Source: Kineosporia sp. A_224 (GTDB lineage Bacteria > Actinomycetota > Actinomycetes > Actinomycetales > Kineosporiaceae). Taken from it: 50,235 nt of DNA. The stretch is from the NCBI RefSeq assembly GCF_002198655.1, contig NZ_MWLN01000104.1, positions 1 through 50,235 on the forward strand, given 5' to 3'. The stretch's first letter is position 1, and each line of letters begins with the position of its first letter. This document shows, one piece after another, positions 1 through 50,235 of the stretch. The notes beneath the pieces are model-generated. The model was not told the origin of the DNA. It did no database searches and saw only the letters and a program-made list of their open reading frames with translations. A program made the position numbers and the translations under genes.

Positions 1-430
1 TGCGGCTCGGGCGGTGCGGGGGGCGCCGGGTGCGGGACCGCCGGGGGAGCCCACTGCCCGGGCGGCGTGCTGCCGTCCTGCGGAGGTGCGACCGGAGCCC
101 CCTGCGGGGCGCCCTGCGGTGCCGGGTAGCCCGGCTGCTGCGAGTACCCCTGCTGCGGGTACCCCTGGTCGGGACCCGGCTGCTGGGGGTAGCCCTGCTG
201 GTCGTACCCCTGCTGCGGCTGCTGCGGGTACCCCTGCTGGTCGTACCCGGGCTGCTGCTGCGGGTACCCCTGCTGCGGGTAGCCCTGCTGGCCGTAGCCC
301 TGCTGCGGGTAGCCGCCGGGCTGCTGCGGTGCCCCCGGGTAGCCGGGCTGCTGGGGGTAGCCCTGCTGCGGGTAGCCGCCGGGCTGCTGCGGGTAGCCCT
401 GCTGGTAGCCCTGCTGCTCCGGCGCGGGGT
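1..430 (-). repeat. Degenerate GYPQQ-type tandem repeat encoding low-complexity tail
   Basis: The 3' part of the protease gene is built from units such as [13 protein letters not shown] and QQGYDQQ, encoded by short CAGCAGGGCTACCC-like blocks on the minus strand. The tail is rich in Tyr, Gln, Gly and Pro and resembles cytoplasmic low-complexity tails of other actinobacterial membrane proteins. The exact unit boundaries are irregular. Confidence 0.85.
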
Positions 431-1967
431 AGCCGCCGGCACCGGCGAACTGGTACTGCGGGGCCGCGGCCGGGGCCGCCGCCTTCTTCCGCCCGCGGCG
501 GCGCAGGAGGAGCAGGAGCAGCACGATCCCGAGGACGACGGCCAGCACGACGCCCGCGAGGAGCACCCAGATCCAGACCGGCTTCGGGGTCTCGTCCTTG
601 CCCTGGTCGATCGCCGTCTGGCTGTCGGCGATGTACTGGTCGACGTAGGGGTGGCCGCCGTAGAGGTTCTTGACCCGCTGGAACAGCGGCATGGCGTTCT
701 TGTAGTGCTTGTCGTAGAACTCGGTGAGCGCCTCGTCGTACGTCGCCGTCGACTGGCTCTCCTTGGCCGTGATGTTCTTCTGCTGGAGCGCCTCCCGGAC
801 GACAGAGACGGGGATGACGAACTCCTGGTTCTCCAGCGCCACGCCCTTGTTGTCGACCGCCGAGGCGACGAGCACACCGACGACGTGGCCCTGGTCGTCG
901 AGCACCGGGCCGCCGGAGTTGCCCGGGCTCGCCGGGGCCTGGGTCTGGAAGACCGGCATCCCGGACTCGGCGCTCTTGATCGCCGTCAGCGGGCCGGTCG
1001 TCACCGTCGGCTGGACCTCGGAGTCCTTCGACAGCCCGCTGAGGAACGTCGAGGCCGCCGGGTAGCCCGCCACGTAGAGCGACTCGCCCTGCTGCACGTC
1101 GGTGTTCTGCCCGAGCGGCAGCGTCGGGAAGTTCGACTCGCCCTCGAGCTTGAGGATGGCGACGTCCTTGCCCGGGTACGGCTTGCCGACGCTGACGACC
1201 TCGGCGGGCTTGCCCTTGCGGCCCTTGCCGAAGCCGGCGACGGCGACGCCGATCTCCGCGGAGACGCTCTTGGTGATCTTGCCGACCTTGAGGTACTTCG
1301 CGTTGAAGACCGCGACGGCCTTCGTGAGCTGCCGGATCTCGCTGGCCGTGAACTTCACCTGGTTGGTCTGGTTGCTCACCGCGAGGTCCTGCGCGGCGCG
1401 GGTGTTGAACTCGTCGAGGCCGGTCGCGGCGAACTCCGCGCGCAGCTCGGCCGCGTCGGGGGAGACGACGTGGGCGGCGGTCACGACGTAGCCGTCGGGC
1501 GTGACGACCCAGCCGGTGCCGACGCCGGTCAGCTTGCCGTCCGCGCGGCTCAGCGCCTTCGTCGGCTTGAGGTAGGTCAGCGGCTCCTTCTCGATCTCGT
1601 CGACCATCGCCTGGAGAAGGGCCTTCTCCGTGTAGTCGACGGTGCCGGTGAGGATCTGCCGCGTCAGCCGGTCGAGAAGCCGGTTGAAGGCCTTCTGGTC
1701 GAGCACCGGCTCCGGCACCGTCAGCTGGGCCTCGAAGTCGACCTGGATGAGCTGGACGCCCGGGTAGACCCGCGCGTTGAGCTCGGTGGGCGTCGGCTTC
1801 GCCTCGTCGGCGGCACGCGCCGGTGCCACGGCGAGCGTCGCCGTGACGGTGCTGACGGCCAGCGCTGCGACCGTCGCCCTGAGTAGCCGCCGTGCAGCGC
1901 CAGGGCGCCGTCCGACGTGCGACACGTGTCCCGTTCCGGACACGCGCCCTTCCTGGCCCGCAGACAT
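1..1967 (-). CDS. Membrane-anchored trypsin-like serine protease, C-terminus cut by window edge
   Basis: Secreted or surface-anchored S1C/trypsin-fold endopeptidase; the substrate is unknown. At least 655 residues are visible. A signal segment lies near residues 25-52 (Ala-rich, ending ARA). The catalytic triad is visible as H166 (TAAHVV), D269 (KDVAIL) and S351 (PGNSGGP). A predicted membrane helix at about 464-487 is followed by an RRRGRKK stop-transfer sequence and then a long Q/G/Y/P repeat tail that would be cytoplasmic. No PDZ domain is seen between protease and helix, unlike HtrA. The ATG at 1967 is chosen because GGAGG lies a few bases upstream and the divergent intergenic space begins there. 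A candidate promoter sits at 2000-2030. The 3' end is outside the window. The protease assignment is solid; the topology is inferred. Confidence 0.88.
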
Positions 1968-1999
1968 CAGTCCTCCCCGAAGGATCATGTGAGTTCCGG

Positions 2000-2030
2000 A
2001 GCCTAGCGAGGTCCGGCGACAGGTTGTCCA
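2000..2030 (-). promoter_or_regulatory. Candidate promoter for the protease gene
   Basis: On the minus strand TGGACA (2030-2025) and TAGGCT (2005-2000) are separated by 19 bases, an acceptable housekeeping-sigma arrangement. Transcription would start near 1993, giving a leader of about 26 nt that contains the GGAGG ribosome site. Spacing is slightly long and no experiment supports it. Confidence 0.35.
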
Positions 2031-2180
2031 TGCTTGCGTGACGTGACGTCGGACGTCGCATTGCGCCCGATGGCTCCGGGCTGGTCATGGTCTGGCCCTG
2101 CGAAGTCGTCGGATGACGTTACGACCAGGTATCTCTTCGGCGGAGTCCTTGTGCCGGGGGCGGCCGGGCCGCGACGCTAC

Positions 2181-2192
2181 GACAGCGCTGTC
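2181..2192. promoter_or_regulatory. 12-bp perfect palindrome upstream of the importer operon
   Basis: GACAGCGCTGTC is a perfect palindrome 33 bases before the ATG of the substrate-binding protein gene. It lies inside a larger stem in which GGGGGCGGC (starting near 2157) can pair with GTCGCCCCC (ending near 2197) using one G-T wobble. It could be a repressor operator or an RNA hairpin in the leader; the sequence does not decide. Confidence 0.4.
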
Positions 2193-2225
2193 GCCCCCAT
2201 CGCGCCAAGCCTCCTGGAGCACCCC

Positions 2226-3965
2226 ATGCGCCTGTCCCGTCAGTCAGCAGCCCTCGCCGGATCGGTGGCCGCCGTCGCGCTCCTCGCGGCCTGCAGCGGC
2301 GGGTCGTCGACCCCCACCGCTTCCGGCAGCGGAACCGGTACCGGCACCGCAGCCGCGGACGCCGGGACGGTCCGGCCGTTCGACCCCGCGCACAAGGGCG
2401 GCACCTTCCTCGCCCTGGCCAAGGCCGCCGGCGGCACCCTCGACCCGCAGGTGAACTACACCCTGCAGTACTGGCAGCTGTACCAGGCCACGTACGACGG
2501 TCTCGTCGCCTTCACGAAGGCGGACGGCGAGGCGTCGTTCACCGTCGTGCCGGACCTCGCCGAGTCGATCCCGGCGCCGACGAACGGCGGCAAGACGTAC
2601 GTCTTCACGCTCCGCAAGGGGATCAAGTTCTCCGACGGCAAGGACGTGACCGTCGACGACGTCGTCGCCTCCTTCCAGCGGATCTACAAGGTGAGCAGCC
2701 CGACGGCCGGTTCCTTCTACAGCGGCATCGTCGGGGCCGACGCGTGCATCAAGACACCGAAGACCTGCACGCTCGAGGGTGGCGTCGTCGGGGACGCCGC
2801 GGCCGGCACGGTGACGATCAACCTCAAGGCCCCCGACGCCGAGATCCTCTACAAGCTCGCCGTCCCGCACGCGTCGGTGCTGCCGAAGGACGCCCCCGCG
2901 CAGGACGCCGGCACCAAGCCGATCGCCGGCACCGGCGCCTACATGTTCGAGTCGTACGACCCGAACAAGGCGCTCGTCCTCAAGCGGAACCCGAACTTCA
3001 CCGAGTGGAACCGCGCCGCGCAGCCGGAGGGCTACCCGGACCAGATCACCATGCAGTTCGGCCAGACCGTCGAGGCCGCCGTGACCGCCGTCCAGAACGG
3101 GCAGGCGGACTGGGTCTTCGACGACATCCCGGCGGACCGGCTCGGCGAGATCGGCACCACCTACGCGGACCAGGCTCACGTCAACGCCCTGACCGCCTAC
3201 TGGTACCTGCCGATGAACGTCAACATCCCGCCGTTCGACAACCTCAAGGCGCGCCAGGCCGTCAACTACGCGGTCGACCGCGCGGCGATCGTCAAGCTCT
3301 TCGGCGGCTCGAACCTCGCCGCACCGGTCTGCACGATCCTGCCGCCGGGCTTCCCCGGGCACGTCGACGACTGCCAGTACTCCAAGCCGGCCGGCGCCAC
3401 GTGGACCGCGCCCGACCTGGAGAAGGCCAAGCAGCTCGTGCAGGAGTCCGGGACGGCGGGCCAGGAGGTCCAGGTCATCGTCCAGGACGACGAGGTGAAC
3501 AAGGCGATCGGCGAGAACGTCGCGAGCACGCTGACCCAGATCGGCTACAAGGCGACTGCCAAGCCGATCTCGGGCAACATCCAGTTCACCTACATCCAGA
3601 ACACGAAGAACAAGGTCCAGATCAGCCTGTCGCAGTGGTACCAGGACTACCCGGCGGCCTCGGACTTCCTCAACGTGCTCCTCGGGTGCGCGTCGTTCGT
3701 GCCGGAGTCGGACTCCTCGATCAACATCGCGGGCTACTGCAACAAGGACGTCCAGGCGAAGATGGACGAGGCGCTCGCCCTCGGCGTCACCGACCAGAAG
3801 GCGGCCGACGCGATCTGGGCGCAGGTCGACAAGACCGTCATGACCGACTCGCCGCAGGCCCCGCTCATCACTCCGAAGAAGATCGACTTCCTCGGCAAGC
3901 GGGTCGGCAACTACCAGTTCAGCAAGCAGTTCTACATGCTGGTCAGCCAGCTGTGGGTCCAGTGA
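2226..3965 (+). CDS. ABC transporter substrate-binding lipoprotein (peptide/nickel/opine family 5)
   Basis: Extracellular solute-binding lipoprotein that captures peptides or similar ligands and delivers them to the permeases encoded downstream; 579 residues. The lipoprotein signal is clear: positively charged MRLSRQ start, hydrophobic core, and lipobox LLAAC with the modified Cys near residue 20, followed by a Gly/Ser/Thr-rich linker. The mature part shows typical SBP_bac_5 features: GTFLALAKAAGGTLDP start, PDLAESIP, YVFTLRKGIKFSDGKDVT, and KARQAVNYAVDRAAIV. The start at 2226 is chosen over upstream in-frame codons because the signal peptide begins there and GGAG lies 6-10 bases before it. 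The stop overlaps the next gene (GTGA), implying translational coupling. The true ligand cannot be read from sequence. Confidence 0.93.
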   Translation: MRLSRQSAALAGSVAAVALLAACSGGSSTPTASGSGTGTGTAAADAGTVRPFDPAHKGGTFLALAKAAGGTLDPQVNYTLQYWQLYQATYDGLVAFTKADGEASFTVVPDLAESIPAPTNGGKTYVFTLRKGIKFSDGKDVTVDDVVASFQRIYKVSSPTAGSFYSGIVGADACIKTPKTCTLEGGVVGDAAAGTVTINLKAPDAEILYKLAVPHASVLPKDAPAQDAGTKPIAGTGAYMFESYDPNKALVLKRNPNFTEWNRAAQPEGYPDQITMQFGQTVEAAVTAVQNGQADWVFDDIPADRLGEIGTTYADQAHVNALTAYWYLPMNVNIPPFDNLKARQAVNYAVDRAAIVKLFGGSNLAAPVCTILPPGFPGHVDDCQYSKPAGATWTAPDLEKAKQLVQESGTAGQEVQVIVQDDEVNKAIGENVASTLTQIGYKATAKPISGNIQFTYIQNTKNKVQISLSQWYQDYPAASDFLNVLLGCASFVPESDSSINIAGYCNKDVQAKMDEALALGVTDQKAADAIWAQVDKTVMTDSPQAPLITPKKIDFLGKRVGNYQFSKQFYMLVSQLWVQ

Positions 3966-5035
3966 CCGACGGCCCCACGCACGCACCCGTTGCCCGGCCG
4001 GAGGCGCCCTCGGCGTCCCCGGCCGGGCAACCGGCGTCCGGGCCCGCCCCGGCCACGGGGCCCTGGCGGACGGCGCTGCGGCACCTGCGGCGCGACCGCG
4101 TCGCCATGGGCTCGGCCGTCGTCCTGCTGCTCGTCGTCGCCGCCTGCCTGCTCGCGCCGGTCTACGAGAAGAGCATCGCGGGCACGGACGCCTTCACCAG
4201 CAACGTCAACGGGACGACGCTCGTCGACGGCCAGGAGGTGCCCGTCATGCAGGCCGAGGCCGGCGGCCTCGGCCTCGGCGTCACCCCGATCGGGCCGACC
4301 GGCGACCCGGCGCACTACCTGCTCGGCGCGGACCCGCAGGGCCGCGACGTCGCCGCCCGGCTGCTCTACGGCGGCCGCAACTCGCTGTTCATCGGCGCCG
4401 TCTCGGCGCTGCTGTGCTGCGCGCTCGCCGTGCTCGTCGGGGTGTCCGCGGGCTACTTCGGCGGGGTCGTCGACGGGGTGCTCTCGCGCGTGCTCGACGT
4501 GCTGTGGGCGTTCCCGGTGTACCTGCTCGCGATCTGCCTCTCGGTCGTCCTGCTGACGAGCGGCCTGACGCTCGGGCCGGTGACGATCGACGCGGGCAGC
4601 CTCGCGCTGCCGGTCTTCATCATCGGGCTGATCTACGTCCCGTACGTCGCGCGCCCGCTGCGCGGCCAGGTGATGTCGTTGCGCGAGAAGGAGTTCATCC
4701 AGTCCTCGGTCGGCGCGGGCGCGTCGGACCTGCGGATCCTGCTGCGCGAGGTGCTGCCGAACGTCGTCCCGACCGTCATCGTCTTCCTGCCGCTCATGAC
4801 GAGCATCAACATGCTCACGGAGTCGGCGCTGTCGTTCCTGTCCATCGGCGTCCAGCCGCCCGACGCCTCCTGGGGCACGATCATCAACGACGGTCTCGGG
4901 CTGCTCTACACGCGCCCGGCCGTCGCCATCGCCCCGGGCGCGGCGATCGCGGTCACCGCGGTCGCGCTCAACCTGCTCGGCGACGGCGTCCGGGACGCGC
5001 TCGATCCGAAGGCCAAGCTGCGGGGGGCCGTCTAG
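3962..5035 (+). CDS. ABC transporter permease, DppC/OppC-like
   Basis: Inner-membrane permease subunit of the peptide-type importer, 357 residues. The GTG start overlaps the stop of the binding-protein gene by four bases (GTGA). A Pro/Ala-rich N-terminal stretch (about 35 residues) precedes the OppC N-terminal region (LRRDRVAMGSAVVLLLVV). A large periplasmic loop (about residues 70-120) precedes the BPD transport domain, with the coupling EAA-like segment at SSVGAGASDLRILLREVLPN. The C-terminal LSFLSIGVQPPDASWG motif is a hallmark of DppC/OppC. It stands before the DppB-type gene, the reverse of the usual order. Confidence 0.93.
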   Translation: MTDGPTHAPVARPEAPSASPAGQPASGPAPATGPWRTALRHLRRDRVAMGSAVVLLLVVAACLLAPVYEKSIAGTDAFTSNVNGTTLVDGQEVPVMQAEAGGLGLGVTPIGPTGDPAHYLLGADPQGRDVAARLLYGGRNSLFIGAVSALLCCALAVLVGVSAGYFGGVVDGVLSRVLDVLWAFPVYLLAICLSVVLLTSGLTLGPVTIDAGSLALPVFIIGLIYVPYVARPLRGQVMSLREKEFIQSSVGAGASDLRILLREVLPNVVPTVIVFLPLMTSINMLTESALSFLSIGVQPPDASWGTIINDGLGLLYTRPAVAIAPGAAIAVTAVALNLLGDGVRDALDPKAKLRGAV

Positions 5036-6004
5036 ATGGGCCGGTTCGCGCTGCGCCGCCTGGCGTCGATGGTCTTCGTGCTGTTCTCGATCAGCGTGCT
5101 GGTCTTCCTCATCTTCTTCGCGACGCCGGGCGCGGACCCGGCCGCCCGGATCGCCGGCCGCAACGCGAGCCAGGAGACGCTCGCCCAGGTGCGGGCGTCC
5201 TTCGGGCTCGACCGGCCGATCTGGGTGCAGTACGTCCTCATGATGAAGCGGCTGTTCGTCGACCGGGACCTCACCTCCTTCGTCAACCGTGGCGCGGAGG
5301 TGCTGCCGCAGGTGACGCAGGCGATCCCGGTGACGCTGTCCCTCGTCATCGGCTCCGCGGTGATCTGGATGACCGTCGGGATCCTCATGGGCGCGCTGTC
5401 GGCGCGCTACCGGGGCACCTGGGTCGACCCGGTCATCATGCTGCTCGGCGTCATCGGGGTCTCGCTGCCGGTGTACTGGGTCGGCGAGGTGGTCAACCTC
5501 GTGACCCAGAACCGGTTGCACGAGAGCGTGTTCAGCTGGGTCCCGCCGCTGGGGTACGCGCCGCTCTCGGACGGCGTGGGGCAGTGGGCGCTGCACCTGC
5601 TCTTCCCGTGGCTGACCCTCGCCGTGCTCTACGCCGGCATCTACGCCCGGGTGCTCCGCGGCGAGATGGTCACCGCGCTCGGCGAGGACTTCGTCCGGAC
5701 GGCGCGCGCCAAGGGGGTCAGCGAGCGGCGGATCCTCGTCCGGCACGCGCTGCGCACGAGCCTCATCCCGATCGTCAGCCTCTTCGGGCTCGACTTCGGC
5801 GCCCTCGTCGGCGGCTCGGCGCTGCTCACCGAGGTCGTCTTCGGCCTGCAGGGGGTCGGCAAGCTCACGTACAACGCCCTGCAGAACTTCGACCTCCCGG
5901 TCATCCTGGCCACCGTCATCTACGCCGCGTTCTTCGTCGTCCTCGCCAACGCGATCGTCGACCTCCTCTACGCGTGGCTCGACCCGAGGGTGCGTCATGC
6001 CTGA
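5036..6004 (+). CDS. ABC transporter permease, DppB/OppB-like
   Basis: Second permease of the peptide-type importer, 322 residues, ATG immediately after the TAG of the preceding gene. N-terminal segment MGRFALRRLASMVFVLFSIS is the DppB/OppB signature helix. A periplasmic loop follows (about residues 30-95) with ASFGLDRPIWVQY. The coupling loop is GEDFVRTARAKGVSERRI, and LTEVVFGLQGVGKL near the C-terminus is typical of DppB. About six membrane helices are expected. Its 3' end overlaps the ATPase gene by eight bases, so the proteins are probably made together. Confidence 0.93.
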   Translation: MGRFALRRLASMVFVLFSISVLVFLIFFATPGADPAARIAGRNASQETLAQVRASFGLDRPIWVQYVLMMKRLFVDRDLTSFVNRGAEVLPQVTQAIPVTLSLVIGSAVIWMTVGILMGALSARYRGTWVDPVIMLLGVIGVSLPVYWVGEVVNLVTQNRLHESVFSWVPPLGYAPLSDGVGQWALHLLFPWLTLAVLYAGIYARVLRGEMVTALGEDFVRTARAKGVSERRILVRHALRTSLIPIVSLFGLDFGALVGGSALLTEVVFGLQGVGKLTYNALQNFDLPVILATVIYAAFFVVLANAIVDLLYAWLDPRVRHA

Positions 6005-7022
6005 GCCGCTGCTCGAGGTCCGCGACCTGCGCGTGCGGTTCCGCACCCGGCAGGGGCTCGTCACCGCCGTCGACGGTGTCTCGTTCTCCGTCGAACCGGG
6101 CCAGGTGCTCGGCATCGTCGGGGAGTCCGGGTCGGGCAAGTCCGTGACGTGCCTGGCGGTGATGCGGCTGCTCACCGACCCGAACGTGACGATCGAGGGT
6201 GAGGTCGCCTTCCGCGGCCGCGACCTGCTGGGGCTGCCGGACGGCGAGATGCGCGCCGTCCGCGGCCGGGAGATCGCGATGATCTTCCAGGACCCGATGA
6301 CCGCCCTCACGCCCGTCTACACCGCGGGCTGGCACATCGCCGAGGCGATCCAGGCCCACGAGAAGGTGTCGAAGAAGGCGGCGCGGGCCCGGGCTGTCGA
6401 CCTGCTCCGCGAGGTCGGCATCCCCAACCCGCAGGCGCGGGTCGACGCCTACCCGCACCAGTTCTCCGGCGGCATGCGGCAGCGCGTCGTCATCGCGATG
6501 GCGCTGGCGTGCAACCCCGCCCTGCTCATCGCCGACGAGCCGACGACGGCGCTCGACGTGACGATCCAGGCGCAGATCCTCCAGCTCATGGAGCGGCTGC
6601 GCCGGGAGCACGGGTCGTCCGTCGTGCTCATCACGCACGACATGGGAGTCGTCTCGCAGGTGTCCGACCGGGTGCTCGTCCTCTACGGCGGCCGGGTCGC
6701 CGAGGTCGGCGCCCGCTCCGACGTCTTCGGCCGGCCGCAGCACCCCTACACGTGGGGGCTGCTCGGCTCGATCCCGCGGACGGACCGGCCCCGGACCAGG
6801 CGCCTCGCGGCGATCCCGGGGGCACCCATCTCGCCGCTGGCGGCGCCGTCCGGTTGCCGGTTCTCGCCACGCTGCCGGTTCGCGCACGGCGCGTGCGACG
6901 AGCAGCCGCCGCTCGTGCCCCGGGCCGGGTCCGACCACGCCGACGCGTGCTGGCTCGACCCGGAGGGTCGCGCCGACCTGCGGTCCTCCGCCGACACCGC
7001 CGCCGAGGAGGCCCGCTCGTGA
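5997..7022 (+). CDS. ABC transporter ATP-binding protein, DppD/OppD-like
   Basis: Cytoplasmic ATPase energising peptide import, 341 residues. Motifs in order: Walker A GESGSGKS near residue 42, Q-loop IFQDPMTAL, signature FSGGMRQRV, Walker [14 protein letters not shown]-loop LITHDMGVV. The C-terminal oligopeptide-transporter extension is present with the Cys pattern CRFSPRC..C typical of DppD/OppD, some of which bind an Fe-S cluster. It overlaps DppB by eight bases and the next ATPase by four, as in a single operon. ATG chosen; no better start nearby. Confidence 0.94.
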
Positions 7023-7999
7023 GCGACGTGCTGCTCTCGGCGAAGGACGTCGTCAAGCACTTCCCGGTGCGGACGGGGATCGGTGCCGCGCGCCAGGTCG
7101 TCACGGCGGTGGACGGCGTCACGCTCGACGTCCGCACGGGCGAGACGCTCGGGCTGGTCGGGGAGTCCGGCTGCGGCAAGTCCACGCTCGGCCGCTGCCT
7201 CGTCCGGCTCACCGACCTCACGTCGGGCAGCGTCGAGTTCGACGGCACCGACATCACGCACCTGTCCCGGCGCCGGCTGCGGCCGTACCGCAAGGGCCTG
7301 CAGATGGTCTTCCAGGACCCGTACGCCTCGCTCAACCCGCGCCGGCGCGCCGCCGCGATCGTCGAGGAGCCGATGCGGATCCACCGGACCGGTGACGACG
7401 CGACGATCCGGCGCCGGGCCCGCGAGCTGCTCGAGGTCGTCGGCTTCGACAGCGCCCTCTTCGAGCGCTACCCGCACGAGTTCTCCGGCGGCCAGCGGCA
7501 GCGGATCGGGATCGCCCGGGCGCTCGCGCTCGACCCCAGGATCATCGTGGCCGACGAGCCGGTCTCGGCGCTCGACGTGTCGATCCAGGCGCAGGTGCTC
7601 AACCTCCTCGAGGACCTCCAGGAGGAGTTCGGCCTCACCTACGTCTTCATCGCGCACGACCTGGGCGTCGTCCGGCACGTCTCCGACCGGATCGGCGTCA
7701 TGTACCTCGGCGAGCTCGTCGAGCTCGGCGAGGCCGAGGCGGTCTTCGCGGCACCGCTGCACCCGTACACGCAGGCGCTGCTGTCCGCCGTCCCGGAGAT
7801 CGACGACGGCTCCGGCCGGGCGCAGCGGGAGCGGATCGTGCTCTCCGGCGACGTCCCGAGCCCGATCGACAAGCCGCCGGGCTGCCCGTTCGCGCCCCGC
7901 TGCACCTTCGCGACCGACGTCTGCCGCACCGAGCGCCCGCCCCTCGTCGAGCTGGCGCCCGGCCGCAACGTCGCCTGCCACCACCCGCTGACAGCGTGA
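7019..7999 (+). CDS. ABC transporter ATP-binding protein, DppF/OppF-like
   Basis: Second ATPase of the importer, 326 residues, GTG start within the stop of the previous gene (GTGA). Motifs: Walker [10 protein letters not shown]-loop [12 protein letters not shown] (the SLNP form is characteristic of DppF/OppF), signature [14 protein letters not shown], Walker [14 protein letters not shown]-loop FIAHDLGVV. The C-terminal oligopeptide extension carries the Cys pattern CPFAPRC..C. It is the last gene of the operon; its TGA stop forms the outer end of the terminator stem with the convergent exporter gene. Confidence 0.94.
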
Positions 8000-8067
8000 C
8001 CGTCCTCTGGCGGGTCTGACACCCTAGAACGCGGGTTTGGGGTGCGTAGGGCGCCAGAGGACGGTCA
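7997..8067. terminator. Bidirectional terminator; 16-bp perfect stem anchored on both stop codons
   Basis: Arms 7997-8012 and 8052-8067 are perfect reverse complements (TGACCGTCCTCTGGCG on the left). The outermost three bases of each arm are the TGA stop codons of the two convergent operons, so each transcript would form the same hairpin immediately after its stop. The 39-base loop can form a small inner CACCC/GGGTG pairing. There is no long U-tract, as is common for actinobacterial terminators. Confidence 0.8.
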
Positions 8068-9936
8068 GGCGGCGCCGGTTCGGTGGAGCGACTGCCGCCA
8101 GGCGTGGTGCAGGCGGGCGTAGGGGCCGGTGCCGGTCGCGAGCTCGTGCGGCGGGCCGTCCTCGACGACGCGGCCGTCGGACAGCACGAGCACCCGGTCG
8201 GCGATCTCCACGGTGGAGAGCCGGTGGGCGATGATGAGCGCCGTCCGGTCGGCGAGGATCGTGCGCAGCGCCGACTGGACGAGCCGCTCGTGCGGGATGT
8301 CGAGAGAGGACGTCGCCTCGTCGAGCACGAGCACCGCCGGGTCGGCGAGGAACGCCCGGGCGAACGACACGAGCTGGCGCTGACCCGCGGACAGGCGCCC
8401 GCCGCGCTTGCGGACGTCGGTGTCGTAGCCCTCGGGCAGAGCGGCGATGAACTCGTGGGCGCCGATCCGGCGGGCCGCCTCCTCGATGTCGCGACGGCTC
8501 GCGCCGGGCCGGCCGAACGCGATGTTGTCGGCGACGGAGCCGGAGAACAGGAAGCTCTCCTGGGTCACCGTGACGACGGCCCGGTGCAGGTCGTGCTCCT
8601 CGACCTCGCGCAGGTCGACGTCGTCGAGGAGCACCCGGCCCTCGACCGGGTCGTAGAACCGGCCGAGCAGCCGGGCGATCGTCGTCTTGCCGGCGCCGGT
8701 CGCCCCGACGAGCGCGACGGTCTGCCCCGCCGGCACGTGCAGGTCGAGCCCGGGCAGCACGACCTTCTCCTTGTAGCCGAAGCTCACGGCGTCGAACCGG
8801 ACGGCGCCGCGCGGCGCCGGCAGCGCGCGCGGCCGCTCGGCGTCCGGCACCGACGGGGCCTCCTCGAGGACGCCGCTCAGCTTCTCGAGCGCCGCCGTCG
8901 CCGACTGGAGCGCGTTGAAGAACTGGGCGAGGTCCTGGAGCGGGTCGAAGAACCGGCGCAGGTAGAGCAGGAACGCCGTGAGGACGCCGACCCCGAGCTC
9001 GCCGTCCAGCACCCGGGTGCCGCCGTAGAAGAGGATCAGCGCGATCGTCACGTTGGAGATGAGCTTCATGCCGGGGCCGTAGACCGCCATGAGCGAGAAC
9101 GACTTCTGGCTCGCCGCCCGGTACCGCTCGTTGAGGGCCGCGAAGATCTGCTCGTTGCGCGGCTCGCGGCGGAACGCCTGGACGGCGCGGATGCCGGTGA
9201 GGGTCTCGACGATCTGGACGATGACCATCGCGACCGCCTCCCGCGTCGTGCGGTACGCCGTCGCCGACTCCCGCCGGAACCACAGGGTGAGCGCGAAGAG
9301 CGGTACGAACGACGCGAGCCCGACGAGCGCGAGCGGCACGTCGAGCAGCAGCATCGTCACGCCGATGCCGACGATCGACAGCAGCGCCCGGACCACGGCG
9401 TCCACGCCGCCGTCGAGGAACTCGGAGATCGCGTCGACGTCGGAGGTCTGCCGGGAGATGACCCGACCCGAGGTGTAGTCCTCGTGGAAGGCCATCGACA
9501 GCCGCTGGAAGTGCTCGAACACGCGCGTGCGCAGGTCGAGGACGACGTCCTGCCCGATCCGCCCGGTGAGCAGCATGAAGCTTCGTTGCGTGACCACCTG
9601 CAGGAGGGTCGCGACGGCGAACGCGACGCCGACGGCGGCCAGGGTGCCGCCGCCCTCGCCGCGCAGCAGGGGCGGGATGCCGCGGTCGATGCCGGCCCCG
9701 ATGAGGGCCGGGCCGGCGAGCGAGGCGAGGTTCTGGACGACGACGAGCCCGAGGACGACCCAGAGCGTGCGCCGGTGCGGGGCGAGCAGGCTGCCGAGCA
9801 GCCGCCGGCTGCGGCCGCGGAGCAGGCCGGCGACCGTCGAGGAGACGTTCTCGGTGTGCTCGGCCGCGACGCCGCGCCAGTCGGTGCCGTTCTGGTTCGG
9901 CTGCGGGCCGGACGGCGTGCTCGTCGGCGCGCTCAT
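8065..9936 (-). CDS. ABC exporter half-transporter (canonical-site subunit)
   Basis: Fused membrane/ATPase half-transporter, 623 residues, that would pair with the product of the gene just upstream. The type-1 exporter membrane domain spans roughly residues 60-340 (six helices; FQRLSMAFHEDYTSGRVISR coupling helix). The nucleotide domain has Walker A GATGAGKT, signature LSAGQRQL (second Gly replaced by Ala), Walker B VLVLDEATSSLD with the catalytic Glu, and H-loop IAHRLST. The ATG at 9936 overlaps the upstream stop (ATGA) and is preceded by GGAGG. The substrate could be a lipid, drug or siderophore; nothing nearby decides. Confidence 0.93.
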   Translation of the reverse strand: MSAPTSTPSGPQPNQNGTDWRGVAAEHTENVSSTVAGLLRGRSRRLLGSLLAPHRRTLWVVLGLVVVQNLASLAGPALIGAGIDRGIPPLLRGEGGGTLAAVGVAFAVATLLQVVTQRSFMLLTGRIGQDVVLDLRTRVFEHFQRLSMAFHEDYTSGRVISRQTSDVDAISEFLDGGVDAVVRALLSIVGIGVTMLLLDVPLALVGLASFVPLFALTLWFRRESATAYRTTREAVAMVIVQIVETLTGIRAVQAFRREPRNEQIFAALNERYRAASQKSFSLMAVYGPGMKLISNVTIALILFYGGTRVLDGELGVGVLTAFLLYLRRFFDPLQDLAQFFNALQSATAALEKLSGVLEEAPSVPDAERPRALPAPRGAVRFDAVSFGYKEKVVLPGLDLHVPAGQTVALVGATGAGKTTIARLLGRFYDPVEGRVLLDDVDLREVEEHDLHRAVVTVTQESFLFSGSVADNIAFGRPGASRRDIEEAARRIGAHEFIAALPEGYDTDVRKRGGRLSAGQRQLVSFARAFLADPAVLVLDEATSSLDIPHERLVQSALRTILADRTALIIAHRLSTVEIADRVLVLSDGRVVEDGPPHELATGTGPYARLHHAWRQSLHRTGAA

Positions 9937-11744
9937 CGCCGCACCTCCTCGCGCCGGGACTGCCCGGGGACGGCGACCGTCGCCGGGTCGCCCATGACCT
10001 CGGCGTAGGCCGGGTTCGTCGCCATGAGGTCGGCGTGCGTCCCGACCGCCTCGACGGTGCCGTCGCGCAGGAACGCGACCCGGTCGGCGAGGGCGACCGT
10101 CGAGGGCCGGTGGACGACGACGACCGCGGTCGTGGCGGCGAGCACCCGGCGCAGCGCCTCCTCGACGAGCGCCTCGGTCTCGACGTCGAGCGCCGAGAGC
10201 GGGTCGTCGAGCACGAGGACGCGCGGGCGGCCGAGCACGGCGCGGGCCAGTGCGAGCCGCTGCCGCTGCCCGCCGGACAGCGACATCCCCTGCTCGCCGA
10301 CCCGGGTGTCGAGCCCCCACGGCAGGTTGTGGGCGAAGCGCGCCTGGGCGAGGTCGAGGGCGGCCTCGACGTCGGCGTCGGTGGCGTCCGGGCGGCCGAG
10401 GGTGACGTTCTCCCGGACGCTCGCGGAGAACAGGATCGGCTCCTCGAAGGCGGTCGCGACGACGGTGCGCAGGTCGGGCAGGGCGATGTCGCGGACGTCG
10501 TGCCCGTCGATCGTCACCCGGCCGCGGGTGGCGTCCGCGAGCCGGGGCAGGAGCATCGCGAGCGTCGTCTTGCCCGAGCCGCTCGTGCCGACGAGGGCGA
10601 GGGTCTCACCGGGTTCGAGGTCGAGGTCGATGTCGTGCAGGACGTCGCGGTCGGACCCGGGGAACCGGTAGCCGACGCCCTCGAAGCGCACCCGCCCGAC
10701 CGGCGGGCCGCCGTCCGGCCCGGTGAGCGGGACCGGCACCGCCGGGCTCGCGATCTCGGGCTCGGTGTCGAGCACCTCGAAGACGCGCTGTGCCGCCGTC
10801 CCGGCCTCCTGGGCGGAGGCGAGGATGAAGCCGAGGGCCTCGACCGGCCAGACGAGCTGCAGGGCCAAGGTGATGAAGGCGACGAGGTCTCCGAGGGTGA
10901 TCCGGCCGCTCCCGACGGCCAGTGCCCCGAGCACGAGGACGACGCCGAGGGTCGCGTTCGGGATGACGTCGAGCACCGAGGCGAACCCGGCGCGGATCCG
11001 GACCTTCTCCAGCTGGGTGCCGCGGACCTCGGTGCTGTCGGCCGTGTACTGATCGACGACGTGCCGGCGGCGCCCGAACGCCTTGACGACACGGATCCCC
11101 TGGGCGGCCTCCTCGACCCGCGAGGCGAGGTCACCGGTCTGGTCCTGGACCCGGCGGGACACCCCGGAGAACTGGCGGTGGAACCGCGCGCAGAGGAACC
11201 CGATCGGCACGAGCGACGCGGTGACGACGAGCCCGAGGAACAGGTCGATCCGCACGAGCAGCGTGCAGATCGCGGCGAAGGTCGCGACGTTCGCGACGAG
11301 GAAGATCAGCCCGAAGCCGAAGAACCGGCGGACGGCGGAGAGGTCGCTCGTGAGCCGGGACAGCAGCTGGCCGGAGAGCCACCGGTCGTGGAACGACGGC
11401 GGCAGCGACTGCAGGTGGGTGTAGAGCACGTCCCGGATGTCGCGCTCCATGCCGAGCGTCGACGTCCCCTGGATCCAGCGGCGGGTGAAGTTCAGCGACG
11501 CCTCGACGACCCCGAGGACGAGCGCGAGCGCGGCCAGCGGCAGCAGCGCGGAGCGGTCGCCGTGGGTCACGGGCCCGTCGACGATGCGACGGATGACGAG
11601 CGGGATGGAGATCGCGGCCGCGACGGCGAGCAGGGCGGTCGCGAGCATGACGAGCATCTGACCGGCGTAAGGGCGGGCATACAGGCGCATACGCCACAGC
11701 GAGGCGAGGGGCCCGGCTGCGGCTGGAGATGAAGGAGGCATCAT
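9933..11744 (-). CDS. ABC exporter half-transporter (degenerate-site subunit)
   Basis: Partner half-transporter, 603 residues, first gene of the pair. Membrane domain about residues 25-310 (LQSLPPSFHDRWLSGQLLSRL coupling region), then Walker A GTSGSGKT, signature LSGGQRQRLALARA, Walker B VLVLDDPLSALD and H-loop VVHRPST. The residue after the Walker B Asp is Asp instead of the catalytic Glu, so this ATP site should be weak or non-hydrolytic, as in other heterodimeric exporters. Two adjacent ATG codons (11744, 11741) could start it; the ribosome site is weak. Its promoter must lie in 11745-11880. Confidence 0.92.
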   Translation of the reverse strand: MMPPSSPAAAGPLASLWRMRLYARPYAGQMLVMLATALLAVAAAISIPLVIRRIVDGPVTHGDRSALLPLAALALVLGVVEASLNFTRRWIQGTSTLGMERDIRDVLYTHLQSLPPSFHDRWLSGQLLSRLTSDLSAVRRFFGFGLIFLVANVATFAAICTLLVRIDLFLGLVVTASLVPIGFLCARFHRQFSGVSRRVQDQTGDLASRVEEAAQGIRVVKAFGRRRHVVDQYTADSTEVRGTQLEKVRIRAGFASVLDVIPNATLGVVLVLGALAVGSGRITLGDLVAFITLALQLVWPVEALGFILASAQEAGTAAQRVFEVLDTEPEIASPAVPVPLTGPDGGPPVGRVRFEGVGYRFPGSDRDVLHDIDLDLEPGETLALVGTSGSGKTTLAMLLPRLADATRGRVTIDGHDVRDIALPDLRTVVATAFEEPILFSASVRENVTLGRPDATDADVEAALDLAQARFAHNLPWGLDTRVGEQGMSLSGGQRQRLALARAVLGRPRVLVLDDPLSALDVETEALVEEALRRVLAATTAVVVVHRPSTVALADRVAFLRDGTVEAVGTHADLMATNPAYAEVMGDPATVAVPGQSRREEVRR

Positions 11745-11880
11745 TCGACCGTAACCCGAGGCACCGACAGTTCAAACCGGAAATTTGTCCTGCGCGTACG
11801 AATGACTGCGTCCGCCGGCACGGTCCGCCGGGCCGGGAGCACCGCGACGCAAGCTTTGCTCTGCCATCACCGGCGAGCCA

Positions 11881-11987
11881 GGCCACCGTGCGCGTGAGCG
11901 TGTGCCCGAGCGTGATGCTGATCGGTCGCGGTGGCGACCACCGCCGCACAAGCTCGGGATCACGCTCACGCACACGCCGAGGTGGCC
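11881..11987 (-). terminator. Long multi-part hairpin after the lysoplasmalogenase gene
   Basis: Nested inverted repeats: GGCCACC (11881-11887) with GGTGGCC (11981-11987); a 13-15-base block (11888-11902) with 11961-11973, one bulge; CCCGAGC (11905-11911) with GCTCGGG (11952-11958); and an inner hairpin GGTCGC/GCGACC (11924-11939). It begins 13 bases past the lysoplasmalogenase stop, which fits a terminator, but it is much longer and more elaborate than the other hairpins in this window. Confidence 0.6.
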
Positions 11988-12000
11988 ACCGATCCCGCGG

Positions 12001-12630
12001 TCACTCCCGCGCGAGCAGCGCCTGGGCCGCGGTGTAGGTGCCCATCACCCAGGCGTCCTGGGCGGGCAGCCGGACGCCCCCGAACCGGTCGAGCGCGATG
12101 AGCCCGTCGGACGCCATGAAGAGCGCGCCGCCGGTGGCGGTGAGCGGGTCGCCGGTGTCGGCGGCGGCCAGCGCCATCGACGTCACGGCCGCGCTGTAGG
12201 CGACGAGCGGGAGCCGGTCCTTGCCGGCGCGGGCCCACAGGTAGGCGTTGAGCCCGGCCGCGGCGAGCACGTACGGGACGGCGACCGCCGGGCGCCGCGC
12301 GAGCAGCCCGCCGCCGCGCCCGTGCAGGGCCCGGACCCAGGCGACCTGACCGGCGAGGAACGCACCGAGGCCCGCGGTGAACGCGGCGTCCGACGAGCCG
12401 AGCAGGGCGACGTCACCGGCGCCGGACAGGGCCAGCGCCCGTCGGGTGGGCGCGCTGCGGCCGACCATGAGCGCGGGCATGAGCAGCGGCTTGGTGACCT
12501 TGCGGGCGCGGGCCGCGACCGGTGCGGCGGACGCCGACAGCGCGACGTCCGCCACCGCGAGCGCGGCGTACGCGAGGCGGGCAGCGCGGACGAGCCCGGC
12601 GCGGCGCCCGCCGCCGGCGGCCCCGCTCAC
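12001..12630 (-). CDS. Lysoplasmalogenase (YhhN family)
   Basis: Integral membrane enzyme predicted to hydrolyse the vinyl-ether bond of lysoplasmalogens; 209 residues, about eight hydrophobic segments. Family features: TKPLLMPALM in the N-terminal third, an ALSGAGDVALL helix with the conserved Asp, FLAGQVAW, and GALFMASDGLIALDRF near the end. The GTG start overlaps the stop of the upstream hydrolase gene (GTGA), so it is coupled to it. Family assignment is good; actual substrate in this organism is unproven. Confidence 0.82.
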   Translation of the reverse strand: MSGAAGGGRRAGLVRAARLAYAALAVADVALSASAAPVAARARKVTKPLLMPALMVGRSAPTRRALALSGAGDVALLGSSDAAFTAGLGAFLAGQVAWVRALHGRGGGLLARRPAVAVPYVLAAAGLNAYLWARAGKDRLPLVAYSAAVTSMALAAADTGDPLTATGGALFMASDGLIALDRFGGVRLPAQDAWVMGTYTAAQALLARE

Positions 12631-13544
12631 GGCCGGTCGTGCTCGGCGAGGAAGCGGCTCACGACCTCCTTGAACTTCGCGGGCTCCTCGACGTGCGGCA
12701 TGTGGCTGGAGTACGCGAAGAGCTCCCAGCGCGAGCCGGGGATGCGGTCGTGGATCTCGCCGACGATCCGCGGGGTGGCCTCGTCGTGGGCTCCCGAGAC
12801 GAGCAGCGTCGGAGCGTCGACCTCGGTGAGCCGTTCGGTGATGTCCCACGTCTTGAGGGTGCCGATGCAGTGGAACTCGCTCGGGCCGTTCATCGTGAAG
12901 TAGACCGTCGGGTCGTCGCCGATCTGGGCGAAGGAGTCCTTGACGCACTGCGGCTGCGGCACCCGGCAGACGTGCTTGTCGTAGAAGACGTTCATCGCCT
13001 CCTCGTACTCGGCGGTGTCCGTCGTGCCGGCGTCCTCGTGCTTCTTGAGCGTCTCGTCGACGCCCGGCGGCAGGGCCGCGCGGAGGATGTTCGCCTCCTC
13101 GACCCACAGCCGCATGGACGACGGCGAGTCGGCGACGACGAGCGCCCGCAGCCCGGCGGGGTGGTCGAGGGCGTGCTCCATGCCGAGCATGCCGCCCCAC
13201 GACTGCCCGATGACCATGTAGCGGTCGGCGATGCCGAAGTGTGCCGTGATCGCGTCGATCTCGTCCTTGAAGAGCTGCGGGGTCCAGAACTCGACCGGTG
13301 CGTCGGGCAGGTGCTGGGACTTCCCGCAGCCGACCTGGTCGTAGAGCACGCACGCGCGGCCGGTCTGCGCCACGAGGTCGGCGATCGGCTCGACGTAGTT
13401 CGATGCCGCGCCCGGGCCGCCGTGGAGGATGACGAGCGGGGTCAGCGCGGCGGCCGGGTCGAGGTCGCCGTACACGCGGTACCAGGTCTCGACGCTCTGG
13501 TCGCCGGTCGTCCAGGTGAGGCGGCCCTCGGTGGTGGTCGTCAT
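12627..13544 (-). CDS. Alpha/beta hydrolase, proline iminopeptidase family
   Basis: Cytoplasmic hydrolase of 305 residues in the proline iminopeptidase/tricorn-interacting-factor group, which removes N-terminal Pro or cleaves related small amides. Visible motifs: oxyanion loop HGGPGAAS, YDQVGCGKS, nucleophile elbow GQSWGG, and the C-terminal acid/base pair in SGAHDEATP and SSHMPHVEEP. The ATG at 13544 has AGGAG about 13 bases upstream. It lies between an acetamidase-like gene and the lysoplasmalogenase, all on the same strand, suggesting an amide-hydrolysis operon. Confidence 0.88.
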   Translation of the reverse strand: MTTTTEGRLTWTTGDQSVETWYRVYGDLDPAAALTPLVILHGGPGAASNYVEPIADLVAQTGRACVLYDQVGCGKSQHLPDAPVEFWTPQLFKDEIDAITAHFGIADRYMVIGQSWGGMLGMEHALDHPAGLRALVVADSPSSMRLWVEEANILRAALPPGVDETLKKHEDAGTTDTAEYEEAMNVFYDKHVCRVPQPQCVKDSFAQIGDDPTVYFTMNGPSEFHCIGTLKTWDITERLTEVDAPTLLVSGAHDEATPRIVGEIHDRIPGSRWELFAYSSHMPHVEEPAKFKEVVSRFLAEHDRP

Positions 13545-13600
13545 CGTGGCGTCGATCTCCTGTCGGGAGGCGTTGCGGGGCAGGGGCTTTCGGCAGCAGG

Positions 13601-14536
13601 TCAGCGCGGGCGGAACGGCAGCGGGCAGGCGCCGACCCGGGGCACCTTGACCTTGGCGATGACGGTGCCGGGGCACGGGTGCACGGCCTGCGCGATGCCG
13701 GCGTCGCAGGCGACGGACAGGAACACGAAGGCGTCCTCGACGCTGAAGCCCCACTCGTCGACGAGCAGCTTCCCGGCCTCCTGGCAGGCCGCGTCGACGG
13801 CGGCGGTGAGGTCCTCGACGGCGGTGCCGTGGGTGACCCAGTGCGTCGGGGTCACCGTGACCGGCCAGTGCGTCTGCACGCCGCGGAGCACGTCGACGCG
13901 CACGAGCACCGTGCCGTCGATCTCGACGCCGGTCCCGCTCACCTCGCCGTCGCCCATCGCGGCGTGCATGTCGCCGATCGCGAGCATGGCGCCCGGCTGC
14001 CGGACGGGCAGGAGCACGCTCGACCCGGCGGCGTTGAGGTTGTCGTCGAGGTTGCCGCCGTGCGGGCCGGCGTCGAGGGTCGGGGCGACCTCGCCGCCGG
14101 TCGCGACCCCGACGACACCGACCATGGGCCGGGCCGGGAACGTCACGTGGTCGTTGAGCCGCACCGTGCCGCCCTCGACCGTGAGGATCCGGGTGGCCGG
14201 CTTCTCGAGGAGGTGCCCGAGCTGGCCGCGGCCCGGCATGAGCGTCGCTGCGCCCTGCGGGCCGGTCGTGATCTCGAGCAGGTCCACCACGAGGGTGTCG
14301 CCGGGCAGCGCCCCGCGGACCGCGACCGGCCCGGTCGCGGCGTTGATCAGCGCGTCGTCGAGGGTGTCGGGGGTGTCGGCCTCGGTGCGGACCTGTCCGA
14401 AGTAGCAGTCGTTGAGGTCGAGCCGGACGACGGCACCGGGGTCGACCTCCAGCACCGGCCGCATCTGCGGCCCGAAGGCGAAGACGTGCTGCTCGCGCCC
14501 GACCCGGGCGACGGTCTCGTTCGTCACGGCGCTCAT
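13601..14536 (-). CDS. Acetamidase/formamidase family protein
   Basis: Predicted zinc-dependent amidase releasing ammonia from short amides such as formamide or acetamide; 311 residues, a typical length. Family features: NAATGPVAVRGALPGDTLVV near residue 66, GPHGGNLDDN, and GDMHAAMGDGE containing the family's metal/catalytic residues, with further His in THWVTHG. The gene is 56 bases before the proline-iminopeptidase-like gene, so transcription is probably shared. The substrate is not decided by sequence. Confidence 0.88.
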   Translation of the reverse strand: MSAVTNETVARVGREQHVFAFGPQMRPVLEVDPGAVVRLDLNDCYFGQVRTEADTPDTLDDALINAATGPVAVRGALPGDTLVVDLLEITTGPQGAATLMPGRGQLGHLLEKPATRILTVEGGTVRLNDHVTFPARPMVGVVGVATGGEVAPTLDAGPHGGNLDDNLNAAGSSVLLPVRQPGAMLAIGDMHAAMGDGEVSGTGVEIDGTVLVRVDVLRGVQTHWPVTVTPTHWVTHGTAVEDLTAAVDAACQEAGKLLVDEWGFSVEDAFVFLSVACDAGIAQAVHPCPGTVIAKVKVPRVGACPLPFRPR

Positions 14537-14599
14537 CCTGACGCACGGGTCAGCGGCCGGGAAGTGCCCGGCGCCGGCCGCCCGGGTGAGTCGGGTCGC

Positions 14600-14653
14600 A
14601 CGACGACCGCGCCGGCCGGCCGAAGATGCTCGGCCGACCGGCGCGGTCGTCGT
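14600..14653 (-). terminator. 24-bp stem terminator after the beta-helix gene
   Basis: Arms of 24 bases starting at 14600 and ending at 14653 are reverse complements with one mismatch (ACGACGACCGCGCCGGCCGG in the left arm) around a 6-base loop. It lies just past the minus-strand stop at 14700. A 14-bp direct repeat (GCGCGGTCGTCGTG, two copies) overlaps its right flank at about 14641-14668. Confidence 0.8.
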
Positions 14654-14699
14654 GGCGCGGTCGTCGTGGTGCTGTCGTGGCGGTGCTGGTCGGGCGGGG

Positions 14700-15749
14700 T
14701 CAGCCGGCGGTCGCCGTCAGCCCGTAGCCCGACAGGGACGTCGTCTTCACGACACCGGCCGAGGTCACGGTCGTGCCGGGGTCGGCCATGACGTTGCCGC
14801 CGCCGTCGGCGAGGCCCTTGGTCGGGTCGAGGACGCCGTCCGAGTGCCAGCCGACGTTGTCCTTGGCGACGTTCCCGCTGCCGGACAGGTTGTACGTCGT
14901 GATGTTCGGCTTGCCCTTGCCGGAGGTGTCGAAGACGTTCCGGTAGATCGAGACGCTGCTCGCGCCGTACGACAGCTGCAGGTTCGACGGCCCGGTGTTG
15001 TCGTAGAACGTGTTGTACCGGACGACGACGTTGCCGATCGGGGCGCTGCTGCCGGACGGCGGACCGATCTTCAGCCCGCGGCCGTTGCTGCTGCGCGCCA
15101 GAAGGTTCCGCTCGATGATCCCGCCGCCCATGCTGCCGTTGACGTAGATCAGGTGGTCCTGGTTCGTGCCGTTGCTCTTGTACGTGTCGTGGATGTAGTT
15201 GTGGTCGACCATCCACTTGCTCGGGGTGCCCGCGACGAGCAGGCCGGCGTAGGAGCGCGCGCCCCAGATCTCGGCGTTCGTGATCCGCCAGCCGACGCCG
15301 CTCGTCATCTTCACCATGTGCTGGCTGCTCGTGTTCTTCGAGCTCCAGGTGACGTTGATGCCGTCGAGCGTCCAGTAGTCGGCGGCCTTGAGCCAGAGCA
15401 GGCCCTCGACGACGGGCCGCTCACCGGCGGCGGCGACGACCGTGATCGGCTCGGACGCGGTGCCCTTGACCGGGGTGACCTTCACCTGCTCGGCGTAGGT
15501 GCCGCCCTTGACGACGAGCCGGTCGCCGGGACGCAGCTTCTTGAACGAGGCCCCGAGGGTGCGCCACGGCGCACCCGCCGAACCGTTGGCGGAGTCGCTG
15601 CCGCCCGGGGACACGACGTACGTGGTCGCGGCACTGGCGGGGTGGAGGTCGGCGGCGATCAGCCCGCCCGAGATCGTTGCGCCGACAGCCATGACGACTG
15701 CCGTGCGGCGGAGCCTGCCTGCAGGCCGGACACGATGACGCGGACGCAC
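14700..15749 (-). CDS. Secreted right-handed parallel beta-helix protein
   Basis: Exported protein of 349 residues with a pectate-lyase-like beta-helix. The signal peptide covers about residues 1-40 (Arg-rich start, hydrophobic core, cleavage after HPASA). The mature protein opens with TTYVVSPGGSDSANGSAGAP and WRTLGASFKKLRPGDRLVV, the usual N-terminal cap of such proteins. Rungs with IYVNG, IIERNLL, VVRYNTFYDN and SIYRNVF follow. No catalytic set can be confirmed; carbohydrate lyase, hydrolase or purely binding roles are possible. The GTG at 15749 is chosen because GAGGTG lies five bases before it; an in-frame GTG at 15758 is possible. It is the last gene of a five-gene run for secreted proteins. 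Confidence 0.8.
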   Translation of the reverse strand: MRPRHRVRPAGRLRRTAVVMAVGATISGGLIAADLHPASAATTYVVSPGGSDSANGSAGAPWRTLGASFKKLRPGDRLVVKGGTYAEQVKVTPVKGTASEPITVVAAAGERPVVEGLLWLKAADYWTLDGINVTWSSKNTSSQHMVKMTSGVGWRITNAEIWGARSYAGLLVAGTPSKWMVDHNYIHDTYKSNGTNQDHLIYVNGSMGGGIIERNLLARSSNGRGLKIGPPSGSSAPIGNVVVRYNTFYDNTGPSNLQLSYGASSVSIYRNVFDTSGKGKPNITTYNLSGSGNVAKDNVGWHSDGVLDPTKGLADGGGNVMADPGTTVTSAGVVKTTSLSGYGLTATAG

Positions 15750-16374
15750 GAAGATCACCTCGAATAACGCGAAGGGAGCACGCTGGCCGGTGTTTCGACG
15801 GCCGGTCCGGCGTCTTGAGGAGTCCTGCCGCGAACCGTTCGCAGATGACCCCTTCGGGCTACCGGAGCGCTGCGCCGGGCTCCTGCGTGCGGCCGATCGG
15901 GGGTTCCCCGAACGGCGGCTTGCGCTCTGCGCCCGGAGGGTCCGGGGGGCGCTCGTGCTCATGATCGTGCTTGTGTCGCAGGCGTTCTGGGCGGTACCGG
16001 CGCTGTCGGCGGTGGGGCCGGCAGCGGTCGTGGCGGACAGATGGCGAGCTTCCCCGTGCATCTCGCTCCGAGCGTCTGGCACCCGGCCGGTCGCCGGGTA
16101 CGTCGGTGGGCGAGACCTTGATCCCGCCTCCTGGGCGGGCCCGAACCTAGGGGGGTCCATTAGCGGATGGGAACCCCTGAACGGGGGTGAACGGCAGAAT
16201 TAACAAGGGCTTTATGGCCGCCTGCTGCACCATTTCTGTCGGCTTGACGTCCTCTTAAGGCACTTGTCCCACTGTGCGGACACCTCGGGAACGCCGGACG
16301 CCGGCCCGAAGCAGGTGCCTCGGACCGGCGTCCGGTGGTGCGGGGTGCTGCGTGCGACGAGGTCCCGCGGCGGG
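15750..16374. other. 625-base intergenic region with structured leader and terminator, no convincing gene
   Basis: No reading frame here looks coding. On the minus strand, upstream of the beta-helix gene, several hairpins can form: GCCG.TCGGGG with CCCCGA.CGGC (about 15885-15917), GGAGC/GCTCC (about 15863-15884) and GCGAAC/GTTCGC (about 15832-15844). On the plus strand 16141-16196 resembles the first half of a c-di-AMP (ydaO) riboswitch, but without its 3' half and without a downstream plus-strand gene. The terminator of the next gene is at 16294-16335. Confidence 0.5.
16294..16335 (-). terminator. Stem-loop terminator of the first paralogue
   Basis: Arms 16294-16309 and 16320-16335 pair over 16 bases with one mismatch (CCGGACGCCGG core) around a 10-base loop, 40 bases beyond the stop of the minus-strand gene at 16375. 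Confidence 0.75.
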
Positions 16375-18492
16375 TCAGGCCCAGCGCAGCGACAGGGTGT
16401 GGCCGATGCTCACGGCCGCCCCGGTGGACGTCGTCGCCGTGAACGGGCCGACGCTCCCGGTCGTCGCGATCTGCTTGTCCGCCGTCTCGGCCGTGAGTGT
16501 CGTCCCCGTCGCGACGGTGGCCTCGGTCCGCTCGGTGAGGCCGGCCATCGGCGTGATCGCCCCGGTGCGGGCGGTCCCGAAGACCGTGAGGACCCGGTCA
16601 CCGGCGGCCGACGCGACCGCGGGAGCGGTGCTCGTCGCGGACGACGCGTTCGCCTTGCCGGCGAAGGCGCGCACGGGGGCCGTCGTGCTGAGCCCCTTGT
16701 AGGCGACGAGCTGGACGGTGCCCGCCCGTGAGGCGGAGAACGTCCACCGGTAGCTCGCGGGCTCCGAGGCGCCCGCCTTCTTCCAGTAGACCGCCTGCCG
16801 CAGCGCCGTCCCGTTGTCGGTCTGGACGACGCGGGTCCACCCCGAGGGCGCGGTGAGCGTCGGCAGGGTCCGGACCGTGACGGCGACGACCATGATGTCG
16901 TTCGCCACGACGGTCGTCGGGCGGGTGACCGTGATGCCGGTCGCCCCGGCGGTGGCCGCCTTGGCGGCACCGTGGACGACGACCGACCCGCCGACCTTGG
17001 GCGTGGTGACGTAGCCCCCCTGGCGCAGGGACGACACGTTGCCCGCCGCGTCGACCGACCGGACGCCGTACCGGTACGTCGTCCCGCCGACCGCGGTGGT
17101 GTCGGTGTAGGTCAGGGTCGTCGTGGTGCCGATGGGGTCGCCGTCCCGGTAGACGTCGTACCAGACGACCTTGACGTCGTCCGTGCCCGCCGGCCACGTC
17201 GACAGCACCGAGGTGGCCGACATGACGGTCGAGGTCACCGAGGCGGGGTTCGTCGGCGGCTGCTGGTCGCCGGCCGCCGCCAGCGACAGCTCGGCGTGGT
17301 AGTAGCGGTGCGCGGTGTCGTCCGCGGCGATCGCGACGAGCCCGCTCGGGGTGGCCACCGGGTCCTTGGTCGTGCTGATGTTGTTGAGCTTGGCCCCCGA
17401 GGCCTTCATGAAGACCGCGCCCCGGCCGCCGCCGAACGTCAGCGAGGCCAGCGGCGAGGTCTTGTAATAGATGACCCCGCCCGTCGCCGGCGACGTCATG
17501 AGCAGGTAGAGCAGCGAGTGCTCGGAGTCGATGACGACCTGCGGCCGGGTCGCACCGTCGGCGACGGTCGCCCCGGTCGCGGTCTGCCACGTGCCGTTGC
17601 TCTCCCGCTTGAGCACGACGACGAGCGGGTCGGTCGCAACCTTCGAGACGACGTCGTTGCTCGTCTTCAGGGCGACGAAGACCCGGCCGAGGGAGTCGTT
17701 CGTCACGGCCTTGAGGCTGATGTGGTCGTCGGCGACGCCGATCCCGGACAGCGGGGTCTCGGTCGTCCAGGTGCCGGCTGCCGCGCCGTCGGTGTGGACG
17801 GCGAAGCGGAACGCGGAGCTCTGCTGGTCGGACCACATGATCCCGACGTGGCCGTTGAACGCGACGATGCCGGAGACGTCGTCGGTGGCGACCGTGGTGT
17901 CGGTCGACGGCACGAAGTCCGGCGTCGACCACGCGGCGTCCGAGGACGTCGTGTAGGCGTAGAGCACCCTCGAGCTCTTCGTCCAGGTCGCCCAGATCTT
18001 CCCGGCGGAGTCGCGGGCGATCGAGAGGGACTCGGTGCCGCCGCCGGCGATCGTCACCGGGTAGCCGGAGTCCTTGGCGTACGTCCGGCTGCCGGCGCTG
18101 TACGTGAAGCGGCTGAAGAGCAGGTCGCCGGTCGCGGTCCGGCTCGCGGCGTAGAGGGTCGTGCCGATCGTCTCGACGTCCGCGGTGCTGTTCGCGCGGG
18201 TGTCGACGGCGATCCCGGTGTCGCGCCAGGTGTGGTCAGTGAGCAGCTCGTGGATCGTCGGCGTGCCGGTCGAGGTGTCGGCCATGACGGCCCACCACGC
18301 ACTGTCGGCCCGCCAGACCTTGCTCTGCTGCTTGTCCGCGGACGGCGCCACGACGGTCGCGGGGAACGTCGGGCCGGCGTAGGTGGTCGGCAGGCCGGCG
18401 GCCGCGGCGGGCGCCGCCGCCCAGCCGGCGCCGCCGGTCGCGATCGCGACGGCGGTGACCGTCCCGAGGATCGTGCGTGTGACGGGATGCAT
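16375..18492 (-). CDS. Secreted FN3-containing protein, island paralogue 1
   Basis: Exported protein of 705 residues, function unknown. Signal peptide about 1-32 (MHPVTRTILG start, ends PAAAAG). A domain of about 370 residues shared with the next three genes follows; its many WSDQ-, DDxS- and RVFxAxK-containing strands suggest a beta-propeller. Landmarks: SKVWRADSAWWAVM, PTIHELLTDHTWRDTG, HVGIMWSDQQSS, FRFAVHTDG. A fibronectin-III module lies near 415-505 (TNPASVTSTV to GYVTTPK), then a C-terminal beta-rich module of about 195 residues shared only with paralogue 2. No catalytic motif or cell-wall anchor is seen. The ATG at 18492 has GAAGG eight bases upstream, inside a hairpin. It may bind a surface polysaccharide; that is a guess. 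Confidence 0.85.
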   Translation of the reverse strand: MHPVTRTILGTVTAVAIATGGAGWAAAPAAAAGLPTTYAGPTFPATVVAPSADKQQSKVWRADSAWWAVMADTSTGTPTIHELLTDHTWRDTGIAVDTRANSTADVETIGTTLYAASRTATGDLLFSRFTYSAGSRTYAKDSGYPVTIAGGGTESLSIARDSAGKIWATWTKSSRVLYAYTTSSDAAWSTPDFVPSTDTTVATDDVSGIVAFNGHVGIMWSDQQSSAFRFAVHTDGAAAGTWTTETPLSGIGVADDHISLKAVTNDSLGRVFVALKTSNDVVSKVATDPLVVVLKRESNGTWQTATGATVADGATRPQVVIDSEHSLLYLLMTSPATGGVIYYKTSPLASLTFGGGRGAVFMKASGAKLNNISTTKDPVATPSGLVAIAADDTAHRYYHAELSLAAAGDQQPPTNPASVTSTVMSATSVLSTWPAGTDDVKVVWYDVYRDGDPIGTTTTLTYTDTTAVGGTTYRYGVRSVDAAGNVSSLRQGGYVTTPKVGGSVVVHGAAKAATAGATGITVTRPTTVVANDIMVVAVTVRTLPTLTAPSGWTRVVQTDNGTALRQAVYWKKAGASEPASYRWTFSASRAGTVQLVAYKGLSTTAPVRAFAGKANASSATSTAPAVASAAGDRVLTVFGTARTGAITPMAGLTERTEATVATGTTLTAETADKQIATTGSVGPFTATTSTGAAVSIGHTLSLRWA

Positions 18493-18498
18493 GAACTG

Positions 18499-18545
18499 CC
18501 TTCGGTCGTGGCACCCGGGCCCCGGGCGCACCTCGTTACCGAAGG
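18499..18545 (-). promoter_or_regulatory. Leader hairpin enclosing the ribosome site of paralogue 1
   Basis: On the minus strand CCTTCGGT (18545-18538) pairs perfectly with ACCGAAGG (18506-18499). The GAAGG part of the right arm is the Shine-Dalgarno sequence for the ATG at 18492. Inner bases add a GC-rich extension (GGTGCGCCCGGG with CCCGGGTGCC). The structure would hide the ribosome site and may control translation. Confidence 0.55.
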
Positions 18546-18554
18546 TAGATGTTG

Positions 18555-18584
18555 CTTCTACGGATTGTTACCAACATGGGTCAA
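18555..18584 (-). promoter_or_regulatory. Candidate promoter of paralogue 1
   Basis: Minus-strand TTGACC (18584-18579) and TAGAAG (18560-18555) with an 18-base spacer. The predicted start near 18548 falls right at the 5' edge of the ribosome-site hairpin, which supports both predictions jointly. Confidence 0.45.
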
Positions 18585-18598
18585 GACCGTCCGATCTA

Positions 18599-18629
18599 CG
18601 GATGCCCGGCGTTCCCGCCGGGGCATCCG
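18599..18629 (-). terminator. Stem-loop terminator of paralogue 2
   Basis: CGGATGCCCGGC (18599-18610) pairs with GCCGGGGCATCCG (18617-18629) with one bulged base, 22 bases past the stop of the minus-strand gene at 18651. Confidence 0.75.
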
Positions 18630-18650
18630 CAGTGCGGTCGGTGCGCCCGT

Positions 18651-20831
18651 TCAGGCGGCCGCGAGGACGACGGTCTGGCCGACGTTGGCCGCGGAGCCGG
18701 TGGGCGTCGTCGCGGTGAACGGGCCGACGGTGCCGGTCGCCGTCACCGCGCGGTCGGCCGCCGAGCCGGAGACCTTCGTCGACCCGGTCGAGCTCGTCAC
18801 GTCGCTGCGCTCGACGAGGCCCGCCTGCGGGGTGAACGCCGACGACCGGCCGGTCCCGAAGAGCGCGACGACGAGGTCGCCGTTGTTCGCGGTGACGGCC
18901 GGTGCCGTGACCGTGCCGCTGCTCGCGTTCGCCTGGCCGGCGAACACCCGCACCGGTGCTGTCGTGCTCACCCCGGAGTACGCGTCGAGCTGGACGACGG
19001 CGACCTGCGTCTTCGACAGCGTCCACGTCCACGACGCCGGCTCGGAGGCGCCGGCGACGTGGCTGTAGACCGCCTGCACCATGGTCGTCGAGTTCGGGGT
19101 GCTCCCCACGAGCGTCCAGCCCGCCGGTGCCGTGATCTTCGGGGCGCCGCGCGACGAGACCGTCGCGAGCACGACGTCGCCGGCCGCGAGCCCGGCGGGC
19201 TTGGCGACGGTCAGGGCCGTCGCCGCCGCCGTGGAGAACGTCGAGGCCGAGCGGAAGGTCACGCTGCCCGGCGGGTTCGGGTCGGACGGCGTCGTGACGG
19301 CCGCGGCCGACGTCGTCGGCGAGACGTTGCCCGCCGCGTCGCGGGCCCGGACGCCGTACGTGTAGGTCGTCGACGCCGCGGCCGTGGTGTCGGTGAACGC
19401 CAGCGTCGTCGAGGTGCCGATCTGGGTGCCGTTGCGCAGGATCTCGTAGCCGGAGACGCCCACGGCGTCGCTCGAGGCGGTCCACGACACGTCGACGGTC
19501 GTCGGCGCCGAGGCGCTCGCCGCGACGCTGCCGGGCGCCGTCGGCGGCGTCGTGTCGCCGCCCCCGCCGCCGTCCGCCAGCGACATCTCGGTGTGGTAGT
19601 ACCGCTTGTTCGTGTCGTCGGAGGCGATGGCGACGAGCCCGGTCGCGCTCGTCACGGGGTCGCGCGTCGTGCTGACGTTGTTGAGCTTGGCGCCCGAGGC
19701 CTGCATGAAGACGCTGCCCCGGCCCGAGGCGAACGACAGCGACGACAGCGGCGAGGACTTGTAGTAGATCGTGCCGCCCGCCTCGGGGGCGGTCATGAGC
19801 AGGTAGAGCACGCTGTGCTCGGAGTCGAGGACGATCTGCGGCCGGGTCGCGCCGGTCGCCTTGGTCGCGCCGGTCGTCGACGTCCAGGTGCCGCTGCTGG
19901 TCCGCTTGAGCACGAGGATGATCGCGTCCCCGCTCGCCGTCTTCGAGGTCTTCACCGCGGCGAAGACCCGGCCCTGGACGTCGTTCACGAGCGACTTGAG
20001 GTTGATGTGGTCGTCGGCGAGGAGAGCGCCGGACAGCGGCGTCTCCACGCTCCACGCGGTGTCGGGGTCGCCGTCGTCGTGGACGGCGAACCGGACGGCG
20101 ACGCTCTGCTGGTCGGACCACATGATCCCGACCGAGTTGTTGAACGACACGATGCCGGAGATGTCGTCGGAGGACAGCGTCGTGTCCGGGACCGGGACGG
20201 TCGTGCCCGCCGTCCATGCGGTGTCCGACGTCGTCGTGTGCGCCATGTAGACCCGGGAGCCGCGGGTCCACGTCGCCCAGACGGTGCCGACGGTGTCCCG
20301 GGCGATGGTGAGGGACTCCGAGCCGCCGGTCGCGATCGTCACCGGGAAGCCGCTGTCGCGGGCGTAGGTCCGCGAGACCGGCACGTACGTGAAGCGGGAG
20401 AAGAGCAGGTCCGAGCCGGAGGACCGGCTCGCGACGTAGAGCTGGCTGCCGACCGACTCGGTGTCGGCCGTGCTCGCCGCGCGGGTGTCGATCGCGACGC
20501 CGGTGTCCCGCCACGTGTGGTCGCTGCGCAGCTCGTGGATCGTCGGGACGCCGGCGGACGCCGAGATGAGCACGGACCACCAGGCGTTGTCGTTGCGCCA
20601 GACCTTGCTCTGCGGCTTGTCGGCCGTCGGTGCGGTGACCGTCGACGGGTAGGTGTGGTCCGCGTACGTGACGGGGGTGCCCGCGGCCGCGGCCGGGAGG
20701 GCGGCCCAGCCGGCGCCGCCGACGGTGAGCGCGACGGCCGTCGCGGCGACGGCCGCCGCCCGGCGCATCCGCGGCAGTCGCAGGAGCGCGCGCCTGGCGT
20801 CCGTGCCGGCGGTCCTCTGGTCGTTCGTCAC
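18651..20831 (-). CDS. Secreted FN3-containing protein, island paralogue 2
   Basis: Exported protein of 726 residues with the same architecture as paralogue 1. A positively charged N-terminus and hydrophobic core (about residues 22-50, ending PAAAAG) form the signal. The shared ~370-residue domain follows (SKVWRNDNAWWSVL, PTIHELRSDHTWRDTG, VGIMWSDQQS, DDHINLKSL). Next come a Gly-rich linker, a fibronectin-III module (about 450-545) and the C-terminal beta-rich module (about 545-726; GSVTFRSASTFSTAAATALT start). The GTG at 20831 is the outermost start; an ATG at 20768 would also keep the signal peptide. Neither has a good ribosome site. It ends before its own terminator, so it is probably a separate transcription unit. 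Function unknown; paralogy is clear. Confidence 0.85.
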   Translation of the reverse strand: MTNDQRTAGTDARRALLRLPRMRRAAAVAATAVALTVGGAGWAALPAAAAGTPVTYADHTYPSTVTAPTADKPQSKVWRNDNAWWSVLISASAGVPTIHELRSDHTWRDTGVAIDTRAASTADTESVGSQLYVASRSSGSDLLFSRFTYVPVSRTYARDSGFPVTIATGGSESLTIARDTVGTVWATWTRGSRVYMAHTTTSDTAWTAGTTVPVPDTTLSSDDISGIVSFNNSVGIMWSDQQSVAVRFAVHDDGDPDTAWSVETPLSGALLADDHINLKSLVNDVQGRVFAAVKTSKTASGDAIILVLKRTSSGTWTSTTGATKATGATRPQIVLDSEHSVLYLLMTAPEAGGTIYYKSSPLSSLSFASGRGSVFMQASGAKLNNVSTTRDPVTSATGLVAIASDDTNKRYYHTEMSLADGGGGGDTTPPTAPGSVAASASAPTTVDVSWTASSDAVGVSGYEILRNGTQIGTSTTLAFTDTTAAASTTYTYGVRARDAAGNVSPTTSAAAVTTPSDPNPPGSVTFRSASTFSTAAATALTVAKPAGLAAGDVVLATVSSRGAPKITAPAGWTLVGSTPNSTTMVQAVYSHVAGASEPASWTWTLSKTQVAVVQLDAYSGVSTTAPVRVFAGQANASSGTVTAPAVTANNGDLVVALFGTGRSSAFTPQAGLVERSDVTSSTGSTKVSGSAADRAVTATGTVGPFTATTPTGSAANVGQTVVLAAA

Positions 20832-20860
20832 GGCTGGCCCCGTCCCGCGCCCGCCCCCGG

Positions 20861-20880
20861 ACGCTCAGGGGGACGAGCGT
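20861..20880 (-). other. Hairpin in the leader of paralogue 2
   Basis: ACGCTC and GAGCGT (20861-20866 and 20875-20880) form a perfect 6-bp stem with an 8-base loop 30 bases before the GTG of paralogue 2. GGGACAGGT occurs twice directly upstream (about 20883-20908). Role unknown. Confidence 0.4.
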
Positions 20881-20991
20881 AGGGACAGGTCGGGACGCAC
20901 GGGACAGGTTCCCGCGAACCCTTCCTCCGAACGCCTGACCCGTGCCTCGCCCGAACAGCGGAGGGACGGCCGGGAGCGACGATCGGTCAGG

Positions 20992-22671
20992 TCACTGGAT
21001 GACGACCTGGGGGGCGGTCCGGCGCGGCGACACGTTGCCGGCCTCGTCGCGGGCCTCGACCGCGAGCTGGTACGTGCCCGGTGTGAGGGTCGGCGTCGTC
21101 CAGGTCCAGTCCACGGTCTGCCGGTTGGCCGTCGTGACGTCGATCGTCTCGACGACGACGCCGTTCATGTAGACGTCGTACGCGACGATGCCGCGGTCGT
21201 CGGTGGCCGCCTTCCAGGTCGTCCTGATCGCGCCCGCGGGCGTCGCCGCAGAGGTGATCTGCGACGGCAGGATCGGCGGCCGGGTGTCGTCCGCGGTGAC
21301 CGGGAGCTCGCCGTGGAAGTACCGGTGCCCGGTCGTGTCGACCGCGATGACCACCGCGTCGACGGCCGAGGTCGTCGAGCCCTTGGCCGTGCTCACGTCG
21401 TTGATGGCGGCACCGGCCGGCCCTGTGATCAGGGGTGCCCCGCGGCCGGTGGCGAACGACAGGGGGGCGAACGGCGAGGACTTGTAGTAGATCGAGCCGC
21501 CGGTGGTCGGTGCCGCCTCGAAGAGGTAGACCCGCGAGCTCTCCCGGTCGAGGAGGAGCTGCGGCCGGGTCAGCCGGTCACCGACGAGGCCGACGACGGT
21601 CTTCTCCCACGTGCCGTCGGGGTCGCGCCGCAGCACGTACATCCCCGGCGCGTCGTCACCTGCGCCGGCGACGAGGTCCTGCGAGGTCTTCACGGCGGCG
21701 AACACCCGGCCGTCGCCGGCGACGGCCTTGAGGTTGATGTGGTCGTCGACCATGCCGTTCCCGGAGAGCGGGGTCTCGACCTTCCACGTTCCGGGGGCCG
21801 CGCCGTCGGTGTGGACGGCGAACCGGAACACCCAGTTGCCCTGGTCGGACCAGGCGATACCGACCTTGCCCTTGAACGCGACGATGGCCGACACGTCGTC
21901 CGCGCCGACGGTGTTGTCCGGCACCCGGAGCAGGGCCTTGGACCACGTGGTGTCGTCCGTGCCGTCGGACCGCGCGAACCAGACCCGGGCACCCTGGGTG
22001 TACGTCGCCCAGATCGTGCCGGTCGAGTCCTTCGCGAGGGACGCGGACTCGGTACCGCCGGTGGCGACCGTCACGGGGAAGCCCTCGGCCCGGGCGTACG
22101 TACGCTTGCCCGGCGTGTACGTGAAGCGCGCGTAGGTGATGGCGCCGGTCTCGGTGCGGCTCACGACGTACAGCGCGTTCTTCTCGAAGAGGACGTCGGC
22201 CGTCGAGTCGGCGCGGGCGTCGACGACGGTGCCGGTGTCGCGCCAGGTGTGGTCGGTGCGCAGCTCGTGGACCGTCGGCACCTTCTTCTTCACCGAGACC
22301 ATCACCGCCCACCAGGTGTCGCTCGCCCGCCACAGCTTGCTCTGCGGCTTGTCGCCGCTCGGGGCGGGGAGCGCCGCTGGGTAGCGCTGGCCGGGGTACG
22401 ACGCCGGCTCGGCGGTCTCGGGCACGAGGGGCGTCACGGACGGCGCCGGGTCACCGCCCGTCGCCGTCGCCGTGGCCGCGGGGTAGACGCGTCGCTCCTG
22501 GAGCGCCCGCAGCGACGGGAGCCCGACGTACGCGGCGGCGGCCCCGGCGCCGACGACGAGCACTGCGACGGCCACGAGCGCGACGCGGCGGCCGCGCGGG
22601 GCCGACGAGGTGCGCCGGTCCCGCGAGCGTGAGGCGCTGCGTCGGCCCCGGGGGGCGCTGTGAGAGGGCAT
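20992..22671 (-). CDS. Membrane-anchored FN3-type protein, island paralogue 3
   Basis: 559 residues. It differs from paralogues 1 and 2 at both ends. The N-terminus is a basic cytoplasmic tail of about 30 residues (many Arg) followed by one hydrophobic helix (RRVALVAVAVLVVGAGAAAA) without an obvious cleavage site, so it is probably anchored by an uncleaved signal. A Pro/Thr-rich linker leads to the shared ~370-residue domain (SKLWRASDTWWAVM, PTVHELRTDHTWRDTG, VGIAWSDQ). One C-terminal fibronectin-III-like module ends VSPRRTAPQVVIQ. The C-terminal beta-rich module is absent. The ATG at 22671 is chosen for its position before the basic tail; the ribosome site is weak (AAGGA). Function unknown. 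Confidence 0.83.
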   Translation of the reverse strand: MPSHSAPRGRRSASRSRDRRTSSAPRGRRVALVAVAVLVVGAGAAAAYVGLPSLRALQERRVYPAATATATGGDPAPSVTPLVPETAEPASYPGQRYPAALPAPSGDKPQSKLWRASDTWWAVMVSVKKKVPTVHELRTDHTWRDTGTVVDARADSTADVLFEKNALYVVSRTETGAITYARFTYTPGKRTYARAEGFPVTVATGGTESASLAKDSTGTIWATYTQGARVWFARSDGTDDTTWSKALLRVPDNTVGADDVSAIVAFKGKVGIAWSDQGNWVFRFAVHTDGAAPGTWKVETPLSGNGMVDDHINLKAVAGDGRVFAAVKTSQDLVAGAGDDAPGMYVLRRDPDGTWEKTVVGLVGDRLTRPQLLLDRESSRVYLFEAAPTTGGSIYYKSSPFAPLSFATGRGAPLITGPAGAAINDVSTAKGSTTSAVDAVVIAVDTTGHRYFHGELPVTADDTRPPILPSQITSAATPAGAIRTTWKAATDDRGIVAYDVYMNGVVVETIDVTTANRQTVDWTWTTPTLTPGTYQLAVEARDEAGNVSPRRTAPQVVIQ

Positions 22672-22778
22672 GAGCAGGAGGGTCCTTGGTCGTCCGCCGG
22701 GACCGGGCCGATCCACCGTCCGTTGTGGATCAAGGACGATGGTGCCAGTCCGCACCGTCCTGCGCCCGTCGAGCAGGT

Positions 22779-22823
22779 CGGGCCCGGGGCCAGCACGAGG
22801 GATCCGTGCTCGCCCCGGGCCCG
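22779..22823 (-). terminator. GC-rich stem-loop after paralogue 4
   Basis: CGGGCCCGGGG (22779-22789) pairs perfectly with CCCCGGGCCCG (22813-22823), and AGCACG/CGTGCT pair inside it. It is the second of two tandem hairpins past the stop at 22876. Confidence 0.7.
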
Positions 22824-22836
22824 GGCCCGAGGTGCT

Positions 22837-22861
22837 GCCGGTCCCGCGACGGGGGACCGGC
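22837..22861 (-). terminator. First stem-loop after paralogue 4
   Basis: GCCGGTCCC (22837-22845) pairs with GGGACCGGC (22853-22861), 14 bases beyond the stop of paralogue 4. Together with 22779-22823 it forms a double terminator. Confidence 0.65.
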
Positions 22862-22875
22862 TCAGTCGGCGACGA

Positions 22876-24411
22876 TCAGCTGAGGACGACCTGGGACGCC
22901 GTCCGCTTGATCGCGCTGTTGCCCGCCGCGTCCTTGGCCACGACGGCGAACCGGTAGGTGCCCGCGGGCAGCACGCCCGAGGTGTAGGTCCACGTCCGGT
23001 TGTTCTCGTTCGCCGCGGTGACGGCGATCGTCGCGACCTTGACGTTGTTCTGGAAGACCTCGTAGCTGGCGATGCCGCGGTCGTCCGTGGCCAGCGGCCA
23101 GGTCGTCGTGATCGTGCCGCCGCCGGCGTCGGCCGAGTTGATCTGCGTCTGCGAGATCGGGGCCTGGGTGTCGGCCGCGGCGACCGGGAGCTCGCCGTGG
23201 TAGTAGCGCTTGCCGGTCGTGTCGACCGCGATCGCGAGCGCGTCGACGGCCGACGTCGTCGAGCCCTTGGCCGTGCTCACGTCGTTGATCGTCGCGCCGA
23301 GCGGCGGCGTGATGAAGGGTGCGCCACGACCGCGGGCGAACTTGAGGCCGAGGAACGGCGAGGACTTGTAGTAGATCGTGCCGCCGGTCGCCGGGCCGCT
23401 CTCGAAGAGGTAGACCCGCGAGCTCTCCCGGTCGAGCATGAGCTGCGGCCGGGTCGCCTTGTCGCCGACCGCGGCACCGATGGCCTTGACCCAGGTGCCG
23501 TCCGCGTTGCGGCGGAGCACGTAGACGAGCGGCGCCGTGTCGCCGGCGCCCGCGGCGTCCTGCGAGGTCTTGACGGCGGCGAACACCCGGGTGTCGCCGC
23601 CGACCGCCTTGAGGTTGACGTGGTCGTCGACCATGCCCGCGCCCGAGAGCGGGGTCTCGACCGACCACGTGCCGGCCGCGGCACCGTCGGTGTGGATCGC
23701 GAACCGGAACGCGTTGCTCTGCTGGTCGGACCAGCCGATGCCGACCTTGCCCTTGAACGCGACGATGGCCGACACGTCGTCCGGCGCCACGGTGTTGTCC
23801 GCGACCGGCAGCAGGGTCTTGGCGGACCACACGAGGTCGTTGGTGCCCGAGGACTTCGCGTAGTAGACCCGGCTGCCCTGGGTGAAGGTGACCCAGATCG
23901 TGCCGGTGGAGTCCTTGGCCAGCGACGCGGACTCGGTGCCGCCGGTCGCGACGGTCTTCGGGAAGCCGGTGACCTTGGTGTACGTGCGGGTCGCGGAGGT
24001 GTACGCGAAGCGGGTGTACGTGATGTTGCCCGTCGCGGTGCGGCTCACGACGTTGAGCGCGTTGCTCGCGTACCAGACGTCGGCCGTCGAGTCGGCGCGC
24101 GTGTCGATGACGACACCGGTGTCGCGCCACGTGTGGTTGGTGCGCAGCTCGTGGATCGTCGGCACGCCCTTGGCGGTCGAGATCATGACGGCCCACCAGG
24201 CGTTGTCGCCCCGCCAGACCTTGCTCTGCTGCTTGTCCGCGCTCGGCGCGGCGAGCGTCGAGGGGTACGTCTGGTTCGCGAACGTCACCGGCACGGCGGC
24301 ACCGGCCGGCAGCGCCACGTAGGTGGCGGCACCTCCGGCCAGGGTGAGGGCGGTGGCGGCCGCGAACGCGGCGCGGCGACCCCGCAGGGCGCCGAAGGAG
24401 GGGAGCTGCAT
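22876..24411 (-). CDS. Secreted FN3-type protein, island paralogue 4
   Basis: 511 residues. N-terminal signal about residues 8-40 (GALRGRRAAFAAATALTLAG core, possible cleavage after LPAGA). The shared domain follows directly (SKVWRGDNAWWAVM, PTIHELRTNHTWRDTG, VGIGWSDQQSN, DDHVNLKAV, IYYKSSPFLGLKF). A single C-terminal fibronectin-III-like module with TDDRGIASYEVFQNNVKVAT and YRFAVVAKDAAGNS ends the protein. It is closest to paralogue 3: both have the STAKGSTTSAVDA block and LLDRESSRVYLF-like strands. ATG at 24411 begins the signal peptide; AAGGA lies about 14 bases upstream. It is the first gene of the island and has a structured leader. Function unknown. Confidence 0.85.
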   Translation of the reverse strand: MQLPSFGALRGRRAAFAAATALTLAGGAATYVALPAGAAVPVTFANQTYPSTLAAPSADKQQSKVWRGDNAWWAVMISTAKGVPTIHELRTNHTWRDTGVVIDTRADSTADVWYASNALNVVSRTATGNITYTRFAYTSATRTYTKVTGFPKTVATGGTESASLAKDSTGTIWVTFTQGSRVYYAKSSGTNDLVWSAKTLLPVADNTVAPDDVSAIVAFKGKVGIGWSDQQSNAFRFAIHTDGAAAGTWSVETPLSGAGMVDDHVNLKAVGGDTRVFAAVKTSQDAAGAGDTAPLVYVLRRNADGTWVKAIGAAVGDKATRPQLMLDRESSRVYLFESGPATGGTIYYKSSPFLGLKFARGRGAPFITPPLGATINDVSTAKGSTTSAVDALAIAVDTTGKRYYHGELPVAAADTQAPISQTQINSADAGGGTITTTWPLATDDRGIASYEVFQNNVKVATIAVTAANENNRTWTYTSGVLPAGTYRFAVVAKDAAGNSAIKRTASQVVLS

Positions 24412-24436
24412 GAGTCTGTCGGTCCTTACCTCAGCA

Positions 24437-24493
24437 CGCGACAGGGCTGCCCCCGCCGCTCTTCGGGGGCGACGGTATTGCCCAGGTGTCGCG
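24437..24493 (-). promoter_or_regulatory. Structured leader of paralogue 4
   Basis: On the minus strand CGCGACA (24493-24487) pairs with TGTCGCG (24443-24437), enclosing a second perfect stem GCCCCCG/CGGGGGC (24470-24464 with 24455-24449). The ribosome site TAAGGA lies outside the structure. It does not match a riboswitch family I know with confidence. Confidence 0.4.
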
Positions 24494-24633
24494 CTCCGTG
24501 GCGGTTTTGACGAGCCCTTAGGCTTCGCGCGCCGAGCGGTGAGCCTCGTCCCGGGACCAAAGCCCCGAAAACGGACCACCTGTCCTCGCGTCGGGGTGGC
24601 GTGGCTCACCTCTGCGTGACCCCGCTCACCGAT

Positions 24634-24639
24634 AGGTTC
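24634..24639 (+). promoter_or_regulatory. Candidate -10 box for leaderless pntAA transcription
   Basis: TAGGTT (TANNNT form) ends five bases before the GTG of the transhydrogenase gene, and no Shine-Dalgarno sequence precedes that GTG. Transcription would begin at or next to the start codon. No clear -35 box is seen. Confidence 0.4.
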
Positions 24640-24644
24640 GCAGC

Positions 24645-25898
24645 GTGAAGGTCGTCGTTCCCGCAGAGATCATCCCGGGCGAGCGTCGGGTGGCCACGTT
24701 GCCCGACGTCGTCCCGCTGCTCACCCGTGCCGGGCTCGAGGTCGCCGTCCAGACCGGGGCCGGCGAGCACGCGCTCGCCACGGACGCCGCGTACGCCGCG
24801 GCCGGGGCCTCTGTCGTCCAGGCCCTCGAGGGCGCCAGCGTCGACGTGCTGCTCCACGTGCGCCCGCTCCATCCGGCGCTCGTCGAGAAGCTGCGGCCGG
24901 GAGCGATCACGATCGGCCTGTGCTCGCCCGCCTCCGAGGCCGACGTCGTCCGGCTGCTGCGCGACGGGCGGATCACCTCGTTCGCGATGGAGCTCGTCCC
25001 GCGGATCTCGCGCGCCCAGTCGATGGACGCGCTGACGTCCCAGGCGCTCGTCGCCGGCTACCGCTGCGTGCTCGAGGCCGCGATGCGGCTGCCGCGCTTC
25101 TTCCCCCTGTTCATGACCGCCGCCGGCACGGTCCCGCCGGCGAAGGTGCTCGTGCTCGGCGCGGGCGTCGCCGGCCTGCAGGCCATCGCGACGGCGAAGC
25201 GGCTCGGCGGCATCGTCTCGGCGTACGACGTCCGCGCCGCGTCGGCCGACGAGGTGAGGTCGATGGGCGGCACGTTCGTCGACCTGGGCCTCGACGTCGT
25301 CGAGGGCACCGGCGGCTACGCCCGCGAGATGACGCAGGACCGCGCGAAGCGCCAGCAGGACGCGCTGGCGCCGTACCTGCACGAGGCGGACGTCGTCATC
25401 ACCACCGCGGCGATCCCCGGCCGGCCCGCGCCGCGCCTGGTCACCTCGGCGATGCTCGCCGGGATGAAGCCCGGCAGCGTGGTCGTCGACCTCGCGGCCG
25501 AGACCGGCGGCAACGTCGAGGGCTCGCTGCCCGGGGTCGACGTCGTCGTCCCGGTCGGTGACGGCAGCGCGGCGACCGGCACGGTCGGGGTGACGCTCGT
25601 CGGCATGAAGGACGCCGCGAGCACGATGCCCGTCGACGCCTCGCGGCTCTACGCGCGCAACGTCGCGAACCTCCTGCTGCTCATGACCAAGGACGGCGAG
25701 GTCGTCCCCGACTTCGACGACGAGGTCGTCGCGGGCACCTGCCTCACGCACGCGGGCGTCGTCCGGCACGCGCCGACCGCCGAGGCGATCGGCGACCCGG
25801 CGCCCGGCCCCGTCAGCCCTGCCGCGCCGTCCGAGCCCGACGGCACCGCGCCGTCCGGCGATACCGGCACCCCGACCCCGGGAGGTGGTGCCGCGTGA
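24645..25898 (+). CDS. pntAA: NAD(P) transhydrogenase subunit alpha part 1 (NAD-binding domain I)
   Basis: Soluble NAD(H)-binding component of the proton-translocating transhydrogenase, which couples the proton gradient to hydride transfer from NADH to NADP+. 417 residues. Family features: N-terminal PAEIIPGERRVATLP, RAQSMDALTSQ near 123-133, dinucleotide motif VLVLGAGVAGLQAIATAKRLG near 168-188, and TTAAIPGRPAPRLVT. The last ~45 residues are a Pro/Gly/Ala-rich tail not needed for the fold. GTG start with no ribosome site but a nearby -10 box. It overlaps pntAB by four bases, so the three subunits are co-expressed. Confidence 0.95.
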   Translation: MKVVVPAEIIPGERRVATLPDVVPLLTRAGLEVAVQTGAGEHALATDAAYAAAGASVVQALEGASVDVLLHVRPLHPALVEKLRPGAITIGLCSPASEADVVRLLRDGRITSFAMELVPRISRAQSMDALTSQALVAGYRCVLEAAMRLPRFFPLFMTAAGTVPPAKVLVLGAGVAGLQAIATAKRLGGIVSAYDVRAASADEVRSMGGTFVDLGLDVVEGTGGYAREMTQDRAKRQQDALAPYLHEADVVITTAAIPGRPAPRLVTSAMLAGMKPGSVVVDLAAETGGNVEGSLPGVDVVVPVGDGSAATGTVGVTLVGMKDAASTMPVDASRLYARNVANLLLLMTKDGEVVPDFDDEVVAGTCLTHAGVVRHAPTAEAIGDPAPGPVSPAAPSEPDGTAPSGDTGTPTPGGGAA

Positions 25899-26206
25899 GC
25901 GGTGTCGCGCTGCTGGCCATCTTCGTGCTCGCCGTCTTCGTCGGCTTCGAGGTCGTCTCCAAGGTCTCCTCGACCCTGCACACCCCGCTCATGTCGGGGG
26001 CCAACGCGATCCACGGGATCATCCTCGTGGGCGCCGTGATCGTCGCGGGCGAGGCCGAGAACGGCCTCGAGCTCGCCGTCGGCCTGTTCGCGACCGTGCT
26101 CGCCACGGTCAACCTCGTCGGTGGCTTCGTCGTCACCGACCGGATGCTCGAGATGTTCAAGGGCCGCCGTCCGGCGGCCGGTGACCCGAAGGGCGGGGCG
26201 AGGTGA
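25895..26206 (+). CDS. pntAB: NAD(P) transhydrogenase subunit alpha part 2 (small membrane subunit)
   Basis: 103-residue membrane subunit forming part of the proton channel. About three hydrophobic segments; the conserved SGANAIHGIILVGAVIVAG segment and the ending VNLVGGFVVTDRMLEMFK are typical of PntAB. The GTG start sits in the stop of pntAA (GTGA), with GGAGGTGGT as ribosome site. Its own stop overlaps pntB in the same way. Confidence 0.95.
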   Translation: MSGVALLAIFVLAVFVGFEVVSKVSSTLHTPLMSGANAIHGIILVGAVIVAGEAENGLELAVGLFATVLATVNLVGGFVVTDRMLEMFKGRRPAAGDPKGGAR

Positions 26207-27597
26207 GCGTCCTCTCCGGCAGCTGGACCGAGGTCCTCTACCTCGTCGCCGCGGTCTGCTTCATCCTCGCGCTCAAGGGCCTCTCCGGTCCGAAGACCGC
26301 CCGGCGCGGCAACCTCATCGGTGCGGGTGGCGCGGTCGTCGGGCTGCTCGTCACGTTCCTCGCGTTCGACCTCGACCACATCCCGCTCATCCTGCTGGCG
26401 ATCGTCGTCGGCTCCGCGCTCGCCGTCCCCGCGGCGCGCAGGGTCCAGATGACGCAGATGCCGCAGCTCGTCGCGCTCTTCAACGGCGTCGGCGGCGGCG
26501 CCGCGGCCGTCGTGGCGATCCTCGAGCTCGCCGCGATCGGCGCCGGCGGCGACGCGACGTCCGACCGCGGCAACCTCGCGGCCGTCGCGTTCACCGTGCT
26601 CGTCGGGTCGATCTCCTTCTCCGGCTCGTGCGTCACCTTCGCCAAGCTCCAGGAGCTCATGACGACCCGCCCGGTCGTCATCCCCGGTGCGGCGCCGCTG
26701 CTCGTCGGCGGTCTCGTCTTCTCCGTCGGCATCGCGGTGTGGCTCTTCGCGGTCGGCCAGCTCTGGCTCGGCCTGCTCCTGCTCGTGCTCGGCCTCGCCG
26801 TCGGCGTCATGGTCGTGCTGCCCGTCGGCGGTGCGGACGTCCCGATCGTCATCTCGCTGCTCAACGCGTTCACCGGTCTCACGGTCGCCGCGGGCGGCTT
26901 CGTCCTGCACAACACGCTGCTGCTCGTCGCCGGCACGCTCGTCGGCGCGTCCGGCACGATCCTCACCCGCGAGATGGCGTCCGCCATGGGCCGCTCGGTC
27001 GGCGGCGTCATGTTCGGCGCGCTGCGCGGCGGCTCGACCGCAGGGTCCACCGCGATCTCGGACCGGCCGGTCAAGAGCGTCACCCCGGACGACGTCGCGA
27101 TCCTGCTCGGCTACGCCCGCAAGGTCATCGTCGTGCCCGGGTACGGCCTCGCCGTCGCCCAGGCGCAGCACACGATCCGTGAGCTCGCCGAGCAGCTCGA
27201 GGCCAAGGGCATCGAGGTCGCCTACGGCATCCACCCGGTCGCGGGCCGGATGCCCGGGCACATGAACGTCCTTCTCGCCGAGGCGAACGTGCCGTACGAG
27301 GCGCTCAAGGAGATGGACGAGATCAACCCCGAGTTCAAGACGGCGGACGTCGTCCTCGTCGTCGGGGCGAACGACGTCGTCAACCCGGCCGCCAAGACGA
27401 CGCCGAGCGCGCCGATCTACGGCATGCCGATCCTCGAGGTCGCCGACGCCCAGCAGGTCATCTTCCTCAAGCGGTCGATGCGCCCGGGCTTCGCCGGCAT
27501 CGAGAACGAGCTGCTCTACGACCCGAAGACGAGCCTGCTCTTCGGCGACGCGAAGGACTCGTTGACGAAGGTGCTGAGCGCGGTCAAGGCGCTGTAG
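26203..27597 (+). CDS. pntB: NAD(P) transhydrogenase subunit beta (membrane plus NADP-binding domain III)
   Basis: 464 residues. The N-terminal ~260 residues form about nine membrane helices (NLIGAGGAVVGLLVT, TQMPQLVALFNGVGGGAAA). The C-terminal NADP(H)-binding domain III begins near 290 with VIVVPGYGLAVAQAQH and continues with HPVAGRMPGHMNVLLAEANV, VVGANDVVNPAA and PIYGMPILEV. All expected elements are intact. The GTG start overlaps pntAB (GTGA). With pntAA and pntAB it gives a complete three-gene enzyme. Confidence 0.96.
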   Translation: MSVLSGSWTEVLYLVAAVCFILALKGLSGPKTARRGNLIGAGGAVVGLLVTFLAFDLDHIPLILLAIVVGSALAVPAARRVQMTQMPQLVALFNGVGGGAAAVVAILELAAIGAGGDATSDRGNLAAVAFTVLVGSISFSGSCVTFAKLQELMTTRPVVIPGAAPLLVGGLVFSVGIAVWLFAVGQLWLGLLLLVLGLAVGVMVVLPVGGADVPIVISLLNAFTGLTVAAGGFVLHNTLLLVAGTLVGASGTILTREMASAMGRSVGGVMFGALRGGSTAGSTAISDRPVKSVTPDDVAILLGYARKVIVVPGYGLAVAQAQHTIRELAEQLEAKGIEVAYGIHPVAGRMPGHMNVLLAEANVPYEALKEMDEINPEFKTADVVLVVGANDVVNPAAKTTPSAPIYGMPILEVADAQQVIFLKRSMRPGFAGIENELLYDPKTSLLFGDAKDSLTKVLSAVKAL

Positions 27598-27621
27598 CGC
27601 CCGGCGCGTACGGGACGCCGG

Positions 27622-28362
27622 GTGTCGCTGGAGCTGGCAGGGCTGCTCGCCGGGCTCGCGCTGGTCGACAGCACGAGCTTCGGCACCCTGCTCGTGCCGG
27701 TGTGGCTGCTCCTCGCACCGGGGCGGGTGCGCGTCGGGCGGGTGCTCGTCTACCTGGCCGCCGTCGCGGGCTTCTACCTGGTCCTCGGGCTCGCGCTGCT
27801 GGCGGGTGCCGCGGTGCTCGGCGGGCCCGTGCGCCGGGCGGCGACGAGCACGCCGGGGTACGTCGCAGCCCTCCTCGTCGGGGTCGCGCTCGTGGCGCTC
27901 AGCCTGTGGATGGAGCCGTTGACGGACGCGGGCAAGCGCCGCAGGGCGGCCCGGCGCGGCGGTCGTGCGTCCGGTGCGGAACGGCTCCTGCGCTGGCGGG
28001 ACCGGGTCGTCGCGGACGACGCGTCGCCGCGGGCCCTCGCCGGGCTCGCCGTCGCGGCCGGCGCGGTCGAGGCGGTCTCGATGGTGCCCTACCTCGGGGC
28101 GCTCGCGGCCCTCACCGCGAGCGGCACCGCCCCGCTCGTCCGGGTGGCGGCCCTCGCCGTCTACTGCGTCGTCATGGTGGCGCCGGCCCTCGTGCTGCTG
28201 CTCGCGCGGGTCGCGCTGCACGGCATGGTCGCCGGCCTCCTCGGCCGCGTCGACCGGTGGCTGACCCGGACGGCGGGCGAGCTCACGGCGACCGTGGTCG
28301 GCCTGCTCGGGGTGCTCCTCGCGGTCCACGGCGCGAACGGGCTCGGATGGCTGGACCTGTAG
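27622..28362 (+). CDS. GAP-family (sulfolipid-1-addressing-like) membrane protein
   Basis: 246-residue integral membrane protein with about six hydrophobic segments and a basic cytoplasmic loop in the middle (GKRRRAARRGGRA). It matches the pattern of the actinobacterial GAP/SfLAP family: LALVDSTSFGTLLVPVWLLL near the N-terminus and AVEAVSMVPYLGALAALTAS in the second half. Mycobacterial relatives are implicated in glycolipid export; no substrate can be inferred here. The GTG start at 27622 lies 24 bases after pntB and its ribosome site is poor. It may be read through from the pnt operon. Confidence 0.7.
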   Translation: MSLELAGLLAGLALVDSTSFGTLLVPVWLLLAPGRVRVGRVLVYLAAVAGFYLVLGLALLAGAAVLGGPVRRAATSTPGYVAALLVGVALVALSLWMEPLTDAGKRRRAARRGGRASGAERLLRWRDRVVADDASPRALAGLAVAAGAVEAVSMVPYLGALAALTASGTAPLVRVAALAVYCVVMVAPALVLLLARVALHGMVAGLLGRVDRWLTRTAGELTATVVGLLGVLLAVHGANGLGWLDL

Positions 28363-28426
28363 CGCCGGGTGCACAGGTGCTCCGCGCACGGCCGGAAAGG
28401 GGTCGTGCCGGCGGTGACGGCGGGGT

Positions 28427-28432
28427 TAGCGT
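28427..28432 (+). promoter_or_regulatory. Candidate -10 box for leaderless GNAT gene
   Basis: TAGCGT (TANNNT form) is followed by exactly six bases and then the GTG at 28439; no ribosome site is present. This suggests a leaderless transcript. The -35 region is not recognisable. Confidence 0.4.
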
Positions 28433-28438
28433 GCGGGC

Positions 28439-29455
28439 GTGACCGGGACCGTGGTGCGCGCGTTCACCGACCGCGACCTCGAGGCGGCCGGGCGGCTGCT
28501 GGCCGCGCGGCATGTCGCGCACCGCCGTCGCGAACCGTTGCTGGACGCCAGGTTCGAGCGCCCCGACGTGGCCGCGGAGGCCGTCCTGGCGGCCTGGCAG
28601 AAGGACGCCGCGAGCGGCGCGGTCGCGGTGCGCGGCGGCGCGACGGTCGGCTACCTCGTCGGGGCACCGAAGGCCGATCCTGTCTGGGGCGACAACGTGT
28701 GGGTCGACTCCGCCGGGCACGCCGTCGCGCCGGGTGCGGCGGAGGTCGCCCGCGACCTCTACGGGTACGCGGCGCAGCGCTGGGTCGACGAGGGCCGGAC
28801 GGCGCACTACGTCCTCGCGCCCGCGGGCGGGGACGGCGGGCCGGCAGCAGGCGGGTCCGACGCGCTCGTCGACGCCTGGTTCCGGCTCGCGTTCGGGCTG
28901 CAGCACGTGCACGCCGTCCGGGAGCCGCTGCCCGCCGCGCCCGCGCCGCGCCTGCCGCTCGTCGTCCGGGCCGCGGAGGTGGCCGACGTCCCCGCGCTCG
29001 GCGCGCTCGACGTCGCGCTGCCCGCGCACCAGGCGCGTTCGCCGGTGTTCGGCGGCGCCGCGGTGCCCACCGTCGAGGAGCAGACGCAGGACTGGGCGGA
29101 CACCTTCGGGGACCCGCGGTTCCCGACGTGGGTCGCCCAGGTGCCGGGGCCGGACGGCGGCCCGCGGGTCGTCGGGGCGGCCGTCGGCTGTGCGCTGACC
29201 GAGTCGCGGACGCACGAAGGGCTCGCGCTCCTGCCGGACGCCGGCTTCCTCGGGTTCGCCGCCGTGCTGCCCGGGGCGCGCGGACTCGGCGCCGGTCGGG
29301 CGCTCGGCGAGCGGGTGCTCGCCTGGAGCGGCGAGGCCGGCCACGCGTGCTGCGTCACCGACTGGCGGGCGACGAACCTGCTGTCGTCCCGGGCCTGGCC
29401 GCGTCTCGGGTTCCGGGACACCTTCTGGCGCCTGCACCGGACCGTCGGTCACTGA
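28439..29455 (+). CDS. GNAT N-acetyltransferase with two tandem GNAT folds
   Basis: 338 residues. The C-terminal half (about 175-338) is a standard GNAT fold: LVVRAAEVADVPALGALDVA start, the acetyl-CoA pyrophosphate loop in LPGARGLGAGRALGERVLAW and the TDWRATNLLSSRAWPRLGF finish. The N-terminal half (about 1-160) is a diverged copy (VVRAFTDRDLEAAGRLLAAR start, GATVGYLVG strand) whose CoA loop is not evident, so it may be structural. The acceptor is unknown. GTG start without a ribosome site; likely leaderless. Confidence 0.82.
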   Translation: MTGTVVRAFTDRDLEAAGRLLAARHVAHRRREPLLDARFERPDVAAEAVLAAWQKDAASGAVAVRGGATVGYLVGAPKADPVWGDNVWVDSAGHAVAPGAAEVARDLYGYAAQRWVDEGRTAHYVLAPAGGDGGPAAGGSDALVDAWFRLAFGLQHVHAVREPLPAAPAPRLPLVVRAAEVADVPALGALDVALPAHQARSPVFGGAAVPTVEEQTQDWADTFGDPRFPTWVAQVPGPDGGPRVVGAAVGCALTESRTHEGLALLPDAGFLGFAAVLPGARGLGAGRALGERVLAWSGEAGHACCVTDWRATNLLSSRAWPRLGFRDTFWRLHRTVGH

Positions 29456-29543
29456 CGGACTGGGCAGAGGGCGCGGGCGGGAGGCGGGCGGGACGCGCGG
29501 AGCGTCGCGCCCGGCGTCCGCCGGGACACGGGGGGTGACGGGC

Positions 29544-29549
29544 TACCGT
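29544..29549 (+). promoter_or_regulatory. Candidate -10 box upstream of the leader ORF
   Basis: TACCGT (TANNNT form) lies six bases before a GTG at 29556 that opens a short reading frame leading into the dehydratase gene. No -35 box is obvious. Confidence 0.4.
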
Positions 29550-29555
29550 CGTCGT

Positions 29556-29582
29556 GTGAGCCGACGACCGGATGTTCCGTGA
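29556..29582 (+). CDS. Candidate leaderless 8-codon leader ORF
   Basis: GTG at 29556 encodes the peptide VSRRPDVP and stops at TGA 29580-29582, which overlaps the GTG start (29579) of the dehydratase gene as GTGA. The arrangement would let ribosomes that initiate on a leaderless mRNA pass to the enzyme gene. The peptide has no Thr or Ile, so a classical attenuation role is unlikely. The ORF is too short to be supported by coding statistics. Confidence 0.4.
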   Translation: MSRRPDVP

Positions 29583-30772
29583 GCGAGACCGTCGGTGACG
29601 GGGCGGTCGTCGGGTTCGGCTGGGCGGACACGCCCCCGCCGAGGGTGACCCGGAGCGGCCCGGTGCTCGGGTCGGCCGCGGCCGGCGGTGCGGGTTCGCC
29701 GGCCGGTGGCTCCGGGCCGTGGCGCGAGCCGGTCCCGGGCGAGGTCGTCGGGCAGGACGTCGTCGCCGCGTCCGCAGGCGAGGTCGCGCACGCGCTGCCG
29801 CTCGGCTCCCCGACGTACTCCGACGTCGTCGCCGCGGCGGGCCGGCTCGACGGTGTCGCGCACCGGACGCCGGTGCTCTCCTCGCGGCTGCTCGACAGCA
29901 TGGTCGGGGCCCAGGTCCGGCTCAAGTGCGAGAGCCTGCAGCGGATGGGCGCCTTCAAGTTCCGCGGCGCCTACAACGCGCTCGCCCGGCTCGACCCCGC
30001 GCACCGGGCGGCCGGCGTCGTCTCCTACTCCTCGGGCAACCACGCCCAGGCCGTCGCGCTCGCGGCGTCCCTGCTCGGCATGCCCGCGACGATCGTCATG
30101 CCGCACGACGCCCCGCAGGCCAAGCTCGACGCGACGCTCGGCTACGGCGGCCGCGTCGTCCAGTACGACCGGTACGACGGCGACCCGGCGGTGATCGCCG
30201 GCGGCATCGCGGCCGAGCGCGGCTCGGTCTTCGTGCCGCCCTTCGACCACCCCGACGTCATCGCCGGCCAGGGCACCGCGACCCGCGAGCTGCTCGCGGA
30301 GGTCAGTGCCCTCGACGCCCTCTACGTCCCGCTCGGCGGCGGCGGGCTGCTCTCCGGGGCGTGCGTCGTCGCGGCGGCGATCGCCCCCGGCTGCCGGGTC
30401 TACGGCGTCGAGCCCGAGGCCGGGGACGACGGCCGGCAGTCCCTCGCGGCGGGCACGATCGTCACGATCCCCACCCCGCGGACCATCGCGGACGGCGCCC
30501 AGACGACCCGGCTCGGCGACTTCACCTTCCCGATCATCCGGGCCGGGGTCGACGGGATCCTCACGGCGACGGACGACGAGCTCGTCGACACGATGAAGCT
30601 GCTCTACACGTACCTGAAGATCGTCGTCGAGCCGACCGGCTGCCTGGCACTGGCCGCCGTCCGGCGGCTCGCGCGCGAGGAGCCGGAGAAGGTCTACGGC
30701 CGGCGGATCGGCGTCGTGCTCTCCGGCGGCAACATCGACCTCGGGCGGTTCGTCGACCTCGTCTCGGCCTGA
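29579..30772 (+). CDS. Threonine ammonia-lyase / serine-threonine dehydratase-like PLP enzyme
   Basis: Fold-type II PLP enzyme, up to 397 residues, predicted to deaminate threonine to 2-oxobutyrate. Motifs: PLP-Lys loop MGAFKFRGAYNAL (Lys near 123), SSGNHAQAVALAA, phosphate loop GGGGLLSG, and SGGNIDLGRFV at the C-terminus. There is no C-terminal ACT or regulatory domain, so it resembles the short catabolic type or serine racemase more than anabolic IlvA. The first ~75 residues are a Gly/Ala/Pro-rich extension not expected in the family; the GTG at 29579 has no ribosome site but is coupled to the short leader ORF. A later start such as GTG 29645 cannot be excluded. Confidence 0.85.
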   Translation: MSETVGDGAVVGFGWADTPPPRVTRSGPVLGSAAAGGAGSPAGGSGPWREPVPGEVVGQDVVAASAGEVAHALPLGSPTYSDVVAAAGRLDGVAHRTPVLSSRLLDSMVGAQVRLKCESLQRMGAFKFRGAYNALARLDPAHRAAGVVSYSSGNHAQAVALAASLLGMPATIVMPHDAPQAKLDATLGYGGRVVQYDRYDGDPAVIAGGIAAERGSVFVPPFDHPDVIAGQGTATRELLAEVSALDALYVPLGGGGLLSGACVVAAAIAPGCRVYGVEPEAGDDGRQSLAAGTIVTIPTPRTIADGAQTTRLGDFTFPIIRAGVDGILTATDDELVDTMKLLYTYLKIVVEPTGCLALAAVRRLAREEPEKVYGRRIGVVLSGGNIDLGRFVDLVSA

Positions 30773-30818
30773 GCGCCGCCGCTACGGCTGGCAGCCTTCA
30801 TCGGGCGGGGGCGCGTGC

Positions 30819-31292
30819 TCAGGCGGCCTCCTCCGGCTCGCGCTCCTTGAGCCGCAGCAACCAGGCCGTGAGTCCCAGGGCGAGCACGAGGCCGCCGAGC
30901 ACCCCCACCTCGAGGATCTGGTCGGTGAAGACGCTGCCCTTGCCGGCGTCCTCGGCGGCCTTGACGGCGAGGACGACGATCTCCTTGACGGCGGCGATGA
31001 TCCCGACGAGGAGGAACGGCTCGGCGACGAGCCTGCGCTCGGCGACCGTCGTGCGGACGGCGTAGAGCAGCTCGACGACGATGAAGAGGAGCAGGAGCGC
31101 GTCGAGGACCTCGATCGCGGCGTCCTGGCTGCGCTGCCCGACGAGGGTGACGACGTGCTCGCCGGCCGCGACGAGGAGGATCCCCGCGGTGACGACGAGC
31201 GCCACCGCGATCCCCACGTAGACGACGTCCTCGCAGATCACGAGCAACCGGTTGCCGAACCGCGCGTAGGCGGGCTGCTCGTCCTCGGGCAT
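30819..31292 (-). CDS. PsiE-like (phosphate-starvation-inducible E family) membrane protein
   Basis: 157 residues with four predicted membrane helices (about 22-45, 60-85, 95-115, 125-148) separated by short loops, and a charged C-terminus (KEREPEEAA). Features such as ALLLLFIVVELLYAVRTTV and EPFLLVGIIAAVKEIVVL match the PsiE family. The molecular function of the family is unknown. ATG at 31292. It is convergent with the dehydratase gene (46 bases apart, only an imperfect GC hairpin between) and 48 bases beyond the start-to-end junction with the glycosyltransferase gene. Confidence 0.75.
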   Translation of the reverse strand: MPEDEQPAYARFGNRLLVICEDVVYVGIAVALVVTAGILLVAAGEHVVTLVGQRSQDAAIEVLDALLLLFIVVELLYAVRTTVAERRLVAEPFLLVGIIAAVKEIVVLAVKAAEDAGKGSVFTDQILEVGVLGGLVLALGLTAWLLRLKEREPEEAA

Positions 31293-31340
31293 GGACGGAT
31301 CATCGGCCGGGGCCGCGCGGGGCGCCCGTCGAGAAGGTCC

Positions 31341-32546
31341 TCAGCGCACCGACGACGGGATGCGGTGGCCGTGGAGCGACTCGAGGTGGGCGACGAACCG
31401 GTTCGAGCAGCGGTCGAGGCCGTAGCTCTCGACGGCGTGCACCCGGCCCTGCGCGGCGAGCGCCCGCCGGACGGGGGCGTTGCGCGCGAGGCTCTCCAGG
31501 AGGGTCGCGAGCGGGCGCGGGTCGCCCGGCGGCACGACGAGACCGCCGCCCGAGGCGCGCAGCACGCCGCCGATCGCGCCGACGTCGGTGCCGAGCACCG
31601 CGACCCCGCAGGCCATCGCCTCCAGGACGGTGTTCGGCAGGCCGTCCCGGTCGCCGTTCGCGTCGACGACGGACGGGACGGCGACGAGGTCGGCCCAGCC
31701 GTAGTGCGTCGGGAGCGCGTCGTGCGGGACCGCCCCCGCGAACTCGATGCGGCTGCCGCCGGGCGCCCGTCGGGCGGCGTCCTCGAGCGCGGCGCGCGTC
31801 GGACCGTCGCCGACGATGCGCAGCCGCCACGCGTGGCGCACCCGGGACAGCGCGTCGACGAGCACGCCGAAGCCCTTGCGCTCGAGGAGCCGGCCCACGG
31901 CGAGCACGTGCAGCGGCCGCCCGGTCGCGCCGTCCGGCGCCCGGCCCGCGTCGGCGAGGGCCCCGGTCGTCGCCCCGGGCCGCGGCCGGAAGCGCTCGAG
32001 GTCGACGCCGTGCGGCAGCTCGGTGACGTTCGCGGACGTGGCCCGCAGCATCTCGACCGCCCGCGGGTTGCAGGCGACGACCCCGGCGGCCCGCTCGGCC
32101 CGGCGGCCGAGCTCGAGGGGGCTCACCCGGCGGGCGTCGGCCGCGTGCACCCCGAAGCTGAAGGGCACGCGCAGCAGGTCGGCCGCGCGCTCGGCGACGG
32201 CGGCCGGTTCGTGGGCGTACCAGCCGTGGACGCCGTCCACCCGGCCGCCGGCGGCCCGCAGCGCCGTGACCCGCGCGGCGAGCGCCTCGGCCTGCTCGTG
32301 GGCGCCGCCGTCCGGGAGCAGCCGGACGTAGGGCAGCAGCTCGGCGACCGCCGGGTGGTGCATCTGGGTGTCGCCGGGCCGGGTCGGGAAGATCCCGGCG
32401 AGCCGGCCCGCCCGGTGCAGCGCCCGGAGCTCGCCGAGCACCGCGGTCTGGGTCAGCGTCGGGAAGGCTGCCGTGACGACGGCGATCTTGGGGCCGCGGC
32501 CGGGGGCCGGGTCCCGCAGGTCGAGGACGCGGGGACGGTCGGTCAT
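31341..32546 (-). CDS. GT4-family glycosyltransferase
   Basis: Retaining GT-B glycosyltransferase, 401 residues. The N-terminal half starts with KIAVVTAAFPTLTQTAVLGE and includes the GVHAADARR acceptor-side strand. The C-terminal donor domain shows AVGRLLERKGFGVLVDA, RIVGDGPTRAALEDAA and VPSVVDANGDRDGLPNTVLE, with the EX7E position occupied by D..E. Donor and acceptor sugars are unknown. ATG at 32546 has AGGAG nine bases upstream. It follows the kinase-like gene by 31 bases, so the two probably form one operon, perhaps for a secreted polysaccharide or glycolipid. Confidence 0.88.
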   Translation of the reverse strand: MTDRPRVLDLRDPAPGRGPKIAVVTAAFPTLTQTAVLGELRALHRAGRLAGIFPTRPGDTQMHHPAVAELLPYVRLLPDGGAHEQAEALAARVTALRAAGGRVDGVHGWYAHEPAAVAERAADLLRVPFSFGVHAADARRVSPLELGRRAERAAGVVACNPRAVEMLRATSANVTELPHGVDLERFRPRPGATTGALADAGRAPDGATGRPLHVLAVGRLLERKGFGVLVDALSRVRHAWRLRIVGDGPTRAALEDAARRAPGGSRIEFAGAVPHDALPTHYGWADLVAVPSVVDANGDRDGLPNTVLEAMACGVAVLGTDVGAIGGVLRASGGGLVVPPGDPRPLATLLESLARNAPVRRALAAQGRVHAVESYGLDRCSNRFVAHLESLHGHRIPSSVR

Positions 32547-32577
32547 GCGGCACGCTCCTGGCGGGGTCGGGGGCGGC

Positions 32578-33717
32578 TCAGACCGTGACGGCGGTGCATC
32601 GGCGGGTCACCTCCGCGACGGTGTCGAGCAGCCGGACGGTCTGCTCCTGCCAGTGCGGGGCGAGCCGTCGCAGCGGCTCGTCGCAGCGGCGCAGGACGGC
32701 CGTCGCGAGGTGCCAGTCGAGGTGCCGGGGGCCGATCCCGTAGCCGTCGAGGAGCTGGTCGAGTGCCTCCTCGGCGAGGTCGGCGTCCCCGGGGCGGCCG
32801 TCGACGAGCGCTGCGGGAAAGGTCGCGACATCGAGCGCCCGCGGTGCGGCGGCGACGTCGTCGCCGCTGTCGAGCACGACCTCCGCAGCCGCTGCCGTCG
32901 ACGCACGGACGAGCCGGCCGTGCTCGAAGCGGCCGTGCGAGAGCACCATGTCGTCGTCCGGCGGCAGGCAGCGGCGCAGGTCGTCGACGAGGGCACCGGC
33001 CCGCCGGCCCTCCGCCGGCAGGGCGGCGGCGACGACCCGGACGGCGGCCTCGGCCGCCGCGATCGCCGCGCCGCCGGTCGTCGAGCGCGGGGCCTGCGCC
33101 TCGCTGCGGTGCAGCCGGGCGAGCACCTGCCCGGCGGGGAGGGCGAGGTCGACGGCGGCGTCCGGGCCCGGTCGCCGGCCGGCGACCGCGTGATGGGCGG
33201 TCGCGAGCAGGTGCGCCAGCGGCCGGTCCGGGGCCGCCGCGGCCGGGCCGAGCGCCGTCCGCAGCACCTCACGCCCCTCCTGGGCCCGCTCGTACGTGAG
33301 TCGGTTCGGGTACCCGGTGACGACCCGGTCGCCGACCGCGAGGCCGATCCTGCGGCCCGGCCGGTAGTGCAGGCGGGCCGCGGCGCGGGCCCAGCTCGCC
33401 GTGAGCACGGGCAGGTGCGGGTCGTCGGGGAGCCAGCGGACGCCGTCCGGGACCTCGGGGTCGGTCGAGGCGACGACGACCGCCTCGCGGTGCACGCCGC
33501 TGCCCGGCTCCGCGCCCTGGACGACGCCCTCGACGTGCGCGGCGAAGCGGTGCCCGGGCGACCAGACGAGGTGCCGCACCCGGGCGCCGGTGACCTCGGC
33601 GCCGCCGGCGTGCCGGCCGAGCATGTGGGCCAGGGCGGCCGGCTCCAGGCGCTGGAGCCCGGGCAGGGCACGGTCGAGCGGCAGCGGGCCCTGCGGGCCG
33701 CGGTCCCCGACGTCCAT
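32578..33717 (-). CDS. Phosphotransferase-fold protein with degraded catalytic motif (candidate pseudokinase)
   Basis: 379 residues, C-terminal two thirds resembling the aminoglycoside phosphotransferase/kinase fold: LALPAGQVLARLHRSEA (about 191-206), then LSHGRFEHGRL (259-269) in the position of the catalytic HGDxxxxN motif, and VVLDSGDD (280-287) in the position of the metal-binding Asp. The catalytic Asp is Arg263 and the metal-binding Asn is Arg268, so phosphotransfer is unlikely by the usual mechanism. The N-terminal ~100 residues look like a small beta domain with GHRFAAHVEGVV. ATG at 33717 has AAGGA upstream. Paired with the GT4 gene; may regulate or scaffold it. The fold assignment is moderate. 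Confidence 0.6.
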   Translation of the reverse strand: MDVGDRGPQGPLPLDRALPGLQRLEPAALAHMLGRHAGGAEVTGARVRHLVWSPGHRFAAHVEGVVQGAEPGSGVHREAVVVASTDPEVPDGVRWLPDDPHLPVLTASWARAAARLHYRPGRRIGLAVGDRVVTGYPNRLTYERAQEGREVLRTALGPAAAAPDRPLAHLLATAHHAVAGRRPGPDAAVDLALPAGQVLARLHRSEAQAPRSTTGGAAIAAAEAAVRVVAAALPAEGRRAGALVDDLRRCLPPDDDMVLSHGRFEHGRLVRASTAAAAEVVLDSGDDVAAAPRALDVATFPAALVDGRPGDADLAEEALDQLLDGYGIGPRHLDWHLATAVLRRCDEPLRRLAPHWQEQTVRLLDTVAEVTRRCTAVTV

Positions 33718-33887
33718 CCTGCGATCCTTCCCACAAGTCAAGGACCGCGGTATTGCCTCATGGTGCTAGTCCTCGGACGTCCCCCGAGCGGACGACGCCG
33801 GACGTGCACGACCGTCGCGCCGGTCCGCACGGGCGTGACGCAGCCGGCTCCACCCGGGCGGCGGGCGCGCCGGACAGGTCGGCCACT

Positions 33888-33893
33888 TACAGT
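33888..33893 (+). promoter_or_regulatory. Candidate -10 box for leaderless moxR-type transcript
   Basis: TACAGT (TANNNT form) ends three bases before ATG 33897 and six before the in-frame GTG 33900. There is no ribosome site. Transcription starting near 33900 would make the GTG the first codon. Confidence 0.4.
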
Positions 33894-33896
33894 GAA

Positions 33897-34916
33897 ATGG
33901 TGACAACCGTCGACGACCCGGCCGCTCCGCCCGGGCAGCACGCCCAGCACGGCGACCCGGTCCACGCGCCCGCGGACCTCGCCGAGGTGACCCGGGTGGC
34001 CCGGGCCCTCGTCGGCAACGTCGAGCGCGTCGTCCGCGGGCGCCGCGAGGCCGTCGAGCTCGTCACGGTCGCGCTGCTCGCGGGTGGCCACGTCGTCGTC
34101 GAGGACGTCCCCGGCACGGGCAAGACGACGCTCGCCCGGGCCGTCGCCCGCTCGGTCGGCGGGTCGTTCCACCGGGTGCAGGCGACGGCCGACCTGCTGC
34201 CGGCCGACATCACCGGCTCGTCGGTCTGGGACCCGGCCTCGCAGCGGTTCACGTTCGTGGCCGGCCCGGTCTTCGCGCACGTCGTGCTCGTCGACGAGCT
34301 CAACCGGACGCCGCCGCGCACCCAGTCGGCGTTCCTCGAGGTGATGGACGAGGGCGCGGTGACCGTCGACGGCGTCCGGCACCCCGTCCCGGACCCGTTC
34401 TTCGTCGTCGCGACCCAGAACCCGCTCGAGCAGCACGGCACGTACCCGCTGCCGGAGGGCCAGCTCGACCGCTTCGCGGTCCGGCTGCGCCTGGGCGGCC
34501 TCGACGCGGACAGCGAGCTGCTCGTCGTCCGGGAGCAGCTCGCCGGGCCGACCGTCGACCGGCTCGGACCGGTCGTCGACGCCGACCGGCTGCGCGCCGT
34601 CCGGGCCGCCGTCCGCACGCTGCACGTCGCCGACCCCGTGCTCGCGCACGCCCTCGCCCTCGTCCGCCGCACCCGGGAGGACCCGCGGGTCCGGCTCGGC
34701 GCGAGCAGCCGCGCAGCGATCACCCTGGTGCGCTGCGCGCAGGCCCGGGCCGCGCTCGCGGCGCGTGACTACGTCACCCCGGACGACGTCCGCGCCCTCG
34801 CCGTCCCCGTGCTCGCGCACCGGCTGTCCCTCCCGGCGTCCTCGCCCGGCGGCACGGCCGCCGAGGCGCTCGTCGCGGAGATCGCCGGCACGGTGCCGGT
34901 CCCGGTGCAGGTCTGA
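33897..34916 (+). CDS. MoxR-family AAA+ ATPase
   Basis: Cytoplasmic AAA+ chaperone-like ATPase, 339 residues (338 if translation starts at GTG 33900). Walker A is in EDVPGTGKTTLARAVA near residue 72, Walker B in VVLVDELNRTPPRTQSAFLE, sensor 1 in VVATQNPLEQHGTYPLPEGQ, and the C-terminal lid has SSRAAITLVRCAQARAALA. MoxR proteins act with DUF58 and transglutaminase-like neighbours, which are the next two genes, on assembly or activation of envelope protein complexes. The surroundings suggest a leaderless start. Confidence 0.93.
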   Translation: MVTTVDDPAAPPGQHAQHGDPVHAPADLAEVTRVARALVGNVERVVRGRREAVELVTVALLAGGHVVVEDVPGTGKTTLARAVARSVGGSFHRVQATADLLPADITGSSVWDPASQRFTFVAGPVFAHVVLVDELNRTPPRTQSAFLEVMDEGAVTVDGVRHPVPDPFFVVATQNPLEQHGTYPLPEGQLDRFAVRLRLGGLDADSELLVVREQLAGPTVDRLGPVVDADRLRAVRAAVRTLHVADPVLAHALALVRRTREDPRVRLGASSRAAITLVRCAQARAALAARDYVTPDDVRALAVPVLAHRLSLPASSPGGTAAEALVAEIAGTVPVPVQV

Positions 34917-34921
34917 CCCGG

Positions 34922-36076
34922 ATGGAGGACGGCGCGCGCACCGGCCCCGCGCAGGGCCGGCCGTTCGTCGAGCCGGTGTCGCTGCGCCCGCTGGCGCTCG
35001 CCCCGATCGTCGCCGTCCTCGCGCTGGGCTACCTCGGCTACCGGTCGGACAACGCCTGGCTCCTGCTCCTCGCGTGCGCGGCCGGCGGCCCGTTCGTCGT
35101 CTCCTGGATCGGCCGCCCGCGGCTCGAGGCGGTCACGGTGACGTCCGGCCTCGCGTTCCGCGCGGTCGTCGGCGAGCCCGCGGAGTGGGTGCTCAGGCTG
35201 CACAACACCGGACGCCGCACGACGCCGCCGCTGCTCGTCACCGACCGGGTCGCCGGGTACGACGACGCCGTCGTGCTCGTCGGGGCGGTGCCGCCCGGTG
35301 GGACGGCGCACGTCACGCAGCGCCGCGTCGCCCGGCACCGGGCCTTCTCCGAGGGCCACGACGTGACGCTCTCGACGACGGCGCCGTTCGGGATGGTCGA
35401 GCGCCGCCGGGTCCTCGCGAACCGGCGCGTGAGCGTCGTCCACCCGCTGCCGTCGCCGCCCGCGGGCATCGCTGTCCGCGGCGGCGAGGGGGACGACCCT
35501 GCGGGGGAGCCCGCCCGGACCGGCCCGGACCTGCACTCGGTCCGCGAGTGGCGGCCCGGCGACGAGGCCCGGCACGTGCACTGGCGCAGCACGGCGCGGC
35601 ACGGCCGGCTCGTCGTCGTCGAGCCGGAGCGGACGGTCTCCCGCCGGATGGCCCTCGTCGTCGCGGGCGAGCCGACCGCGCCGGAGTGGGAAGCGCTGCT
35701 CTCCCGGGTGGCCGGCACCGTCGTCGAGGCCGCCCGTGCCGACCGGGAGGTCTGCCTGCTCGCCCGGGACGAGCGGCTCGCGCGGCTGTGCCCGGTGACC
35801 TCGGACGAGCCGGCGGACGACACGAGCGGCCTCGGCGGCATCACCGGCCGGGACGCCGCGGACCTGCTCGACCTGCTCGCCGCGGTCGGTGCCGTCACCG
35901 CCCCGCGCGGCGACGACCTGCGGATCGCCGCCGACTGGGCCGGTGCCGGCGGCGACGTCCTCGTCGCGACGACGCGCCCGCTCGAGCCGGGGTGGTGGGA
36001 GCAGATCAGCGCGCGGGCCGCGGCGAAGGGCGTGCGGCTCTCGGTGCTCACGACGGCCGCGCAGGTGACGGTGTGA
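34922..36076 (+). CDS. DUF58 domain-containing protein
   Basis: 384 residues. Two N-terminal membrane helices (LRPLALAPIVAVLALGYLGY, then LLLLACAAGGPFVV) precede a beta-rich region and the conserved DUF58 block VREWRPGDEARHVHWRSTAR near 205-225, followed by VEPERTVSRRMALVV, a von Willebrand-like strand. Known to occur with MoxR ATPases; biochemical function is not established. ATG starts six bases after the moxR stop with ACCCGG as a poor ribosome site; its end overlaps the transglutaminase gene by four bases. Confidence 0.9.
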   Translation: MEDGARTGPAQGRPFVEPVSLRPLALAPIVAVLALGYLGYRSDNAWLLLLACAAGGPFVVSWIGRPRLEAVTVTSGLAFRAVVGEPAEWVLRLHNTGRRTTPPLLVTDRVAGYDDAVVLVGAVPPGGTAHVTQRRVARHRAFSEGHDVTLSTTAPFGMVERRRVLANRRVSVVHPLPSPPAGIAVRGGEGDDPAGEPARTGPDLHSVREWRPGDEARHVHWRSTARHGRLVVVEPERTVSRRMALVVAGEPTAPEWEALLSRVAGTVVEAARADREVCLLARDERLARLCPVTSDEPADDTSGLGGITGRDAADLLDLLAAVGAVTAPRGDDLRIAADWAGAGGDVLVATTRPLEPGWWEQISARAAAKGVRLSVLTTAAQVTV

Positions 36077-38517
36077 GCGACCCGTCCCAGCAGCCCGCCC
36101 AGCAGCCCGCCCAGCAGCCGGCCCTGCAGCCGCCCACGCAGTCGGCGCTGCTCTGGCGCCCGCTCGCGGCGCGGCCGGGGCCGGGCAGCGAGGGGCCGGA
36201 CGACCCGGTGCTGCGGGCCGCCGTCCTCACGGTGCACGCCGCGGCGATGGCCGGGCTCGTCGCCGCCGGGGTGCTCGCCCCCGTGCTCGCGGTGCTCGGG
36301 ATCGCCACGGCGGTCGGGCTGTCCATGCTCGCGCGCGCCTGCCTGACCCGGCCCTGGCTCGGGACGCTGCGGATCGGGCTCTGGGCGGCGGTCGCCGTCG
36401 GGACGCTCGTCGTGCCGTTCGCCGCCGCCGGGCTGCGCGGGCTCGGGCCGGCGGGGGTGCTCGGCATCTTCGTCGCGGGCTTCCTCGCGGCGACGTCCGC
36501 CGACCAGGACGGCACCCGGCGCGCGATGCTCATGAACCTCGTGCTCGGCGTCGCGGTGCTCGCGCTCGGCGTCGGCCTGGGGCCGTTCCTCGCCCCGCGC
36601 GGTGCGAGCGGGCTCGTCGTCCCCGTCGTCGTCGGGTGGACCGCCACGCTCGTCGCGCTGGCCCGGGCGGCCCGGCGGCACCCGACGGCGTCTGCCGGAC
36701 CGGCGGCACGGTCCCCGAGGTCGGCCCCGGCGCCCGGGCCCGTCGTCCGGGTCACCGGCCCGCGGCCGCCCTCGCGCTGGCGGGGCACCGCGGGCGTCGT
36801 CGCCGCGACGATGGCCGTCTCGCTCCTCGCGTTCGCCGTCGTGAGCCGGCTGCCCGAGTCGTCGTCCGCGCAGGACCCCGGATCCGGCGGCCCGTCCGGC
36901 GGGCCCTTCGGCGGCGGCCTGCCCGGCGGCGGCCAGGGGGACGCCGCCCCGCGCAGCGTCAGCGGGACCTACTCGGGCGGCGCGCTCGACCTGCGCGCCC
37001 GCGGCGACCTGCCGGACACCCCGGTCATGCTCGTCGCCGCGGACTCCCCGACGCTGTGGCGCTCCGCGGTGCTCGACACCTACACCGGGCAGACCTGGGC
37101 GCAGACGGCCGCCGCCGAGGGCGGCGTGCCGGTGACGGGTGACGTCGACGTCCGGACGACGCTCGACCCGGTGCCCGACGGGGCGCCGGTGCGCACGGAC
37201 AGCGTCCGCTGGCTCGCCCCCGGGCCGTTCACGGTGCCCCGCCCCGGCACCGCGCTCGAGGTGTCGCTCGGTGCGCGGGACACCGCGTTCCTCGCGGCCG
37301 ACGGCACGCTCGTGCACCCGCACGGCGGCGGCGGCGACCGCTCGGACGACGAGGTCGGGTACGCCGTCCGCTGGGCGGCCCGGCCCTCGGTCGAGCCCGG
37401 GGACGGCAACGGCTCGCCGGTCGACGCGGCCGCCCTCGTCGCCGCGGCCCCCGCGACCGGAGCGGACGGCGCCGGCCCGGTGCCGGGCGACGGCGACCTC
37501 GTGGACGCCGGCCGCTGGCTGCAGACCTCGGGGACCGTGACGGGCCGGACCTCCGCCCTCGCGATGCGGCTCTCGCTCGGCGCCGACTCCCGGTACGACG
37601 CCGTGCGGGCCGTCGAGGACCACCTGCGCGCGACGACCCGCTACACGCTCGACGCCCCGGTGCCGGACACGGACGAGGACGCCGTCGACGACTTCCTCTT
37701 CCGGTCCCAGCAGGGGTTCTGCGAGCAGTACGCGACGGCCGAGGTCGTCCTCCTGCGCGAGATGGGGATCCCGGCGCGGCTCGCGGTGGGCTTCTCCGGC
37801 GGCGGCCTGCCGTCGTCCGACGCGGGCGTCGACCCGACGGTGGCCGACGGCTCGACGCGGCTCGTCCGGGAGTCCGACGCGCACGCCTGGGTCGAGGTCT
37901 GGTTCCCGGGCGTCGGCTGGGTGACGTCCGACCCGACCGCCGGCTCGACCCTCGCCGACCCGCCCGCGCTCGACCGGCTCGGCGCGTGGGTGAAGGAGCA
38001 CGCCGTCCTGCTCGTGGTGCTCGCGGTCGTGCTCGCCCTCGCCGGTGCGCTCGTGGCGTGGCTCGTCGTCCGGCGGCGGCGCAGGGCGGACGACGGCACG
38101 CGCGCGGCGCCCGGCCCGCGCCCCGTCGGGGGTGCGGCCGACCTGCTCGCCGCCTTCGACCGGCTCCAGGCCGCGCTGACCCGGACCGGCGGCGGTCGGC
38201 GCCCGGAGGAGACCCTCGCCGAGCTCGGGGCGAGGCTGGCGCGCGGTGACGAGCGGCTGCGTGCGGCTGCCGCCGAGGCCGCGGAGGGCGTCGTCCCCCG
38301 GACCGCCGGCGACGAGCGGCCCGTCGGGACCGGACTCGCGGACGACGGGCCGCCGGGCAGCGACCCGGTCGAGGCGCTCGCCGTCCTCGAGCGCCTCCTC
38401 TACGCCGCGACCGCCCCGCCCGCCGCCGAACTGCGCGCCGCGGCGTCCGCCCTCGACGCGGTGACCGCCCGCGTGCTCGCGGCCGAGCGCCTGCCGGAGC
38501 CCGCGCCGTCCGGCTGA
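36073..38517 (+). CDS. TgpA-type membrane transglutaminase-like protein
   Basis: 814 residues. The N-terminus is a Q/P repeat (about residues 5-20), then about six membrane helices (up to ~180) with another helix near 240, and a Gly/Pro-rich linker. The extracytoplasmic transglutaminase-like domain has C550 (QQGFCEQYATAEVVLL), H604 (SDAHAWVEVWF) and D620 (VTSDPT) as an apparent triad. A final helix (about 640-665) leads to a cytoplasmic C-terminal region of the DUF4129 type. The GTG start is coupled to the DUF58 gene (GTGA). Bacterial TgpA proteins sit with MoxR/DUF58 genes and are thought to act on cell-envelope proteins or peptides; the substrate is unknown. Confidence 0.93.
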   Translation: MSDPSQQPAQQPAQQPALQPPTQSALLWRPLAARPGPGSEGPDDPVLRAAVLTVHAAAMAGLVAAGVLAPVLAVLGIATAVGLSMLARACLTRPWLGTLRIGLWAAVAVGTLVVPFAAAGLRGLGPAGVLGIFVAGFLAATSADQDGTRRAMLMNLVLGVAVLALGVGLGPFLAPRGASGLVVPVVVGWTATLVALARAARRHPTASAGPAARSPRSAPAPGPVVRVTGPRPPSRWRGTAGVVAATMAVSLLAFAVVSRLPESSSAQDPGSGGPSGGPFGGGLPGGGQGDAAPRSVSGTYSGGALDLRARGDLPDTPVMLVAADSPTLWRSAVLDTYTGQTWAQTAAAEGGVPVTGDVDVRTTLDPVPDGAPVRTDSVRWLAPGPFTVPRPGTALEVSLGARDTAFLAADGTLVHPHGGGGDRSDDEVGYAVRWAARPSVEPGDGNGSPVDAAALVAAAPATGADGAGPVPGDGDLVDAGRWLQTSGTVTGRTSALAMRLSLGADSRYDAVRAVEDHLRATTRYTLDAPVPDTDEDAVDDFLFRSQQGFCEQYATAEVVLLREMGIPARLAVGFSGGGLPSSDAGVDPTVADGSTRLVRESDAHAWVEVWFPGVGWVTSDPTAGSTLADPPALDRLGAWVKEHAVLLVVLAVVLALAGALVAWLVVRRRRRADDGTRAAPGPRPVGGAADLLAAFDRLQAALTRTGGGRRPEETLAELGARLARGDERLRAAAAEAAEGVVPRTAGDERPVGTGLADDGPPGSDPVEALAVLERLLYAATAPPAAELRAAASALDAVTARVLAAERLPEPAPSG

Positions 38518-38545
38518 CGTGGCTCACTTCTGAGGGCAGAGCAGA

Positions 38546-38613
38546 TCAGGCACCCGCTGTGGACCCGAATCGCACCCTCGAACGGTCCGGGACGGTACAC
38601 ATCGGGTGCCTGA
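38546..38613. terminator. 11-bp perfect inverted repeat with long loop
   Basis: TCAGGCACCCG (38546-38556) pairs perfectly with CGGGTGCCTGA (38603-38613) across a 46-base loop, 28 bases past the transglutaminase stop and before the MFS gene. It probably terminates the moxR operon; the loop also holds a CACCCTCGAACG motif. Confidence 0.55.
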
Positions 38614-38688
38614 GCGACGGTTGCGCCGACACGCGACGTTGCTGACCCGGGGGTCAGCGAGATCGGCGCGGCGTGGTTGAGTGCTGGC

Positions 38689-39969
38689 GTGTCCCGGTAC
38701 TTCCACATCCTGCGGCGGCGGGCGGCCCTGCTGCCGTTCGCGGCGGCCGTCGTCGCGCGGCTGCCCATCGCCATGGGACCGCTCGGGGTCGTGCTGCTCG
38801 TGCAGTCGGTGCGGGACTCGTACGCCGTCGCCGGCATCGTCACAGCAGCCTGGGCGCTCGCCTCGTCGGTCGCGACGCCGCTGCTCGGCCGCGGGCTCGA
38901 CCGGTTCGGGCAGCCGCTCGTCATCGGGACGACGGCGGTCGCGTCGGGCACGCTGCTCGCCGCGTTCGCGCTGGCGGCGGTCAACGGCGCGTCCGACGCC
39001 GTGCTCCTCGTGCTCTCCGCCGGCGTCGGGCTGACGTTCCCGCCGGTCGGCCCGGCGATGCGCGCGGCCTGCCGGGTCGTGCTCACGGACGACGCCGACC
39101 GGCGGGCCGCCTACGCGCTCGACGCGGTCGCCGTCGAGACGATCTTCGTCGGCGGTCCGCTGCTGCTCTCGCTGCTGCTCGTCGTCGCGCCGCCCGTCGT
39201 CCCGCTGCTCGTCACCGCGGTGCTCCTCGCCGGCGGCGGCGCGGCGTACGCGTTCACCGCCGCCGCCCGCGCCGTCCGGCCCGAGGAGCACCACCGGGGG
39301 CCGGGTCATCGCAGCGCCTCGCCGCTGCGCTCGCGGGGCGTGCTCGCCGTCGTCCTCGTGACGACCGGCCTCGCCGTCGGGTTCGGCCAGGCCGACGTCT
39401 CGATCGCCGCGACCGCCCGCGAGGTGCTCGGCAGCCAGGCGAAGGTCGGCCTGCTCTTCACGTTCATCGCGGGCGGCAGCGCGATCGGCGGCCTCTGGTA
39501 CGGCGCGCGCCTCTGGCGGCGCCCTGAGCGCACCCGGTACCCGTTCACCCTCGCGGGGTTCGCGACCGGGCTCGGGCTCATGGCCCTGCTCATCCTCAGG
39601 CTCGATGCGCCACCGCTCGTCGCGATCCTGCCGGTCATGTTCCTCACCGGCGTCTGCATCGCGCCCGGCCTCATCATCGCCCAGAACCTCGTCGACCACC
39701 TCGCCCCGCGCGACCGGCTCAGCGAGGCCCAGGCCTGGCTCAACACGGCGTTCACGACCGGCGGCGCGGCCGGGACGGCGATCGGTGGGCTGCTCGTCGA
39801 CCTCGGCGGCCCGGGCGTCTCGTTCCTCGGGGCGTGCGCGGCCGTCGGGTGCGCGGCGCTCGCGGCGGCCGCCGTCCAGCCCCGCTGGCGGACGGCGTCC
39901 GACCACCTTCCGCCCGGGGCGACCCTGGCCGCGCCGGTCACGACCCGGGCCGACGAGGAGTCCCGGTGA
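38689..39969 (+). CDS. MFS transporter
   Basis: 426 residues, twelve predicted membrane helices, in the drug/sugar-efflux type of major facilitator. The A-like loop between helices 2 and 3 reads LLGRGLDRFGQPLVIG. The second half begins near 215 after a polar loop (RPEEHHRGPGHRS). LNTAFTTGGAAGTAIGGLLVDL marks helix 11. The GTG at 38689 starts closest to the first helix; a TTG at 38677 is possible. Its stop overlaps the methyltransferase start (GTGA). The substrate cannot be predicted. Confidence 0.85.
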   Translation: MSRYFHILRRRAALLPFAAAVVARLPIAMGPLGVVLLVQSVRDSYAVAGIVTAAWALASSVATPLLGRGLDRFGQPLVIGTTAVASGTLLAAFALAAVNGASDAVLLVLSAGVGLTFPPVGPAMRAACRVVLTDDADRRAAYALDAVAVETIFVGGPLLLSLLLVVAPPVVPLLVTAVLLAGGGAAYAFTAAARAVRPEEHHRGPGHRSASPLRSRGVLAVVLVTTGLAVGFGQADVSIAATAREVLGSQAKVGLLFTFIAGGSAIGGLWYGARLWRRPERTRYPFTLAGFATGLGLMALLILRLDAPPLVAILPVMFLTGVCIAPGLIIAQNLVDHLAPRDRLSEAQAWLNTAFTTGGAAGTAIGGLLVDLGGPGVSFLGACAAVGCAALAAAAVQPRWRTASDHLPPGATLAAPVTTRADEESR

Positions 39970-40754
39970 CCGACGGTCCCTTCGCCCCCGCCGAGCAGCG
40001 CTGGCTCGCCGGCCTCGGGAAGGTGCGGGACGTCGTCCGGCAGACCCTCGTCGCCGAGCAGGTCGAGGCCGCGCTCGCCCTGCTGCCGCCCGGGCGCAAG
40101 CGCGTGCTCGACGTCGGCTGCGGGCAGGGCACCCAGGCGGTGCGGGTCGCCCGGCTCGGGCACGACGTCGTCGGGCTCGACCCGTCGCCGGACCTGCTCG
40201 ACCGGTTCCGCGTCGACCTGGACGCCGAGCCGCCCGCGGTCCGTGACCGTGTCCGGCTCGTCGTCGGGCCGGGGGAGCAGGCGCCCGACCTCGTCGGCCC
40301 GCTCGCGGCCGGCGGCTTCGACCTCGTCCTGTGCCACGGCGTCCTCATGTACCTCGACGACGACGCGCCGATGCTCGCCGCACTCGCGGCCGTGGTGCGC
40401 CCCGGCGGCCTGCTCAGCCTGCTCGTGCGCAACGGCGTCGGCCTCGCGATGCGCCCGGGCCTGCTCGGCGACTGGGCTCACGTCCACGAGGCGCTCGCCG
40501 GCTCCGGCTACACGAACCGGCTCGGGCTCGACGTCCGCGCCCACACCCCCGCCGGGCTCGACGAAGCCCTGGCCCCGCACGGCCTGACCCGCCGCCGCTG
40601 GTGGGGAGTCAGGACGTTCACCGACCACCTCGACGGCCCGCCGCCCGAGGGCGCGGCGCTCGACGACCTGCTCGGCGCCGAACGGGCCGTTGCGGGCGCG
40701 GACCCGTACCGGCAGGTCGCGGCGCTCGCACACCTGGTGTTCGGGAAGCGCTGA
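39966..40754 (+). CDS. Class I SAM-dependent methyltransferase, CmoM/SmtA-like
   Basis: 262 residues, Rossmann-fold methyltransferase. SAM motif I is VLDVGCGQGTQAVRVARLG near residue 43, the acidic motif II is VVGLDPSPDLLDR, and motif IV LVLCHGVLMYLDDDAP follows. The region RNGVGLAMRPGLLGDW and NRLGLDVRAHTPAGLDEAL resembles CmoM (tRNA carboxymethoxyuridine methyltransferase), but that specificity is only suggested. GTG start overlaps the MFS stop. It converges with the sigma-factor gene with only ten bases between and no clear terminator. Confidence 0.8.
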   Translation: MTDGPFAPAEQRWLAGLGKVRDVVRQTLVAEQVEAALALLPPGRKRVLDVGCGQGTQAVRVARLGHDVVGLDPSPDLLDRFRVDLDAEPPAVRDRVRLVVGPGEQAPDLVGPLAAGGFDLVLCHGVLMYLDDDAPMLAALAAVVRPGGLLSLLVRNGVGLAMRPGLLGDWAHVHEALAGSGYTNRLGLDVRAHTPAGLDEALAPHGLTRRRWWGVRTFTDHLDGPPPEGAALDDLLGAERAVAGADPYRQVAALAHLVFGKR

Positions 40755-40764
40755 CGCGGACCCT

Positions 40765-41319
40765 TCATCGCACCGCGAGCAGCACCCGCAAACTTGTCCG
40801 GGCGTGGTTGATGCGCGACTTCACGGTGCCCAGCGGGACGTCGAGCCGCTCGGCGATCTCGGCGTAGTCCAGGCCCATGAGGTCGCGCAGGACGACCGCT
40901 TCGACGACGTGCGGCTGGTCGACGCGGAGCTTCTCGAGCGCCTCGACGAGGTCGAGCCGGGTGCCGGCGAGCACGCTGACCCGCTCCGGGTCGGCGACCT
41001 CGGGGGCCTGGTCGAGGCCGGCCTCGTCGGCCGTCTTCCGCATCCGCCGGTAGGTCGCGAAGGCGCTGTTCGCGACGACCGGGTACAGCCACGTCGTGAA
41101 CTTGCTCCGGCCGCCGAAACCGTGGATGCCCTTCGCGACCGCGATGAGGGCCTCCTGGGCGGCGTCCTCGGCGTCCGAGCTGAACGGCAGGATCCGGGTG
41201 CAGCGGCGCAGGACGTCCGGCCGGATCGCCGTGAGCAGTGCGTCGAGGGCGTCGGCGTCGCCGGTGGCGGCCCGGGCGGCGAGGGCGTCGAGGTCGGTGC
41301 TGGGTGAGGTCACGTTCAC
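40765..41319 (-). CDS. ECF-type RNA polymerase sigma factor
   Basis: 184 residues. Region 2 spans about residues 20-90 (DAEDAAQEALIAVAKGIHGF and KFTTWLYPVVANSAFATYRR, the -10 recognition helix area), and region 4 about 125-180 (VEAVVLRDLMGLDYAEIAER, then LDVPLGTVKSRINHARTSL, the helix-turn-helix for -35 binding). No extra C-terminal domain and no anti-sigma gene adjacent. GTG at 41319 as start; the divergent kinase gene may be part of its control circuit. Confidence 0.9.
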   Translation of the reverse strand: MNVTSPSTDLDALAARAATGDADALDALLTAIRPDVLRRCTRILPFSSDAEDAAQEALIAVAKGIHGFGGRSKFTTWLYPVVANSAFATYRRMRKTADEAGLDQAPEVADPERVSVLAGTRLDLVEALEKLRVDQPHVVEAVVLRDLMGLDYAEIAERLDVPLGTVKSRINHARTSLRVLLAVR

Positions 41320-41340
41320 ATGATCTCAAACCGGGACGAC

Positions 41341-41350
41341 GTGACGTCAC
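41341..41350. promoter_or_regulatory. 10-bp palindrome between sigma-factor and kinase genes
   Basis: GTGACGTCAC is a perfect palindrome centred between the divergent starts (41319 and 41377). Its position fits an operator controlling both genes, but no protein can be assigned to it. Confidence 0.4.
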
Positions 41351-41376
41351 CATCCATGATCGGGCAGGATGCGCCC

Positions 41377-42915
41377 GTGGCCCCACCCACGACCGTCGGT
41401 CGCTTCCGCGTGCAGCGGTCGCTGGGGTCGGGCGGCTTCGCGACGGTCTGGCTCGCCGAGGACCCGCAGCTCGACTCGCTCGTCGCGGTGAAGATCCTCG
41501 CCGACAACTGGGCCGCCAACGCCGACGTGCACCGCCGCTTCGTCGACGAGGCGAGGCTGCTGCGCCGGGTCGACAGCGACCACCTCGTGCGCGTCTACGA
41601 CATCGGCGAGCTCGACGAAGGCCGCCCGTACTTCGTCATGTCGTACGCGGACGGCGGGACCCTCGCCGACCTCGTCAAGGACCGCCCGCCGCCGTGGCAG
41701 CCGGACGACGTCCTCGCGGTCGTCGACGGGATCTCGGCCGCGCTGACCGTGCTCCACCGCAGCGGGATCGTCCACCGCGACGTCAAGCCGGCCAACGTGC
41801 TCTTCCGGACGGCGGTCCACGCCGACCGGGCGACCGGCCCGCTCGCCGGCAAGCGGGTCATGCTCGGGGACCTCGGCATCGCCAAGGACCTGCAGTGGGC
41901 CTCCGGGCTCACCCTGCCCGCCGGGTCCCCCGCGTTCATGGCTCCCGAGCAGCGCGACATGGCAGGCCGGATCACCCCGGCGACCGACGTCCACGCGTTC
42001 GCGATGACGGTCGGCCGGCTGCTCGGGATCGCCGCCCCGTGGCCGGAGACCGCGCTCGGGGACGTGCTGCGCCGGGCCACCGCCGAGCGTGCCGAGGACC
42101 GGACGGCGACCGCCGCCGAGCTCGCGGCCGAGCTGCGCGGCGGGCTCGCGCCCTGGCGGCGCGGTGCCGGGCCGATGCCGACGAGCGAGGTCGCCGCGGC
42201 GCTCACGGTGCCGATCCCGATCGGGACCGGGCTGCGGGTGCCCGACCCGCCGGCACCCGTCTCGCCGGCACCTGCCTCGGAGGTGTCCGTCCTGCAGGTG
42301 CCCGCCGCACCGGTGCCGTCCCTGGCGCCCGCGGAGCCCCTCGACCTGTCACCGCCGGTGACCCCGCCCCCGGGCCCCGCGCCGTCGTCCGCGCCGGCGC
42401 GCGGGCCGCGCCGGGACCGGCGGCGGCTGCTCACCGGGGCCGCCGTCCTCGCGGTCCTGGTCCTCGGGGCGGTGCTCACGAGCCGGTACCTCCTCACGAC
42501 CCACCGGCTCGCCCCGACCGACGGCGGCGCCTCGGTGGCGATCCCGCGGTCGTGGGACACCGAGAAGGTCGCCGGGGTGAGCTTTCCCGGCGCGGACGAC
42601 CCCGACTCCGGGGCCCGTGCCGGCGCCGGGGCGCGAGCGGTCACCGTCGCCTACTCCGACACGTACACCGACCCCGCCCAGGTGCTGCGGAGCATCGAGG
42701 TCTCCGGCTGCGCGACGACGACGGCCAGCAAGGGCACCGTCGGCAAGTGGCCCGCGACGCTGTGGCGCCGCACGGGCTGCGCCGACGCCGCCGTCGTCCA
42801 GGACGTCGTCCTCGCCAACCAGGGCACCGACGAGTTCACGGTGTGGGTGCAGGTGCGGTCGGTGGACGGCGACCCCGACCTCGAAGAGGTCCTCGGTTCG
42901 CTGCGCGTCGACTGA
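41377..42915 (+). CDS. Transmembrane Ser/Thr protein kinase
   Basis: 512 residues. Kinase domain about residues 7-260: glycine loop LGSGGFATVWLAED, VAVKIL with the ATP Lys, catalytic loop VHRDVKPANVLF, the DFG position as GDLGIAKDL, and SPAFMAPEQ. A Pro-rich juxtamembrane linker (about 275-355) leads to one membrane helix (LLTGAAVLAVLVLGAVLTS) and an extracellular region of about 135 residues with two Cys (SGCATTT and RTGCADAAV), not PASTA-like. The GTG at 41377 is chosen because GCAGGA lies seven bases upstream; in-frame ATGs at 41320 and 41356 lack ribosome sites and the first would abut the divergent sigma gene. It likely senses an envelope signal. Confidence 0.88.
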   Translation: MAPPTTVGRFRVQRSLGSGGFATVWLAEDPQLDSLVAVKILADNWAANADVHRRFVDEARLLRRVDSDHLVRVYDIGELDEGRPYFVMSYADGGTLADLVKDRPPPWQPDDVLAVVDGISAALTVLHRSGIVHRDVKPANVLFRTAVHADRATGPLAGKRVMLGDLGIAKDLQWASGLTLPAGSPAFMAPEQRDMAGRITPATDVHAFAMTVGRLLGIAAPWPETALGDVLRRATAERAEDRTATAAELAAELRGGLAPWRRGAGPMPTSEVAAALTVPIPIGTGLRVPDPPAPVSPAPASEVSVLQVPAAPVPSLAPAEPLDLSPPVTPPPGPAPSSAPARGPRRDRRRLLTGAAVLAVLVLGAVLTSRYLLTTHRLAPTDGGASVAIPRSWDTEKVAGVSFPGADDPDSGARAGAGARAVTVAYSDTYTDPAQVLRSIEVSGCATTTASKGTVGKWPATLWRRTGCADAAVVQDVVLANQGTDEFTVWVQVRSVDGDPDLEEVLGSLRVD

Positions 42916-43005
42916 CTCGGAAAGAAGTCCCGGAACCCGTGAACTTCTCCGCGGGCGGCCCGCTCTCACTGAGCACGAACGGCCACCGCCCCCTTGGAGA
43001 CCACG

Positions 43006-43323
43006 ATGAACCAGTACTCCGGCGCCCAGTACCCGGGCCCGCACCAGCCGCCCGTGTTCGTTGCCCAGCCCACGACGTACGGCGTCGGGCCCGCGACGCA
43101 CCCGTCGCGCAGCACCGCCACCGCCGCCCTGTGGTGCTCGATCCTCGGGTTCTTCTGCTTCCCGATCGTCGGGAGCATCCTCGGCGTCGTGCTCGGCCGG
43201 ATCGCCCGCCGGAACGGCTACCCGGGCGCCCGCGCCACCGCCGGCTACGTCCTCGGCTGGATCGGCCTCGTCCTCGGTGTCGTCGGCCTCGCGTACCAGG
43301 GCCTCGCCGCGGTCTTCGGCTGA
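43006..43323 (+). CDS. Small DUF4190-like two-helix membrane protein
   Basis: 105 residues. A Tyr/Pro/Gln-rich N-terminal tail (about 1-38) is followed by two hydrophobic segments, AALWCSILGFFCFPIVGSIL and GYVLGWIGLVLGVVGL, around a basic loop RIARRNGYPGARATA, the usual DUF4190 layout. Function unknown. ATG with GGAG six bases upstream. It lies between the kinase and the OmpA-like lipoprotein, so it may belong to the same envelope unit. Confidence 0.75.
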   Translation: MNQYSGAQYPGPHQPPVFVAQPTTYGVGPATHPSRSTATAALWCSILGFFCFPIVGSILGVVLGRIARRNGYPGARATAGYVLGWIGLVLGVVGLAYQGLAAVFG

Positions 43324-43394
43324 ACCCGCCTGCCTGCCTGTCACCTGCGCCACCTGTCACCTGCCCCCGCCCCTGCCTCCCGAAGGACCACGTC

Positions 43395-44654
43395 ATGACC
43401 TCGCGCCCGCTGCCCCGCTCCCGCGCCACCCGTGCCACCGCGCTGGCGGCCACCGCCGGTCTCGCCCTCGCACTCACCGCGTGCGGGGCGAGCGAGACGT
43501 TCACCCCGGCGGGCGGCACCTCGTCCGCGCCTGCTGCCGGTGTCACCGTGGGCGTCGACGAGACCGGCGGCGTGACGATCGACGGCGGGACGACCGACGG
43601 CGGGACGACGGCGACCGACGGCGCCGGAGGGGACGCCGTCACGCTGCCCGAGTTCCCGACCCCGCGGGTGCCCGACCTCACGTCGATGACGGGCAAGGCC
43701 GCCACGGTGCAGAAGGCGATCGTCAAGGACGTCGACCTCCCGCCGGGGGTCGAGGTGACCGGGGCCCGCTGCGCGGCCGACGGCTCGATCGTCAACCGCT
43801 CGGGCGTCACCGTGGGCGGCGGGGACGACGGCAGCCAGGTCGTCAGCCGCGCCGGGGTCAGCCAGGTCGGCGCGGACGGCAGCGGCCAGGTGTCGTCCGG
43901 TGACGCCGTCTACCAGGTCGACGCCGACGGCTCCGGGCAGGTCACCACCACGGCCGGGGTGCTGCAGGTCGACACCGACGGCAGCGGCCAGTTCACCTTC
44001 GGCGGCACCGTGTACCAGGTCGACGCCGACGGGTCGGGCCAGTACTCGAACGAGACCGAGGTCTACCAGGTGGACACCGACGGCTCCGGCACCTGGACGA
44101 CCGACGACTACGGCGTCATCTCCAACGAGGGCGACGGCAGCGGCCAGTGGACCGGCCCCGAGGGCGTCGTCATCGTCAACGGCGACGGCACCGGCACGCT
44201 CAACGGCCTGCCGATCAGCGTCGCCCCGATGCCGAAGTTCGCGCTGCTCGGCAAGCTGCCCAAGCTCAACAAGCTCAAGCCGCTCGGCAAGCCCTGCGGC
44301 ACGCTCATCCGGATCTCGGCCGGCGTGCTCTTCGACTTCGACAAGGACGCGGTGCGGCCCGAGGCGAAGGAGGTGCTCACCGCTGTCGCCAAGGCCCTCG
44401 GCAAGCAGACGGTCGACATCCAGGTCAACGGCCACACCGACGCCAAGGGCAGCGACACCTACAACCAGGACCTCTCCGAGCGGCGCGCGAACGCCGTCGT
44501 GACGTTCCTCGAGGACGCCGGCCTGAAGGCGCCGCTCGAGGCGCAGGGCTTCGGCGAGACCCAGCCGGTCGCGCCGAACACCCTGAAGGGCAAGGACAAC
44601 CCGGTCGGCCGCCAGCTGAACCGGCGCGTCGAGATCGTCATCCCGAACTCCTGA
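43395..44654 (+). CDS. OmpA-family peptidoglycan-binding lipoprotein with DGSG repeats
   Basis: 419 residues. Lipoprotein signal with lipobox LALTAC near residue 28-33, then a Thr/Gly-rich linker and a Val/Pro region. Seven ~17-residue repeats (about 153-271), most containing VDADGSGQ or VDTDGSGQ, follow. The C-terminal OmpA-like domain (about 310-419) has VLFDFDKDAVRPEAKEVL, NGHTDAKGSDTYNQDLSERR and QGFGETQPVAPN, including the conserved Asp and Arg that bind peptidoglycan. It would tether the membrane surface to the wall through the repeat stalk. ATG preceded by AAGGA at seven bases. It ends before a strong terminator. Confidence 0.9.
   Translation: MTSRPLPRSRATRATALAATAGLALALTACGASETFTPAGGTSSAPAAGVTVGVDETGGVTIDGGTTDGGTTATDGAGGDAVTLPEFPTPRVPDLTSMTGKAATVQKAIVKDVDLPPGVEVTGARCAADGSIVNRSGVTVGGGDDGSQVVSRAGVSQVGADGSGQVSSGDAVYQVDADGSGQVTTTAGVLQVDTDGSGQFTFGGTVYQVDADGSGQYSNETEVYQVDTDGSGTWTTDDYGVISNEGDGSGQWTGPEGVVIVNGDGTGTLNGLPISVAPMPKFALLGKLPKLNKLKPLGKPCGTLIRISAGVLFDFDKDAVRPEAKEVLTAVAKALGKQTVDIQVNGHTDAKGSDTYNQDLSERRANAVVTFLEDAGLKAPLEAQGFGETQPVAPNTLKGKDNPVGRQLNRRVEIVIPNS
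43851..44208 (+). repeat. Seven tandem 51-bp units encoding DGSG repeats
   Basis: Five units of exactly 51 bases from 43851 are followed by units of 54 and 48 bases. Peptide consensus is about xxVYQVDADGSGQxxxx. The DxDGSG core looks like half of a calcium-binding loop, comparable in position to thrombospondin-3 or similar linkers in other OmpA-type proteins; calcium binding is an inference. Confidence 0.85.
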
Positions 44655-44702
44655 CCGGCCGACCGGCCGGCAGCAGAAGGTCTCCCGCGGGGGCGGAGAG
44701 AG

Positions 44703-44739
44703 GAACGGCCCGGGTCGCCACGTGCGGCCCGGGCCGTTC
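44703..44739. terminator. Bidirectional stem-loop terminator
   Basis: GAACGGCCCGGG (44703-44714) pairs perfectly with CCCGGGCCGTTC (44728-44739) around a 13-base loop, between convergent lipoprotein and esterase genes. A TCTCGC run follows on the plus strand. Confidence 0.8.
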
Positions 44740-44758
44740 TCGCGCAACGGGTCTGCGG

Positions 44759-45889
44759 TCAGCGCGTCGTCGCGAACCGGCTGACGTCGGCGACCGTCGC
44801 GGCGTACATGTCCGGCATCGCGACGCGGAACATGAGGTCGCCGCCGTGGCACACCCCGAGCACGGTGCGGCCGGTGGCGTCGACGCCCGCGGCGAGCAGC
44901 CTGCGGTAGTAGGCGAGCCCCTCGTCCCGCAACGGGTCGACCTCGTTGACGGAGATCACGTGCGGCGGCAGACCGGCGAGGTCCTCGACGGACGCCCAGT
45001 ACGGCCAGCACAGCGGGTCGCGGCTGTGCGAGCGGTCGGGGTCGTAGACCGACACCATGACGTCGGTGATCGCGCAGCCGATGAAGTAGCCGTCGTTCTC
45101 CACGAGGGACGGCAGCTCACGGCGGCGGTCCTCCTCGCTCCAGCCGTACGCCCCCGAGATGTACGGGACCATCGCGTAGACGCCGTCGATCATCGCGAGA
45201 TGGCCGTCCCGCTTGGCCTTGAGCGTCGTCGCGAGCGAGAGGTTCGCGCCGCCGGACTCCCCGGCGACGGTGATCGTCGTGATGCCCAGCTCCTCCTTGT
45301 GGGCGTGCACCCACTTCAGGGCTGCGGTGCAGTCCTCGAGGCCGGCCGGGAACGGGTGCGGGCCGAGCACCCCGGCACCGTTGCGGTACTCGACCCCGAC
45401 GACGCACACCCCGGTCGCCGCGACCTCGTCGCGGAAGCGCGCGTACGCCGCGCCCGCGGCCGCGAGGATCACCATGCCGCCGCCGTGGACGTGCAGCACA
45501 CCGGGGATCGGGCCGTCGGCGTCCGCCGGCCGGACGACGTACAGCGTGATCTCGTTGCCGTCCGGCCCGTCGATGGTGCGCGTCGTCCGGGTCAGCCCCT
45601 CCAGCTCGGGCAGACCGGCCATGAGCCCGGCGAAGACGGCCTCGAAGCCCGCCTCGGCGGCCCCGCAGAACTCGAGCAGGGCCTCGCGGGGCGCGCTCCC
45701 GTCCAGCGGCGGCGGGGCACCGGCGCCGTCGAGGCCGAACGGCGCGAGGGCCGCGACCATCCGCGGGTCGCAACGCGGGTCGTCCCGCAGCTGCATGGTC
45801 GGGTCGCCGAGCCGGCCGGGCAGTCCGGCGGTCGGCGAAGGAGCGGACGATGCAGCCGCGGCGGTCGCCGGCTCGGACGTGGTCGTCAT
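44759..45889 (-). CDS. Alpha/beta hydrolase, HSL-type esterase/lipase
   Basis: 376 residues. Hormone-sensitive-lipase features: oxyanion motif HVHGGGMVI (about 148-156), nucleophile elbow GESGGANLS near 222, acid in VNEVDPLRDEG and base His in GVCHGGDLMF. The N-terminal ~130 residues include an Ala/Ser/Thr-rich stretch and a cap region. Likely an esterase on short acyl chains; natural substrate unknown. ATG at 45889 with GAGGAG upstream. A TACTCT box (45941-45936, minus strand) may be its -10 element. Confidence 0.88.
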   Translation of the reverse strand: MTTTSEPATAAAASSAPSPTAGLPGRLGDPTMQLRDDPRCDPRMVAALAPFGLDGAGAPPPLDGSAPREALLEFCGAAEAGFEAVFAGLMAGLPELEGLTRTTRTIDGPDGNEITLYVVRPADADGPIPGVLHVHGGGMVILAAAGAAYARFRDEVAATGVCVVGVEYRNGAGVLGPHPFPAGLEDCTAALKWVHAHKEELGITTITVAGESGGANLSLATTLKAKRDGHLAMIDGVYAMVPYISGAYGWSEEDRRRELPSLVENDGYFIGCAITDVMVSVYDPDRSHSRDPLCWPYWASVEDLAGLPPHVISVNEVDPLRDEGLAYYRRLLAAGVDATGRTVLGVCHGGDLMFRVAMPDMYAATVADVSRFATTR

Positions 45890-45978
45890 GACGTCTCCTC
45901 AGGCCGGCGGCACCGTTGCCGTCGCGGTTGCCGAGAGAGTACGCACGAGATCGCCTGCGGCGACAGGGGTCCAGCGGG

Positions 45979-46503
45979 TCAGTCGCCCGTCGCGCCGTCG
46001 ATGCACTCGCGGAGCAGGTCCGCGTGACCGTTGTGCCGCGCGTACTCCTCGATCATGTGGACGTAGACCCAGCGCAGGTCGACCATGCCGTGGTGCCGGT
46101 GCCGGCCGACGTCGTCCAGGCCGTGCCGGGCGGCGACCTCGCGCGCGACGGCGACCTCGGCCTCGAACGCCGCGACGTCCTGCGCGGCCCGCTCCGGGAC
46201 GCCGTCGTTGAGGTCCGCGTCGGGGTCGTCGTCGGTGCGGTGCAGCGCCGGGACGTCCTCGCCGTCGACGACCCGGCGGAACCAGCCGCGCTCGACGTCG
46301 GTCATGTGCCGCACGAGCCCGAGCAGCGACAGCGTGGACGGCGGCACCGCCCGCCGGGCGAGCTGCTCGCCGTCCAGCCCGGAGCACTTCGTGAGGAGCG
46401 TGGCCCGGTGGTAGTCGAGCCACGTCTCGTAGGAGTGCCGCTCGTCGGGGTCGATGCCGGGTGGGTCGGTCCGGGCCGGTGCCGTGACCGGGAAGCCGCT
46501 CAT
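45979..46503 (-). CDS. DinB-family / DUF664 protein
   Basis: 174 residues of the four-helix DinB fold. Conserved metal-site His positions are visible in LLGLVRHMTDVERGWF and in MIEEYARHNGHADLLRE; the third is probably HHGMVDLRW or nearby. Actinobacterial members of this group act as mycothiol-dependent thiol transferases or detoxification enzymes; no specific reaction can be assigned. ATG at 46503 with GAGGGGG upstream and only ten bases from the aminopeptidase stop, so co-transcribed with it. Confidence 0.82.
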   Translation of the reverse strand: MSGFPVTAPARTDPPGIDPDERHSYETWLDYHRATLLTKCSGLDGEQLARRAVPPSTLSLLGLVRHMTDVERGWFRRVVDGEDVPALHRTDDDPDADLNDGVPERAAQDVAAFEAEVAVAREVAARHGLDDVGRHRHHGMVDLRWVYVHMIEEYARHNGHADLLRECIDGATGD

Positions 46504-46513
46504 GCCGGCCCCC

Positions 46514-47758
46514 TCAGGCCTGCGACAGGACGAACTCGTCCCCGCGCAGGATCGGCACGACGGTGCCGTCGGCCTGGATGCCGTCCACCTCGACCTGCGG
46601 GCTGCCGACGACGACGTCGACGTGGGTCGCGGACTGGTTGAGCCCCTCCTTGACCCGGCTGTCGGCGTCCATCGGACCGGAGCCGTCGAACGTCGTGGTG
46701 TAGCCGTTGCCCCAGGCCACGTGGCAGCCGACGTTCTCGTCGAAGAGCATGTCGCCGTAGGTGAGCCCCGTGCGGCGCACGGCCGAGTCGCCGTCGACGA
46801 TCGCGACCTCGCCGAGGTGCCGGGCCCGCGGCACGGTCGAGAGCTGGGTCTGGACGGCGGCCTCGCCGCGCTGCGCCTTCACGCCCTTGATCTCGCCGTC
46901 CGACAGCTCGAGCTCGAGGCCCTCGACCTGGGTGTTGAGCTCCATGAGGACGAACGCGGCCGTCGTCCGCAGCCGGCCCTCGGCCCGGCGCCAGTCCGGC
47001 GCGGTGAAGACCTCCTCGGTCGGCATGTTCGGCACGAACGAGGTGCCCGCCGCGTTCGTCACGGCGCCGCCCTGCCACACCGACCGGGCCGAGAGGCCCA
47101 CGTCGAGGTCGGTGCCGGGGCCGCGGAACCGGATCCGGTCGAAGCCGCGGGAGTTGAGCATGTCGCGACGCAGCGCGAGCTTGTCGAGGTGGTCCTGCCA
47201 GGCCTGCACCGGGTCGTCGGCGTCCAGGCGCATGGCGACGGCGAGCGCGCGCCACAGCCGCTCGACGTCCGGCTCGCCGAGCACCGTGCGGGCCCAGCCC
47301 TCGTTCGGGGCGCCGACGACCGTCCACGCGACCTGGTTCGTCGCGACGACCTGCATGACCTCCGCGAACAGCGCGCGCGGCACGGCCTTCATGAGCCGGT
47401 CGGTGCTGAGCCCCTCCATGAGCAGCGGGTTCGGGTTGCCGGTGAGGCTGATGACCGCCGCGTCGTCCGTGGCCCAGGCCCGGATCTCGGCGATCTCGTG
47501 GTCGAGGACGGTCCCGAGCGAGTCCTCCGGGGCGAGCTCGACGGCGGCCCGCTGCGCGTGCTGGTCGCGGTAGTCGACGGTGACGTGCGAGGCGCCGGCC
47601 TTGTACGCCTCCCGGACGACGGCCTGCGCGACCGGGGCCTGCTCGAGGTAGGCGCGGACGACGACCCGCTGCCCCGGCCGCAGGTTGACCCCGACCCGGA
47701 CGGCGAGCGCGGCGTACGCGGCGACGAGCGTGTCGAGCGGTTCGGTGACGACGGCCAT
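46514..47758 (-). CDS. M29-family metallo-aminopeptidase
   Basis: Cytoplasmic aminopeptidase of 414 residues, the AmpS/PepS/aminopeptidase-T family that uses two metal ions. Key regions: NMPTEEVFTAPD (metal Glu), ARHLGEVAIVD, FDENVGCHVAWGNGY (metal Glu and His) and NQSATHVDVVVGS (HxD). Full length for the family. ATG at 47758. Its place in a run with fructosamine kinase suggests general peptide turnover rather than a dedicated pathway. Confidence 0.9.
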   Translation of the reverse strand: MAVVTEPLDTLVAAYAALAVRVGVNLRPGQRVVVRAYLEQAPVAQAVVREAYKAGASHVTVDYRDQHAQRAAVELAPEDSLGTVLDHEIAEIRAWATDDAAVISLTGNPNPLLMEGLSTDRLMKAVPRALFAEVMQVVATNQVAWTVVGAPNEGWARTVLGEPDVERLWRALAVAMRLDADDPVQAWQDHLDKLALRRDMLNSRGFDRIRFRGPGTDLDVGLSARSVWQGGAVTNAAGTSFVPNMPTEEVFTAPDWRRAEGRLRTTAAFVLMELNTQVEGLELELSDGEIKGVKAQRGEAAVQTQLSTVPRARHLGEVAIVDGDSAVRRTGLTYGDMLFDENVGCHVAWGNGYTTTFDGSGPMDADSRVKEGLNQSATHVDVVVGSPQVEVDGIQADGTVVPILRGDEFVLSQA

Positions 47759-47810
47759 GACGGTCCCCTCCCGGGCCCGGCCGCCGTGGCCGTCCGCCCG
47801 GGGAGCGACG

Positions 47811-48074
47811 CTAGCCCAGAGCCCGCCGGGCCGCCTCGTCCGTGGGCACCACGGCGGTGATCTCGAAGTCCACGAGGTCGCTCCAGGCGCGGGTCCAGGC
47901 GTCGAGCGACTCCCGGTCCGGGGCCTCCATGACCTGCCAGCACCGGTCGAGGGACTCGTCGACCCAGCTGTCGACGAACGTCACGCCGTCCGGGACCGCC
48001 CGGCCACCGGTGCGCAGCCGCGCGTACACCGGGGCCGCGCCGTGCAGGTAGTGCTCGACGACCATGAAGCGCAT
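47811..48074 (-). CDS. Small DUF3303-like protein
   Basis: 87 residues, starting MRFMVVEHYLHGAAPVYARL, with FVDSWVDESLDRCWQVMEAP and LDAWTRAWSDLVDFEITAVV. The pattern resembles ferredoxin-like dimeric alpha/beta-barrel proteins of the DUF3303 group. Function unknown. The ATG at 48074 is chosen over an upstream GTG at 48092 because the fold begins there. It sits 33 bases after the fructosamine kinase gene, same strand. Confidence 0.7.
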   Translation of the reverse strand: MRFMVVEHYLHGAAPVYARLRTGGRAVPDGVTFVDSWVDESLDRCWQVMEAPDRESLDAWTRAWSDLVDFEITAVVPTDEAARRALG

Positions 48075-48107
48075 CTGCCTACGGTCCCGCACGGGGCGGG
48101 AAGGCTG

Positions 48108-48902
48108 TTAGCCGAACCGCCGCGCGACCGCCGCCGCCTGCGCGCCGAAGCTGCTGCCGAAGAGCACGGCGTGCACGAGGAGCGGGTGCAGCTGGTGCAG
48201 CGGCACGCGCTCCTGCCACCCCGCCGCGAGCGGTGCGACCCCGTCGTACCCGGCGAGCACGGCGTCCAGGTGCGGCAGGCCGAAGAGCGCGAGCATCGCG
48301 AGGTCCGTCTCCCGGTGGCCGCCGTGCGCCGCCGGGTCGACGAGGACCACGCCGGACGGCGTCCACAGGACGTTTCCGCTCCACAGGTCGCCGTGCAGCC
48401 GGGCCGGGGGCTCCGGCGGGCCGCAGAGGACCGGGTCGCCGGCCGCGAGCCGGCTGCAGACCCGGTCGATCGCCCGGGCGCCGTCCGGGGTGAGCGCGCC
48501 GGCGTCCCGGGCCGCACGGACGTAGGGCGCCAGCCGGTGCGTCGCGTAGAACGGGCCCCAGCCGGTGCCGCCCTCCGGGTCGTGGACGTGCGGCAGCTCG
48601 AGCGGCCCGATCCAGCCGTCCCCGGTCAGGCCGGCGGGCGGCGCACCGAACCGGTCGGCCCCCGCGGCGTGCGTCGCCGCGAGCCGGCGCCCGAAGGTGT
48701 GGGCCGCTGCGACGGCCGGGCGGCCCTGCCCGAGCAGCGGCAGCACGAGCCGGTCGCGGTGCACCTCGAGCGGCCGCACGACCGGGACCCCGCCGTGCTC
48801 CCGGGCGGCCTCGTCGAGCCAGGCGAGCCCGGAGGCCTCGGCCGCGAAGAAGCCGCGCGGGGCGGCGGCCCGGCGCTTGGTGAAGACCGGTGCGTCCGGC
48901 AC
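48108..48902 (-). CDS. Fructosamine/ketosamine kinase family protein
   Basis: 264 residues. Predicted to phosphorylate protein- or amino-acid-bound sugar adducts (fructosamines, ribulosamines) so that they become unstable and fall off. The N-terminal lobe opens FTKRRAAAPRGFFAAEASGL; the catalytic loop is ARLHGDLWSGNVLW with intact HGD and Asn, and the metal-binding motif is VLVDPAAHGGHRETDLAML. The GTG at 48902 has GGAGG five bases upstream. It is downstream of a low-molecular-weight phosphatase, a neighbour known for bacterial members of this family. Confidence 0.9.
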   Translation of the reverse strand: MPDAPVFTKRRAAAPRGFFAAEASGLAWLDEAAREHGGVPVVRPLEVHRDRLVLPLLGQGRPAVAAAHTFGRRLAATHAAGADRFGAPPAGLTGDGWIGPLELPHVHDPEGGTGWGPFYATHRLAPYVRAARDAGALTPDGARAIDRVCSRLAAGDPVLCGPPEPPARLHGDLWSGNVLWTPSGVVLVDPAAHGGHRETDLAMLALFGLPHLDAVLAGYDGVAPLAAGWQERVPLHQLHPLLVHAVLFGSSFGAQAAAVARRFG

Positions 48903-48921
48903 GCTGCCTCCCCGGGGCGTG

Positions 48922-48973
48922 GCCGTCGTTCGGTGCTGTCGTTCGGTGCCGTCGTGCGGTGCCGTCGTTCGGG
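48922..48973. repeat. Four tandem copies of a 13-bp repeat
   Basis: Consensus GCCGTCGTTCGGT, copies at 48922, 48935, 48948 and 48961, each with at most one difference. The array fills the gap between the phosphatase stop (48974) and the fructosamine kinase ribosome site. Possibly a slippage-prone minisatellite or an RNA spacer. Confidence 0.85.
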
Positions 48974-49585
48974 TCAGTCGTCGTGGTCCGCGGGGATCCC
49001 GGCGACCGCCGGGGCCGTCCCGTCGGTGAGGTCGACCCGGTCCGCGGGGAGCCGGGTCGTGCCGCGGGCCGTGGCGCCGGCGAAGAGGTCCTCGGTGACC
49101 CGGCCGAGCAGACCGCTGCACGCCGCCTCGATCTGGTCGAGCACGGTCTCGAAGGCCGGGAGGCCGTCGTAGTACGGGTCGGCGACGTCGAGGTCGTGGC
49201 CGCCGTCCGGCCCGACCGCCGGGTCGAAGACGCGCAGCAGGTGGATCCGCTCGCGGGCGGCCTCGTCGGGTGCCCACGAGCGCAGCGTCCGCTGGTGGCC
49301 GCGGTCGAGCCCGATGACGAGGTCGCGCTCGCGGAACCAGTGCGGGTCGAACTGCTTGGCCCGGTGGGTGGCGCCGTCGTACCCGCGGGCCCCGAGGGTC
49401 TGGACGGCGCGGCGGTCGGCGCGCTCGCCGATGTGCCAGTCGCCGGTGCCCGCGGAGTCGACGAGGACGACGTCGGCGAGGCCCGCCTCCTCGACGAGAC
49501 GGGCCATGACGACCTCGGCCATGGGCGACCGGCAGATGTTGCCGGAGCACACGAAGCAGATCCGATACGGAGAGTCGTCTCTCAT
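48974..49585 (-). CDS. Low-molecular-weight protein-tyrosine-phosphatase family protein
   Basis: 203 residues. Phosphate-binding loop CSGNICRSP with the nucleophile Cys13 and Arg19, and general acid in DPYYDG further on. Besides tyrosine phosphatases, the family contains members acting on protein-bound sugar phosphates, and the adjacent fructosamine kinase makes that plausible here. The ATG at 49585 is used because the fold starts at residue 8; an in-frame ATG at 49603 also exists and neither has a strong ribosome site. The tail of about 40 residues (GATARGTTRLPADRVDL) is extra. Confidence 0.88.
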   Translation of the reverse strand: MRDDSPYRICFVCSGNICRSPMAEVVMARLVEEAGLADVVLVDSAGTGDWHIGERADRRAVQTLGARGYDGATHRAKQFDPHWFRERDLVIGLDRGHQRTLRSWAPDEAARERIHLLRVFDPAVGPDGGHDLDVADPYYDGLPAFETVLDQIEAACSGLLGRVTEDLFAGATARGTTRLPADRVDLTDGTAPAVAGIPADHDD

Positions 49586-49763
49586 ATACACATCGTGACG
49601 CATCAGAGACCGATCTGACCGATCATCCGGCCTCGACCCGTCCACCGTTTCGCGGTTCGTCCCGTCGTCCACAGCCACTCCTCGACCCGCCCCGTCCGTC
49701 GCGCAGCCCGTCTAGCGTCCCGCACCGTCGGCATCTGCGCAGGTGCCCGGGGAGGAGAGCGTC

Positions 49764-50006
49764 ATGGACGGGGGTCACGTACGTGTTCTCGCCCGGGTCG
49801 TCGGCGAGGCCGCGGACGGCGTCCGGACGGCGGCGGAGCGGCTCGGCGCGGCCCGTGGGGTCGCGTGGACCTCGGTGGCGGCCGACGAGTTCCGCGCCCG
49901 GCTCGTGACCGAGCGTGCCCGGGTTCTGGAGGCCGCCGAGCACCTCGACGCGGCGACCGTGGCCCTGCTCCGGCATGCCGCCGCACTCGACGGGGCGGCC
50001 CGGTGA
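49764..50006 (+). CDS. Short WXG100-like protein, possibly type VII-related
   Basis: 80 residues, all-helical by composition: helix, GVAWTSVAADEFRAR turn region, helix. The central W-x-S followed by AAxxFR matches the WXG100/ESAT-6-like pattern with Ser in place of Gly. Such proteins are secreted by type VII systems or are structural homologues. ATG at 49764 with GGAGGAG upstream. It overlaps the next gene by four bases. No secretion gene is in the window, so the role stays open. Confidence 0.6.
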   Translation: MDGGHVRVLARVVGEAADGVRTAAERLGAARGVAWTSVAADEFRARLVTERARVLEAAEHLDAATVALLRHAAALDGAAR

Positions 50007-50235
50007 GCGCGTCGGTCGGTGCTGGGGGCGATGCCGCCGGCGGTCTCGCCGTCCGCGGCGGGGCGGGCGGCGTCGGCGCGCGCACCGAGGACATGGTGGC
50101 GACGGCCCGTCTCCTCCTCGCCTGCGCCGCCGACCTCGCGGCCGCCGCGTTGACGGCCGGCCGGGTGCTCGGCGACGCGGGCCTGCTCGCCTCCGCGGTC
50201 GGGTCGCCGGTGACGTTCGCGCACGCCGAGCAGGT
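50003..50235 (+). CDS. Hypothetical protein, start only (cut by window edge)
   Basis: GTG start inside the stop of the WXG100-like gene (GTGA). The visible 77 codons give an Ala/Gly-rich N-terminus followed by an Ala/Leu-rich helical segment (TARLLLACAADLAAAALTAG) of the kind seen in type VII-associated actinobacterial proteins. Not recognised; coupling suggests a partner of the small upstream protein. Confidence 0.55.
   Translation, partial: MSASVGAGGDAAGGLAVRGGAGGVGARTEDMVATARLLLACAADLAAAALTAGRVLGDAGLLASAVGSPVTFAHAEQ

What the first reader, a model, noticed from the sequence alone, without database searches (positions are those of the whole stretch)
43851..44208. 17-residue DGSG repeats linking lipid anchor to OmpA-like domain
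Seven near-regular units with DADGSG/DTDGSG cores form a predicted stalk. Calcium-type linkers before OmpA-like domains are known in Gram-negative outer-membrane proteins, but this is a lipoprotein of a presumed Gram-positive organism and the repeat differs from thrombospondin-3. The 51-bp periodicity could allow length variation.
Basis: partly seen in the sequence, partly recalled or inferred. Interest (0 to 1): 0.5.

Follow-up and report, generated by a model that had tools for sequence, protein, structure and literature searches.

The report
Hairpin-repeat arm in wall-binding lipoprotein
A soil actinobacterium makes a lipid-anchored protein that probably grips the cell wall, and its 17-residue repeats, first read as calcium linkers, look instead like a row of small protein hairpins of nearly constant size in its closer relatives.

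Summary
The repeats are real. Gene 43395-44654 (+) encodes a 419-residue lipoprotein (lipobox LTAC) with eight ~17-residue units, the first degenerate, and a C-terminal OmpA-like domain (PF00691, E 1.5e-18). Host: genus of Kineosporia sp. R_H_3.

Calcium reading not supported. The D-x-D start of an EF-type loop holds in 5 of 7 window units, but in 6 of 84 units of 12 other actinobacterial relatives and 0 of 14 Fusobacterium units. A Gly-rich turn persists. AlphaFold2 gives one beta-hairpin per unit (repeat-only model, mean pLDDT 85), nearest to free-standing beta-meanders: CPAP G-box (Z 13.2), MORN, OspA.

Strain-level length variation not supported: in 18 of 18 aligned proteins the repeat block is 140-156 residues, and the closest ortholog differs in length only by a 15-bp spacer repeat. 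A diverged relative (L042) has about five units.

"Linker" may be wrong topology: the strand before the repeats seems modelled in the OmpA-like sheet, and two cysteines flanking the block occur together (15 of 18) or not at all (3 of 18). I favour a disulphide-closed insertion; a sequence test gave no support, and L042 lacks that pairing.

The parts
43395..44654 (+). whole gene, 419-aa OmpA-family lipoprotein with hairpin repeats
43395..43484 (+). signal peptide with lipobox LTAC (residues 27-30); Cys30 codon 43482-43484
   Evidence: sequence; lipobox-like motif before the conserved segment in 16 of 16 actinobacterial rows, window included
43485..43640 (+). variable low-complexity spacer (52 aa; 38-65 aa in 16 actinobacterial rows); holds a 15-bp tandem repeat 43562-43609 (DGGTT)
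   Evidence: one DGGTT unit fewer in ortholog L023
43641..43730 (+). conserved proline-rich segment (LPEFPTPRVPDL) and helix
   Evidence: model residues 1-20 mean pLDDT 78-81, 21-30 mean 55, helix 17-30
43749..43772 (+). strand VEVTGARC, apparently modelled in the sheet of the OmpA-like domain; ends at Cys126 (43770-43772)
   Evidence: pLDDT only about 50-60
43809..44231 (+). eight 17-residue beta-hairpin units (cores at 43821, 43869, 43920, 43971, 44022, 44073, 44127, 44178)
44223..44294 (+). return segment APMPKFALLGKLPKLNKLKPLGKP (24 aa) between repeats and OmpA-like domain
   Evidence: model residues 201-210 mean pLDDT 92, 211-220 mean 63
44295..44651 (+). OmpA-like peptidoglycan-binding domain; starts with Cys301; expected ligand residues F313 D314 D349 N357 R364
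   Evidence: PF00691 at residues 312-399; residues by comparison with PorE (passage), same in 18 of 18 rows

Best explanation
A lipoprotein held in the outer face of the cytoplasmic membrane whose OmpA-like domain holds the stem peptide of peptidoglycan. The eight repeats fold into a free-standing single-layer antiparallel beta-meander, one hairpin per unit, with the DGSG residues as turns. This meander (14-16 strands, about 7 nm by the usual strand spacing) is inserted between an N-terminal strand and the rest of the OmpA-like domain, the base closed by a Cys126-Cys301 disulphide, so it sticks out as an arm of nearly fixed size. Flexible reach to the wall comes from the low-complexity spacer after the lipid, not from the repeats. 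The arm most likely serves as a binding surface or spacer at the wall. Shown directly: gene, lipobox motif, repeats, conservation. Inferred: peptidoglycan binding, from conserved residues. Predicted: meander fold and insertion. Guess: what the arm binds.
For: OmpA-like domain E 1.5e-18 and the residue set F, D, D, N, R in 18 of 18 rows, as in the PorE complex (passage). Lipobox-like motif in 16 of 16 actinobacterial rows. Repeat-only model: mean pLDDT 85, 16 strands; whole model: 14 strands in the repeat region. Fold matches of the repeat-only model: CPAP G-box 4ld3_A Z 13.2 (rmsd 5.6, 137 aligned), MORN1 6t69 Z 11.1 (6.1, 144), OspA mutant 6kk9_D Z 10.8 (3.5, 130). CPAP hairpin turns are often PDG (passage), comparable to the DG turns here. 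Insertion: 37 of the 50 PDB entries listed align from model residue 28-40 to 337-340, and 24 of 50 align 122 or more residues, more than the 121 of residues 220-340, so some residues before the repeats are counted with the domain after them. Cysteines: 15 of 18 rows have exactly two in the aligned region, at the two ends of the insert; 3 of 18 have none; no row has one. Size: repeat block 140-156 residues in 18 of 18.
Against: No coordinates were available, so the Cys-Cys distance and the arm's length were not measured. Model pLDDT is 50-60 around the N-terminal strand and 31-67 over the first repeat or two, pTM 0.54. 13 of the 50 entries align only from residue 219-225 on. Joining the strand to the domain gave no gain over shuffled strands against NCBIfam (YiaD profile: 105.7 v 105.1, 111.0 v 109.8, 100.8 v 101.1, 131.7 v 131.5 bits). 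The diverged relative L042 has about five units, a cysteine inside a unit instead of before the repeats, and a third in the OmpA-like domain (by eye), so neither size nor cysteine pair is universal. The rows without cysteines may stand for only two events. Two ends of a 7-nm sheet tied to one point need the 24-residue return segment almost fully extended. The cysteine pairing could be intermolecular.
Confidence: 0.47

Rival explanations
1. Linear stalk: the repeats are a rigid spacer in series between lipid anchor and OmpA-like domain, setting the membrane-to-wall distance.
For: Order along the chain; nearly constant size in 18 of 18 rows suits a ruler; confident beta structure.
Against: The cysteine pair flanking the repeats and the N-terminal strand apparently modelled in the OmpA-like sheet would bring both ends together; a variable spacer of 38-65 residues in series would spoil a ruler; L042 has fewer units.
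Confidence: 0.3
2. Calcium-loaded linker: each DxDGSG loop binds Ca2+ and stiffens the stalk.
For: Window units 3-6 read DADGSG or DTDGSG; a weak EF-hand_5 row (E 0.00021, 21 bits, cut-off 25.9).
Against: D/E at loop position 1 with D at 3, units 2-8: 5 of 7 in the window, 15 of 28 in four Kineosporia-like rows (window included), 6 of 84 in 12 other actinobacterial rows, 0 of 14 in two Fusobacterium rows. Position 12 acidic in 3 of 8 units in the window and 15% of 96 units in the 12 others (this count includes unit 1, which is out of register in the others). EF-hand_5 in 2 of 16 rows, EF-hand_1 in 3 of 16, at E up to 1.
Confidence: 0.1
3. Surface adhesin or phase-variable protein whose repeat number changes between strains.
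For: 51-bp periodicity visible in DNA; about five units in the diverged relative L042.
Against: Same units in the closest ortholog (340 residues each from residue 80 on, 330 identical) and a constant block in 18 of 18 rows; DNA copies diverged; the one length difference to the closest ortholog is in the spacer.
Confidence: 0.05

Closest known systems
OmpA-like peptidoglycan-binding lipoproteins (Pal, YfiB, YiaD; PF00691)
   Same: Lipid anchor, OmpA-like domain with the conserved ligand residues.
   Different: Scores lie below the curated cut-off for all 25 NCBIfam families shown (of 41; e.g. YiaD 100.5 v 175); extra repeat domain; expected in the cytoplasmic rather than the outer membrane (inference from the host).
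Mycobacterium tuberculosis Rv0899 (ArfA/OmpATb)
   Same: Actinobacterial membrane-anchored protein with an OmpA-like C-terminal domain (passages).
   Different: Its central domain is a BON alpha/beta domain (passages); no hairpin repeats described there.
CPAP/SAS-4 TCP10 (G-box) domain
   Same: Free-standing antiparallel meander of hairpins with Gly-rich turns (passages; Z 13.2).
   Different: Eukaryotic centriole protein; no Tcp10 row among the Pfam families listed.
MORN repeats and Borrelia OspA central sheet
   Same: Hairpin repeats in an extended sheet (MORN: passages; fold matches; OspA sheet recalled).
   Different: MORN unit is 23 residues beginning GxG; no MORN row.

Membership tests
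OmpA family (PF00691) | score above Pfam gathering cut-off | tested here: met
   67.3 bits v 27.2; a PF00691 row in 18 of 18 members
OmpA family (PF00691) | peptidoglycan ligand residues as in PorE (F, D, D, N, R) | tested here: met
   18 of 18 rows FDDNR; mapped to PorE by spacing only (passage): D-N-R spacing 8 and 15 equal, the first D 35 rather than 34 residues before the second
OmpA family (PF00691) | binds peptidoglycan | not testable with these tools
   needs a pull-down
bacterial lipoprotein | signal peptide with lipobox | tested here: met
   LTAC at residues 27-30; 16 of 16 actinobacterial rows (motif search only, no signal-peptide program)
EF-hand / DxDxDG calcium loops | acidic ligands at positions 1 and 3 kept in relatives | tested here: not met
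   6 of 84 units in 12 relatives, 0 of 14 in two Fusobacterium rows
EF-hand / DxDxDG calcium loops | Pfam EF-hand score above cut-off | tested here: not met
   EF-hand_5 21 v 25.9 bits, 15 v 25.9
thrombospondin type 3 repeat | Pfam TSP_3 match | tested here: inconclusive
   no row at E<=0.1 or E<=1; filters can drop weak matches
MORN repeat | 23-residue unit starting GxG | tested here: not met
   unit is 17 residues; definition from passages
free-standing beta-meander (CPAP G-box type) | single-layer hairpin sheet | tested here: inconclusive
   predicted only: Z 13.2, rmsd 5.6; no Foldseek match at E<=0.001

The most novel reading that the evidence does not exclude
A bacterial free-standing beta-meander of the CPAP G-box kind, grown out of the first hairpin of an OmpA-like domain and closed by a disulphide, forms a 7-nm arm at the wall that captures proline-rich or other partners; it is shared by actinobacterial lipoproteins and by Fusobacterium proteins that carry an N-terminal hydrophobic anchor instead.
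Probability: 0.28. Interest if true: 0.6.

Novelty: new variant of a known kind. Interest (0 to 1): 0.4.

Why it matters
It shows a recurring domain design (OmpA-like wall binder plus a set of hairpins) for whose repeats no Pfam model reached its cut-off in the window protein. It is found in patches of one actinobacterial order (17 of 297 genomes drawn, window's own included) and in two Fusobacterium records. The CPAP authors in 2013 called a solely free-standing meander unique, to their knowledge, among natural proteins (passage); a bacterial example at the wall would be a simple test case for what such sheets do.

Tried and rejected
Calcium loops and length variation: see rivals. Beta-solenoid: considered from the 17-residue period, set aside because the best fold matches are antiparallel meanders; not measured, since I had no coordinates. 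BamB propellers fill many rows of the Foldseek list, at rmsd about 15-18 A.

Sequence proof for the N-terminal strand: four proteins with the insert left out against four with the strand letters shuffled, scanned with NCBIfam. No gain: inconclusive to negative.

Conserved neighbours: 16 neighbourhoods plus a part of the window compared by BLAST (only the best 60 rows looked at, and of these only those of six loci printed). A response regulator and histidine kinase pair recurred in 5 of 16; Pfam names were checked in three of the five. Not at the window.

Viral structure library: nothing at E<=0.001. Phage records: no match to the repeat domain. Solved-structure profile search with the repeat alignment: best E 0.0056, a mitochondrial ribosomal protein, then EF-hand proteins at E above 1; taken as chance.

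Literature: the rows listed by searches (13 of 13; 20 of 43; 15 of 136; 10 of 157; 10 of 10) held no title or abstract start about this protein or repeat. Only listings were seen, except passages of PMC7192894, PMC3776556, PMC7725318 and PMC6151718. That is no proof of absence.

Full report
What is there. The gene runs from 43395 to 44654 on the + strand and encodes 419 residues. The closest named relative found is Kineosporia sp. R_H_3 (L001, 95% identity in the best segment); its contig length of 29,394 equals that of G001 contig C267, and the two encode the same protein, so the window is from the same genus (G001 is labelled same genus). The N-terminus is a signal peptide ending in LTAC, so Cys30 should carry lipid. 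A low-complexity spacer follows, then a conserved proline-rich segment, the repeats, and an OmpA-like domain (PF00691, residues 312-399, 67.3 bits against a cut-off of 27.2).

The repeats. Eight units of about 17 residues start at the positions given in the observation check. Self-similarity at lag 17 is 52, against a shuffle mean of 13.3 and a maximum of 26 in 10,000 shuffles. Only four of eight units have the exact DADGSG/DTDGSG core.

Relatives. In 297 genomes of the order, 25 had a match at E<=1e-20 with the whole protein; several of these match only the OmpA-like part. With a profile of the repeat region, 17 of 297 had a match at E<=1e-6, and in a draw of 396 genomes of the phylum only the window's own genome did. 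A second copy sits in the same genome (61% identity, C118). Two Fusobacterium records match over 80% of the query at 33% identity with the same order of parts; their N-terminus is a hydrophobic stretch without a lipobox (by eye). I aligned 18 proteins (A1: the window, 15 actinobacterial, 2 Fusobacterium; some, such as L069 and L071, are close kin). Left out: L001, identical to L023; L002/L070/L098, one protein of a Brevibacterium assembly cut by a contig end; L042, too diverged (see below); L087, apparently frameshifted; and loci matching only the OmpA-like part.

Size. Units 2-8 line up in all 18 rows, with degenerate cores in a few; unit 1 is degenerate, shifted or absent in many. The block is 140-156 residues in 18 of 18. 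Against the closest ortholog (L023, 414 aa) the window has one more DGGTT unit, in a 15-bp tandem repeat of the spacer, and no length difference from residue 80 on (340 residues each, 330 identical). So the DNA repeat that varies here is not the 51-bp one. Against this: L042, from another genus of the same family (G004), is a 379-residue lipoprotein with a different N-terminal part and about five 17-residue units before its OmpA-like domain (counted by eye); the repeat profile did not find it at E<=1e-6. Over longer times the number does change.

Calcium. Counting units 2-8, D/E at position 1 together with D at position 3 is found in 5 of 7 in the window, 15 of 28 in the four Kineosporia-like rows (window included), 6 of 84 in twelve other actinobacterial rows and 0 of 14 in the two Fusobacterium rows. 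Glycine at position 4 is kept in 28 of 28, 83 of 84 and 12 of 14. The conserved thing is a tight turn. Calcium binding by the Kineosporia-like versions alone is not excluded.

Fold. The repeat-only model has mean pLDDT 85 and 16 strands. Its best structural neighbours are CPAP G-box domains (Z 11.4-13.2), then MORN proteins and OspA. These are extended hairpin sheets; for CPAP and MORN I saw this in passages, for OspA it is recalled. Foldseek alone gave nothing at E<=0.001, so the match rests on the second aligner, whose note warns that repeats reach Z near 13 by common arrangement.

Insertion. With the whole model, 37 of the 50 PDB entries listed align from residue 28-40 to 337-340, over 107-128 residues; the other 13 start at 219-225 and align 104-121. 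24 of 50 align 122 or more, which residues 220-340 alone cannot supply. The table gives only first and last residues, so that the extra ones are the strand 40-47 is my inference. The two cysteines lie at the ends of the insert, both present in 15 of 18 and both absent in 3 of 18 rows (L076 and the two Fusobacterium rows, perhaps two events), with no other cysteine in the aligned part. L042 does not follow this pattern: it has one cysteine inside its third unit, one just before the OmpA-like domain and one in it. A sequence test did not support the strand.

Peptidoglycan. In PorE the stem peptide is held by Arg591, Asp542, Asp576 and Asn584, with Phe541 packing (passage). The same spacing (with one residue more between the two Asp) gives R364, D314, D349, N357 and F313 here, identical in 18 of 18 rows. 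The diaminopimelate type of the Kineosporia wall was searched for (listing only) and not settled.

Role. The conserved proline-rich stretches before and after the repeats, and an aromatic residue at position 8 in 60 of 84 units of the twelve other rows (4 of 7 in the window), recall the way CPAP's sheet binds a proline-rich peptide (passage). The protein may bind its own segments in this way, or a partner's. This is a guess. In G066 a 214-residue lipoprotein without OmpA-like domain carries similar DADGSW units (L132, E 1.1e-7), which suggests that the hairpins can stand alone.

Verdict.

Noticed in passing
L101, L102, L107, L108, L109: A response regulator and a histidine kinase lie next to, and in the same direction as, the OmpA lipoprotein gene in 5 of 16 neighbourhoods (Pfam names checked in L101, L107 and L108).
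   Followed up: partly
L132:1315-1959: 214-aa lipoprotein with similar 17-residue DADGSW units and a proline-rich tail but no OmpA-like domain.
   Followed up: partly
L042:1051-2190: 379-aa lipoprotein of the same family of bacteria with about five 17-residue units before an OmpA-like domain, a different N-terminal part and differently placed cysteines.
   Followed up: partly
L087:590-1971: Distant copy in another actinobacterial family (G660) that seems broken by frameshifts; real decay or assembly error unknown.
   Followed up: no
window 40765-43323: ECF sigma factor (-) divergent from a Ser/Thr kinase (+), then a DUF4190 protein, just upstream of the gene.
   Followed up: no
L063, L064: Fusobacterium versions lack both cysteines and the lipobox; L063 lies beside LemA, GNAT and DUF2207 genes. 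The 2.1-Mb 'plasmid' of F. vincentii looks like a chromosome by its size.
   Followed up: partly
solved structure 7f4v chain aB (no window place): The best sequence match of the OmpA-like domain in the PDB is the C-terminal end of a chain named photosystem I apoprotein A2 (872 residues, E 2.6e-25).
   Followed up: no
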